Origin: a virus
Virus record (IMG/VR): IMGVR_UViG_3300037140_000062
Coordinates: 1 to 44,279 of that record
DNA: 44,279 nucleotides
Strand: one strand, 5' to 3'
Shown: piece by piece, positions 1 to 44,279 of the stretch
Position numbering within the stretch: position 1 is the first letter of the stretch
Layout of the letters: each line of letters starts with the position of its first letter
Notes under the pieces: generated by a model
The model's database searches: none
Told to the model about the DNA's origin: nothing
What the model saw: only the letters and a program-made list of their open reading frames with translations
Program-made: the position numbers and the translations under genes

Positions 1-1
1 C

Positions 2-133
2 ATGAAAGAGTGCGATGAGTGGTACTCGAATCGCAATCCAGAAACTGCGGTTTTGCCAAGCGTAAGGGTTGAATCACCCAACCAAGCCAAACGCATAATA
101 GATGCCTTTATCGGAACGCATGAGGATAACTGA
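2..133 (+). CDS. Small hypothetical protein or C-terminal end of an upstream gene
   Basis: A reading frame runs from an ATG at base 2 to a TGA at 131-133 (43 codons). It ends three bases before the next start, as expected for a packed phage operon. The product is polar (starts MKECDEWYSN, ends GTHEDN) with no recognisable domain. Because the ATG sits at the window edge, this may be the last part of a longer gene whose start lies to the left. I do not recognise the family. Confidence 0.5.
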   Translation: MKECDEWYSNRNPETAVLPSVRVESPNQAKRIIDAFIGTHEDN

Positions 134-135
134 CT

Positions 136-405
136 ATGGGCCTGGCTCGGGCGCAAATGATGACTGGGGCACAGACCCTGCAACTTGGGACCGTTAAAGG
201 TTGGCAGCTCCAGAAACATGACGGAAGGGAAGTCTGGGTTCATTATCCCGTCGCCGTGTTGATCACGATGCAGGAGTGGATCAAGGCGCTGTGCGGCGAT
301 CACCGGCCGGAGTTCAAACGCTCCTACGTTACCAGCCGCGGGGAAGCGCTGGTAGAGTACCAGTGCAAGAGCTGCGGGCAGGCGGAGACGGTACTCGCCG
401 AGTAG
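136..405 (+). CDS. Hypothetical early phage protein with a C-terminal CxxC
   Basis: This is an 89-residue protein of unknown function. One CxxC pair near the C-terminus (QCKSCGQAE) recalls half of a zinc ribbon, and the rest has no motif I know. Its TAG stop directly abuts the ATG of the dnaB-like gene (TAGATG), so the two are almost certainly cotranscribed and translationally coupled. Internal ATGs at codons 8 and 9 are alternative starts. Position just before the replicative helicase suggests an early or replication-linked accessory role, which is inference from context only. Confidence 0.6.
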   Translation: MGLARAQMMTGAQTLQLGTVKGWQLQKHDGREVWVHYPVAVLITMQEWIKALCGDHRPEFKRSYVTSRGEALVEYQCKSCGQAETVLAE

Positions 406-1845
406 ATGCCCAAGGACGATCAATACCTTGAGCGGCCGCTCCCGGCCAATGTAGATGCGGAACGCCTTCTATTGGGCGCGATCATGCTCACCGACGAGCA
501 CTTCGATGCCGTGTCCCTGATCATCGATCGCGCTTCGTTCAGCCTAGAAAAACACCGCAGAATCTGGGACCGCATGAAGGATCTCCGGGAACGCGGAGAG
601 CGGATCGAGCGCGTGACTCTGATGAACGAGTTGATGCGGCAGGGACAACTTGAGTCAGTGGACGGCGCCGGTTACGTGATCTCTCTCGATGAAGGTCTAC
701 CGGGTTCTCCGAGGCCGGAGTCTTACGCCAGGATCGTTCAGGAGAAGTACGCCCTACGTAGCCTGATCTTCGCCGGCCAAAAGTTGATCGACAGTGCGTA
801 CATCGCGGAGTCTCAACCGGAGGACCTAGTCGCCCAACACACCGAAACCCTACTGAGCATTCAGGAGTCGCGAGCGGCGAAGGACGATGGGGGCAGGACA
901 CCGGAGGAAATCGTCACTCAATTCCCTGGCGGCATAAGCCAATTCCTAGACCCGAGCACGCGGTCTCAGGGCATGCCCACGGGCTTCACAAAGCTCGACG
1001 ACATGACCGGCGGCCTCAAGGAAGGGGAGCTAATCATCATCGCGGGACGACCGGGTCATGGAAAGAGCGCAATAAGTTTGAACATAGCGGAGCATCTTAC
1101 GCTGTCCCCACGGCAGCGCAAGGCGGTTGCCTACTTCTCCCTGGAAATGACGGGAGAAAGCTTACTGAATCGTTTGATCTGCTCGGTGGCGCGGGTGGAC
1201 CAGATGAAGTTCCGGGCCGGCTTTCTAACGAAAGAGGAACGCGAGCGCGTGCAGGCCGCTCTCTTCCGGGTGAATGAATCCCGCCTGAAGATCTACGACC
1301 GGGCCACTATCATGCTGGCGGATATTTGCGCCGCGATCCGTAAGTTAGTAAAGGAAGAGGGCTTACACTTGGCCATCGTTGACTATCTGACTCTGATCGG
1401 TTCGCACCGTCGCCGTGGCTACGAAAATAGAAATCAGGAAATCTCGGAGATGACCAGAACCTTCAAGCTATTGGCATTCGAGTTGGAGATTCCGATCATC
1501 GTCTTGAGCCAACTGTCTCGCGCCTGCGAGACGCGTCCAGGAGACCACCGGCCGATCCTTAGCGACTTGAGGGATTCGGGCAGTGTGGAGCAAGATAGCG
1601 ACATCGTTTTATTCGTTTACCGGGAGGAGTTGTACCAGAGAGACCGCGAGAACTTACGCGGTGTTGCGGAGGTTCTTGTGAGCAAATCCCGTAATGGTCC
1701 CGTGGGCAAGGTCCCCCTTCGTTTCTTGGGGGGATTCATTCGCTTCGAGAACCGCAGCGATGAAGTCTCCGCCGAGGAAGGCTCACCGGCTCCGGAGCCG
1801 AACACCAAGAGACGCCGTAAAAGGAAGGATATCGATGGCAACTAA
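406..1845 (+). CDS. dnaB: Replicative DNA helicase, DnaB family
   Basis: A 479-residue hexameric 5'-3' helicase that unwinds the replication fork. An N-terminal DnaB domain (about residues 11-115, starting LPANVDAERLLLGAIM) precedes a RecA-like ATPase core. Visible motifs are Walker A GRPGHGKS (214-221), FSLEM (244-248), a Walker B strand IVDYL (324-328), the LSQLSR motif (367-372) and the arginine-finger segment SKSRNGP near 427-432. Length matches the family (about 450-480), so it looks intact. No intein is seen. The last 11 bases overlap the start of the helicase-methyltransferase gene. A phage-encoded DnaB implies partly self-sufficient replication; no primase or polymerase is visible in this window. 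Confidence 0.95.
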   Translation: MPKDDQYLERPLPANVDAERLLLGAIMLTDEHFDAVSLIIDRASFSLEKHRRIWDRMKDLRERGERIERVTLMNELMRQGQLESVDGAGYVISLDEGLPGSPRPESYARIVQEKYALRSLIFAGQKLIDSAYIAESQPEDLVAQHTETLLSIQESRAAKDDGGRTPEEIVTQFPGGISQFLDPSTRSQGMPTGFTKLDDMTGGLKEGELIIIAGRPGHGKSAISLNIAEHLTLSPRQRKAVAYFSLEMTGESLLNRLICSVARVDQMKFRAGFLTKEERERVQAALFRVNESRLKIYDRATIMLADICAAIRKLVKEEGLHLAIVDYLTLIGSHRRRGYENRNQEISEMTRTFKLLAFELEIPIIVLSQLSRACETRPGDHRPILSDLRDSGSVEQDSDIVLFVYREELYQRDRENLRGVAEVLVSKSRNGPVGKVPLRFLGGFIRFENRSDEVSAEEGSPAPEPNTKRRRKRKDIDGN

Positions 1846-4243
1846 AAATCCAGTTCTGGACTCGCCACAGTTCATACCAGGACCAGACTCCCCGGCGTGG
1901 CTCGCGGCCATGGGGGATGCGGATATCATTGCCGAAAAATATCTCAACTACCAAAAGTATCTTGATGGCAAGCGCGTCAAGCACGAAGCGGCCGGCTTCC
2001 CGAATGCGCGATCCATAGAGCTAAACCCGAAGCTGTTCGACTGGCAACGAGATCTTGTTCATTGGGCGTTACGCGTTGGACGAGCGGATCATTGGTGTGA
2101 CTGCGGTCTCGGCAAGACCTTTCTCCAATTGGAATGGGGGCGCGTTGTACACGAGCAAACAAACAAAGATGGTCTGATATTAACCCCGCTAGCGGTTGCC
2201 AAGCAGACCAAGAGGGAGGGTGAGAAGTTCGATATCGGGGTTACGGTCTGCAAATCACAGGCTGACGTAAAACGGGGCATCAACGTAGCGAACTACGAAC
2301 GGTTGGACAAGTTCGACCCAGACAAGTTCGGATTCATTGTGTGTGATGAATCGAGCATCCTCAAGGCGTATGACGGGTCGACGCGCCAGCAGATAACCGA
2401 TTTTGCGGCCAAGATTCCGTACCGACTCGGAGCTTCCGCGACTCCAGCGCCAAATGATTTTATGGAACTGGGGACGCAATCGGAGTTTGTGGGCTCACTC
2501 AGTCGCGCGGAAATGCTCGCGATGTTCTTCGTTCACGACGGCGGAGAGACATCTAAGTGGAGACTGAAGAAGCACGCCGAAGATGAGTTCTGGAAGTGGA
2601 TCAGTTCATGGGCCGTCTATGTTCGCAAACCTTCTGATCTTGGATATTCCGACGAAGGTTTCGTTTTGCCGCCGATGGAGTTACACCATCACCTAGTCGA
2701 ATCAAAGATAGCCGTCGGGGATTTGTTCACGGTCGAAGCAAAGACGCTTCAGGATCGGCGCGCCGCCCGCAAGGATAGCATGGATCAGCGACTAGAAGTT
2801 GCCGCTAATCTCGCGTGCTCGAACGATGAGGCGTGGGTGGTGTGGGTGGGTCTGAACCACGAAAGCGAAGTGCTTTCCAGGTCCATTCGCGGAGCCGTTG
2901 AAATTACCGGCTCAATGCCGATTGAAGCCAAAGAGGAGGCTCTCGAAGCGTTCTCTAGCGGACAGGCGCGCGTAGCGGTCACCAAGGGATCGATTGCCGG
3001 GTTCGGGCTCAACTGGCAGCACTGCCGCAACATGGTTACCTTCCCGGATGATTCCTACGAGAGGTACTACCAACAATCCCGGCGCTGTTGGCGATTCGGG
3101 CAGACCCGAACCGTCCACAATCACATCATTGCATCGCAGGCCGAAGGATCGGTAGTCAAGAATATAGAGCGCAAAGAGGCCGATGCGAACGTGATGGCTG
3201 AGCGAATCTCGGAGCACATGAAGGATCTAATGAGATCCGAAGTAGTTGGAGTACGCCAAGGTGGAAGGGTTGCGGAATCGGATACCAAGAATGGGGGTGG
3301 GTGGAGGACGGTGCTGGGGGACGCAGTTCCTGCGCTTTGGGTTGAGCCAGATAATAGCATTGATTACTCTATTTTTTCACCGCCATTCGCATCGTTGTAC
3401 ACGTACTCAGACTCAATTGCGGACATGGGTAATTGCCGGACACACGAGGAATTCTTTGAGCACTTGCGTTTTCTGGCCCCGGAATTACTGCGTGTTTTGA
3501 AACCCGGACGACTCCTTAGTTTTCACTGTATGAACCTGCCGAAATCCAAGGAGCGCGATGGGGTGATCGGCTTGACGGATTTTAGGGGACAACTTATTAG
3601 ATTGTTTGAAAACGCAGGTTTCGTGTACCACTCTGAAGTTTGCATTTGGAAAAACCCCGTCACGGCGATGCAACGTACCAAAGCCATCGGGCTGTTGTAC
3701 AAACAACTTCGCAAGGATTCCGCTCTTTCGCGACAGGGAATACCAGATTACCTTGTGACAATGCGCAAGCCAGGGGTCAACACCTCGCCGGTGACTAAAG
3801 TTGCTCCGCCAGTAGGCTCGACCAAGACCCACGGTCACAAGATCGCACCGAATGAATTCGCGGTCGGGGAGTGGCAGAACTATGCGAGCCCAGTATGGAT
3901 GGATATCAACCCATCGGATACGCTCCAAAAGGAATCAGCGCGGGAGCAGGAGGATGAGCGGCATATCTGCCCGCTGCAACTTGAAGTCATCCGGCGCGCG
4001 ATTCGGCTCTGGACAAATCCTAATGATGTAGTCCTTTCGCCATTTATGGGGATCGGCAGCGAGGGCTATGTGGCGATCCAGATGCAGCGTCGGTTCCTGG
4101 GCGTGGAACTGAAGCGGAGTTATTGGCAACAGGCGGTCGCTAACTTAAAGGCCGCACATCTGGTATCGGCTAGCTTGTTCGACGGGATCGAAGAACTTCC
4201 CGAGGAGGACGACATCTTCGAGTCCGAGGATGCCGGGATTTAA
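1835..4243 (+). CDS. SNF2-type DNA helicase fused to a beta-class DNA methyltransferase
   Basis: An 802-residue two-domain protein. The N-terminal half is a superfamily 2 helicase: CGLGKT (motif I, 90-95), DESS (motif II, 171-174), SATP (motif III, 201-204), and a motif V/VI region GFGLNW...QQSRRCWRFGQ. The C-terminal half is an amino-methyltransferase with SPPF (515-518, catalytic motif IV) before SPFMGIGS (735-742, SAM-binding motif I), the beta-class order. It probably methylates adenine N6 or cytosine N4; the base is not decided by sequence. The start at 1835 is chosen because AAGGAAGG lies just upstream and it overlaps the dnaB stop; the frame is open further upstream to 1694 but that lies inside dnaB. 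No nuclease motif was noticed, so an anti-restriction or replication-linked role is more likely than restriction (inference). Confidence 0.9.
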   Translation: MATKNPVLDSPQFIPGPDSPAWLAAMGDADIIAEKYLNYQKYLDGKRVKHEAAGFPNARSIELNPKLFDWQRDLVHWALRVGRADHWCDCGLGKTFLQLEWGRVVHEQTNKDGLILTPLAVAKQTKREGEKFDIGVTVCKSQADVKRGINVANYERLDKFDPDKFGFIVCDESSILKAYDGSTRQQITDFAAKIPYRLGASATPAPNDFMELGTQSEFVGSLSRAEMLAMFFVHDGGETSKWRLKKHAEDEFWKWISSWAVYVRKPSDLGYSDEGFVLPPMELHHHLVESKIAVGDLFTVEAKTLQDRRAARKDSMDQRLEVAANLACSNDEAWVVWVGLNHESEVLSRSIRGAVEITGSMPIEAKEEALEAFSSGQARVAVTKGSIAGFGLNWQHCRNMVTFPDDSYERYYQQSRRCWRFGQTRTVHNHIIASQAEGSVVKNIERKEADANVMAERISEHMKDLMRSEVVGVRQGGRVAESDTKNGGGWRTVLGDAVPALWVEPDNSIDYSIFSPPFASLYTYSDSIADMGNCRTHEEFFEHLRFLAPELLRVLKPGRLLSFHCMNLPKSKERDGVIGLTDFRGQLIRLFENAGFVYHSEVCIWKNPVTAMQRTKAIGLLYKQLRKDSALSRQGIPDYLVTMRKPGVNTSPVTKVAPPVGSTKTHGHKIAPNEFAVGEWQNYASPVWMDINPSDTLQKESAREQEDERHICPLQLEVIRRAIRLWTNPNDVVLSPFMGIGSEGYVAIQMQRRFLGVELKRSYWQQAVANLKAAHLVSASLFDGIEELPEEDDIFESEDAGI
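1849..1862 (+). repeat. Dispersed palindrome copy (TCCAGTTCTGGACT)
   Basis: One of about 13 copies of the CAGTCCAG-NN-CTGGACTG family. It lies 14 bases inside the helicase-methyltransferase gene, read as N-P-V-L-D in that frame. The left arm is shortened to TCCAG, and the TT spacer reads in the direction of transcription. Confidence 0.7.
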
Positions 4244-4277
4244 GTTGACTAAAACTCCTGGATGTAATACGATTAAA

Positions 4278-4291
4278 TCCAATTCTGGACT
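4278..4291 (+). repeat. Dispersed palindrome copy (TCCAATTCTGGACT) over a translation start region
   Basis: Variant with one changed base in the left arm. It lies in the 52-base gap between the methyltransferase stop and the ATG at 4296, ending 4 bases before that ATG. It occupies the place where a Shine-Dalgarno sequence would be expected, and no good one is visible. A protein bound here, or a hairpin formed here, could affect translation of the downstream gene (inference). Confidence 0.65.
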
Positions 4292-4295
4292 ACGC

Positions 4296-4544
4296 ATGGA
4301 ACACACCCGCCGCACATTCTTCGCTACGCTGTTTGCGTCGCTGCTGACCAAACCGTTACTGCCCCCGAAGCTGTGGATCTGGAAACCACGAAGTCTGGGC
4401 ATAACCGCTATGGCCCAGGGCGAGACTATGTTCTGGATTGGCAACGCCGGGATGTACGAGTGGAGGCCTAACGACGTCCAGATGCTCCTGATGAAGGCCC
4501 AGATCAACCGCTCCATGGCAGAGATGAGGCGCTTGCTGGCATGA
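4296..4544 (+). CDS. Small protein with twin-arginine-like N-terminus
   Basis: An 82-residue protein of unknown function. The start at 4296 is preferred over an upstream in-frame ATG at 4230 because the latter lies inside the methyltransferase gene. The N-terminus MEHTRRTFFATLFASLL resembles a Tat signal (RR-x-F-F followed by a short hydrophobic stretch), while the C-terminal part (GMYEWRPNDVQ onward) is amphipathic and basic. Small phage proteins with Tat-like N-termini occur, but I cannot name this family. Its stop overlaps the next start by ATGA. The palindrome copy at 4278-4291 sits directly in front of it. Confidence 0.65.
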   Translation: MEHTRRTFFATLFASLLTKPLLPPKLWIWKPRSLGITAMAQGETMFWIGNAGMYEWRPNDVQMLLMKAQINRSMAEMRRLLA

Positions 4545-4822
4545 CCAGTCCCGCCCTACAACGCAAGATGCTTGCACTCCTAGAAGAGGCCCGCCGCGAG
4601 GTGGAGAGCGGAACCCTGGAGAGCCTGGCTGTAATCGGCCGCAAACCGGCAACGACCCAGTACCTGAGTCTGTTCGTCCATGAATTCGGCGCCGATATTT
4701 GTGGACTATTCGGGTTCTTGATGGTGTGCCTGCAGAAATCGGTTGAGATCCAAAAGGACGTCGAGCAAGTCGAAGAGCCGGAGTCGCATCCTGCTGCCAC
4801 AAGAACGAGGGTTGTCCATTGA
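4541..4822 (+). CDS. Hypothetical protein with one hydrophobic segment
   Basis: A 93-residue protein starting in an ATGA overlap with the previous stop. The N-terminal half is helical and charged (LQRKMLALLEEARREVESG). A hydrophobic stretch around residues 53-66 (ADICGLFGFLMVCL) could be a membrane segment or a buried helix. An acidic tail follows. There is no recognised domain. Gene overlaps on both sides place it firmly in the early operon. Confidence 0.6.
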   Translation: MTSPALQRKMLALLEEARREVESGTLESLAVIGRKPATTQYLSLFVHEFGADICGLFGFLMVCLQKSVEIQKDVEQVEEPESHPAATRTRVVH

Positions 4823-5262
4823 AAACTACAGTCGCAGGACGAGATATCGAATACGGCGTCGACGAGAAGACCGGAATCTTCGGAGCCACCTGGAACGGAG
4901 AGGCGTATTCACACGCCACGCTCGCCGGACTCAAGGGTCAACTGGAGCGCCAGATCAAAAAGAAGCCGGTGAATATCCCCGTCATCCAGATCGAGGATGA
5001 CTACCGCGAGGCCATCACGATTGAGCATGGGTTCATCGTCGGGAAGCATTCTGGGAACGGAAATCTGATGGTCAAGTGGGGAGACAATCCAGTCGAACAA
5101 ATCCGACACTATCGCGGCAAGGTGCTGGCGGCCAACACGGACATAAAGACGCTCAAGGCATTGCATGCGGCCAGGAAGAAAGCCGACAATGCCTACAACA
5201 AGTTCGTGGAAGACAACGCTTTTGATCAGAGCAAGTTCAAGCAACTCATCGGGGAGGAATAG
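4819..5262 (+). CDS. Hypothetical early protein (TTG start)
   Basis: A 147-residue protein beginning at a TTG that overlaps the previous stop (TTGA). It opens with a small beta-rich segment (KTTVAGRDIEYGVDEKTGIFGA) reminiscent of compact nucleic-acid-associated folds, followed by a charged helical C-terminus rich in Lys and Glu. I recognise no family. Its own TAG stop shares a base with the GTG start of the next gene. Only operon position supports an early-gene role. Confidence 0.6.
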   Translation: MKTTVAGRDIEYGVDEKTGIFGATWNGEAYSHATLAGLKGQLERQIKKKPVNIPVIQIEDDYREAITIEHGFIVGKHSGNGNLMVKWGDNPVEQIRHYRGKVLAANTDIKTLKALHAARKKADNAYNKFVEDNAFDQSKFKQLIGEE

Positions 5263-5531
5263 TGGATAACTTCAACGTCAGCATGGTTTTGCTCAGTAAC
5301 AGCGCCAGCAGCTTTGTGATAAACCTTCAGGGGGTCGAAGCCGAGAACCCCATCGAAGCCGGCCAGAAGGCGATCCTCCACGTGCTGCAGAACGGCGCTA
5401 TGGTGATCCCTTCGGCCGGCATGCAGCCGATCCACATCAAACCGTGCGGCGCCATACCGTTCGATATCGTCAAGGCCAACCTCGTGAGCGTTGCAAGCGC
5501 TATGCCGAGTAAGGGAGGGTTGGTTATATGA
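5262..5531 (+). CDS. Hypothetical protein (GTG start)
   Basis: An 89-residue protein using a GTG that shares one base with the preceding stop (TAGTG). The sequence looks like a compact alpha/beta domain (FVINLQGVEAENPIEAGQKA is a plausible strand-turn-helix). No motif or family is recognised. It ends in an ATGA overlap with the following gene. Confidence 0.6.
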   Translation: MDNFNVSMVLLSNSASSFVINLQGVEAENPIEAGQKAILHVLQNGAMVIPSAGMQPIHIKPCGAIPFDIVKANLVSVASAMPSKGGLVI

Positions 5532-6217
5532 TTCCAAGTTTGAACGTAGCGGAAAATGAACTGCTGGCTACGATGCTACGGGGTAACCGTAAGATCGAAC
5601 TGGCTGTCCCCGACACACTGGAACCGAAGGAGGTAATTAGTGCGGTGCGGTCGTGTTGTAGCATGTTGCAGAAATCCGAGCGTGTACAGGGTAAGTTACT
5701 GGCAGTGCTCGGCCGCCTGATGGTGCTGGCCCGGAACAACGATCTCGTGTGGACTGAGTCCGGGTATAAGTCCTACGGGGAGTTCGTGAAGAAGGAGTTG
5801 GAAGTAAAACTTGGAAGATCCCGCTCATCGCTCTACGAGGCCAAGAAGATTATTGAAACTTTCCCAGATCTGGACTTGAACACCTACGGGAAGATTCCAA
5901 CCGCGAGCCTCTTGCTGGCCGCTAAGTGCAACCCGACCGGCGCCCAGAGAGTCAAAATGCTGGAGCGAGCGGCCGGAGAGGGGGCGGACGCCTTCAAGGA
6001 ATGGGTGGTCGAGAAAGGATACTTGGGCTCTAAAGAGGACAACACTGGGGCCACGCTGATATTGAGCGGATCGCTTTCGAAGATCAAGGAGCTGCGGCGA
6101 TTTCTGGCGCGTGAGGACGTGCGCAAGCATGTTGGCAGCGAGGACCCGCTGGAGATTATTTTGGCGGCAACGCAGGAGGTGGATGCGGAATGGGCAGATG
6201 GGGCGGCCAAAGCTTAA
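5528..6217 (+). CDS. Hypothetical, possibly DNA-binding, helical protein
   Basis: A 229-residue protein starting in an ATGA overlap. It is mostly helical. The central part (about 60-110) contains a segment with a GRSRSSLYEAKKII stretch that could form a helix-turn-helix, like those in ParB-type or plasmid replication accessory proteins. A second half with SLLLAAKCNPTGAQRVKML would fit a further helical repeat. A regulatory or partition-like role is a guess. The stop at 6215-6217 shares a base with the DUF3800 gene start (TAATG). Confidence 0.6.
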   Translation: MIPSLNVAENELLATMLRGNRKIELAVPDTLEPKEVISAVRSCCSMLQKSERVQGKLLAVLGRLMVLARNNDLVWTESGYKSYGEFVKKELEVKLGRSRSSLYEAKKIIETFPDLDLNTYGKIPTASLLLAAKCNPTGAQRVKMLERAAGEGADAFKEWVVEKGYLGSKEDNTGATLILSGSLSKIKELRRFLAREDVRKHVGSEDPLEIILAATQEVDAEWADGAAKA

Positions 6218-7164
6218 TGGAAACTCTGGCAAATATATACTCGCCTAATACAAGCCTAGATGCTAGGCTTGGGGTACAAAGCTACGCCGAGGAGATTTGG
6301 TTCTTGCTACACCATTCTGAGGACACTGCACGCCGTACCCTAACCGTCACGTCCTACATGGATGACAGTGGTACCGACGACAATTCAAACATCGCGTTCA
6401 TCGGTGGAACCTTGATGAATCGCTCAGGGTTCTTGTCTTTTGAGGGGTACTGGAACCGCATATTACATGACTACCGGCTCGACTCAATCCACATGACGGA
6501 TTTTGTCCGACCATACGGTCGGCACATCGGGATGGGGCAGGAGATGAAGTTGTCACTGTTCTCCGATGTCACCAAGCAGATAAATGACCATAAGATTTAT
6601 AGCGTGGCCATCGGCGTCGCACAAGCGGACTACCGCTCACTTCTCTCTCAGCATGTCCATCGGCGATTGATTGGGCCTTACGGGTTGGCATTCCTATCGG
6701 CGGGGGTTCTGAATGGATGCGCGGCCGAATGGAGTGAGTACCGGGGAACGATTGCCTATTTGGTTGATCGGGGTCATTTCGAGGATCAAATTTTGGGGGC
6801 GCATGGCCTGCTCGTAGATATCGAAAAGAAGCTAGACAAGAAAGATGAACCTGCCGTGCACACTGGGGCCATCGCATTCGACACGGATGATAACAATGTG
6901 GCTATACAGGCAGCCGACGTGATCGCGTGGGCCTCCAGAAGAAACGAGGAGCCAGGAGGCTTGTCTGGCGAATTCGATCCGCTGCGCGGTATTTTTGAAG
7001 ATCAGTACACTCCTGACGGCAGACCGACAAGGCCACACTTCGGAATGGTGGTGGGGCGCGAATGGGTGGAGCGCTTCGCTGCCGACGTGAATAGATGGAT
7101 CGACAATAATGGAGAGATGCCGTCTTGCATATCCTCCCTAGAGCGGAGATTGGAACTCGAGTGA
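6217..7164 (+). CDS. DUF3800 family protein
   Basis: A 315-residue protein whose core shows the DUF3800 pattern: an acidic start motif YMDDSGTDD (about 47-54), a central His/Asp-containing region (DSIHMTDFVRPYGRH), and a late QAADVIAWA motif around 231-239. The family is thought to have an RNase H-like fold and is widespread as cargo in mobile elements, but its biochemical role is not settled. The start at 6217 is preferred over the upstream ATG at 6190 because it gives a TAATG overlap. About 45 residues before the acidic motif are extra compared with what I expect. An inverted repeat at 6251-6271 lies in this extension. It may be an acquired accessory (moron) gene. Confidence 0.8.
   Translation: METLANIYSPNTSLDARLGVQSYAEEIWFLLHHSEDTARRTLTVTSYMDDSGTDDNSNIAFIGGTLMNRSGFLSFEGYWNRILHDYRLDSIHMTDFVRPYGRHIGMGQEMKLSLFSDVTKQINDHKIYSVAIGVAQADYRSLLSQHVHRRLIGPYGLAFLSAGVLNGCAAEWSEYRGTIAYLVDRGHFEDQILGAHGLLVDIEKKLDKKDEPAVHTGAIAFDTDDNNVAIQAADVIAWASRRNEEPGGLSGEFDPLRGIFEDQYTPDGRPTRPHFGMVVGREWVERFAADVNRWIDNNGEMPSCISSLERRLELE
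6251..6271. repeat. Perfect inverted repeat, 9-base arms
   Basis: CAAGCCTAG, then ATG, then CTAGGCTTG: perfect 9-base arms around a 3-base loop, early in the DUF3800 gene. No T-run follows on either strand, so it is not an obvious intrinsic terminator. It could be a boundary scar, a protein site or an RNA hairpin. Confidence 0.6.
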
Positions 7165-7562
7165 GGGGCGTGACTCTCGAAGCGAAGTGCCGCGGCGTCC
7201 AGAGAATCGTCAAGATCGAGATCGACATCAAGCGGAACGAAGCCGGCAAGGTCCTAAGCTTTTCGGCCTACGATCCAGTTCTGGACCGGAGATTCATATC
7301 CTGCCCGGATCGTCCGAGCGACGCCGAGCGTGCCCTGAAGAAGCTGCATTCGGATATCTATCATGCGCGGGGAGAGTATGTGTATCAGAAACAAAAGGGG
7401 TTGTGTTTTTTCTGCGGAGTGAAGATGCCGGTCGACCAGTGGGAGGCGGATCACAAAGACTCGCGCGGCGCTCACGGGCGTGACGACTCGCCCTCAAACC
7501 TACAAATCTGCTGTACCGGTTTCAGTGGATGCGACGGCCATCGCCGCAAGCATGGGGGCTAA
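7161..7562 (+). CDS. HNH endonuclease
   Basis: A 133-residue protein using a GTG at 7161 that overlaps the previous stop (GTGA); a TTG at 7125 would add 12 residues and is less likely. The C-terminal half carries a zinc-supported HNH core: CFFC (82-85), EADHKD with the central D97-H98, the N113 position in SPSNLQICC, and CDGHRRKH near the end. The N-terminus is basic and beta-rich. HNH proteins in phages act as homing enzymes, packaging-associated nickases or DNA-repair nucleases. With no terminase beside it, an accessory or homing role is more likely. A palindrome copy falls at 7274-7287. Confidence 0.85.
   Translation: MRGVTLEAKCRGVQRIVKIEIDIKRNEAGKVLSFSAYDPVLDRRFISCPDRPSDAERALKKLHSDIYHARGEYVYQKQKGLCFFCGVKMPVDQWEADHKDSRGAHGRDDSPSNLQICCTGFSGCDGHRRKHGG
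7274..7287 (+). repeat. Dispersed palindrome copy (TCCAGTTCTGGACC)
   Basis: Inside the HNH gene, read as D-P-V-L-D-R, the same codon frame as the copy at 1849. The right arm carries one change at its end. Spacer TT is in the transcription direction. Confidence 0.65.
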
Positions 7563-7573
7563 GGTGAAAGGTT

Positions 7574-7792
7574 ATGAAGATTGGGATTTGTACTAACTTC
7601 AGGTGTCGCTACAAGAACGAAAGCGAGACGGCGATGTGTTCGCTCGCCGATTGCCCACTTACGGAGGATGCGAATGAAAGACAGACCGAAGGATTGGGCG
7701 ACTCAAATGTATCACGAGGGAGCCTGGATCCCACGCCCGGTGGTGGACGAGGGCCGGAAGCGCGGTCAGAGGAAGTTGCGAAGCGTGAATAA
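7574..7792 (+). CDS. Possible small Cys-rich protein
   Basis: A 72-codon frame with an AAGG-containing leader. The first 35 residues look protein-like and contain four cysteines in two CxxxxC pairs (ICTNFRC and MCSLADC), as in a small zinc knuckle. The second half is low in recognisable structure and overlaps another frame starting at 7674 that has its own good ribosome site. Either both genes overlap by about 120 bases, or this frame has been truncated or shifted. Function unknown. Confidence 0.4.
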   Translation: MKIGICTNFRCRYKNESETAMCSLADCPLTEDANERQTEGLGDSNVSRGSLDPTPGGGRGPEARSEEVAKRE

Positions 7793-7853
7793 GGACCGAG
7801 CACTGGCGATGCGATACGGCTTGGCGGCTTACCCGAAGCGGAGGGCGAAGTGA
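7674..7853 (+). CDS. Small basic hypothetical protein
   Basis: A 59-residue basic protein (MKDRPKDWATQMYHEGAW...). The ATG at 7674 lies 6 bases after a GGAGG, the best ribosome site in this interval; the ATG at 7668 is too close to it. Its TGA is overlapped by the GTG of the DUF3310 gene. The high Arg/Lys content could suit nucleic-acid binding, but no family is recognised. Confidence 0.55.
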   Translation: MKDRPKDWATQMYHEGAWIPRPVVDEGRKRGQRKLRSVNKDRALAMRYGLAAYPKRRAK

Positions 7854-8149
7854 ATCCACAATGTCTTTTGTGCGGGGCGATGCATAACGAGCCCGACGCC
7901 TATATCTGCCAACAATGCGTTGTTAAGTTGCAAAAGAAACGCGATGGCCTATCCGTCGAGTCCGATCCCGTCAACCCTGCGCACTATCAAGGCGACTATG
8001 TGATGCGGATTATCGAGGATTTCAAACTCGGGTTCTGTTTGGGCAACGTTGTCAAATACGTGCTGCGCGCCGAGAATAAAGGTCGGGTTGAGGATCTCAA
8101 AAAGGCATCCTGGTATTTGAACCGCGAGATCGCGAGGTTGGAGAAGTGA
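7850..8149 (+). CDS. DUF3310 family protein with N-terminal zinc ribbon
   Basis: A 99-residue protein with a GTG start in a GTGA overlap. It has four cysteines in two CxxC pairs at residues 5, 8, 20 and 23, probably a zinc ribbon. A DUF3310 core follows (about 40-97), recognisable by DPVNPAHYQG, the central GNVVKYVLRA and the final DLKKASWYLNREI. This small domain is common in phages and is of unknown function; it is often encoded among nucleotide-metabolism and replication genes. Its stop is overlapped by the GTG of a ruvC fragment. Confidence 0.85.
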   Translation: MNPQCLLCGAMHNEPDAYICQQCVVKLQKKRDGLSVESDPVNPAHYQGDYVMRIIEDFKLGFCLGNVVKYVLRAENKGRVEDLKKASWYLNREIARLEK

Positions 8150-8214
8150 TCGTTACGGTTGGGATTGACCCAGGAGCCGGTGGAGCACTCGCTCTATGGT
8201 CATATACCTCATAA
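8146..8214 (+). pseudogene. RuvC-like nuclease 5' remnant interrupted by a homing endonuclease gene
   Basis: A GTG overlapping the DUF3310 stop opens a 22-codon frame, MIVTVGIDPGAGGALALWS plus three residues, then TAA. GIDPG with a following ALAL stretch is the first strand of a RuvC-like resolvase, including the first catalytic Asp. The frame is cut off where the GIY-YIG gene begins (ATG at 8196, inside the remnant). A complete RuvC-like gene with a similar N-terminus (MISCVGIDPG) starts at 9041 on the far side. This looks like a gene broken or partly duplicated when the endonuclease gene arrived. Confidence 0.65.
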
Positions 8215-9044
8215 CCAACACTATCAACGGTAAATGCTACGTCGGGAAAACTGTTAGGACTATGAATTCTCGCTGGCGTGGGCACTGTAATGACTCTCGG
8301 CGCGCACGCAGTACTTCTCCATTGCATAGCGCTATAAGAAAATATGGCGAGCAGGCGTTTACGGTTGAGGCGCTAGCCCACACTGATGCTGCGGCGCAAT
8401 TGGATGACATGGAAAGAATTTGGATCTTTCTGATGAATTCTTTCCACGCCGGCTACAACCGCACTACTGGCGGTGATGGGGGATGGACTCCGAGTATAAA
8501 GACTAAACGAAAACTCAGGGTGTCTTCGACAAAGGTGTGGCTTAGGGATAAGGAGCGAATATTAAGCGCTCTCCGCGATCCAGAGGTACGCGGCAGAATA
8601 AGTAGGGCGACAAAAGCCAGATGGGAAGATCAGGAATCGCGAGATCGAATGCTCACCTCACTTCGGTCGCCAGCCGTACGGGAGAAGCTTAGCATTGCCG
8701 GGAAACTACTCTGGTCGCTTCCGTCCCACCAGGCAAAGATGAGGGCGATAATGGACAATCCAGAGCATCGTAAAAAACTGAGCGATGCCCAGAAAAAGGT
8801 TTCTCCGGAAGTTGTGAAGAGGAGGGCCGATAACTTGAGAGGTCGATCTCTCTCACCTGAGCACTGCTTGAATATCTCCCGAGGCGGAAGGGGGCTTAAG
8901 CGATCCATCGAAACAAGACTAAAAATATCCGCTGCGCAGAAACGGAGGGGGCCGGCGTCACCAGAGACGAGATTGCGTATGTCGATATCCGCCAAGGCCA
9001 GAATGGGCAACAGAGGGAGGAATGGGATTGGGAGATTTACATGA
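8196..9044 (+). CDS. GIY-YIG homing endonuclease with NUMOD3 repeats
   Basis: A 282-residue protein. The GIY-YIG nuclease domain opens the protein (IYLITNTINGKCYVGKT, with the second motif CYVGKT at 14-19), followed by the RWRGH arginine region (26-30) and a conserved Glu in DDMERIW (about 71-77). The C-terminal 150 residues hold repeated KLS/SPETR-type helices (for example KKLSDAQKKVSPE and SPETRLRMSISAKAR) typical of NUMOD3 DNA-binding modules. It looks intact. It starts inside a ruvC-like fragment and its stop overlaps the ATG of an intact RuvC-like gene, so the resolvase locus is its probable homing target. Confidence 0.88.
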   Translation: MVIYLITNTINGKCYVGKTVRTMNSRWRGHCNDSRRARSTSPLHSAIRKYGEQAFTVEALAHTDAAAQLDDMERIWIFLMNSFHAGYNRTTGGDGGWTPSIKTKRKLRVSSTKVWLRDKERILSALRDPEVRGRISRATKARWEDQESRDRMLTSLRSPAVREKLSIAGKLLWSLPSHQAKMRAIMDNPEHRKKLSDAQKKVSPEVVKRRADNLRGRSLSPEHCLNISRGGRGLKRSIETRLKISAAQKRRGPASPETRLRMSISAKARMGNRGRNGIGRFT

Positions 9045-9514
9045 TCTCCTGCGTCGGGATTGATCCCGGCACTGAGCAGTCCGCGATCGTAGCGTGGACT
9101 GGGACTCGGATAGGGTTGAAATTGTTCGCCAGCAACGAAGACATCATGAAGGTTCTCCGCCAGCGCCGCGACAATCCAGTGATTAACAAGTGGCCCCTGG
9201 TGATCGAGATGATTCACTCACAGGGTATGCCGGTTGGGGCGGAGACCTTTATGACTTGCGTCTGGATCGGGAGGTTCATGGAGGCGTACGATCCAACCCT
9301 TGTCCAGTTGGTCCGACGAGACCACATCAAGAACCAGATCTGCGGCACTCCCCGTGCCAATGATTCCAACGTACGCCAGGCGCTACTAGACCGCTTCGGC
9401 GGGTCCAAGGCAATCGGCCTGAAGAAGAGTCCAGGTCCCCTATACGGGATCAGCAACCATCTGTGGTCCGCTCTTGCGGCAGCAATCGCTTATAAGGAGA
9501 TGAAAGAACCATGA
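9041..9514 (+). CDS. RuvC-like Holliday junction nuclease (phage type)
   Basis: A 157-residue RNase H-fold protein. It begins with GIDPG (Asp8), followed by VIEMI with Glu56, a central RRDHIKNQICGTPRANDSNV segment and a C-terminal NHLWSALAAAIA (139-150). In RuvC the last motif carries Asp residues (HxxDA); here position 143 is Ser, so the usual final acid is not where expected. Some phage members may tolerate this, or another acid may serve. A GGGAG lies about 8 bases before the ATG. It probably resolves branched DNA from replication or recombination before packaging. Confidence 0.78.
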   Translation: MISCVGIDPGTEQSAIVAWTGTRIGLKLFASNEDIMKVLRQRRDNPVINKWPLVIEMIHSQGMPVGAETFMTCVWIGRFMEAYDPTLVQLVRRDHIKNQICGTPRANDSNVRQALLDRFGGSKAIGLKKSPGPLYGISNHLWSALAAAIAYKEMKEP

Positions 9515-9825
9515 CCGAAGCAGCCAAGAAAGCCTCTGACCGCTACCAGGCGGCGCTCCACGCTATCCAGAGCGGGGTTAATATCCTCATCCAGGAACAG
9601 CCATCGCAACGAGTAACAGGAGAATGCTCTCCGAAACATTTGAGGGTTGGTGTCAATTCGGCGTTGCTCGATAGCGCCGCGCTGGCCAAACTCCTCATGG
9701 ATAAGGGTGTGTTTAGCGAGGAAGAATACTTTACGTATCTCGCCGAGTTCGCCGAGCTTGAGGTTAAGGATTACGAGAAGAGACTGACCGACATGATGGG
9801 CGGCCGTCGGGTGACTCTGGCGTAG
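9511..9825 (+). CDS. Hypothetical helical protein
   Basis: A 104-residue protein beginning in an ATGA overlap with the RuvC-like gene. It is predicted to be mostly helical, with no motif that I recognise. The pattern AALAKLLMDKGVFSEEEYFTYL resembles small phage proteins with a regulatory or structural helical bundle, but this is only a resemblance. Confidence 0.6.
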   Translation: MTEAAKKASDRYQAALHAIQSGVNILIQEQPSQRVTGECSPKHLRVGVNSALLDSAALAKLLMDKGVFSEEEYFTYLAEFAELEVKDYEKRLTDMMGGRRVTLA

Positions 9826-9827
9826 CC

Positions 9828-10025
9828 ATGGACGTCTACGCGGCTCCAGATTTGCGCTGTTCTCGCTGCGGAGAACAGTTGCAGATGGATTCCTTTGGTC
9901 CATTCCTTTACGGTTGGTTCATGCTTGTCCGTCACTCTGCCTACCGGAGTTGGGGAGTAGCCTGCCCGCAGGAGTCTCAGCGCTTCTTCTGGAATCCGGA
10001 AGAGCACCGTGAGCGGCATGCGTAA
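9828..10025 (+). CDS. Small hypothetical protein with a CxxC pair
   Basis: A 65-residue protein starting two bases after the previous stop. It has CSRCGEQ near residue 11 and a later single cysteine, so a full zinc ribbon is uncertain. Aromatic-rich middle section (FGPFLYGWFML). No family recognised. Its last codons overlap the ATG at 10018 of the next gene. Confidence 0.5.
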   Translation: MDVYAAPDLRCSRCGEQLQMDSFGPFLYGWFMLVRHSAYRSWGVACPQESQRFFWNPEEHRERHA

Positions 10026-10365
10026 GGTTATGCCACAGAGTCAAGAGCAGAAGCGCGAAAAAGATCGGATACGCCAACAGGAGCGCCGGGACCGAGGGTA
10101 CACTAATACCGCTCCTTCGCACGAGATCCCTTCTGGCGTTTTGCTAAAGCCTATCACCAACTTCCCTGGATATTGGGCGGCTTCGGATGGAACAATCTGG
10201 AGTCAATGTAATTTTCATGGAGGACTGAGGGATGTGTACCGAAGACTTAGCCCTCGTGGGGATAAAGATGGGTATCTGTCAGTGACGCTCAATAGAGATG
10301 GTTTGCGGACGACCAAGAGAGTATCCCATATCGAGCCTCTGCAAGGGAAAGTATCGTGCTGTTAA
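10018..10365 (+). CDS. Truncated NUMOD4-type (HNH homing endonuclease) protein
   Basis: A 115-residue protein. The N-terminal 35 residues are highly charged (KREKDRIRQQERRDRG). Then comes a NUMOD4-like module: LLKPITNFPGYWAASDGTIWS, then RRLSPRGDKDGYLSVTLN. This is the first half of many phage HNH homing endonucleases. The expected HNH core (a histidine-rich hydrophobic helix, then H-N-H) is missing: after TTKRVSHIEPL the frame ends. It therefore looks like a decayed or C-terminally lost homing endonuclease. A GTG at 10009 is an alternative start. The stop shares a base with the DUF1643 start (TAATG). Confidence 0.65.
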   Translation: MRKVMPQSQEQKREKDRIRQQERRDRGYTNTAPSHEIPSGVLLKPITNFPGYWAASDGTIWSQCNFHGGLRDVYRRLSPRGDKDGYLSVTLNRDGLRTTKRVSHIEPLQGKVSCC

Positions 10366-10838
10366 TGGCTAATCATAGATACGTTCTTCGTCGCGAGTGG
10401 AACTATAACCTTCGCGGTATAGTCAATTTCGTACTATTAAATCCATCAACCGCAACAGACGTCTTTGACGATGCCACAATCAGGCGCTGTATCGGATTTT
10501 CTAAACGGTGGGGCTACTCCGGATTGGTCGTTACCAACCTCTTCGCGTTCCGCGCTACCGATCCGCGCGAGTTGGTGAAGTTAGCCGCGTCCAGTCCTGG
10601 ACTGGCGATCGGTGAGTACAACGACCACAACATCATCCAGGAAGCCTGCAACGTCGACACGATCGTCTGCGCCTGGGGGAACGGCGGGCGTCTACTGAAG
10701 CGGGATGTTTATGTGGCAAACACGTTGCTGAAGCATTACCACCTGTTCTGCATCCGGGAGACTGGATCCGGGAACCCGGCGCATCCCGTGCGTGAACGCT
10801 ATACGGACGTCCCTGTCCCGTTCCTCGTGGCACAATAA
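10365..10838 (+). CDS. DUF1643 family protein
   Basis: A 157-residue protein clearly of the DUF1643 family: RYVLRREW opening, LNPSTATDVFDDATIRRC, then RWGYSGLVVTNLFAFRATDP, WGNGGR and a late GNPAHPVRER motif. These proteins are frequent in phages and mobile elements; the function is not established. The ATG at 10365 is preferred (TAATG overlap) over a GTG three codons earlier. A palindrome copy is embedded at 10589-10605 and is read as ASSPGLA. Confidence 0.9.
   Translation: MANHRYVLRREWNYNLRGIVNFVLLNPSTATDVFDDATIRRCIGFSKRWGYSGLVVTNLFAFRATDPRELVKLAASSPGLAIGEYNDHNIIQEACNVDTIVCAWGNGGRLLKRDVYVANTLLKHYHLFCIRETGSGNPAHPVRERYTDVPVPFLVAQ
10589..10605 (+). repeat. Dispersed palindrome copy (GTCCAGTCCTGGACTGG)
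   Basis: Inside the DUF1643 gene, with spacer TC in the transcription direction. The copy also contains a second nested symmetry, CCAGTCC-T-GGACTGG. It is read as S-S-P-G-L. At the corresponding place the family normally continues with a DPxGPEND-like stretch; here it reads AASSPGLAIGEYNDHN. Confidence 0.7.
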
Positions 10839-10841
10839 GCC

Positions 10842-11087
10842 ATGCGCGAGCGCATCCGCCCCATCGTCGAGCGCCCCTGGAAAGCCGTGGTCTTGGACTC
10901 CGGAGACAGTCACGTCATTCCTCTGTTTGACTTAAAAGAGCACAACACCCTCTCGGAAGAGTGTCACTGCCGGCCTATGATCCACCGCTGCATGGGCGGG
11001 TGCCACACGATGAGCGTCCACCGATCGTACGACGGCCGAGAGGTTCTGGAGCAGGCCCTGGCTATGGCGTGGAACGAGCGGAACTAG
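10842..11087 (+). CDS. Small conserved phage protein (HVIPL / DGREVLEQA type)
   Basis: An 81-residue protein with a pattern seen in many phage accessory genes: SHVIPLFDLKEHNT, a Cys/His cluster (CHCRPMIHRCMGGC) and SVHRSYDGREVLEQA. The Cys/His cluster could bind a metal. Function unknown. It is the last + strand gene, and its TAG stop shares CTAG with the stop of the convergent gene at 11084. Confidence 0.75.
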   Translation: MRERIRPIVERPWKAVVLDSGDSHVIPLFDLKEHNTLSEECHCRPMIHRCMGGCHTMSVHRSYDGREVLEQALAMAWNERN

Positions 11088-11269
11088 CTGCGTTGTTTCT
11101 TCGTACGGGACTTCGTTCTGCCTACGGCGGCGTTGGCTCCGCGAATTGCGCGGCTCTCACTGCCGGTGCGTTTCAGGATACTATTCGAAACGTGTGCCCA
11201 CATCCTGCGCAGTTTGGGAGTTCGCGCCCTACTAGTCTTCCTCGAAGCGTCTGATGGTCGCCAGGGCAA
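11084..11269 (-). CDS. Small basic phage protein
   Basis: A 61-residue basic protein, last gene of the - strand block. The TTG start at 11269 has an excellent AGGAGG five bases upstream, which settles the start. The pattern MPWRPSDASRKT...MWAHVSNSILKRTG...AIRGANAAV is one I recognise from short phage proteins and from N-termini of some capsid or protease genes; the role is not known to me. Its stop overlaps that of the convergent + strand gene by four bases. Confidence 0.7.
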   Translation of the reverse strand: MPWRPSDASRKTSRARTPKLRRMWAHVSNSILKRTGSESRAIRGANAAVGRTKSRTKKQRS

Positions 11270-11287
11270 TTGGTCCTCCTTGCCTCC

Positions 11288-11563
11288 TTACGGGCTAGTG
11301 CTTAAATATTTTGTATTTATCGGATCTCCCGGAGTGTGTAAGCGTTTTCTGGCTTCAGCTAAAAACCACTCCGTATATATAACGATCATTTCCCTGGCTA
11401 ACGCCTCCGAATGTTGAGGGCTCAGGAAGACCTCTCTTCCCTTGTGTAACAGAATTACTGGAACATACGCATCCGCTCCTCTGGAGCGAACCTCGCCAAA
11501 CGTCATCGAGTTCATGCGTAAAGAGTTTCCTTCCCAACGTAAATCTATAGGTTCCTGTTCCAT
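11288..11563 (-). CDS. Hypothetical late-block protein
   Basis: A 91-residue alpha/beta protein (MEQEPIDLRWEG...) without a recognised domain. It sits between the ejection-protein gene and the small basic gene. Its TAA is followed immediately by GGAGGCAAGGAGG, which supplies the ribosome site of the next gene, so the two are coupled. Leader of about 35 bases with weak AGAAGATC. A charged C-terminal helix (EALAREMIVIYTEWFLAEARKRL) is its clearest feature. Confidence 0.6.
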   Translation of the reverse strand: MEQEPIDLRWEGNSLRMNSMTFGEVRSRGADAYVPVILLHKGREVFLSPQHSEALAREMIVIYTEWFLAEARKRLHTPGDPINTKYLSTSP

Positions 11564-11598
11564 GGCTTATCGGATCTTCTATGTTCTGGGATTTTAGC

Positions 11599-13746
11599 TC
11601 AATGTGTGCCCAGTCCAGAACTGGACTGCGGCGGTTGCGGCTGGGTGGATACGCCGGGGGGTTGGGGTTGCTGGGGCCGCCCGCCCGCTACGAGTTTCTT
11701 GAATTCCTCCGTGGGGCGAGTGACGGTCTTTTTCACGCCTGCACTATCCACAACTTCGTAGGTGGTAGTGCCCTTGGTCTCGTCTACCGCCTTCACTGTG
11801 AATTTATCACCTGATGGTTTAGTGAAGGTGGTCCCCGGCAGCTTAGCCATGTTATTGATGTCTCGGAGGTCCGCCTGCGAGTGATAGGTGACTTGTCCGG
11901 TTTCGGGATCACGGACCGGGACCATATCCTGTACGGCGGTTCCTGGCTGCTTAATTGGACCGCTAGCGGTCGGGAGTTGGCGCTCGCCTACCTGCTGACC
12001 TAGCCCCGCTCCAGGGCGCGGCCCTGCGCTTGGGACGGCCCCAGACGTATCCGGTGGCGGCGGAGTCACTATCGGTGGCGCTGGGAGTTGACGGCTTGCT
12101 GGCGCCCCAGGAACTTCAGCCGCACCAGCCTTCAGCATCCTGGTTTGCGGCAACGTAGGATCGATAGGACCGCTGGTGTCCGGTGGCGGCGGAGGCCTGA
12201 GGGACGCTGCCCCAAGTTGTGGCCTTCCCATCTGCCCACCCCTTGGGTTGTACCGAACGGTGGAAGGCCTTGGTAGTGGTTCCGGCTTCCCGGCGTTAGC
12301 CAATGCACGCCGGATAAGGGGGTCTATTTTACCGCCGAATGCACCCGTGATATTTGATAACCCCTCGTCAAATTTCCCCTCCGCTAATTTTAAGGGTAGA
12401 CCCGCGGTTCCAGCGGCCGCCTTCCCCAACGCTCCGATCTTGGTAACTGGCTTCTCTTGCAGCGAAGCCTTTCGTCTTTTATCGGCTGCGTCAAGGATTT
12501 CGGTCAAGTCTCCGGTTTGACTTTGTATTGCTTGCGGACCGGCACCTTCATTCTCGGGATCTAGAGTGCTGTAAAATTTCTTAGCAATAGCATCTCGCTG
12601 CGCCTTGACTACGGCCTGTGGGCTGCCGCTCGTCACCGAAGCTTGTTGCTTGCCGGTAGCCTGATCGTAGAATGAGCGGAGTTCTGCATTTTTCTCTCGC
12701 AGGAATTGACGGTACTTATCCACGGTGAATGTCTTTCCCCCGTACGCAGATTCCACCTCTTTCATGATTCGCTTTGCGGTAGTTGGATTTTCTAGTTTTA
12801 GTGTTTCCGCGAGTGCTTGTCTTGTGGCTTCCACAATCGGATCGCCAGAGATTGCGACGCCCATCTCGCGCTTCGGCTTCATCCACTCCTCTAGTGCATC
12901 CTGGTGGTTCTTAATCCCCCTTTTAGCCGCCGCGATTAAATCCTCCACCCCATTAATATTGGGGTCGATGTCGTGCAGGGTGGCGAGCGTTTGCGGAATC
13001 GTCTCTGTCGGCATAATATCCAGGGACTTCGCTATTGCTACGTGAGGGTTAGCGCCGAACACTTTGACAGCGGATCGGTTTACCGCCGCGCCGCCAGTTT
13101 TTAGAACCGGCACTGCCTTTTCAATGGCTTTTGGAAGGAGCGCTGCGGCAGTAGCTTGACCTGCGGCCCTAGATGGATTTGGGTGCGCTCCAGGATCAAG
13201 GATGTTCCCGTACTTGTCAAAAGTGGGCTCTCGACCGCCCGCCGTATCCGCGATAGGCCCTGCAATTTGGCCGATCATTGGGACTGCGGCACCAGCTTGT
13301 CCGGCAGCTTCTACGTACCGTTTCTGTCGGGCAAGATCAACGGCCTTCTTCCCCCGCGACACGGCGTTATCGACCGCTCCCGTAATCAGACGGCCACCGG
13401 GAGTGCTCTCTACGGCATCTCTGACAATCTCCCCCACGCCCGCCCCCGGCTTAGGACCCGTACTAACGTTGGGTAGCGCTTCCACCGCCATCTCGGCGAC
13501 ACCCTTGGCGGTATCCCACACTCCACCAGCAAATTGCCTTGCCTGATATCCGAGTCCGGTTGACCCTGGAGGCTGCGGCTGGAGCGGAGACTTAGAGAAA
13601 TACACCCGATCCTTGTAGACCGGGTATTTCTCGATCATGGCCTTAGCTAATTCCTCATCAGGCACATCCTTGTATTCCGGGTGTCGGCCCTTGACCTGTT
13701 GTGAAAAGTCCTGGTACGCGATGCGATCAGTGGTCTGGTCTGCCAC
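11599..13746 (-). CDS. Large internal virion / DNA-ejection-type protein
   Basis: A 715-residue protein (GTG start, three bases after the 1012-residue gene). The N-terminal 45 residues (YQDFSQQVKGRHPEYKDVPDEE and on) match a short module common at the start of phage virion-associated proteins. A Gly/Ala-rich region follows (about 60-210, TAKGVAEMAVEALP...), possibly amphipathic or membrane-active. A helical middle and a long Pro-rich C-terminal third come next, with repeated PPPPDTSG and QPQPPG motifs. Two large adjacent proteins of this kind near a lysozyme-like domain protein recall podovirus ejection proteins. The C-terminus ends in a palindrome copy (codons reading QSSSGLGTH). Confidence 0.65.
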   Translation of the reverse strand: MADQTTDRIAYQDFSQQVKGRHPEYKDVPDEELAKAMIEKYPVYKDRVYFSKSPLQPQPPGSTGLGYQARQFAGGVWDTAKGVAEMAVEALPNVSTGPKPGAGVGEIVRDAVESTPGGRLITGAVDNAVSRGKKAVDLARQKRYVEAAGQAGAAVPMIGQIAGPIADTAGGREPTFDKYGNILDPGAHPNPSRAAGQATAAALLPKAIEKAVPVLKTGGAAVNRSAVKVFGANPHVAIAKSLDIMPTETIPQTLATLHDIDPNINGVEDLIAAAKRGIKNHQDALEEWMKPKREMGVAISGDPIVEATRQALAETLKLENPTTAKRIMKEVESAYGGKTFTVDKYRQFLREKNAELRSFYDQATGKQQASVTSGSPQAVVKAQRDAIAKKFYSTLDPENEGAGPQAIQSQTGDLTEILDAADKRRKASLQEKPVTKIGALGKAAAGTAGLPLKLAEGKFDEGLSNITGAFGGKIDPLIRRALANAGKPEPLPRPSTVRYNPRGGQMGRPQLGAASLRPPPPPDTSGPIDPTLPQTRMLKAGAAEVPGAPASRQLPAPPIVTPPPPDTSGAVPSAGPRPGAGLGQQVGERQLPTASGPIKQPGTAVQDMVPVRDPETGQVTYHSQADLRDINNMAKLPGTTFTKPSGDKFTVKAVDETKGTTTYEVVDSAGVKKTVTRPTEEFKKLVAGGRPQQPQPPGVSTQPQPPQSSSGLGTH
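11611..11628 (-). repeat. Dispersed palindrome, perfect copy (CAGTCCAGAACTGGACTG)
   Basis: Perfect 8-base arms around AA (TT on the coding strand). It overlaps the last codons of the 715-residue ejection-type gene, read as Q-S-S-S-G-L, and ends 48 bases before the next gene start. It directly abuts a QPQPPQ-coding unit. Identical to the copies at 18279, 31396 and 36784. Confidence 0.9.
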
Positions 13747-15984
13747 GGCTTATTTCTTCCTCGACGGCAGGTTTAATCCAAGGGGATTATTGGCGTCAGC
13801 AGGAGCCCCGTCCGTTCCCGGCGGCTGGGGTTGGTTTGCGCTCGGATTCATTCCCGGAAGACCATACACGCCCATCTGTTTAAGAAATGACTGCCGTTTG
13901 CGATCCACGAAGGGGACTACAATATCTTGAATCGCTGACCTGAAGTTGTCCGGGCTGAGATTAGGATTGGTCATGTCGAAACCCATCTCGCGGCTCATGT
14001 CGGTAGCGGAACCATACCCTAGGGCACCAGACAGTTCATCAGCAAAGGCGGTACGCGCTGTCGCAAAGTTGGAATACTTCTGCCCACCAAAAGCTATACC
14101 TGCGGGGATGACAGCTTTGTTTAGGATTGTCGCCCCGGTGCGGGTCGCGGCATCGGACGCTTCTAGTAGAGAGTCAACTCCCATCTTCACGTTATCCAGC
14201 GATGCTAACTGCTGCTGGACCCGTGGATTCTTAGCAAGGCTATAGCCCATCTCGAAAGCGGCGGGGTTGAAGTTGGGATTCAACTCGCGCGCCTTATCGT
14301 AGATATCCATCTTCTTCGCCACATCGCGACTATAGGCAGTAAGCGACCTGAATTCATTCATAGTCAATCGGCCATACGCGAGATCCTGGGCGACTCTAAA
14401 TTCCCGGCTACCCTGCGTGATCGGCTTCGGATTGGCTTCATCGGCGGCTTTGGTCGCCCGCGACTTTGCTGCCTCGTCGGCTATTTGCTTTTCTTTGAGA
14501 TACAGATCCGAAGCACGTTTTTTGATCTGAGCATCTGTTTCGTTGGGGAACTGGGCACGGAATGCTTCCTCATTCTGCTTCATCTGTCCGGTATCGCCAC
14601 CCGCTCCTTCGCCCAGAGCCTTTTTAGCATTCGCTGCTGAAACCATATCTTCAGCTTGACTGAGAGGTACATTCTTCGCACGAGCTACGTCCGCAATGTT
14701 CTGCTCGCGAGCACCCGGCTTCTCCCCAATCCGGGAAGGATCAATAAACTCTCCAGTCTTGGCGTCATACGATCCGGCCTTGATGCCCCAGCGGTTCGGC
14801 GCGACATCCCACGTCTTGCGCGGCTTCCCGTCGATGTATTCAAACCCAGCCTGATCCTTGACAACCTTGCGAGTTCGGAGCTTGTCCAGGATGTTCATGT
14901 CAAGCGGCTCTACTGGCGGCTGCGGTTGGTCTGGAGTCGCCGCTACCTGAGGATGCGTTCCCGGAGGCTGTGGTTGGGTACTCTTCTCGGACGCGCCTCC
15001 GATCTTGGAACTGCTCTCCTGGCCGATCTGGAACTGAGCCAAATAGTTTCGGTCGATCTTGGAAACCGGCGTATCCGGCTTGACTCCCAGTTTCTTGGCG
15101 GCGTTCGCGACGTAAGTAGCAGTATCGTTCTCCGTGGGCGGCGCATACTTGCCGATGTAGGCGGCAAGCGTCATCCCGCGATCCGCGTCCGTCTTGATCT
15201 GGCCGAGCAAAGCCTTGTACCCGGCTTCTGGAGTCTTAAATTTGGCGTATCCGCCTTCGCCCTCTTTGGCCCCATTTTGCCCCACTAATCTCAGGTTCCC
15301 TGGATTGTTGTTTTTGAAGGCGAGCTGCGTGACGCCCGGTTGTCCGGGAGCTTCCTGGGGAATGGTGATAGCAACACCATTCTTCGACGTGGGCGCGGCA
15401 GGCGGTTCAGCCTGTCCCTTTTGCCACTTTTCCTGAGCGCTTCCCGGAGGGCCGTCCCAGCCCATTTTGTTATGTAGCGTTTGGTCGAACTTGTCGGCAT
15501 CCGCTTCCGTAGGGAATTTACCCATGTGCTCGCCGGTCTTGTGATAGTGCTCCAGCGCCGCTTCATTGGTGACTTGCTTGCCATTGATGATCGTCGGTAG
15601 CAGAACGCCGTGGCCTTCTTCCTCGATAGTCATGGTGCGAACGGTGCTACTGGTACCGTCCGGGTTTTTTACGACCGGCCTATTAATCAGATTGATATTC
15701 CCCGCTTCTATCAATCCAGGAACATTCTGATATAGTTCCGCCGTCGTGGTCGGCTTTCCTTGGTCGGGCTTGGCGGGTGCCGCCAGTCCAGGACTGGACT
15801 GTGTGGGCGGCGCGCCGGGAGGTTGCGGCTGCGCGGCGGCCGGAGCCGTCCCAACAGCCGGGTCCAGTGTCGTCGGAATCCCCGGCGCTCTACTGGCCTG
15901 GGGTGCTCCAGGAGGGGCCGGTTGGGCGCTGGGAGTCTGAGTCTGGGGTTGCGCCTGTTGGCTCGCCCCAGGCGGCTGTGGCTG
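11626..15984 (-). repeat. QPQPPG linker module, eight copies in two adjacent virion genes
   Basis: A six-residue QPQPPG (or QPQPPQ/QPQPPV) unit is coded at 11626-11643, 11653-11670, 13564-13581, 13816-13833, 14911-14928, 14959-14976, 15814-15831 and 15967-15984. Codons differ between copies at third positions, so the unit is kept at protein level. Copies lie between domains as Pro-rich linkers. Two of them stand next to palindrome copies (11611 and 15784). Confidence 0.8.
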
Positions 15985-16788
15985 CAATCCAAAGCGTTTG
16001 TCGAGGTCGTTCCCGGCCTTGATGAAGTCCTCTTGCTCTGGGGAGAGTCTTTGTTGCTCCGGTGGATTAGCGTAATGCTGCGTAGCCTCATTGAATCGCT
16101 TCAACCCGGCTCCATCCCCGAACTGCTTATCGACTTGCGCTAGCGCTGCCCGACCCTCTGGTGAGGTCTGGACTGCCTCTGCGAGCGTCTGTTTATTGAC
16201 CGGCTGATTGGATTTCCTAAGCGCATCAACTGTTTGTGCTATTACTCCAAGAATCGGATCGTTAGCCTGCGTAGACTGATACTTCTTCGCTGCTTCAACC
16301 CTGGCCGCCGCCATCTCCCCCATGAGAGACTGCATGGCCTTGGGGTCCTGCTTAGACTTCTTTACGTCACCGCCAGCCAAACCAGTGATTATGTGACCCA
16401 TCGCGTCCAGGATCGGATGCTGCCCCTTAGTCTTTTTGATATCCTGAGCCGCGTCCGAGAAGAGAGTCTGTTGGAACTTCTGACCGAACTGGGCCTTCGT
16501 AACATCGTCTACGTGAGGATCGTTCTGAAGCTCCTGGTAGACACCCATCATCGCGCTGGTGGTCTTGGCTTTTTCCTTCTCTGCACTTAAGGCTGCCATC
16601 ATCCTGCCTTGCCCGAGCCCGGCAAGGAAACGATCAGCGATCCCCAATAGATTCCCGGTCTTCCCAGCGTAGCCAGAAAAGGGAGTGTTCGACTGGTGCG
16701 GAGCGCTTACAATTGTTGGGTCGATTGCGTCGGCGAACGGTCCAGTTAGAGCCTTTGGCCCATACGGGTTTGCTTGAGTGTCCGCCAT
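13750..16788 (-). CDS. Large internal virion protein with lysozyme-like (transglycosylase) domain
   Basis: A 1012-residue protein. Order: helical N-terminus (1-270); Pro/Gln linker with QPQPPG units; a phage module around 350-440 with NRPVVKNPDGTSSTVRTM, VLLPTIINGK and a GEHMGKFPTEADAD motif; another linker; and a lysozyme-like domain (about 480-600) starting KNNNPGNLRL and continuing FKTPEAGYKALL and ATYVANAAKKLGV. The NNPGN signature marks phage peptidoglycan hydrolases that open the wall during infection. The last 370 residues are helical and unrecognised. With the 715- and 261-residue neighbours this forms a likely ejection-protein set. ATG at 16788, one base after a palindrome copy. Confidence 0.75.
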   Translation of the reverse strand: MADTQANPYGPKALTGPFADAIDPTIVSAPHQSNTPFSGYAGKTGNLLGIADRFLAGLGQGRMMAALSAEKEKAKTTSAMMGVYQELQNDPHVDDVTKAQFGQKFQQTLFSDAAQDIKKTKGQHPILDAMGHIITGLAGGDVKKSKQDPKAMQSLMGEMAAARVEAAKKYQSTQANDPILGVIAQTVDALRKSNQPVNKQTLAEAVQTSPEGRAALAQVDKQFGDGAGLKRFNEATQHYANPPEQQRLSPEQEDFIKAGNDLDKRFGLQPQPPGASQQAQPQTQTPSAQPAPPGAPQASRAPGIPTTLDPAVGTAPAAAQPQPPGAPPTQSSPGLAAPAKPDQGKPTTTAELYQNVPGLIEAGNINLINRPVVKNPDGTSSTVRTMTIEEEGHGVLLPTIINGKQVTNEAALEHYHKTGEHMGKFPTEADADKFDQTLHNKMGWDGPPGSAQEKWQKGQAEPPAAPTSKNGVAITIPQEAPGQPGVTQLAFKNNNPGNLRLVGQNGAKEGEGGYAKFKTPEAGYKALLGQIKTDADRGMTLAAYIGKYAPPTENDTATYVANAAKKLGVKPDTPVSKIDRNYLAQFQIGQESSSKIGGASEKSTQPQPPGTHPQVAATPDQPQPPVEPLDMNILDKLRTRKVVKDQAGFEYIDGKPRKTWDVAPNRWGIKAGSYDAKTGEFIDPSRIGEKPGAREQNIADVARAKNVPLSQAEDMVSAANAKKALGEGAGGDTGQMKQNEEAFRAQFPNETDAQIKKRASDLYLKEKQIADEAAKSRATKAADEANPKPITQGSREFRVAQDLAYGRLTMNEFRSLTAYSRDVAKKMDIYDKARELNPNFNPAAFEMGYSLAKNPRVQQQLASLDNVKMGVDSLLEASDAATRTGATILNKAVIPAGIAFGGQKYSNFATARTAFADELSGALGYGSATDMSREMGFDMTNPNLSPDNFRSAIQDIVVPFVDRKRQSFLKQMGVYGLPGMNPSANQPQPPGTDGAPADANNPLGLNLPSRKK
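15784..15801 (-). repeat. Dispersed palindrome copy (CAGTCCAGGACTGGACTG)
   Basis: Both 8-base arms are perfect; the spacer is GA on the + strand, TC on the coding strand. It lies inside the 1012-residue gene in a Pro-rich linker, read as Q-S-S-P-G-L, close to a QPQPPG unit. Confidence 0.85.
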
Positions 16789-16789
16789 T

Positions 16790-16807
16790 CAGTCCAGTCC
16801 TGTACTC
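16790..16807 (-). repeat. Dispersed palindrome copy filling a gene junction
   Basis: CAGTCCAGTCCTGTACTC on the + strand: perfect left arm, two changes in the right arm. It occupies the whole gap between the S74-protein stop (TAG, 16809-16807) and the ATG of the next gene at 16788, so it covers the expected ribosome-binding region. Its spacer polarity is opposite to that of most late-block copies. Confidence 0.7.
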
Positions 16808-17592
16808 TAAGCCGCTAGCTGCATCTGCGCCATCTTCGCCAACACGGAAGGGTAGTTCACCATCCATGGCTTTACTGAAGCGTCCTCGCCGCCGACCACC
16901 ACTGCGTCGGGGAATATCTCAGCCACTTCCTGCGCGATGAAACCAACCTCTTTCTTGCCGGGATTGTCTCGGAATTCATACTCGTAAACTCCGACTCCGG
17001 CGAGCTCGCCAACCTTCTCAATATCGGTCTTCAGGCGTACGTCGGAGTACTTGATAGCAGAGGCACCAAGCGCTCCGCCCGCCCCCGCCAAATTTCCCAG
17101 AAACGACATCGTATCCGCTTTGCTTTGTGCCTGCCCTTGGATCACCGTACCTTGGCTTTGTGCTGCTCCGGTCAATCCGGATAACGCCGCGCCGGTTTCA
17201 TTAAGGGAGAATGATCCCAACCCCGACCCGATATTAGCCAACTTATCCAGGGCCGAGGTATACGTGGAATTCTGTAGCGCGGCCGTCTGCCCAGTGGCGT
17301 TCATCGTATTTTGAGCCAGGGCCACATCGCGCGCCGCGCCCGGTCCAACCTGCTCCATGATCTGGCCTTGTGCCGCAGCTTTGCCCTGCGTGATGTTAGC
17401 CAACTGTGGCGCGAGGGCGGTGAGCAATGAACCTTGATTGCCGCTAGTAATGCTCTTATTGAAAGTAACGGCCGGCGCCATGTCCGACTGCATTTGCGCG
17501 TAGTTCTGTTGCGCCTGCGCGTTCGACGTGGAGGCGATGCTTGATTGCGCGGCCGACGTCTGCTGTATCGGCGAGTAGTTGGGTCCGGACAT
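16807..17592 (-). CDS. Virion protein with C-terminal S74 intramolecular chaperone/peptidase domain
   Basis: A 261-residue protein. The N-terminal 180 residues are Ala/Gln/Ser-rich, helical and coiled-coil-like (AQAQQNYAQMQSDM, AQSQGTVIQGQAQSK), ending in a Gly-rich hydrophobic stretch (LAGAGGALGASAIKY). The C-terminal 80 residues are an S74 domain: SDVRLKTDI (183-191) and EVGFIAQEVAEIFPDAV. S74 domains help trimer folding of tail spikes or fibres and then cut themselves off next to the conserved Ser of SDxRLK. Here the S74 domain is attached to an ejection-type N-terminus rather than to a fibre, so it may be a virion protein or an adaptor. Confidence 0.8.
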   Translation of the reverse strand: MSGPNYSPIQQTSAAQSSIASTSNAQAQQNYAQMQSDMAPAVTFNKSITSGNQGSLLTALAPQLANITQGKAAAQGQIMEQVGPGAARDVALAQNTMNATGQTAALQNSTYTSALDKLANIGSGLGSFSLNETGAALSGLTGAAQSQGTVIQGQAQSKADTMSFLGNLAGAGGALGASAIKYSDVRLKTDIEKVGELAGVGVYEYEFRDNPGKKEVGFIAQEVAEIFPDAVVVGGEDASVKPWMVNYPSVLAKMAQMQLAA

Positions 17593-17593
17593 T

Positions 17594-18238
17594 TTAAGCC
17601 TCCGCTAATTCCCTTGTCTCGACCGCCGCTCTCGGGGCGTACCATTGTTCGCGCGTGGCCGTGTAGATTTCACAGGACACTGGCTTGTCCTTCCATGCTT
17701 GATACGCCGGAGCCGTCCCGACATGCGTGAACCCCGCGCGCTGGGCGAACCTGCAAGCCAGTACGTTCGGCGTCGGAATCGTTCCGTAGACGACCGCCAG
17801 ATTCAGATTCTCAAACCCCCAGGAGATCATCATCTCCGCCAGGTGATGAGTCAGGCGCGTCTTCTGGATCATCGGGTAGAAGACCATGCCGACTTCGGCC
17901 TTTGTGATGTCCTTGCCGTCTTCAGCAGTTCCCACCTTCGTCACCGTCACCGTCCAACCGAGTCCTACGATCATCAGATCTTCAGTATCGGCCTTCACCA
18001 GGAAGCAGCCGAAGCAGTAATTATTCGGCTGGGTGGCCCACTTGATGAGCCAGGTCAGTGACGGGATGCCGCCCGGCCAGACCACATCCAGGAGTCCGGT
18101 TCCCATGAGCTGCAGCCAGATCGTGGCCAGAACTATCTCGGCGCCCTTGTCGCGGAGCACGAGGACGTACAGGGTATCCCCGTTCGCGAGCGTCTCGGAT
18201 TTGTCGAACTCTACCCCGGCGAAGGAGCGGGCTTCCAT
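17594..18238 (-). CDS. GNAT-like acyltransferase-fold protein in the tail region
   Basis: A 214-residue protein. The C-terminal half has a GNAT-like ending: VVYGTIPTPNVLACRFAQRAGF then HVGTAP, matching the N-x-x-A/S-x-x-x-x-x-x-x-GF pattern of acetyltransferases. The typical acetyl-CoA loop (Q/R-x-x-G-x-G/A) is not evident, so enzyme activity is uncertain. Similar proteins occur among phage tail genes. It is one base from the S74 gene. It may be structural with a borrowed fold. Confidence 0.6.
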   Translation of the reverse strand: MEARSFAGVEFDKSETLANGDTLYVLVLRDKGAEIVLATIWLQLMGTGLLDVVWPGGIPSLTWLIKWATQPNNYCFGCFLVKADTEDLMIVGLGWTVTVTKVGTAEDGKDITKAEVGMVFYPMIQKTRLTHHLAEMMISWGFENLNLAVVYGTIPTPNVLACRFAQRAGFTHVGTAPAYQAWKDKPVSCEIYTATREQWYAPRAAVETRELAEA

Positions 18239-18278
18239 CGCCTAATTGTATAGCAACTCAGGGGTTCTGAACAGACCC

Positions 18279-18296
18279 CAGTCCAGAACTGGACTG
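18279..18296 (-). repeat. Dispersed palindrome, perfect copy in a gene junction
   Basis: CAGTCCAGAACTGGACTG, immediately after the stop of the 431-residue beta-helix gene (TGA at 18298-18300) and 41 bases before the GNAT-like start. This is the cleanest non-coding copy. With TT in the transcription direction it could fold as a seven-base-pair stem with a GUUC loop in mRNA. Confidence 0.9.
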
Positions 18297-18297
18297 C

Positions 18298-19593
18298 TCA
18301 ACTCTTCTTCGTATATAGCGCATCCGCCGCCGCCTTGGTGAGCAACGCCGCTGGATCGGTGGGTACGCTGGTATCGCTCGCCTTGAATCCCTTACCCGTC
18401 ACCTGCCCACGAAAGGCGCTGGTTCCCGAAGCGCCCTGCGTAGCGGCGATTTGTGACGCGAGGAACTGCAAAACATTGTTAAGCTTGGCTGATGCCATTG
18501 CCGGGTCCGCAAGATCCTCTTTGGTGATAGTCGGTAACACAGACTGGGATTCGGATGATAGATTACCGGTCGCTGCCGTTGGGGCTAGTTGACCCTTGGA
18601 TGGTGCCGTCAATGCGGTACCCGGAGATGACCCACTGTTCCCTACTGTCGGAGCAGGAGTGGGACTTGGGGATGGCCTGGTCCTAGGCGTTGGCAGCGGA
18701 GCCGGTGGCGGTATTCCTCCTCCCCCGCCAGCAACGGGAATGTCTTCCGTGCCCGTGCCCGGCGACCCGCAGGGAAAAGCATTTGGGTAGGATGCCGCCG
18801 GCAGAGACAAATTGGACTGGACCGTACCGCCAACAAAATCCTGGAGCGTGATCCCGGAGCCGAACATAAGATTGAGCGTCAGCGCCATAAGGGTGAATGT
18901 GAATCCACCGCCGCTCGTGATGAAGCAGACCGTGGGCTCGTAGGAGATACAGGAAGTGATTGTGATCTCCTGCTCGGCGCCCTGCAGGCTAATATGTCCG
19001 TTGCCGCCCCCGCAAGCTCCGAAGAACCAAGACCCGCGAATAATTCCGTAGAAGCCGGCCAGGCACTTAATGTGCCACCCAGATCCGGCAGAACAAAAGA
19101 TGCAGTTAGACACCAACAACCCTGGGCTCGCAGTCTCGATGCCATTAGTCCCATTGCCAGAGAATCGTGAGTTCTGGATAGTGATCGTCGCTGCATTGTC
19201 CGTCAATAGGCCGGCGCCTGCATTCCCGAATATGTTTAAGTTGCGAGCAATGCAGCCGCTTGCTCCACCCGACGCAGCATGAATCCCAGCTAAGACCGTA
19301 TCTGTGATTCCGAATCCGTCGATCGACACGCCCGCAGACGCGGCTCCCAGGTCGAAGTAGTAGTTAGCGGCTCCGCTCCCCGTGAGCGTAGCGCCTAGCT
19401 TGTTAGCGGCCTGAATAGTAATGCCCGCCAAGTTTACCGAAACCGGGGCCGACACCGGATAGGTTCCGTCTCTGACTACGATCGCGTCTCCAGGGGCCGC
19501 AACGCTGATGGCTTTTGCGATAGTCAGAAACGGAGCGTTGTACGCACCCGAGTACGTATCTAGCCCGGTTGTCGAAACATAGTAGGTGGACAT
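18298..19593 (-). CDS. Right-handed beta-helix tail fibre or spike (no signal peptide)
   Basis: A 431-residue protein that opens with the pectin-lyase-like pattern YYVSTTGLDTYSGAYNAPF and AISVAAPGDAIVVRDGTY, followed by repeated short beta-strands (about 60-270) of a right-handed beta-helix. A Pro/Thr-rich linker (PPPAPLPTPRTRPSPSP) and a C-terminal segment (about 370-431) follow, ending DALYTKKS, as in phage fibres. It has no signal peptide, unlike the beta-helix proteins further right. It sits between the 1284-residue tail gene and the GNAT-like gene. Probable receptor-binding or spike role; a carbohydrate-active site was not identified. Confidence 0.75.
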   Translation of the reverse strand: MSTYYVSTTGLDTYSGAYNAPFLTIAKAISVAAPGDAIVVRDGTYPVSAPVSVNLAGITIQAANKLGATLTGSGAANYYFDLGAASAGVSIDGFGITDTVLAGIHAASGGASGCIARNLNIFGNAGAGLLTDNAATITIQNSRFSGNGTNGIETASPGLLVSNCIFCSAGSGWHIKCLAGFYGIIRGSWFFGACGGGNGHISLQGAEQEITITSCISYEPTVCFITSGGGFTFTLMALTLNLMFGSGITLQDFVGGTVQSNLSLPAASYPNAFPCGSPGTGTEDIPVAGGGGGIPPPAPLPTPRTRPSPSPTPAPTVGNSGSSPGTALTAPSKGQLAPTAATGNLSSESQSVLPTITKEDLADPAMASAKLNNVLQFLASQIAATQGASGTSAFRGQVTGKGFKASDTSVPTDPAALLTKAAADALYTKKS

Positions 19594-19600
19594 TCTCGGT

Positions 19601-22600
19601 TTAAATACTTCCCGTAGGGGAGATCATTGAGGAAAGTGTCATCTGGGAGTAAGAACGTCTTTGGTCCCCCGACATATCTAGCCATTCTATCCGGCTCCCT
19701 TCGGGATAGAACTTAAATGGTATCGAAGGATTGACGGACGTAACGATTATCCGGTATGTTTTGCTTTTGTTGAGAGCCGAGCCTACTATGTCCGGCACAA
19801 AAAATCGCTCCTCATCTCTGGCTGTGTGGCCAGGGAGCGCCTGTGTATAAAACAAAACGCGCCCATCCCTGTAAATAGAAAAGTTGATTCCACCGGAGCA
19901 TAGGTACTGAATCCAGCACTGTTTTATGAACTTAAAGCTCTGGGTCCCGAACGTCAACTCGCCCGTGTCTAGGAAGTTTTTATAGCACGGCTCTTTCCAG
20001 AAGTCGAACTCTGGCCCCTTAAACACTTGGGCTCTGCCATTTGCCCCGGGCGCCAATAGAATTCTAGCCATCTTCCCGATGATCTCGTCGGTGATGGCGG
20101 TTGGTAGCGTGATGATCCGTGCCCGGTCGTTATCGTTCGTGGTCACCGAACCCGTATGAACGTCGACGCCATCGACCTCCGTAGTGACCGCGCACGGTAC
20201 GCCGTCCGTATTGATCTCCAGCGTGTAACCGCGGTAGACCTTCTCGCAACTCCATCCGGAATCGCTTAGTGGCGTGAACAGCGATACGTCAGGTGGATAT
20301 TTCTCGTAACCAGGGAAGTCCCAGTTGAAAATCTCATAGTCCAGATTAGGAACATTGGGGCGCAACCGAACTTTCTTAACGACGGTGTGGTCCTCGATCG
20401 CGATATTCACCTGCGCGCGCCCTACGCCCGTGAGTGTGAATTGTTGCACGCCCTGGTTGATGGTGTTTCCATTTAGGCCGGTGATGGTGTCTAGGTTCAT
20501 CACCACGGTCTGGCCCTTCATGTCGTAGTCGATCCACATCTCGTACAGTTTCTTGTCGTAGGGATATCCGAGGTCGGTCCAGTCAGTGACACGACCACGC
20601 TGGATCTCGGTCAGGGGATTGTAGCTAAGCTGAATCGAAAAGATCGCAACATTGCCAATCGAATCTCCGCCAAAGAGAATCGCGCAGACTCGCGCCCCTT
20701 TCCCGTGGGTTGATCCGCCGGCCACCTGGAGCGGTAGGGGGACGAACCGCCTTCCAGCGGCGGGAGCGATTGTGAATGAATCTACGGGGTCGGCTATGTT
20801 CGAGTAATCGTAGTATAGAAACGCCGTGACCGAGTCCGTTTCATTCTGCAGCTCAATCATCAACTCGGTGAATTGCTTTTGAACGGTTCTACCCTCCGGA
20901 GCATAAGGCGCCGTCTTCCCGTACCAGTTGATCGACGTGCTATTGATGTCCTCGGTGCCTTGCTCTAACAGCATCGCGTTTCCGCTGAGATCCCCCGCGA
21001 GGAGCCTTCCGGTATCTATCTCGGTGAGCATGCAGGTGATCGGAGATGGATAGCCGACCGGCTCCCACCGCTGATAAATCATGTCGTACCGGATGTTTTG
21101 AAGATTACCCGAAGTGTCTTGATACGTGAAGTAGACTTTGTTCTCGAAGTACTCAAAACTGATCTTATCCAGGGCCGTGTAATCCAGCGGCTTAAAGCGG
21201 CCTACGCTCAAACCGCGGAATATTTGGTCGATCGGCTCGGTAACCTTCTGGGATCCGGCGCCGGACCAGGCGTATATTCCGTCGTAGGACAGAAACCAAA
21301 GCGACCCCTGAACTCGTATCCAGCATCGCTTGGCAATCATTCCGCGCTCCGAAGGCGTCGCGGTGATATTCAGGAATTGGCCGAGCCAGATCTGGAATGT
21401 GTAGATCTTTTCCTTATTGAGGGAAACGTACCAACCACCGTAATCGACCAACCCCAGGATTGGGTTGTCGGGGCTGCCGATGATCTGGGTGTGTGCATTC
21501 CCGGTCTCCAGGTTGATTACCGGGAACGCCTGCGGAAAACCGGCCTTGGAACGGTAGACCACGTGCGGGTTGTTATCGTCGCCAGCGATCAGAAGCGCAT
21601 CGCTCGCCTGGCACATGATGTCGCAGGGCTGGCCGACGACGAAGTCGCAGGACACCTGCTCACCAATCGCGTGCGAGTATTGCAAATAAGCGTTGACGCT
21701 ACTAGCGAACACCGCCGCGATGATGCACGTCTCTTGATTCGCATTGCTGCCGATCGTGAACGTGGACCCAATCTTGAGAACCGTCGTCAAGTCTGCAGGA
21801 CCGGCGTATCCCGTGAGCGGGATATTGGTCCATCCCGTACCAACGGCCGCCGTGGCGGTGGCTGCGATCGGAGTAAGTAGATTGCTCGGCGCCGGCGGAT
21901 AGTTATCGAACCGCACAGTATTGTTGTTGATGATGTCGCTGTCGCTCTGGTTGTCAATGAAGATGACCGGTAGCGGAACGCCCGACCCGTCCAGTCCTGG
22001 ATTGGTAGAGTAGCCCACGAATCGATACAGGCCATCGGCGAACACGCCGCCTTCCCGGTACACTGCAATCGATCCGAATCCTACTAGTGAAGGATCCCCA
22101 ACGGGCGCTGTATCAAGGGGCGTGGTACTGACGCCGGCGCATTCCACCAGTACGGATCGCGCCGCGGAGTTGATGGCCGATGGTGCGATCAGTGGCTGCG
22201 AAGGATTCCCCTCCTCTCCGGTAGTCGGATTGCGAAGCGTATAGATGTAACTGTATGGAGTAGCGGCCGGGAAGCTCGCTGAGTTAGGCCCTTGCCCGGC
22301 ACTTCCATAGATGTTGCCGGTCAGCACAGGGACCGGCGGTGTTCCGGCTATCGTATTCGTAGTTATGTGGAAAGAATATCCCGTGACGTTCTGCCACGTG
22401 TAAGCTCCCGAGCCGGCCTGGCCCACTGCCGTAAAATCCGCCTTGGTTATCTGGAAGTCTCCATAACTCCCATCCGCAAAGACGGGGATCGTGGCTTCGT
22501 AGTAGTCAACCGTCGAGCCATTGACGAGGATGCGAATCGTAACCGCTTGCGTCAGCGGCCCCGCCGTCGAGACAGCGGCGATCGAGAACATGCCCCCTAT

Positions 22601-23455
22601 AAGATCGTCCGAATCAAAGCCATCGTTGATGTTTCCGCCAAACGACCAGTCGACAGGACCTATCCCACTGACCGTCACGTCGAAGGATGTTCCGTCAGCT
22701 ACGCCTCCAGACGCCGTGTATTTCATCCCGCCGACTATGGATCCGGCGGGCGCAGCGGCAGAGTAAGCGTAGAAGGATGTCTCATCCGCGGCGTCGATGA
22801 TGGTGTCTACGCCATTGAGAATCACCAAGCTCCCCGCTGTGATTCCCGCCATTGAGGCCGGTACGATCCTCCGCCAACTGCCCATGACGATGGAGGCGCT
22901 CGTGACCGTGGTGTTTATCCGCAAGGTGGAGGATGCTGAATTGTCGTCAAGCACCACCAGGTTGGGAGCGCTCAGCGCGAGCCGTACCGGGCGAAGGGCG
23001 GGAACGATTCCCCATTGCCGAAGCGGAACAAATCCTCCGGTATCGCGCATCATGCGGCTTGGGTGCGCAAAGAAGATAGTCGGCGTGCCGCTGTCGCCAG
23101 CGTTAAAGCATTCCGCGTCCCACCTTTTATTCGAGAGAGCTAATGCCGACGTGACGTTCACGCCAGTCGTGTATGGTCCGGTGACCTTCAGGATTGTCGA
23201 GGGAGTATTGGACAGTCCGAGATATCGAGGATCATTCGCGTCTGGTCCGCCGAGCGCCATCTTGTGGGCGCTGTGGATAAAGGTGCCGCCAAGGTTAATG
23301 CCGGGTAGCAGGAGTTGGCCGGCGCGAGGGGAGAGGCCTCCTTCGAGGACGGAGGTTGCGTTGTTTGCGTCAGAAAACGAACCATCAGGCAATAATCCTG
23401 GCTCAACCTTAATGTTTATGCCCTTGAAATTAAGACTGAATTGCTTTGCCGCCAT
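19601..23455 (-). CDS. Large phage tail protein
   Basis: A 1284-residue beta-rich protein, the largest in the window. It starts with a phage-like pattern (KGINIKVEPGLLPDGSFSDA then LEGGLSPRAGQ), contains repeated aromatic/Gly strands that suggest a propeller-like or beta-sandwich body, and has no signal peptide or membrane helix. The middle contains segments such as GDLSGNAMLL and DTSGNLQNIRYD, seen in propeller repeats. Similar large proteins occur at the tail hub or nozzle of podo- and siphoviruses; I cannot give a precise homologue. It is flanked by the endolysin upstream and the beta-helix fibre downstream. A palindrome copy is at 21989. Confidence 0.65.
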   Translation of the reverse strand: MAAKQFSLNFKGINIKVEPGLLPDGSFSDANNATSVLEGGLSPRAGQLLLPGINLGGTFIHSAHKMALGGPDANDPRYLGLSNTPSTILKVTGPYTTGVNVTSALALSNKRWDAECFNAGDSGTPTIFFAHPSRMMRDTGGFVPLRQWGIVPALRPVRLALSAPNLVVLDDNSASSTLRINTTVTSASIVMGSWRRIVPASMAGITAGSLVILNGVDTIIDAADETSFYAYSAAAPAGSIVGGMKYTASGGVADGTSFDVTVSGIGPVDWSFGGNINDGFDSDDLIGGMFSIAAVSTAGPLTQAVTIRILVNGSTVDYYEATIPVFADGSYGDFQITKADFTAVGQAGSGAYTWQNVTGYSFHITTNTIAGTPPVPVLTGNIYGSAGQGPNSASFPAATPYSYIYTLRNPTTGEEGNPSQPLIAPSAINSAARSVLVECAGVSTTPLDTAPVGDPSLVGFGSIAVYREGGVFADGLYRFVGYSTNPGLDGSGVPLPVIFIDNQSDSDIINNNTVRFDNYPPAPSNLLTPIAATATAAVGTGWTNIPLTGYAGPADLTTVLKIGSTFTIGSNANQETCIIAAVFASSVNAYLQYSHAIGEQVSCDFVVGQPCDIMCQASDALLIAGDDNNPHVVYRSKAGFPQAFPVINLETGNAHTQIIGSPDNPILGLVDYGGWYVSLNKEKIYTFQIWLGQFLNITATPSERGMIAKRCWIRVQGSLWFLSYDGIYAWSGAGSQKVTEPIDQIFRGLSVGRFKPLDYTALDKISFEYFENKVYFTYQDTSGNLQNIRYDMIYQRWEPVGYPSPITCMLTEIDTGRLLAGDLSGNAMLLEQGTEDINSTSINWYGKTAPYAPEGRTVQKQFTELMIELQNETDSVTAFLYYDYSNIADPVDSFTIAPAAGRRFVPLPLQVAGGSTHGKGARVCAILFGGDSIGNVAIFSIQLSYNPLTEIQRGRVTDWTDLGYPYDKKLYEMWIDYDMKGQTVVMNLDTITGLNGNTINQGVQQFTLTGVGRAQVNIAIEDHTVVKKVRLRPNVPNLDYEIFNWDFPGYEKYPPDVSLFTPLSDSGWSCEKVYRGYTLEINTDGVPCAVTTEVDGVDVHTGSVTTNDNDRARIITLPTAITDEIIGKMARILLAPGANGRAQVFKGPEFDFWKEPCYKNFLDTGELTFGTQSFKFIKQCWIQYLCSGGINFSIYRDGRVLFYTQALPGHTARDEERFFVPDIVGSALNKSKTYRIIVTSVNPSIPFKFYPEGSRIEWLDMSGDQRRSYSQMTLSSMISPTGSI
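21989..22004 (-). repeat. Dispersed palindrome copy (GTCCAGTCCTGGATTG)
   Basis: Inside the 1284-residue tail gene, read as N-P-G-L-D. One change in the right arm. Spacer polarity is opposite to that of most late-block copies. Confidence 0.55.
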
Positions 23456-23490
23456 ATTGCTACATCATACGCGGATTACCATCCATGCGG

Positions 23491-24048
23491 CTAGGATGGG
23501 ATAGCGGCCGAGGAAAACAGCGCCGCACAGTCCGTGTTGCGCTGATCCGACACGCCGCCGCGCCGGCATTCCTGCGCGCATACCAGCCAGTCTTGCGAAT
23601 CGACCGCCGCGCAAAAGTGCGGATACCCAGCGAACAGTTCGTGCTGGCTCATGCTGTAAAGCATGTCGAGCAAGCCTAACTGAACAGCGTCCGGGTAGCC
23701 GTCGAACTTCGGGAATCTCTGCCGGAGCGTGACCGTGAAGCCACCGACACTGTGCCAGAAGTCCGCATCGCAATCGGCGTCCGGCAGTTCCAGCAGCGTG
23801 AACTGTTCGTAGTAGCTCGCAGCGTGGCCCTTCTCCTGGTCGTGCATCGTCTGCCAGGACAGCGCTATCTCGGCTAGGCCGGCGCGTTGGGTTGTCCCCT
23901 TGAAGACGAACGGTAACGCCTGCGCCGCGGTCGCATCGGGAAGCATGCGTCCGATCCCAACGGTGACGAGCCCGACCGAATCCACGTACATATGGTTTAT
24001 TTTTCCCTCATGCTCAGTGAAATAAGTGAGAGATTGCTGAAAGTCCAT
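23491..24048 (-). CDS. Endolysin, T4-type lysozyme (GH24)
   Basis: A 185-residue muramidase. The catalytic triad pattern E-8x-D-5x-T is intact: Glu14, Asp23 and Thr29 within HEGKINHMYVDSVGLVTVGI, the same spacing as in T4 lysozyme. It would cut peptidoglycan during host lysis. There is no signal peptide, so a holin or other release step is needed; putative membrane lysis partners lie about 12 kb upstream in the same operon. The ATG at 24048 overlaps the end of the preceding secreted beta-helix gene by 35 bases. Confidence 0.9.
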   Translation of the reverse strand: MDFQQSLTYFTEHEGKINHMYVDSVGLVTVGIGRMLPDATAAQALPFVFKGTTQRAGLAEIALSWQTMHDQEKGHAASYYEQFTLLELPDADCDADFWHSVGGFTVTLRQRFPKFDGYPDAVQLGLLDMLYSMSQHELFAGYPHFCAAVDSQDWLVCAQECRRGGVSDQRNTDCAALFSSAAIPS

Positions 24049-26596
24049 TAGGTATCCTTTTAAGGTGCAGCGCTAGCGAGTTACCGGGACTGAACGACTT
24101 GCCGGGGCGAATCGGCGATGGGGAGACTGCGGTGAAAGTAAGCATCTCCATGTCTCCGTAGCACTGGAGCCGCAGGTAGTACGTAGTTCCCCCCGTCACG
24201 CCCGCAAGCGGCCAAGTGACGTGCGAGCCAACCAGCGTCACATCGGAGCGTGTTGAGAGATCCGCGCCTATCGTCACCGTTGGGTCGAGCGACGCGATTA
24301 CCGAATAGGTGCCGAGATCCGAAATCAGATTTCGGTTGCTCGACACTTCGAGCACGCAGGGTTGGGTGGCTTTCACGTCGCTATTGACTCCGGGGGTCAC
24401 ATCGAAGCCCAGGATATTGGCCGCGACGGCGACATTATTAACCATCGGGAGTTGGGTGAAGTCCGCTCCCAAATCGGTCCCGTCTGTGGCGGCGTTGTGA
24501 TACGGGCTTACCGATGTGACTTTGAAGATGCCCTGTGGCGCGAGCCCTCCGAACGGGTCCGTCCAGGTGAGGATGTTGCCCGATACCGCGTTCCCACCGG
24601 TGACGCTATTACTGCCGAGCACAGCACCCGGCAGCACATTATTTTTGATGTTGGAGGTTGCGAAGTAGGCGTTGGTCGTATCGATGATATTATTTACGCC
24701 GTCACCCGAAAAGGGGCCATTACCCCCAGACGAGCTCACACCAAAGAGGTTGTTTGTAATAGCGCTGCCAGCAAACTGCGGTTGAATGTTGGTCGAACAC
24801 AGGCCGTTGCCTATGTTGCACTGGGTTCCACCTGTATAGACAAATGATCCATTCGCGAAACCATAGGAAGAATAGACCGTATTGTGATCGAACGTGTACG
24901 CGCTCGGATTGAAGTTATAGTCAGCCTCTCCGGCTAAAAGGCCAAGGCCCTTGTAGCCGGTGATATAGCTGGTATTAGCGAAGGCCAGGTTCTGAGTAAT
25001 CGTATGCGTTTTACCGAGTCCCGCGTCACTCACTCCACTGGCGAAGCTAAGAGCGAGATTCGAGAATGGTTGGTCCACGTTTTTCCAGACATTGTGTTGA
25101 ATAATGACGTTTTCAAGCTGAGCGCTGCCGGTGTAACTGATCCAACCGTTAAAGGTGCCTGCTGGGGCGGCGGAGAAGGCGCTGGTCACCATGGAGGCTC
25201 CGCTATAGCTGGTGATGGGATGGCACTCCGTGCCGGTGGTTGGAAGGCTTATACACGCCGCCATATCCCCGATGTCGGGGTTGCTGCCCGTGGCAATGCG
25301 ATATGCGCCGGCCCAGGTGATGTGCGTCGAATTAGTAAACGAAAAGATGACGCCGGGGTTCTCCCACTGTGTGCGTAAAGTATCGGTGAAACCAGTGAAC
25401 TGGTTCCCGCATTGGTTCGGTCCCCAGGAGTTTTCTCCGACGTTGTATTGCCAGGTGATCCCGGTGCCCCATTTGAACTCGACGTGATTTTTGGTGCAGA
25501 CAGTCAACGCGAACTCGCTAACCGAGCCGCCACTTGTATAGGCCGAATTGCAGCCAGGGAAGTCCAGAAGCTGGAAGGTATTGGCTGTGAGTTGTGTATT
25601 GCGCCAGTTGTTTGCATTCGCGATGGTGCAGCCCCCGACACTCGTGATGTCTAGCAGACTCGCAGGAATAAAAGGAGGGCTACCGGTGGTGGTGATAATC
25701 CCGGTGCTGCTTACATTGGTGATCGTCCACGGCCCGCTGCGGGGAATACTTTGCCCTGCTGTTACGTAGTCAGCGGCGTACGGTTGTGTAGGGTCCCCGT
25801 TCCACTTCCACGGCCTCCACGTGTAATTGTATTGGCCGGTGAGGCCATTTGCTAGATAGGTGGCGTAGGAAGGGACAGCGCCTCCAACAAACACAGGCGA
25901 CGCCGATGTTGTAATGAAGTTGTTAGTAACAGTGATGGGCCCAGGCGTTGTTAACATGCGAATGCCGTGGGCTTCTGTAGCCGTGCCACCACCGAGGATG
26001 AAGCCATCACCGAAAAAGCTGTTCTTAACCGTTAGGTTGGTGACATCGCCGCGAATCATGTCGCGGATTTGAATGCCGGTGAATAAAGATGGCACATAGA
26101 AATAGCAGCGGTCGAAGGTGATATTGTTTGCGATCTGTGTTGAGTTCGCAGCGGTGCCCCCGCCGTTGAAATCCACCAAGTAGCTGGAGCCGCCGCCTAT
26201 AGTGTTGGTGTTTGTAAAGGCTACACCGATGAAGTCCCAGCCTGCCGGGGGACGGCCCATGACGTCAACAACGCCAGCTAGGGCTGAGGTGCCCCCTGAA
26301 GCCGCGATGACTGCCATATTGCCTAACTGCGATGGTGTCGCTCTCGCATTAGAATTTGGGAGCCAGGTGGCTGCGCGATCACTGGTGACCGTAATAGGGT
26401 TAAAGCCACAGCCACGATAGGTGATCGTTACGGCAGGTTGAGTTTCCGTGCTCTTGATCTGAATGGTGTCGCCGCACGCAGCTAAGGAGTCGAGCGCAGT
26501 TTGCAGCGAAGTGGTAGTGCAACCGGTGGCACAGACGGAGACTGTGGCTGCATTGCACAGCGTCGCTGCCAGGGAAAAAATAAGGAAGTGTCTCAT
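24014..26596 (-). CDS. Secreted right-handed beta-helix protein
   Basis: An 860-residue protein with a Sec signal peptide (MRHFLIFSLAATLCNAA, cleavage near residue 17). A long parallel beta-helix follows, with repeated N/T-rich turns (ITVTNNFITTS, VKNSFFGDGFILGGG, ITNNLFGVSSSGG). The C-terminal 100 residues resemble a fibronectin III or Ig-like fold (CVLEVSSNRNLISDLGTYSV...GGTTYYLRLQCYG). Cysteines are frequent and often paired, consistent with an oxidising compartment. It starts in an ATGA overlap with the LamG gene, so it belongs to the phage late operon although its N-terminus is that of an exported bacterial protein. Confidence 0.75.
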   Translation of the reverse strand: MRHFLIFSLAATLCNAATVSVCATGCTTTSLQTALDSLAACGDTIQIKSTETQPAVTITYRGCGFNPITVTSDRAATWLPNSNARATPSQLGNMAVIAASGGTSALAGVVDVMGRPPAGWDFIGVAFTNTNTIGGGSSYLVDFNGGGTAANSTQIANNITFDRCYFYVPSLFTGIQIRDMIRGDVTNLTVKNSFFGDGFILGGGTATEAHGIRMLTTPGPITVTNNFITTSASPVFVGGAVPSYATYLANGLTGQYNYTWRPWKWNGDPTQPYAADYVTAGQSIPRSGPWTITNVSSTGIITTTGSPPFIPASLLDITSVGGCTIANANNWRNTQLTANTFQLLDFPGCNSAYTSGGSVSEFALTVCTKNHVEFKWGTGITWQYNVGENSWGPNQCGNQFTGFTDTLRTQWENPGVIFSFTNSTHITWAGAYRIATGSNPDIGDMAACISLPTTGTECHPITSYSGASMVTSAFSAAPAGTFNGWISYTGSAQLENVIIQHNVWKNVDQPFSNLALSFASGVSDAGLGKTHTITQNLAFANTSYITGYKGLGLLAGEADYNFNPSAYTFDHNTVYSSYGFANGSFVYTGGTQCNIGNGLCSTNIQPQFAGSAITNNLFGVSSSGGNGPFSGDGVNNIIDTTNAYFATSNIKNNVLPGAVLGSNSVTGGNAVSGNILTWTDPFGGLAPQGIFKVTSVSPYHNAATDGTDLGADFTQLPMVNNVAVAANILGFDVTPGVNSDVKATQPCVLEVSSNRNLISDLGTYSVIASLDPTVTIGADLSTRSDVTLVGSHVTWPLAGVTGGTTYYLRLQCYGDMEMLTFTAVSPSPIRPGKSFSPGNSLALHLKRIPNGLSAISHLFH

Positions 26597-27792
26597 TGCT
26601 CCCCTCCCACGGCGATAAAAGAACTGCCTAGTTTCTGGTTATTGCATTCCGCAGTGATCCAATTAGCGGAACGATTGGTGATGGAGATGCGCGCTTCATC
26701 CATTGCCATCGTGGACGATCTTGCGCCGAAAAAAATAGTATCTTCTCCTATGTTTCCCCCGACCAAATCGAAGGTCTGCCCCGTCCCCATCGTGTCGGTA
26801 GCTGTAAATACGGGCGTCCCAGAACAGTCCGCGTACACTTTCAAGTTTTTAGAACTATCACGAGTCAAGACAAGGTAGTGCCACGCCCCATCATTTAACG
26901 CCGTAACGGTAGTATTATTTCCAGCCCCCCCGCTTGCGGTATTGTCTTGAACGTAAAATCCCGGAGAGCCCGATCCATTGCAGAGCCCCCCGCAGAGAAT
27001 GCTCTGCCCTATGCCCAAATCGATTACCGGATCTCGGGTTGAATTGTTCTGTAAGCCAAATATTTGCGCATCCCCGGCTGTTGTTTTGAACCAGGCCGAA
27101 AGAGTCCACGCAGCCGTAGCGCCAGTAAACGCCAGTGCCCCGCCTTGCGAAAAATAATCGCTGGTACCTAGGTTGAGAGAACCGTTCACTTCACCGGCTG
27201 CTTGCAAAGTGCTGGTATTAGCGGTAGAGACTCCATTTTGTGTAGTGGTTGAATCGACCACCGCCGTCGTGGCCGCGTTGTCCGCCAAGTGATACACGCG
27301 AACATAGTTAGAATCCCAAACGTGGGTCGGGCCATTTGCTCCAGTGTTCTGCGCGGTCGAGACTGATCCGTTATCGTAGGAAACGTAAACCTTCGTGTCG
27401 GCGCTCGAAGATAGCGACGCCACCAGGAAGTGCGCGACCATCGCCCCGGTACTCTGATTGCATGACTCCACTTCCCAAGGGATCTTAGTGGTCCCTGCCG
27501 AATCGCCGGTAAAGATCACGTCGAAACATGAGGCGTTCTGGATGCGGCTCGATCCGAGCGTGAATCCATTCCAGGCGACTACGGGGAAGTTAGTCTGCGT
27601 ACTTGGAACTTGGTTATGATCGAGAGTCAACACACGACAGTGGGTGTAGCCGCTGGCGGGCGTACAGAGCGAGACGTTCGTCGTCACGTTAGCGCCAAAG
27701 AACCCAGGCGTCTGCGCTAGACAGCAACACGCCGCCAGTAGCAGACTAGTTGAAGTTTTTATTGTAGTTAGCAAGGCACGAGGTCCCGTCAT
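26593..27792 (-). CDS. Secreted DUF2341 + LamG (concanavalin-like) protein
   Basis: A 399-residue protein. N-terminal signal (hydrophobic TSLLLAACCCLAQ, cleavage near Ala-Gln). Residues about 45-150 look like DUF2341 (FPVVAWNGFTLGSSRI, CFDVIFTGDSAGTTKIPWEV, VYVSYDNGS). Residues about 170-395 look like a LamG-type jelly roll (VNGSLNLGTSDYFSQ, WTLSAWFKTTAG, GAWHYLVLTRD, MAMDEARISITNRSANWI). Such pairs are typical of bacterial surface glycan-binding proteins. The start overlaps the end of the preceding gene by 47 bases; a TTG at 27774 is an alternative start. Probably binds polysaccharide at a cell or particle surface (inference). Confidence 0.8.
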   Translation of the reverse strand: MTGPRALLTTIKTSTSLLLAACCCLAQTPGFFGANVTTNVSLCTPASGYTHCRVLTLDHNQVPSTQTNFPVVAWNGFTLGSSRIQNASCFDVIFTGDSAGTTKIPWEVESCNQSTGAMVAHFLVASLSSSADTKVYVSYDNGSVSTAQNTGANGPTHVWDSNYVRVYHLADNAATTAVVDSTTTQNGVSTANTSTLQAAGEVNGSLNLGTSDYFSQGGALAFTGATAAWTLSAWFKTTAGDAQIFGLQNNSTRDPVIDLGIGQSILCGGLCNGSGSPGFYVQDNTASGGAGNNTTVTALNDGAWHYLVLTRDSSKNLKVYADCSGTPVFTATDTMGTGQTFDLVGGNIGEDTIFFGARSSTMAMDEARISITNRSANWITAECNNQKLGSSFIAVGGEQ

Positions 27793-29122
27793 AGTGGAAG
27801 CTGAGAAAATCTACAGCGTTGGCGGCCGTCGAAGGGGTAATCGCTCCGGCGCCAGCCCCGCTAACCAGCCAAGTGCAGCCGGTGCCCAGCGTCAGGCCTT
27901 CCCCGCCGGTAGAATCCTGCTTGATTTTCAGGCCGTAATAGCCACCAGCGGTTAGATTTTGCAGATTGAGTGTCCGCGATCCGCCGTGTGTCGTGAATGT
28001 GAGGATGGCCGTCGTTTGCGAGGAGCCGGCCACGTTCCACGTAACAGTCGCCCCATCGGTCAGCGTCGTATCTGCTCCGGTGGAGGTCGTAATACAATTA
28101 CTCGTCGCATGTGCGGCCGATCCATCCCAATAGAAACTCTGTTTAATCTCAGAGTTCGCAGCCGCCGGAATCGTGCACGCTTCAGAGAAGCCAGCCGGCC
28201 ACGTTAACGCGCAGCCGCCTGCGGTCGCGCAATTTGTGATGTCAAAAGTTACTCGGTCACCGGCCGTTAATCCCGATGTAGTGGCAGTAGAATTGCTAGT
28301 CGAAACAGTGAAGGACCAAGATTGGTTGGCCGCTGACCGAACGAAGTCGGGTGTCGTGGATGTCGACACAGGCGTATAGGCATTCCCGCCGCCGGAGTAC
28401 TGGGGTATATTGAGGACGCCTCCCGTGTATGTCGCTGCGCCGCTTGACCCGATAGTGGTCAGAGTGAATAGGGCTTGTCCCGCCAGCATCGCTGCCACTT
28501 GGGCTTGCGTGCACGCGATCGGCGTAGCTCCGGATCCGGTATTGTTGCAGATCACCGAATTCGCCGCCAAGTTCGCCATCTTCGCCAGCGTAATGGCGGC
28601 GGCCGTGATGGTGCAGTTAGGGAAAGTGGTGACGCAGTCTCCAGTGTGAACGCCCGCGTTTACCATTCGCGCTGCTGCCAGCGTATTGGCCCACGAGATC
28701 CCCAGGTTGATCGTCCCCGTAGTGGTAATCGGATTCGTCCCGGTGAGGGTCAGAACGACGTTGGTATCGCTCGTTTCAGAGATCTGGATAGAGGTCACTG
28801 TTCCCGAAGCGGCCCCGCTCCCAAGTAGCTGCCAATTTCCATCCGCTGGGGCAGTGCAGGCCGTGAGCTGCATACATTGGTATGTCGTATGCGGGATAGG
28901 AGTCGTGTTGACATAGAGATCCCCAAGTACGCTCAGCGGGAAGTTCCCCGGGAGCCCGGCGCCGCTCCAGATCGCTACCTTGGAAGTCGCGATGAAGTGG
29001 AAGTTTCCGTTTAGAATCGCTGGTCCGTTAGACACGAGATCATTCGGGTTGATCGTTACAACCTGCGCAAACAATATCGATCCTAAGATTAGAATCCCTG
29101 AGAATATTTTGGCGATTCGCAT
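27746..29122 (-). CDS. Secreted phage-fibre-like protein
   Basis: A 458-residue protein with a signal peptide (MRIAKIFSGILILGSILFAQ, cleavage before Gln20). An N-terminal module (GDLYVNTTPIP, a Cys pair and a Trp, then GSGAASGTVTSI) is shared with the 810-residue gene at 40922. Fibre-type repeats follow (LAKMANLAANSVICNNTG, ACTQAQVAAML), and the C-terminus (YGLKIKQDSTGGEGLTLGTG and FLSFHYDGTSC) looks like a phage fibre tip. Tail-fibre motifs on an exported protein are unexpected. Confidence 0.75.
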   Translation of the reverse strand: MRIAKIFSGILILGSILFAQVVTINPNDLVSNGPAILNGNFHFIATSKVAIWSGAGLPGNFPLSVLGDLYVNTTPIPHTTYQCMQLTACTAPADGNWQLLGSGAASGTVTSIQISETSDTNVVLTLTGTNPITTTGTINLGISWANTLAAARMVNAGVHTGDCVTTFPNCTITAAAITLAKMANLAANSVICNNTGSGATPIACTQAQVAAMLAGQALFTLTTIGSSGAATYTGGVLNIPQYSGGGNAYTPVSTSTTPDFVRSAANQSWSFTVSTSNSTATTSGLTAGDRVTFDITNCATAGGCALTWPAGFSEACTIPAAANSEIKQSFYWDGSAAHATSNCITTSTGADTTLTDGATVTWNVAGSSQTTAILTFTTHGGSRTLNLQNLTAGGYYGLKIKQDSTGGEGLTLGTGCTWLVSGAGAGAITPSTAANAVDFLSFHYDGTSCLANYNKNFN

Positions 29123-29125
29123 AGT

Positions 29126-31447
29126 TTAATAACTCGGGTACCACTTCGAGGTGGTCGGATCGTACGTGAACGTGAGCGCCTTCCCGATAACTGCAGTCGA
29201 GGCGATCGCGATGTTGAATGAAGTGACCGTAGTGAAGGCCGCATCCGGTATCACCGTGAATTGATAAAGTCCGGTGTTCACATTGTTTCCGTAAGGGAAG
29301 CGCAGATTGTTCCAGATGATGGTACTGATAGCCGGAGAGGCGTTGGTTACGTGGAAGATTGGACCAGACGGATCAAGCTCACCCGCTACCGTAATTGCCA
29401 CGGAAGACGATATGGGGGTAGGATTCACGATGCTGTTGTTCGCGAACGTCGAAACCCGTAGTGCGGCCGGATATCCGATCGACCAGCCGGTCGCCGAGTT
29501 TCCAGTTACGATGTGGCCGTAATCGGTATCGGCGTTGAACCACGTCCCCGTGTGGTCCACTTTGGAGGTCACGTCGTTGCCGGTGGCGATCACCTTCACC
29601 GGGCCAACCGCGTGGATCATATTGCTATTCCAGTTGATGCTTTGCGCTCCGGGGATGATGAAGTGCGATCCCGTCACCGTTAGCAAGCCGGTCCTAGTGG
29701 TGCCGGAATGCACGTACAGCATGTCGCTGTCCTGGATGGTGTAGAACCGACAGTTAGTGAAAACAGCGCCCGCTAGAGCCTGTTCGTCAACCACCCCGGA
29801 ATTGCTGTAGTCCAGGTTCAAAATGTATCCCGTAAACGGCGCGCTCGCGCCCACTGTCGAGTTGCTGACGAACAGTTCCCCGCCGCTCATCGTGATGGCG
29901 TTGGTTGTGGTGACCCCGTTGAATGCCGGGTCCACGTACGCATTGATAACCGAATTGTCGATGAAGGTCTTGCCGGCGCTGATGTTGACGCGGCCTGTAT
30001 CGAGGTCGCAGTCAGTGAAACTCACCCAGGGAGTGGCGAATATGCCTCCCGCCCCCAAATGGATATCGGCCGAGTTGGCCGAGTCCGTGGCGCATCCTTC
30101 GATCTTCAAGTCATCTGCCTGGCCGATCCAGAACGCATACACATTCGGATCGTAGAGGAACGTGTTTAGAAGATTATTGTTTGTTGTCGCGAACGGCCAG
30201 GAGTGGAACCCGCGCACGCGCGATGAGTCCACTTGTCCATCCACCTGTACGGCGCGGTGAAAAGCGGAACTCTTAGTGTCGACCAGATAAAACCCGTCCC
30301 CCGTGCCTAGGATGTTGATTCCATCCCACGCGAGCGTCCACATCAGGTTCGAGAAATATGGACGATTGGTGTTGTTCCCGTAAATCGCCGCCGGCCAGTG
30401 CGTAAGGGCGGCCACGCTGGTGGCCGTCTGAGGTTGATAAAAGGAGAAGTTGATCCCGGTTATCCCTCCGCTTAACTGGAGCCGGGTGTTGTAAAGAGAG
30501 GAGTCGTCCGGAATCTGGTAGACGCCCGTCACGCCGAGCGGAAAATCCACGGGGTCGCCGTTTGCTGCGGCTGGAATTCTCCAGGTCGTTGCGGCCGGCC
30601 CAGCTCCCTGGATGTAAACCGTAAAAGGAGGCTTGACGATCGGGCCCCAGAGGACACATACCTCGGGAGGCTCCGTGATCGTACCGCCGGTAGATGGCAG
30701 CGAAAAGATGGCCTCTTCGATACCGCAAGTAGCGGAGCTTATTCGCCACGCTCCGGAATGGCTATTAGCCGCGGTGAGCGTAATCGTCCCCGTGGGCGCT
30801 CCCGATACACAGGTACCCGGCCCCGCTGGGTTGATGGGGGTCGCCTCGGGAGTTCCGGCGCCACCGCTGATATACAGATAGTGGCTCGGGGTGTCATTCC
30901 AGTTAACACCGGCCGGGCATGGCGTGAGCGTGATCGTGTTGGATCCCGTCGATATACTTCCTCCCGGTGCCTGTGAGGTGAAGTTGAAACACGAAGAATT
31001 GTATTCCCCGATTGACGGGATCTGTTGACACAGCGGGGTTGTTGGCGTCGAGCCACCACCGTTTCCGATAGGCAGGTAGACGTTGCCGGTGCCGTTATAG
31101 TTCACCACGACGCTCCCCGTTATGGAGAAGCGGATGAAGTCGTGGTATCCCCGGCCCAGGCCCACGTTGTCCGTGGAGGTGTTCGAAACCGTTGGAATCC
31201 CCGCCGTGAAGTTGAACCAACTGGTAGGGGTGCCGTCCGCGTACTGGATGGTGGCTGACCACGTTCCTGTGCCGGTGGCAATGAAGGTGTGTTCGGTTTT
31301 TTGGTAAATCGTGCTCCGGTTGTCGAGAACTGTAGTGGCGCTTGTGATCTGGTTAAATACCCGCGAACTCAGCGGGATGGGGAGTTGCTGTGCCACAGTC
31401 CAGAACTGGACTGCGAGTAAAATTACGATCAAGCGGAATATCTTCAT
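29126..31447 (-). CDS. Secreted right-handed beta-helix protein
   Basis: A 773-residue protein with a signal peptide (MKIFRLIVILLAVQFWTVAQ, cleavage near Ala19-Gln20). Residues about 200-680 contain a pectin-lyase-like beta-helix (AILSLPSTGGTI-like start GIEEAIFSLPSTGGT, later FTNCRFYTIQDSD and VTGSHFIIPGAQ). The C-terminus is a small beta domain (FAVTSFNIAIA-type, ending YDPTTSKWYPSY) as in phage spike tips. The ATG overlaps the stop of the adaptor-like gene (ATGA). A perfect palindrome copy lies in the signal-peptide codons (V-Q-F-W-T-V). Role: surface or spike protein, exported by prediction. Confidence 0.75.
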   Translation of the reverse strand: MKIFRLIVILLAVQFWTVAQQLPIPLSSRVFNQITSATTVLDNRSTIYQKTEHTFIATGTGTWSATIQYADGTPTSWFNFTAGIPTVSNTSTDNVGLGRGYHDFIRFSITGSVVVNYNGTGNVYLPIGNGGGSTPTTPLCQQIPSIGEYNSSCFNFTSQAPGGSISTGSNTITLTPCPAGVNWNDTPSHYLYISGGAGTPEATPINPAGPGTCVSGAPTGTITLTAANSHSGAWRISSATCGIEEAIFSLPSTGGTITEPPEVCVLWGPIVKPPFTVYIQGAGPAATTWRIPAAANGDPVDFPLGVTGVYQIPDDSSLYNTRLQLSGGITGINFSFYQPQTATSVAALTHWPAAIYGNNTNRPYFSNLMWTLAWDGINILGTGDGFYLVDTKSSAFHRAVQVDGQVDSSRVRGFHSWPFATTNNNLLNTFLYDPNVYAFWIGQADDLKIEGCATDSANSADIHLGAGGIFATPWVSFTDCDLDTGRVNISAGKTFIDNSVINAYVDPAFNGVTTTNAITMSGGELFVSNSTVGASAPFTGYILNLDYSNSGVVDEQALAGAVFTNCRFYTIQDSDMLYVHSGTTRTGLLTVTGSHFIIPGAQSINWNSNMIHAVGPVKVIATGNDVTSKVDHTGTWFNADTDYGHIVTGNSATGWSIGYPAALRVSTFANNSIVNPTPISSSVAITVAGELDPSGPIFHVTNASPAISTIIWNNLRFPYGNNVNTGLYQFTVIPDAAFTTVTSFNIAIASTAVIGKALTFTYDPTTSKWYPSY
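31396..31413 (-). repeat. Dispersed palindrome, perfect copy inside signal-peptide codons
   Basis: CAGTCCAGAACTGGACTG, 34 bases inside the 773-residue secreted gene, read as V-Q-F-W-T-V. The frame differs from the Q-S-S-S-G-L copies, showing that the nucleotide sequence rather than the peptide is conserved. Confidence 0.9.
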
Positions 31448-32247
31448 TGTGTTGCCATCTCCCCATTCACCGCCATTGCGAGTTGCACGAGTTCTTCGAA
31501 CCTGGCGCTCGCGTACCGCTCCCTCAAAATATCCTTCAACTCGCCGTCCGATCCGAAGATCCTACGAAGGATGCCGTATTTTATAGCAACCGCCCAATCG
31601 TCGGTCAGATGCTCAATCTCAGAATCCAACGTCACATCCTCCGTGAACAGTCCCAACGTCCCGATGATAGCCACATTCCCCCGAGAGAAGTTCGGTATGC
31701 TACCTCCCGCTGGAGTGAAGAACGCTCCGGGAGAGACGAACGTGCCAACCTGGTTCGCCTGGGTCATCGTCCCCACAAACGCCGTCACCGACGTAGGATC
31801 GCCACCAGGGACGTACGCAGCTATAATTCCGAAGTCAGGAGGTGCCGGCGGCATAGGAGCCTGGCTGCTCTCCACGATCGGAGCCGGGTAAAGCGAGAAA
31901 ACCTTCATCGGCATCTTGTCCTGACGCCAGGATCGAGGCGTGCCGCCTTGGTTCTGCCAGTTACGGTTGCTCGCGGCGATGCTCTCCTCGAAGTCCCGGC
32001 GAACTACCGCGCCATCGGAGAAAGCCGCCTCGATGTCGGAGATCCAGTCCGGAGCCTGATACTGGGCTTGGCTGTAGGCCTGGGCGTTGAGGGCTACGCC
32101 CTTGGCCAGTCCAGACCTGGATAGGAACTCTTCCGCTGACTGCCTATAATAATCGAGGAATTGCGCGTCAGTTACCAGACCGAGGGTAAAGCCGGCAGGT
32201 TCTAGGAGCGTAGAGCAAACATCGTCATAGACATCCCGCACGAGCAT
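31444..32247 (-). CDS. Adaptor-like virion protein
   Basis: A 267-residue cytoplasmic protein with no signal. The N-terminal helices (VRDVYDDVCSTLLEPAGFT, FLDYYRQSAEEFLSRSG) and the C-terminal helices (HLTDDWAVAIKYGILRRIFG, LKDILRERYASARFEELV) recall phage head-tail adaptor or connector-type proteins in which a helical frame brackets a beta insertion. The overall arrangement resembles the 213-residue gene at 43351. Its ATGA overlap with the following secreted beta-helix gene mirrors the other one. No exact family assigned. Confidence 0.55.
   Translation of the reverse strand: MLVRDVYDDVCSTLLEPAGFTLGLVTDAQFLDYYRQSAEEFLSRSGLAKGVALNAQAYSQAQYQAPDWISDIEAAFSDGAVVRRDFEESIAASNRNWQNQGGTPRSWRQDKMPMKVFSLYPAPIVESSQAPMPPAPPDFGIIAAYVPGGDPTSVTAFVGTMTQANQVGTFVSPGAFFTPAGGSIPNFSRGNVAIIGTLGLFTEDVTLDSEIEHLTDDWAVAIKYGILRRIFGSDGELKDILRERYASARFEELVQLAMAVNGEMATQ
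32107..32124 (-). repeat. Dispersed palindrome copy (CAGTCCAGACCTGGATAG)
   Basis: Inside the 267-residue adaptor-like gene, read as L-S-R-S-G-L-A. The left arm is perfect and the right arm has two changes. Spacer GT in the transcription direction. Confidence 0.55.
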
Positions 32248-32258
32248 CCTGGCCCATC

Positions 32259-33053
32259 TTACAACAAAGCCAGGTCTGCTTGCAGTTGGGCGAGGTTGAA
32301 GTTGCTAGGCGAAACCCCATTCGCTGCTAGCCAATCTTGAGACGACAAACAACAGTAGGCCTCGTCGCAATAAGCGCTGAAGAAAGACCAGGTCATTTGG
32401 ATCGTCTCCCCCCAACTGACAACCGTCAAGGTACTCGGGCTGTATTCCATGACTGGCACCGCATGACCGCCCCAACTCCCTGGTGATCCGTTGCCGAATG
32501 GGCCACCAGGAGGCACCGCCCAAAGAGAGTCTTGGTTCATCGCGCTAACCGGCAGATTGAGTCCAATGAATAGATTACCGAACCAGTTGATCGACTGCCG
32601 GACTTGATCCAGCCGCGCTACGTCCACCGTTGCGAACGCTAGGATCTTGTGGCCAGCAATCCCCGTCTGCCGAAAATAGTTAAGAAAGTCGAGAATATTC
32701 ATCCCGTTGTCGGTGTTGTTGGAACCGTCCGGCTGCGCTTGGGAGGGATCGTACCCGCCGACAACTTCGTAGGCCAACTGAATATCTTGATCGGTAGGCC
32801 GGATCTCCTTGCCGCCGGCGTAGCGGGTCCATTGATTGATCTGATGACCGCCCGTGGCCCCTACGCAGATCCCCTCTACGTCATTGAGGTAGACAGGAAA
32901 ATATGGAACTTTAGTGAGCCAGTTAGAAGACGGGGGCGGAGGCGGTACAACGGCCGGAAGATAATCCGCAATTTTGAAGGTACGCTTATCCAGCTTCGGC
33001 GCGCGTTTCCCGAGTTGCTTCCAGGGATGAGGGGTGAACGGAGTGATGTTCAT
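32259..33053 (-). CDS. Papain-like cysteine peptidase family protein
   Basis: A 264-residue protein, start at ATG 33053 (the open frame continues upstream into the next gene). Candidate catalytic residues are Cys63 in DVEGICVGATGGH and His197 in SWGGHAVPV, with VVSWGE (212-216) as the third-residue region. Further pattern: NILDFLNYFRQTGIAG and MTWSFFSAYCDEAYCCL. This fits C1/C39-like peptidases found in phages and bacteria. There is no signal peptide. Possible roles are virion maturation or processing of late exported proteins; the substrate is unknown. Confidence 0.7.
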   Translation of the reverse strand: MNITPFTPHPWKQLGKRAPKLDKRTFKIADYLPAVVPPPPPSSNWLTKVPYFPVYLNDVEGICVGATGGHQINQWTRYAGGKEIRPTDQDIQLAYEVVGGYDPSQAQPDGSNNTDNGMNILDFLNYFRQTGIAGHKILAFATVDVARLDQVRQSINWFGNLFIGLNLPVSAMNQDSLWAVPPGGPFGNGSPGSWGGHAVPVMEYSPSTLTVVSWGETIQMTWSFFSAYCDEAYCCLSSQDWLAANGVSPSNFNLAQLQADLALL

Positions 33054-33093
33054 GGAGGTAATGGGGCTCAGCGGTAACCGAGCCCCACTCGCG

Positions 33094-33441
33094 TTATCGC
33101 TTCGCCTGCGGATTGCCGAAGGTGAACACCAACGCAGCAGCCACGCCGGTTCCACCGCCACCGCCGGTCAGGATGATGGTTGCCGAGCCAGTGATAGATT
33201 CCTGGGTCGATCCATCGGGTTCGGTGGCCGTGGCCGTTTCGCTCAGGATAGCCGTGCCGGCCGCTACACCGGTGACGATGGCGCCGTTCGGAGTCGCCGG
33301 GTCCGGAGAAACCGAAAAGACGGTTGGGTCCGAACTGGAATAGGCTACAGCGGAAAGAGTCGCGGAGCTGGGGAGACCGGCCGCCGTTACGGGCGCACCG
33401 ATAACCGGCACCGATTGAGTTGCAAGCATCGTGAAAGTCAT
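33094..33441 (-). CDS. Small Ig-like (BIG2-type) protein
   Basis: A 115-residue beta-sandwich protein. The start at 33441 has AAAGGAC seven bases upstream and is preferred. The frame stays open to an ATG at 33636, giving a basic helical extension (RNRIKELLGRVERLGG...) without a clear ribosome site. The core VAYSSSDPTVFSVSPDPATPNGAIVTGV...GTAIL is the BIG2 bacterial Ig-like pattern. Phages often use such domains as capsid decoration or surface-binding units. The 210 bases from 33442 to 33651 hold only the in-frame extension. Confidence 0.7.
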   Translation of the reverse strand: MTFTMLATQSVPVIGAPVTAAGLPSSATLSAVAYSSSDPTVFSVSPDPATPNGAIVTGVAAGTAILSETATATEPDGSTQESITGSATIILTGGGGGTGVAAALVFTFGNPQAKR

Positions 33442-33651
33442 GTGTTGTCCTTTGATTGATTTTCCGCACCAGGTTAAGTTCAAAGCAAGAGAATGCGCAC
33501 GATGGTGCCGATCGTGGCGCCGTCCCCTTAAGAGAAGCTCCATCTCCTCGATTACCTCTTCGCCGCCAAGGCGTTCAACCCGTCCGAGAAGTTCTTTTAT
33601 TCTGTTCCTGATAGACACGGAGCTAGTCCCGATCAATCATACCAGTTAACG

Positions 33652-34206
33652 CTACTTCTTCGGATGCAGAGAAATCCACGCTTGCGCGTTAGCGTTCGTC
33701 GCCTTCGCATCGGTTTCGATCTTCGATAGCGCAGACTTATCGGAGCGCGACAAAACTATTTGAAATGCCGGATGCGCCACCGCCAACTTGGCTAACGCAG
33801 GTGCGCCGAGTTGCGCGAGCAACGCCTGGATGGCGGACTTGATGCCGAGGATTAGCCCTGCCGCTTGGCTGGACACCGTGGCCGGGATCACCGTGGTTAT
33901 CACCGGATCGAAGTCCGTGATGATCTTGCTCAACTTCACCGGGTTAGTGTCTGTCGATTCCGCCTCGGTGATTGCTGCCGGCACTGCTGTACTGGTTTCT
34001 TGTGCCACCGTTTCGATAAGTGTGGCGTCGTCGTTACTGATGACGCCGTTGCCGGCCAGGATAGGTGCTGCAGCGGAAGCCGCGGCGGCAGCGTAACCGA
34101 CGCCCTGCAGTGCGGCCACGAGTGGCGATGAGCTGATGCCGGCGCAGGATGACAGCATCCCGAAAACGAGCACCAGCGAAGTGACCTTCATTTGGATCTG
34201 TTTCAT
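33652..34206 (-). CDS. Predicted lipoprotein (Ala-rich)
   Basis: A 184-residue protein starting at ATG 34206 with AAGGAG seven bases upstream. The signal is a lipoprotein type (VLVFGMLSSCAG; lipobox L-S-S-C, Cys at about residue 21). The mature part is Ala-rich and helical (AAAAASAAAPILAG, SKIITDFDPVITTVIP). It would be anchored to a membrane by lipidation. An outer-membrane spanin subunit is one possibility, given the nearby small membrane coiled-coil protein, but the Ala-rich content and length are not typical. The first codons carry a 15-base tandem duplication that provides a second start. Confidence 0.7.
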   Translation of the reverse strand: MKQIQMKVTSLVLVFGMLSSCAGISSSPLVAALQGVGYAAAAASAAAPILAGNGVISNDDATLIETVAQETSTAVPAAITEAESTDTNPVKLSKIITDFDPVITTVIPATVSSQAAGLILGIKSAIQALLAQLGAPALAKLAVAHPAFQIVLSRSDKSALSKIETDAKATNANAQAWISLHPKK

Positions 34207-34214
34207 TTGGATCT
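34187..34214 (-). repeat. Tandem duplication across the lipoprotein start
   Basis: TTCATTTGGATCT occurs twice, 15 bases apart (34187-34199 and 34202-34214). Each unit carries one ATG start (34206 and 34191), so the gene has two possible starts in the same frame; the first has the stronger ribosome site. Confidence 0.7.
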
Positions 34215-34217
34215 CCT

Positions 34218-35015
34218 TTAAGGAACGGTATAGGTTCCGCTGACTGGAATCTTTTGCGAACGGACAGCCATGGTAGCTTCGACGCAGGACCCGCTGAAAC
34301 TGAGGATGGCGTTGGGGTCGAGCAGGATGTCTATCGTAGGTCCTGGATCGGGAATGCGCGATGAGATCTGGCCGGAGGCGTAGTCGAATACAGCATGCCC
34401 AGCCAAGAGCCCGGTCACCCATTTGGTATTCATGGCTATCAGGCCAGCCTGACCCGCTGCCGGTATCGCTAAGCTGACCGCTGTGCCAGTTGCCAGTAGG
34501 ATCGTCCAGGCGTTATTCGCCTTCCTGCGGTAGAGCAGGGACTTCGCGGAACTCGGCGAGAGCGGCGCGATATTGTGGGCGCTCGCTATTTGATAGATTG
34601 CGCCCGATGGAATCGATGTTCCGGAAGGTGCGCAGATAATGAGATAGTCAGTGGAGACGTTGCGCGGAAGCCAGGGGAGAGAGCCTTGCGGAGTGAAGGA
34701 TACGGTAGCGGTACCGGGCGGGGCGGGAGGGAAGGCTCCACGGAACTGTTCGGGTAGATAGCGGTTTCGAAGTTGAAGCAATGGTCCGCTGCCAACGGTC
34801 GGCGTATCCAGAGGGAGATATTGCGCCATGCGGGCGGTGATCGTCACCGGACTGCACCCCTCTGCTGGGCAGGATAGGTCCCCGAGATCCACATCCTCCA
34901 TATACGGCGCGTGAAGCGCTACCCACCAATCAGGAGCCTCGGCGCGCGAGGCCCACGGTCCAAATGACTGCGCCGAGAGCGCAGCCGGGAGAATGAATAA
35001 AGCCAGCAGCCGCAC
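34218..35015 (-). CDS. Secreted protein of unknown function
   Basis: A 265-residue protein with a GTG start one base after the previous stop. Signal peptide MRLLALFILPAALSAQ (cleavage before or at Gln16, Ala-x-Ala). Mature sequence is Pro/Ala-rich with beta-strand content (APDWWVALHAPYMEDVDLGDLSCP and onward), and a late beta region (IDILLDPNAILSFSGSCVEA). No domain is recognised. Adjacent to the 288-residue structural unknown, the lipoprotein and the small Ig protein, it forms part of an exported subset. Confidence 0.65.
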   Translation of the reverse strand: MRLLALFILPAALSAQSFGPWASRAEAPDWWVALHAPYMEDVDLGDLSCPAEGCSPVTITARMAQYLPLDTPTVGSGPLLQLRNRYLPEQFRGAFPPAPPGTATVSFTPQGSLPWLPRNVSTDYLIICAPSGTSIPSGAIYQIASAHNIAPLSPSSAKSLLYRRKANNAWTILLATGTAVSLAIPAAGQAGLIAMNTKWVTGLLAGHAVFDYASGQISSRIPDPGPTIDILLDPNAILSFSGSCVEATMAVRSQKIPVSGTYTVP

Positions 35016-35016
35016 G

Positions 35017-35883
35017 TTACCTGCGAGCCGCCGGTGTCGGTACAGGAGCGACTGAATACGTGCCAGCGGAAAGAGTCCCGCTTACAGTAAGCGTCATCGG
35101 TCCACCCGATCCGATCGGCAGGATCTCCACGGTCGGGATCAGGCCAGTCACTACGCTAACCAGTTGGAAGCCGGCCGGAACCGGGTTGCAGGGCACCGGG
35201 GATGTGGAGGTCGAAGGGCTGTCGGTTGGCAGACTGAAAACGAGATCGTAGAAGCCGCTTGAATTCAGAACCCACTTGCACGGCGCGCCCACGCCATTGG
35301 CGTACATCGCCGCCACCGCGATCCCGGCGAAGCCACCTACCCCGCTCGGAAGGATGATCCACCACGGCTGTGCCGCGGCGGTAGAAGGGTACGGCGCTCC
35401 ATTCAAGAGGAATGTCCCGCCGGGGAATGCCGCCTGGCCGCTGATGATCTTCGAGCCAGGGATCATCGCCGCAAGATTCTGCGCATCGGCCAAGGTGCAG
35501 AGATTCTGAGCCGGCAGAGGCTCGGCGGAGAATTGGACGTTGGTCGCCCACGTCACGCCGGTGGCATCGGGCAGGACGTAGGCCGGATACGTAATATCGC
35601 CAGGAACATTCGGCACTGCGGCGGCAGCCGCTGTCATCGTCACCGATATAAGCGCCGGTGTCGTGAGGCTCTGGTTCCATACCGAGTACGAAACCGACTG
35701 CGTCGGCGGGAGGCTCGCGGCGCTCGGGTCCCACCATAACTTGTTCGGCTGCGAAGGGTCGTGATTCGGTGCCTGCTGCCCGGCTTGCGCTAGATAGTCG
35801 GCGCGGCTCGTGCACGACGGTAGGAAGGTGGGGTCTGTGGCGGCTACGCCGGTTCTGTAGAGGCTGGTGACGCTTTGTGACAT
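35017..35883 (-). CDS. Hypothetical late protein, beta-rich
   Basis: A 288-residue protein without a signal peptide (MSQSVTSLYRTGVAATD). Predicted beta-rich, Pro/Ala/Ser-rich, with no catalytic motif. Possible structural or exported-protein partner. The following secreted gene begins one base after its stop. The 71-base leader before its start contains an inverted repeat (35910-35950). Confidence 0.55.
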   Translation of the reverse strand: MSQSVTSLYRTGVAATDPTFLPSCTSRADYLAQAGQQAPNHDPSQPNKLWWDPSAASLPPTQSVSYSVWNQSLTTPALISVTMTAAAAAVPNVPGDITYPAYVLPDATGVTWATNVQFSAEPLPAQNLCTLADAQNLAAMIPGSKIISGQAAFPGGTFLLNGAPYPSTAAAQPWWIILPSGVGGFAGIAVAAMYANGVGAPCKWVLNSSGFYDLVFSLPTDSPSTSTSPVPCNPVPAGFQLVSVVTGLIPTVEILPIGSGGPMTLTVSGTLSAGTYSVAPVPTPAARR

Positions 35884-35909
35884 GGAATAATCGTAGAGCT
35901 TTTATTGGC

Positions 35910-35950
35910 GGAGCGCAAGTGGGGCTTGTGGCTGCGCGAGGCCGCGCTCC
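35910..35950. other. Inverted repeats in the leader of the 288-residue gene
   Basis: Outer arms GGAGCGC (35910-35916) and GCGCTCC (35944-35950) surround an inner hairpin GCGCG-AGGC-CGCGC (35934-35947). No T-run follows on the - strand, so it is not a standard terminator. It is the longest gap in this part of the late block and a plausible place for a regulatory element or promoter. Confidence 0.35.
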
Positions 35951-35954
35951 TTCT

Positions 35955-36182
35955 TTATCGGTGAAAGCGCTCTAGCTCTCGTACTCGCGCGTCTACTGCG
36001 ACTAGGTGCGCTTGCACGCTGTTAACATGTTCCTTTTCTGCGAATATTTTCCGGGACCATTCGCGAATACTTCCATCAAGCAAACTGATCTTCAGATCGA
36101 TGCGCAGCAAAACCACATAATTTGCCGGCGCCGCGGCGGCGAATATGCAGGTTATTACTATCTGAAAGATGGCCGCCGTCAT
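35955..36182 (-). CDS. Small membrane protein with coiled-coil tail (possible inner-membrane spanin)
   Basis: A 75-residue protein. The N-terminus has one membrane helix (IFQIVITCIFAAAAPANYVV) and the rest is charged and helical (REWSRKIFAEKEHVNS...ARVRELERF). This layout matches inner-membrane spanins, which connect with an outer-membrane lipoprotein during lysis of Gram-negative hosts. A lipoprotein is encoded about 1.7 kb downstream. Assignment is by architecture only. Confidence 0.5.
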   Translation of the reverse strand: MTAAIFQIVITCIFAAAAPANYVVLLRIDLKISLLDGSIREWSRKIFAEKEHVNSVQAHLVAVDARVRELERFHR

Positions 36183-36201
36183 CTGGCTGCTGGTTCCTTC
36201 T

Positions 36202-36657
36202 CTAAGATCCTACAACCACGGGCTTACCTAGGGAATCCATCTTCGGCGGTAGAACGGGAGTGACCTCCATCGGCCTCTTATAGACGGTGCTATAGAGGAA
36301 GTCCTGGCCGCCCTTGGCGAGGAAGAATCTGGATATGCCGTCCACTAACGCATGGGCGTTTGGTATATGGAAGGTACCATCCCACCCGACGCCGGCGTTC
36401 CCCGTGAAGCTGATCTGAACGGCGATTGCACTCAAGAATGCGATTACCGTGGAAACGATCTGCGTAGCCGTGCTGCTGTCCGCGTTGAGCCAACTAAACC
36501 AAGGGGCCTTCTTTAGAAATTGAAGGATCCACACCGTTGCGATGATGAGGCCCGTCGAGTGCGCAACGGAGTCAAGTCCGTTGGTGAGTGCGGGGTTATT
36601 CACCGGCACGGCATTCGCCGCGGCCTGGGCGGTCGTCTGCAACAAGAGCATCATCAT
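36202..36657 (-). CDS. Putative holin-like membrane protein
   Basis: A 151-residue protein, AAGGAG leader, three consecutive ATG codons at its start. Two clear membrane helices (STGLIIATVWILQFLKK and TQIVSTVIAFLSAIAVQISF) are separated by a short basic loop, and a third weaker segment is possible. The C-terminus is soluble and proline-containing. Holin-type proteins let the endolysin reach the wall. The neighbourhood (small coiled-coil membrane genes on both sides) supports lysis or membrane function. Family not proven. Confidence 0.55.
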   Translation of the reverse strand: MMMLLLQTTAQAAANAVPVNNPALTNGLDSVAHSTGLIIATVWILQFLKKAPWFSWLNADSSTATQIVSTVIAFLSAIAVQISFTGNAGVGWDGTFHIPNAHALVDGISRFFLAKGGQDFLYSTVYKRPMEVTPVLPPKMDSLGKPVVVGS

Positions 36658-36687
36658 CGGTCAGTTACTCCTTAAGTAAGAGTACAC

Positions 36688-37152
36688 TTATTTACTGCCT
36701 TCCATGAACTCCACTACCGCGGCCAGGAGCCAAATTTCCATCAGACCTCCCTGGTGGAGATCCGAAAAGATTGTCTCCTTCGGCAGTCCAGAACTGGACT
36801 GAAGGCAGGCGCAGATGATTCCCGTCCGATCGGCGCCTCTCCGGCAATGTACGATGGCTGATTCTCCTTTCGCCACCGCGTCCGAGATGTCCGCCAAGAT
36901 CGCCTTGATCTTGTCCTGCCCCGGCACCTCCCACTCGCTCAGCGGGTGGTTGATGTACGACATGCCCGCAGCTTCGCACTGGGACTTCTCCAGGGCCGTG
37001 TCGTGCTCGCCTGGCTCCCGGAGATCGATAACGGTGTTGATGCGCGCGGACGCGAGCAGCGGCCACGTTGCGGGATCGGGTTGGGCGCTCCTGAAGACCT
37101 GGTGTGTCACCACCCAGGCGTTTCGGAGGCCGGGCATATCGATTGCAGTCAA
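36688..37152 (-). CDS. Dual-specificity / tyrosine phosphatase-like protein
   Basis: A 154-residue protein. Family signs: FRSAQP (20-25), VIDLREPGE (41-49), HPLSEWEVP and the complete P-loop VHCRRGADRTG (101-111) with catalytic Cys103 and Arg109. It should remove phosphate from phosphotyrosine, phosphoserine or another phosphorylated substrate in the cytoplasm. There is no signal peptide. The TTG at 37152 is chosen: it lies two bases after the preceding stop; an ATG at 37137 is the alternative. A perfect palindrome copy sits eight residues after the P-loop (Q-S-S-S-G-L), where family members would continue the post-loop helix. Unusual inside a phage lysis/tail region. Confidence 0.85.
   Translation of the reverse strand: MTAIDMPGLRNAWVVTHQVFRSAQPDPATWPLLASARINTVIDLREPGEHDTALEKSQCEAAGMSYINHPLSEWEVPGQDKIKAILADISDAVAKGESAIVHCRRGADRTGIICACLQSSSGLPKETIFSDLHQGGLMEIWLLAAVVEFMEGSK
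36784..36801 (-). repeat. Dispersed palindrome, perfect copy inside the phosphatase gene
   Basis: CAGTCCAGAACTGGACTG, read as Q-S-S-S-G-L just after the phosphatase P-loop. Identical to the copies at 11611, 18279 and 31396; in the same codon frame as 11611. Confidence 0.9.
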
Positions 37153-37154
37153 AG

Positions 37155-37652
37155 TTATGGTCCTTTCTTTCCGGCTCCCCAGGCGGCCACGGCTACTATG
37201 ATTCCGATCAGCAAGGAGATCAATACCAAACCGCTGAGGATGGTACTCCCCGTCAACTTGATCCCAGAGGACTCCCCGCCGCGCCAGTCCAGCCGCTTAT
37301 TGACGTCTAACTTCCAACTGTCTATGGAATTTCTGAACTGCTCAAAAGCCGGAATCGTAAAGAATGTCGCCGTCATTTGCGTAATCCTGGTATTGAATTC
37401 ATTGAAAGATTCAAAGCGAATTTTGGAAGAGTCATTGGCTATCTTCACGGCTTCCTTCGCTGAGTCCTGTGCCGTTACCAGGAGCTTCTCTGTTGCTAGA
37501 ATTTGCGCCCGCAATGCTTCACACTTCTCGGCAAGATACCGCTCCGTATGGTCGATCTTGTCGTCAAGGCGTTTGACCTTCTCGTTAAAGAGAGTCTCCA
37601 TGTGATCCCACTCTTCGCCGCCACCCCTAGCCTTGATGTCGTCACCGGGCAT
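37155..37652 (-). CDS. Coiled-coil protein with C-terminal membrane helix
   Basis: A 165-residue protein. Residues about 15-80 are a charged coiled coil (MENLFNEKVKRLDDKIDHT-like, AEKCEALRAQILATEKLL), a soluble helical middle follows, and a membrane helix is near the C-terminus (GSTILSGLVLISLLIGIIVAVAAW). This layout recalls XhlA-type lysis-associated proteins but is longer. A role in membrane anchoring during lysis or in host-membrane modification is inferred from layout and neighbours only. Confidence 0.6.
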   Translation of the reverse strand: MPGDDIKARGGGEEWDHMETLFNEKVKRLDDKIDHTERYLAEKCEALRAQILATEKLLVTAQDSAKEAVKIANDSSKIRFESFNEFNTRITQMTATFFTIPAFEQFRNSIDSWKLDVNKRLDWRGGESSGIKLTGSTILSGLVLISLLIGIIVAVAAWGAGKKGP

Positions 37653-37717
37653 GAGGTTATAATATCAAAATGGCACCGCTTCCTAAGGTGCTAGGGTTCG
37701 TACAGAAGATCTGCGCA

Positions 37718-39931
37718 CTAATTTACGCTCTTTCCGCCCATCACGGAGTTGCCGCCAGAGGCGCTGCCGCCGTTATTCGATCCACCAGCGAACTCATACG
37801 CTCCCGTATCCCAAGCGCCGCTGGATGGCCGGGGGTTCGCTGTCCGTGCTCCTGTCGTTACGACATGCGTAGTGGCATTGTAAGTTGCCCCGTAGGTGGT
37901 GTCGTTACACAGGACGGCAAGATCACCAGAGCACGATGCCGTTAAGTCGGTCCCAACTCCTACTGTGGTACTTCCAGCGCTTGTCGGGGAGTAAGCGTAG
38001 GTCTGCGACGACGTATACCCCGCTGCCGTTGCTGCCGCCGTCGTCTGGAGGGTGTTGGTGGTACTGGTAGGGTTGGTGCCGAGAGATGTGGTGTAGACCA
38101 CGCCTGCATCATTGATGCAGTGATTGTTTTCCACTATCTGACTAGCGAACGATGGGGAACTTGTCCCCGGCTTGCCAATCGATGTACACGGCCCCGCCCC
38201 GGACTGGACCGTGTTATTGAACATCTTAAACGATGAGCCGGACCATGCGGCGCAAACATCGTTTACCGCTATATTGACCACGTTCGAGCCGGGAGTATCG
38301 TAAACCAGATTGTTGTAAAACAGATCCGTTCCCCCGTTGCAGGGATCGATCTGGATCACTACGGTCTGGGCGTCCGGAATGTGGCGAAAAATGTTGTTAT
38401 AGACAATCGTGCCGTTGCTTGGACCTGACGTCACGTAGAACATGTTCGTATGCTTTCCAGAAGTGTAGGACGGTCCAACGTGCTCCAATAAGTTGTCATG
38501 GAAAAGATGAATCCCGCCGTCTACCAGTCCCGATCCGATGTTGCCGATGTAGTTCCCGATCCAGGTAGTCGGGCCCCCGCCCGTCACTTGAAAACTGGTG
38601 CCGTCGCTGTCTGAGCCGTCAACGACATCGTTCAGCATGATGGCATCCCCGGTCCCGGAGCCATTGTCGGTATTCACAATCATGGCCTGGTCATTCACCG
38701 CGGCAGTGTGGGTCCAGCCGTGAAAATAGAAATTCTGGATAGTGGTGGTAGTAGCACCGCTGACGCCGGCCAGCACATAGGATGCGTAATTCCCCCCGGT
38801 GCCAACCGGGACCGCCGTGCAGAACCCGAGCATGTCGAAGTTATCGAAGGTCGTATAATTTCCGGCGATCGTGAGCAGGTATGAGTGCGCTTCAGGCGGT
38901 GGCCCTCCAGTCACGAAGTTGTTTGGGCAAGATCCGACGGCCGATCCTGAGAGCGGGTTATTGCCGGAAAACTTCGGGCGCGCCCACGAACCTCCCGTGA
39001 AGTAGGTAGGGTCAACGCCGATGTAGATGCTATTACCGCTGGTGCCGGACCATGCTCCCCAATCCCAGGGAAGCCCAACGGTGCCGGTCGAGAATCCCCA
39101 GGTATCGCCGCCGCGAAAAATGAACTGCTCTCCGGCTGCTGGCGTGTGACCCGCGCACGTACTAGCGCAGTTTTTCATTCCAGGAGCATGCTGCCAGGGT
39201 ACCGATCGCGAGTCCCCAGCATTTGTATCGCTCCCAGATGTGCTCACAAAATAGGCAGCGCGGAACGTGAGGACCTGGGCCTGCCATGGACTCGAAGCAC
39301 CGAGGGCGCAGGTTGCGTGGAGATTGCCAGCGCCTAGCCGATATTCGGTGAGGATCGCCGTGATGCTGTTGTCCAGTTGGGTGAAACTGGTTCCAGGAGA
39401 TGACGTGGTAGTGTTCGATTCACAGAAGCCAAAAACGAGATCCCCCGGATGGCCGGAGTTGCCGCTCGATGCGCCACTGTCAGAGGGACCCGCGGTTGTA
39501 TCGGAGCCATAATTCGCCCCATCGAATGAAAGCGGACCAGATCCGGTCCATTGCGTGACGTAGATCCGGGTATTCGTGGTTGCGGTTGTCCAGTTCGCTG
39601 TTACCGTCAGGCTTCCGGCGGACGCGACCGACGACGTATAAAAAGACACCAGACAAGGGGCGCTGAAGGTGACAATACAATCCGTTACCGCTCCGCCGGT
39701 GATCCCGCGCGCAAGCACATAGCTGTTGCCTTGGCCGTCCGTGACCGTCATTCCCGTTACGCTGGTGTTCAAGCCTTCGAGCGAAACGATGAGTAATGCC
39801 CCCGCAGTGACCGTGCCGGTGCATGCGGCGGTCGCAACCGCAGAGCCGCCGTTGTCCTGCGTGCAGATGGCCGTGGGGGCGACTGCAAAGCAACGGGCGG
39901 CGCACAGCAGAATCAGAATCAAGGATTTCAT
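37718..39931 (-). CDS. Secreted multi-domain protein with beta-helix
   Basis: A 737-residue protein with a signal peptide (MKSLILILLCAARCFAVA). A beta-sandwich-like domain (about 20-230; MTVTDGQGNSYVLARG, VTQWTGSGPLSFDGA) precedes a right-handed beta-helix that starts YFVSTSGSDTNAGD...PWQHAPGM (about 230) and continues with repeats (IVNTDNGSGTGDAIMLNDV, IVENNHCINDAG). C-terminus Gly/Ser-rich. Many cysteines are paired. The first domain resembles one in the 327-residue neighbour. Predicted to act outside the cytoplasm, possibly on surface polysaccharide; no active site identified. Confidence 0.7.
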   Translation of the reverse strand: MKSLILILLCAARCFAVAPTAICTQDNGGSAVATAACTGTVTAGALLIVSLEGLNTSVTGMTVTDGQGNSYVLARGITGGAVTDCIVTFSAPCLVSFYTSSVASAGSLTVTANWTTATTNTRIYVTQWTGSGPLSFDGANYGSDTTAGPSDSGASSGNSGHPGDLVFGFCESNTTTSSPGTSFTQLDNSITAILTEYRLGAGNLHATCALGASSPWQAQVLTFRAAYFVSTSGSDTNAGDSRSVPWQHAPGMKNCASTCAGHTPAAGEQFIFRGGDTWGFSTGTVGLPWDWGAWSGTSGNSIYIGVDPTYFTGGSWARPKFSGNNPLSGSAVGSCPNNFVTGGPPPEAHSYLLTIAGNYTTFDNFDMLGFCTAVPVGTGGNYASYVLAGVSGATTTTIQNFYFHGWTHTAAVNDQAMIVNTDNGSGTGDAIMLNDVVDGSDSDGTSFQVTGGGPTTWIGNYIGNIGSGLVDGGIHLFHDNLLEHVGPSYTSGKHTNMFYVTSGPSNGTIVYNNIFRHIPDAQTVVIQIDPCNGGTDLFYNNLVYDTPGSNVVNIAVNDVCAAWSGSSFKMFNNTVQSGAGPCTSIGKPGTSSPSFASQIVENNHCINDAGVVYTTSLGTNPTSTTNTLQTTAAATAAGYTSSQTYAYSPTSAGSTTVGVGTDLTASCSGDLAVLCNDTTYGATYNATTHVVTTGARTANPRPSSGAWDTGAYEFAGGSNNGGSASGGNSVMGGKSVN

Positions 39932-39935
39932 AAAT

Positions 39936-40919
39936 TTATGGGTGTTTCACCGCAATTGTAGACGCTGCGTAAGCACCACTTGATTGCGTCCAGGCGGGAG
40001 TGAAAGTGCCAGAGGTGGTGGTTAAATCGTGGGCATGGCCGCCGCCAGATGAATCAATGGCGTCCATAGTGAAACCACCCCCAACGGCCGTCACATTCGT
40101 GGCCGTAACTATGGTAGTTAGAATGAGATCGCCGCTAACGGTGGTTGTGATCGGGGCTCCATTGGGGTTGGCGGCGGCGGCGTGATTGACAATGATTACG
40201 CACGCACCATCTAGGATCGTACTGGTGTCGTTTCCGCTAACGTCATAGACCACTGCTTGATAGTTTGCACTTCCAGAAAGTGTCACCTTAAGATCCGTAA
40301 CGCTAGCTGGTGCACTGACCATATACCACCAATCAGTGCCTTCTCCAGCAGTTGTGGAATGAGCTACGCACGATGGTACCTGCACCCATGTACAGGCCGC
40401 TCCGGTACAAGTCGTACTGCTAACGGTAAGTGTTCCGCTATCGAAATTTATACCCTGGAAGTATGAATGCCCGGCTGTAGGGGTGAATGCAAAATTTGTG
40501 CCACTGCCGAGGCGTGTGCTGTTCAGCGTAGAGTTGAGCGTGATCACGCCGCCCCCGCCGCTGATCGTATAAACCGATGTCAGTATTCCGCCGCAGGTAT
40601 CGTTGACCAACGAGCATCCGATAGCCTTGAGGGTGAATGTTGTGCCAGGGGACGTGAAGGGCGTGGAGTAAAGCGTCCCCGCCGTGTAGCTGGGCGTCGA
40701 ACCATCCACGGTATAACGGATGAAATTTGCCGTGGCATCCGTAATCGTGACGGTAGCGGCTCCTGTGCAGGCCCATGTGGGGGAAGATCCCGTGCACCCA
40801 CCACCGCTATTGGAGTCAAGTGGAGTAGCGACAATGGCGGTCAGGCCGGAGAGAATAGGCGTGAGGATCTGCGCGTGGCAGAAGAAGGGGAGAAGAAAAA
40901 GCAACGCAAGCTTCTTCAT
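39936..40919 (-). CDS. Secreted protein with chitobiase-like C-terminal-type domain
   Basis: A 327-residue protein with a signal peptide (MKKLALLFLLPFFCHAQ, cleavage before Gln). Residues about 45-110 contain an Ig-like unit with the pattern RYTVDGSTPSYTAGTLYSTPF, as in CHB_HEX_C-type domains. A second beta-sandwich domain (about 150-325; AGHSYFQGINFDSGTLTVSS, YQAVVYDVSGNDTST) matches the first domain of the next secreted gene. Paired Cys residues. Likely exported, carbohydrate- or surface-binding; not an enzyme by sequence. Confidence 0.7.
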   Translation of the reverse strand: MKKLALLFLLPFFCHAQILTPILSGLTAIVATPLDSNSGGGCTGSSPTWACTGAATVTITDATANFIRYTVDGSTPSYTAGTLYSTPFTSPGTTFTLKAIGCSLVNDTCGGILTSVYTISGGGGVITLNSTLNSTRLGSGTNFAFTPTAGHSYFQGINFDSGTLTVSSTTCTGAACTWVQVPSCVAHSTTAGEGTDWWYMVSAPASVTDLKVTLSGSANYQAVVYDVSGNDTSTILDGACVIIVNHAAAANPNGAPITTTVSGDLILTTIVTATNVTAVGGGFTMDAIDSSGGGHAHDLTTTSGTFTPAWTQSSGAYAASTIAVKHP

Positions 40920-40921
40920 GG

Positions 40922-43354
40922 TTAGTTAGCCGTCCAAGTACCAGAATGAGAAAGTGTTTGATAGTGGGTTGAATCTCTGTAAATAAGGCAGACCGCATCG
41001 CCTACAGCACCACCAGACACAAAAGTCCCGGTCCCTGCCGTGCCGTAAGCCGTCCGGGCCGTATTCTCATAGCGGGCACTGGACCCAATCGCAGCCAGCG
41101 TGATAACGGTAGCTACGTTGTCATCGTTCCAGACGCAATATTGAGCACCGGCTGCGGGAGCGGGTGGCGTCACGGTACAAGCAGCCGTACAGACGAACAT
41201 TTGGGCAATGCCACTTGTGAGTGAGACGCTAGTTCCGGCGGTTGGACTTACCTGCGCCATGTTAGCTTGCGGGAGCACTCCGGTTACTTTCGCTGTCAGA
41301 TCAATGGTCGTATTCGCAATATCCGCATTCACAATCGCCGAACTCGTTACAGTCTGCGTTGATCCAGCGAAGTGCGCAATGCCCGCTCCGGGGGATGTAG
41401 CGTTCACAACGGTTCCCGGAAGGTCAGCGAGCGCAGCAGTCTGATAACCCGGAGCCGCCGTCGAGCCTGTATTGTTCATCCAAAACTTGTGTGCCGCTGC
41501 CGTAGCTAGCGTGGCCGTCACGGCGCCGGTTGAGGCGCTGTTGCTGATGAGCGTTCCATCCCCGCTAAAGGCAGAAACGCCAGCGCCAACACCGCAAGTC
41601 TGGAATGTGGGGTCGGAACTCGCTCCGTTCGATGTTAGGCATTGCGTAGCCGTGCCCGCACCAGTAAAACTCAAAGCTTGCCCAGCGCCGCCGATTGCAA
41701 CGCCATGATTAGTCGCCGTTCCTGTAAATACATTCGCGGCTACTACGCCAGAGTCAGCAGGGATATTAGCCGCCCCAAAACTTACGAGGTGGCCGCTGGT
41801 CCCTGCGAACGAGGTGCCGTTGATATTCGTTACCTTGCTCGGCGAGGACGTGTCGATATCGCCGCCCGTGGTAGCGATGGACGTATTCACGTAGGAGCTT
41901 GTCACTGTGATTGCTGCTGGCGTTGCGCCGCCGATTACTTTATTAGCGGCAGGGCTAACCCATCCAAGAAGGTGACAGGTAGCAGCAGGCCCGCTTGGCA
42001 GCGTCGGGCAGGCGGTGCTTCCCGTATCTACTAGGATCTGTCCCGCTGTGCCGTTGGTGCTCGGGAGCACATACGTGATGTTGGTTCCAGCGACATCGGC
42101 AGCCGCCAAGGTGACGCCGCCCGAAGTCAGACCCTTGTTATAGAGGAACCCACTATGGGCTGTGTCTGAGCTAGTGAACCCAGCCGCTGTCAATGGTTCC
42201 GTCGTAACGACGGTTGTACCGTTGTCGGTGATCGTGGTAGCCTGGCACCCGCTAGAGCCATTTGAGGCTTGGACGACGCCTGCACTGCCTGCGGCTGCGC
42301 ACCCAGAAGCGCTCACAGATGACCATGTATTATCTCCACGCAGATATGTGGAACTTGATGGTGTACCCGTCGCGTTCGAGGCAGTTGTGATATTAAGCTG
42401 ACCGCCACCAGCCGCATTTGTGTGGTTGTGGGTTGCGTTTGCGAAGCTCGCGATGGTGGGAGTGACGATAGTTGGCGATGTGCCAAAGACAAGAAGGTTT
42501 GTCCCGGTGGCACCGGTGGACGTCACACCCTCTAGGGTCACATGCCCAGTAACACCGAGCGTTCCTCCGATAGCGAAGTTGCGAGAAAAAAAGCCGTCCC
42601 GCGGGCGCGTGGCGCCGCTTTTACCGATATCATAGGTGGCGTCGGTGAATGTTAGATCATGCAGAATCGTGGTTATATTATTGAGGTCATAAGCGGCTAC
42701 TGTGCCATTAGGAAGTGTGACCGTTTCGTTATCTGCGGAGAAGGCGATGGTTGCAGCAGTCGCCGGAGACGTGATTGCCACCTTCGTATCCGCTCCGTTC
42801 CCGGAGCCGTTTCCCTTGATGATGTTGGTGACGCTGGGGATCGTTGCGCCCCCGCCTGAACCGTTTGCGGCGGCCGTTATGCGCCCCTGTTGGTCGACCG
42901 TTATATTGGCACTGGTGTAAGCGCCGGGGGTGACTGCAGTAGATGGAAGGTCCGCGGCCACAAGCGCACAGGGCGCAAAGGTAGTCGCCGCATTGCAGGT
43001 TCCAATCACTTGATGTGACGTTTGCCCCGTGGTCGGCGCAAGTGAAATAGACGGAGCCGTGGTTGGTGTCCCGATTGTCCACGTTAACCAGGATGGACCC
43101 GATCCGGAAATCGACGTTACGGTCCCACCGCCCGAGCCCGCGGTGAATGCCGTCCATGTGTTTGTAGCTGTGCAGAGATAAGCAACGGTTGGATTCGTGT
43201 TGTTTTTAACGAACACATCACCGGTGCTGGCGTTACAGGATGCAGGGAGAGTGGACCCATAAATAATGTGTCGAGCCGTCGTACTTCCGAACTGGGCGAC
43301 AGCCACAGTGGGCGAGAAGATAATCAGAACGAATAGTAATAGTTTTTTTATCAT
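40922..43354 (-). CDS. Secreted phage-fibre-like protein
   Basis: An 810-residue protein. Signal peptide MIKKLLLFVLIIFSPTVAVAQ has a clear AVA-Gln cleavage site. The N-terminal module (LPASCNASTGDVFVK, LCTATNTW, GSGGGTVTSI) matches the 458-residue gene at 27746. Next come long low-complexity tail-fibre repeats (DLPSTAVTPGAYTSANITVD, LNNITTILHDLTFTDATYDIG, NATHNHTNAAGG) and a C-terminal knob-like beta domain (AQYCVWNDDNVATVITL, VCLIYRDSTHYQTLS). The repeats are typical of phage fibres, but the signal peptide implies export. It starts in an ATGA overlap with the adaptor-like gene upstream. Confidence 0.75.
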   Translation of the reverse strand: MIKKLLLFVLIIFSPTVAVAQFGSTTARHIIYGSTLPASCNASTGDVFVKNNTNPTVAYLCTATNTWTAFTAGSGGGTVTSISGSGPSWLTWTIGTPTTAPSISLAPTTGQTSHQVIGTCNAATTFAPCALVAADLPSTAVTPGAYTSANITVDQQGRITAAANGSGGGATIPSVTNIIKGNGSGNGADTKVAITSPATAATIAFSADNETVTLPNGTVAAYDLNNITTILHDLTFTDATYDIGKSGATRPRDGFFSRNFAIGGTLGVTGHVTLEGVTSTGATGTNLLVFGTSPTIVTPTIASFANATHNHTNAAGGGQLNITTASNATGTPSSSTYLRGDNTWSSVSASGCAAAGSAGVVQASNGSSGCQATTITDNGTTVVTTEPLTAAGFTSSDTAHSGFLYNKGLTSGGVTLAAADVAGTNITYVLPSTNGTAGQILVDTGSTACPTLPSGPAATCHLLGWVSPAANKVIGGATPAAITVTSSYVNTSIATTGGDIDTSSPSKVTNINGTSFAGTSGHLVSFGAANIPADSGVVAANVFTGTATNHGVAIGGAGQALSFTGAGTATQCLTSNGASSDPTFQTCGVGAGVSAFSGDGTLISNSASTGAVTATLATAAAHKFWMNNTGSTAAPGYQTAALADLPGTVVNATSPGAGIAHFAGSTQTVTSSAIVNADIANTTIDLTAKVTGVLPQANMAQVSPTAGTSVSLTSGIAQMFVCTAACTVTPPAPAAGAQYCVWNDDNVATVITLAAIGSSARYENTARTAYGTAGTGTFVSGGAVGDAVCLIYRDSTHYQTLSHSGTWTAN

Positions 43355-43992
43355 ACTGCTGCCGTTGCCTCCACTTCGATCCAGAATTTCGGCGCGATTT
43401 TAGTTTCAAAGCGCTGTAGCTCTCTCATGCGCTTCATCCAGCCGCTGTAGCCCTTAAGCGCATCCGCGGCCGGCTTGCCGCCTTCCCTGTACGCCAGGTT
43501 CATGTAGGCGTAATCCACGATCAGGTCCGTGAAGTCGTCATCCAGGGTAAGGGTGTCATTGGATCCGATCAGCAGCGCCGGCGTAGTGACGCCCCAGACT
43601 TCGAGCACTCGGCCGCCAAGCGAATCAGGAGGGGCTAGCGCGAACATCCGCGTGCCTATCGGTATCCATGAGGATAGGTTCCGCAGTGCCCGCCCCTGCA
43701 GCCACTTCGGAAACGTCTGCCCCGCGCCGTCGAGCGTGGACTTCTGTAGTTCCTTGCCGTCGAGGTAGACCTTCATGGGGAGTACGATCGGCGAAGGGAT
43801 GCGATAGAAAATCCAGGACTGGACTGTGAGTCCGAGAGCTACACGGTCCTGGCTGAATCCGGCGAAGAGGTTGACGATCCTGGATCCCTCGTTCAGGAGT
43901 CTGTCAACGTCGGGTTGGCGATAAAAAGCAGTGTCTCCGTCGAGGCGGCCCCAGACACGTTGCTCAAGGTCGCTCAACTGGACTTGTGGCAC
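43351..43992 (-). CDS. Adaptor-like virion protein
   Basis: A 213-residue cytoplasmic protein (GTG start with GGAG five bases upstream). N-terminal helices (LSDLEQRVWGRLDGDTA, VDRLLNEGSRIVNLFAG), a beta-rich middle (IPSPIVLPMKVYLDGKE, GRVLEVWGVTTPALLIG) and C-terminal helices (LIVDYAYMNLAYREGG, GYSGWMKRMRELQRF) suggest a phage connector/adaptor or minor tail protein. Layout resembles the 267-residue gene at 31444. A palindrome copy lies in it. Confidence 0.55.
   Translation of the reverse strand: MPQVQLSDLEQRVWGRLDGDTAFYRQPDVDRLLNEGSRIVNLFAGFSQDRVALGLTVQSWIFYRIPSPIVLPMKVYLDGKELQKSTLDGAGQTFPKWLQGRALRNLSSWIPIGTRMFALAPPDSLGGRVLEVWGVTTPALLIGSNDTLTLDDDFTDLIVDYAYMNLAYREGGKPAADALKGYSGWMKRMRELQRFETKIAPKFWIEVEATAAV
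43812..43826 (-). repeat. Dispersed palindrome copy (TCCAGGACTGGACTG)
   Basis: Inside the 213-residue gene, read as V-Q-S-W-I-F. On the + strand the right arm is full and the left arm is shortened to TCCAG. Spacer TC on the coding strand, matching most late-block copies. Confidence 0.6.
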
Positions 43993-44168
43993 GGGGACTC
44001 CGTCAACTCTCGGATCTTAGCAATGGACAAGCGGATGAGCGTGCGGAAAGTTATATCGCCGGGAATGCGGTCCACATCAATACCGGACGCCTGGCACATA
44101 TAGAGCTTGTCCCAGACTGCTCGCTCATTAACTCGCCGCTGATCGCACCGCTTGGTCCAGTGGTTCAT
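43974..44168 (-). CDS. Small hypothetical late protein
   Basis: A 64-residue protein (MNHWTKRCDQRRVNERAVWD) overlapping the following gene by 19 bases. AGTAGGA precedes the ATG by only a few bases. Basic and helical; no domain. A competing + strand frame (43986-44213) is judged a shadow because the neighbours are all on the - strand. Confidence 0.5.
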   Translation of the reverse strand: MNHWTKRCDQRRVNERAVWDKLYMCQASGIDVDRIPGDITFRTLIRLSIAKIRELTESPCHKSS

Positions 44169-44170
44169 TC

Positions 44171-44279
44171 CTACTTCTCCAGAATCTTCTCCATGCTCCG
44201 CACGAGAGACTGATCCTCGACCGGCCCCACCAGCACGTCGCCGTGCTTGAAGCTGGAGTGCCCCTGCTCGCCGTCGTGA
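44171..44279 (-). CDS. C-terminal end of a late gene cut by the window edge
   Basis: The - strand frame enters from the right edge and ends with TAG at 44171-44173. It codes for 35 residues, HDGEQGHSSFKHG onward to MEKILEK. It lies two bases upstream of the small 64-residue gene. It is too short to identify and is probably the end of a head or connector gene lying to the right. Confidence 0.6.
   Translation of the reverse strand, partial: HDGEQGHSSFKHGDVLVGPVEDQSLVRSMEKILEK

Follow-up and report, generated by a model that had tools for sequence, protein, structure and literature searches.

In phages, endonuclease genes are regarded as markers and drivers of the boundaries of gene exchange, the replaced gene being normally gone. 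In phage T4, the available part of one account (PMC2988022) describes segC, segF, mobA, mobC and mobE as promoterless, free-standing endonuclease cassettes; it also describes co-conversion of flanking markers. In segC, segF, mobA and mobC the start codon lies inside the end of the upstream open reading frame (ORF), with overlaps of 11–24 bp (PMC2988022). Barth et al., in the portion of their text covered here, report core genes bracketed by endonuclease genes and HEG-islands located at exchange boundaries (PMC10448857).

We analyse a locus in a 44,279-base IMG/VR virus record (IMGVR_UViG_3300037140_000062; the whole record is referred to as the window) where a GIY-YIG endonuclease gene follows a short piece of one ruvC gene and precedes a complete ruvC gene. 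It is highly probable that this endonuclease gene, whatever the direction of transfer, stands at the join between two RuvC subfamilies, here called type B (the piece, from a gene termed ruvC-B) and type A (the complete gene, ruvC-A). As in the T4 cassettes, the start of the endonuclease gene overlaps the upstream ORF, here by 19 bp; unlike these cassettes, which are found between phage genes or inside one, it is flanked by two subfamilies of one enzyme (comparison with the available part of PMC2988022). The same source offers a second parallel in mobE within nrdA of phage Aeh1 and mobA within T4 gene 60, where an endonuclease gene also lies inside a conserved enzyme gene. However, nrdA and gene 60 are split in two parts whereas the window keeps 18 codons and then a whole gene of the other subfamily (PMC2988022, same portion). 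Like the genes of HEG-islands, ruvC-A has an endonuclease gene upstream (GIY-YIG) and an HNH-like ORF downstream; in contrast to them, a donor with high nucleotide identity was not found for the window, and the exchanged tract therefore cannot be delimited (PMC10448857, in the portion covered). By analogy, the locus fits the frame of the T4 cassettes and the HEG-islands as these two partly available sources present them (PMC2988022, PMC10448857).

No report of this arrangement or of the ruvC case was found in the open-licence literature, including the available portions of PMC10448857, PMC2988022, PMC12724721, PMC4759559, PMC6105707, PMC8306868 and PMC7468147. That endonuclease genes occur at exchange boundaries is known already, and in this respect the window is a clear but ordinary case. 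What makes it a neat instance is that a non-orthologous gene has left a remnant next to the one that replaced it: 18 codons of the replaced gene seem to be retained, and the exchange can thus be read from one genome. Furthermore, the locus suggests ruvC as an endonuclease-associated cargo and provides a testable site.

Layout of the junction and the endonuclease gene

Five ORFs follow one another from 5′ to 3′: a DUF3310 gene (7850–8149, plus strand; 99 aa, GTG start), a 22-codon ORF termed the stub (8146–8214, plus strand; GTG start), the GIY-YIG gene (8196–9044, plus strand; 282 aa), a RuvC-like gene (9041–9514, plus strand; 157 aa) and, downstream of it, a 104-aa ORF (9511–9825). Successive ORFs overlap by 4 nt throughout, except for the stub and the GIY-YIG gene, which share 19 nt. 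The GTG of the stub overlaps the DUF3310 stop codon (GTGA), the endonuclease ATG (8196) is located inside the stub, and the endonuclease stop (9042–9044) overlaps the ATG (9041) of the RuvC-like gene. The original prediction had placed a 22-codon N-terminal RuvC fragment before the GIY-YIG gene, with the ATG of the latter inside the fragment, and a complete RuvC-like gene at the endonuclease stop; all these elements are found where it had put them.

The upstream partner at the junction is recognized by PF11753 (E=6.4e-14, 52 bits against a cutoff of 24) and PHROG 236 (1.5e-24). The N-terminal part of this protein is cysteine-rich, with two CxxC pairs (window 7850–7950), and gives PHF5 and DZR_2 model matches below cutoff; it lies outside the DUF3310 domain match, which spans residues 42–91.

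Judging by its profile matches, the 8196–9044 product is a GIY-YIG homing endonuclease. The GIY-YIG domain exceeds the curated cutoff (PF01541, 1.8e-8, 35 bits against 22.6) and the protein matches the PHROG 314 homing endonucleases (1.1e-34) as well as the TIGR01453 group I intron endonucleases (70.2 bits, cutoff 56.05), while a NUMOD3 match stays below cutoff (E=0.11). A relative of the endonuclease adjoins a head gene, not ruvC, in Xanthomonas phage PhiXhv-2 (one of 397 phage records). No group I intron was matched in the window by Rfam at gathering scores, nor in 7800–9900 at E<=10, where a single 13-bit snoRNA match (E=7.7) was returned. Outside the ORFs a group I intron is excluded because the overlaps leave no room for one.

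Owing to the same overlaps, there is no intergenic stretch in which the endonuclease gene could have its own promoter; it would thus be a free-standing gene that lacks one. The stub would serve as its start region, just as the 3′ end of the endonuclease gene would serve ruvC-A. Within the stub, the Gly-Gly codons contribute GGTGGAG (8179–8185, plus strand), 10 nt before the endonuclease ATG, with a predicted anti-SD duplex of -5.6 kcal/mol; within the endonuclease 3′ end, GGGAG (9030–9034, plus strand) lies 6 nt before the ruvC-A ATG with a duplex of -7.3 kcal/mol. Compared with the window median of -3.0 and the 5th percentile of -7.4 kcal/mol, both are suggestive rather than strong start-region signals. 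The case for GGTGGAG as the ribosome-binding site of the endonuclease is weak to moderate, and GGGAG is a possible one for ruvC-A.

The stub and the intact gene among RuvC subfamilies

The type-A set comprises 80 loci collected with internal conserved peptides as query, the N-terminus being left out, and the type-B set 80 loci collected with peptides from an alignment whose N-terminal residues had been cut off. DPGxxx[STC][GA] is present in 87/87 type-A frames, of which 80 come from these loci, 6 from elsewhere and one from the window, and DPGxxG[AG] in 0/87. The latter motif is found in 93/93 type-B frames in which it is readable; four of the 97 frames (L260, L244, L278 and L237) have no readable N-terminal motif and were excluded. 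Either the motif or the stub had served to select 17 of these 93, so that the independent count is 76/76. Profiles over 21 columns were built from redundancy-reduced sets of 68 type-A members (window included) and 25 type-B members. Profiles over 18 columns were restricted to rows that fill all of them, 29 of type A and 10 of type B.

The stub translates as MIVTVGIDPGAGGALALWSYTS and its motif reads DPGAGGALALW. Codons 1–18 (8146–8199) score 27.0 bits with the type-B N-terminal profile and are the top match of the window. Over 21 columns, the stub obtains +22.5 bits with the type-B profile and -24.1 with the type-A profile, and the smaller profiles over 18 columns give the same outcome (21.9 and -12.2). 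The intact gene shows the opposite pattern, with +25.7 for type A and -11.0 for type B over 21 columns. Both score under the minimum of their own type (39.0 for B and 33.9 for A, the lowest training-member scores), and appear to be outlying members for which low scores are expected. Among its first 18 residues, the stub has 12 in common with the nearest type-B genes; the figure is 8 for the ruvC of the window itself, and no other type-A gene exceeds 6.

Both sequences match the Holliday junction resolvases of PHROG 1770, the 22-aa stub alone with E=0.009 and the 9041–9514 product with 1.1e-15, and within this group they belong to two separable subfamilies. By tblastn the stub finds six phage records, PD491P1 among them (E 0.2 to 6, weak singly), three annotated as resolvase and three as hypothetical protein. 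The match is the start of a gene in 4/4 inspected records, and 3/3 proteins scanned among those four match PHROG 1770 strongly, including two annotated as hypothetical. An exact degenerate pattern based on GIDPGAGGALALW of the stub has no match in viral contigs. A looser pattern yields 15 loci, with the motif near the ORF start in all 15 and a PHROG 1770 match in 7/7 scanned; these loci are not counted among the 76 motif-independent genes because the motif itself picked them.

After the tryptophan at codon 18 (8197–8199) the stub reads SYTS and stops, and codons 19–22 are not RuvC-like. In type-B genes, what follows the hydrophobic run is, for example, W/Y-D-T. As the endonuclease ATG occupies 8196–8198, the end of type-B similarity and the endonuclease start fall within a few bases of each other. 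The rest of ruvC-B is absent from the window, which contains one PHROG 1770 match and in which no B-type frame was found. These sequence comparisons identify the stub as the 5′ end of a RuvC subfamily B gene, with a similarity greater than chance would give.

The intact protein begins MISCVGIDPGTEQSAIVAW. Pfam RuvC does not match it, and no PDB sequence is matched by a profile in which it is combined with 40 relatives (41 sequences in all). The AlphaFold2 model made from those 41 sequences (pLDDT 95.4, pTM 0.90) finds Deinococcus radiodurans RuvC as its best Foldseek match (7xhj, E=1.3e-8, TM 0.70), followed by RuvC of Thermus, Pseudomonas and E. coli among the other top matches. According to this model, the 9041–9514 product is a RuvC fold.

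The RuvC active site comprises four residues: Asp, Glu, Asp or His, and Asp. In the type-A alignment A5 (41 sequences), D8, E56, D108 and D117 are invariant; position 140 holds H or D, and position 143 holds S, A, P or Q, in 41/41 each. The type-A subfamily may possess a non-standard active site. By eye, the equivalent of position 143 is acidic in aligned type-B members, and a C-terminal [DE]A motif is observed in 24/25 members of the reduced type-B set.

With respect to interpretation, the original prediction holds in that the RuvC origins of the stub and of the intact gene differ and the homing gene is located exactly at their join. Its wording of a split or duplicated locus and of a different allele finds no support. 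A split gene does not agree with a window that contains nothing further of the gene to which the stub belonged and a single PHROG 1770 match. Duplication does not agree with N-termini that belong to different subfamilies: three full-length type-B members are 19–22% identical to the window's RuvC. Since the stub fits subfamily B and the intact gene subfamily A, at about this level of identity where compared, the two are not alleles.

A 17-nt imperfect repeat, GTTGGGATTGACCCAGG and GTCGGGATTGATCCCGG (8158–8174 and 9053–9069), was considered as an element end and rejected because GIDPG coding is common to both copies and the repeat is no better than others in the window.

Junctions that lack the endonuclease

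Besides the window, three RuvC loci carry DUF3310 directly before ruvC, as the uninterrupted junctions sought by the original prediction, and none of them is a close relative. In L180 the DUF3310 gene precedes a type-A ruvC with an ATGA overlap; in L265 and L283 it precedes a type-B ruvC with an ATGA overlap and TAATGA, respectively. The available flanks of these three loci contain no endonuclease of the window's GIY-YIG family and no second RuvC N-terminus, and their DUF3310 genes are by eye distant from that of the window. DUF3310–ruvC is thus a natural, uncommon junction which is open to either type. The relation between stub and DUF3310 in the window is the same as that between ruvC-B and DUF3310 in L265. 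DUF3310 is rarely found beside ruvC (a RuvC N-terminus occurs in 0/80 loci chosen by DUF3310 alone), so the proposed resident order DUF3310–ruvC rests on these three loci.

Among 393 loci (3.16 Mb, window included; not drawn at random, with flanks of 2–10 kb), two RuvC N-termini are found only in the window. A short RuvC N-terminus that stands alone is likewise confined to the window, with the one exception of L121, where the contig ends within the gene. Endonuclease-free relatives with both N-termini, which would have spoken against the original prediction, do not occur among these loci, none of which is a close relative covering the junction.

No relative of the phage spanning the junction was found in viral and genome contigs or in phage records. 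By megablast, bases 1–25000 of the 44279 have no match in 50,697 phage records. L292, a 10.5-kb contig found via the helicase-methylase protein (76% identity), has no DUF3310 or RuvC match, and a RuvC match occurs in 0/98 loci from the helicase-methylase search and the genome-contig scan (18 loci from the latter). In four named phages, no gene annotated ruvC neighbours DUF3310; in FBPa8, one of the four, the third gene upstream of DUF3310 encodes a homing endonuclease.

Origin of the arrangement

The locus looks like a recombination scar at the DUF3310–ruvC junction. Our preferred reading, to which we give a probability of about 0.5, is a homing-linked exchange in which a resident ruvC-B was replaced by the endonuclease gene together with ruvC-A, 18 codons being left as the endonuclease leader. 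The ancestor would have carried DUF3310 and then directly a type-B ruvC. A donor phage with the endonuclease gene just upstream of its own type-A ruvC would have been present in the same cell, and the recipient would have been cut or recombined early in ruvC-B. Repair would then have brought in the endonuclease gene and ruvC-A. Given the near absence of DNA similarity between the two resolvase types, the left end would have joined at codon 18 of ruvC-B and left the 18-codon stub. Translation of the stub would still start via the DUF3310 overlap and would now provide the start region of the endonuclease gene, whose 3′ end would provide that of ruvC-A. It is presumably the endonuclease that cut ruvC-B, at a putative cleavage site, and brought ruvC-A.

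The direction of transfer is uncertain. The start-codon overlap of the stub with DUF3310, as seen for ruvC-B in L265, and the single illegitimate join required on the left favour a resident ruvC-B. Base composition leans weakly the other way, towards a resident ruvC-A with the endonuclease and the stub incoming: GC3 is 0.707 in ruvC-A and 0.697 in dnaB, a gene of the phage's own, compared to 0.539 in the endonuclease gene and 0.444 in the 18-codon stub, which has too few codons to weigh much.

It is thus possible, though unlikely, that ruvC-A was the resident and that the endonuclease gene, carried with the piece of ruvC-B in which it sat, landed between DUF3310 and ruvC-A. The native-like GC3 of ruvC-A would be explained, and L180 demonstrates that DUF3310 can directly precede ruvC-A without an endonuclease. 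However, this course needs two joins located exactly at start codons (DUF3310 stop with stub GTG, endonuclease stop with ruvC-A ATG) and a donor with a ruvC-B broken at codon 18, while the overlap of stub and DUF3310 is what a resident ruvC-B would be expected to show. We also consider it rather unlikely that separate events were involved, i.e. that mosaic recombination replaced ruvC-B by ruvC-A, or produced a tandem which then decayed, and that the endonuclease gene was inserted later without being the cause. Either RuvC type does occupy the junction in the absence of the endonuclease (L180 versus L265 and L283), but no tandem ruvC pair is found in the 393 loci and their 2–10 kb flanks. Moreover, only a few bases separate the end of type-B homology from the endonuclease start codon, which makes one event simpler than two.

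Two further explanations were considered and rejected. A chance or convergent short ORF, only 18 codons long and with 12/18 residues identical to the nearest real type-B gene, is very improbable as the origin of the stub, which scores 27.0 bits when the best of 12 order-1 Markov shuffles of the window reaches 7.2. The stub is also plausible as a gene remnant in its start position, its frame and the overlap at its start codon, and the inspected phage matches (weak, four at gene starts, three scanned and assigned to PHROG 1770) point in the same direction. Splicing of the stub to a downstream coding sequence, through a group I intron or an intein, would agree with the endonuclease passing the NCBIfam cutoff for group I intron endonucleases. 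It can nevertheless hardly be credited: the Rfam scans are without a group I intron, a type-B continuation is absent downstream, the stub frame is closed at 8214, and the intact gene is provided with a start and a GIDPG motif of its own.

A bolder reading, in which the GIY-YIG endonuclease targets conserved ruvC active-site codons in phages and brings with it a resistant, non-orthologous ruvC of its own, is doubtful. If true, a selfish gene would drive the turnover of the phage Holliday-junction resolvase family, the very enzyme class able to finish the crossover form of the endonuclease's homing.

Other ORFs in the vicinity resemble endonuclease genes. Downstream of ruvC-A, a 118-aa ORF (10009–10365) with a low GC3 of 0.508 shows weak similarity to HNH homing endonucleases (PHROG 959, 1.8e-5) and overlaps with its end the beginning of a DUF1643 gene (10356); it is perhaps a second, truncated endonuclease gene. 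As an HNH endonuclease ORF (7125–7562; PHROG 2118, 7.8e-8) is also present upstream of the junction, the ruvC region holds up to three endonuclease-like genes in ~3.2 kb. Further away, an 849-aa protein (1694–4243) appears from its translation to combine a SNF2-type helicase part with a DNA methyltransferase part, and has many viral relatives at 53–76% identity. On the minus strand, the translations of two adjacent large proteins (11599–16788) both contain repeated QPQPPG-like proline-rich stretches.
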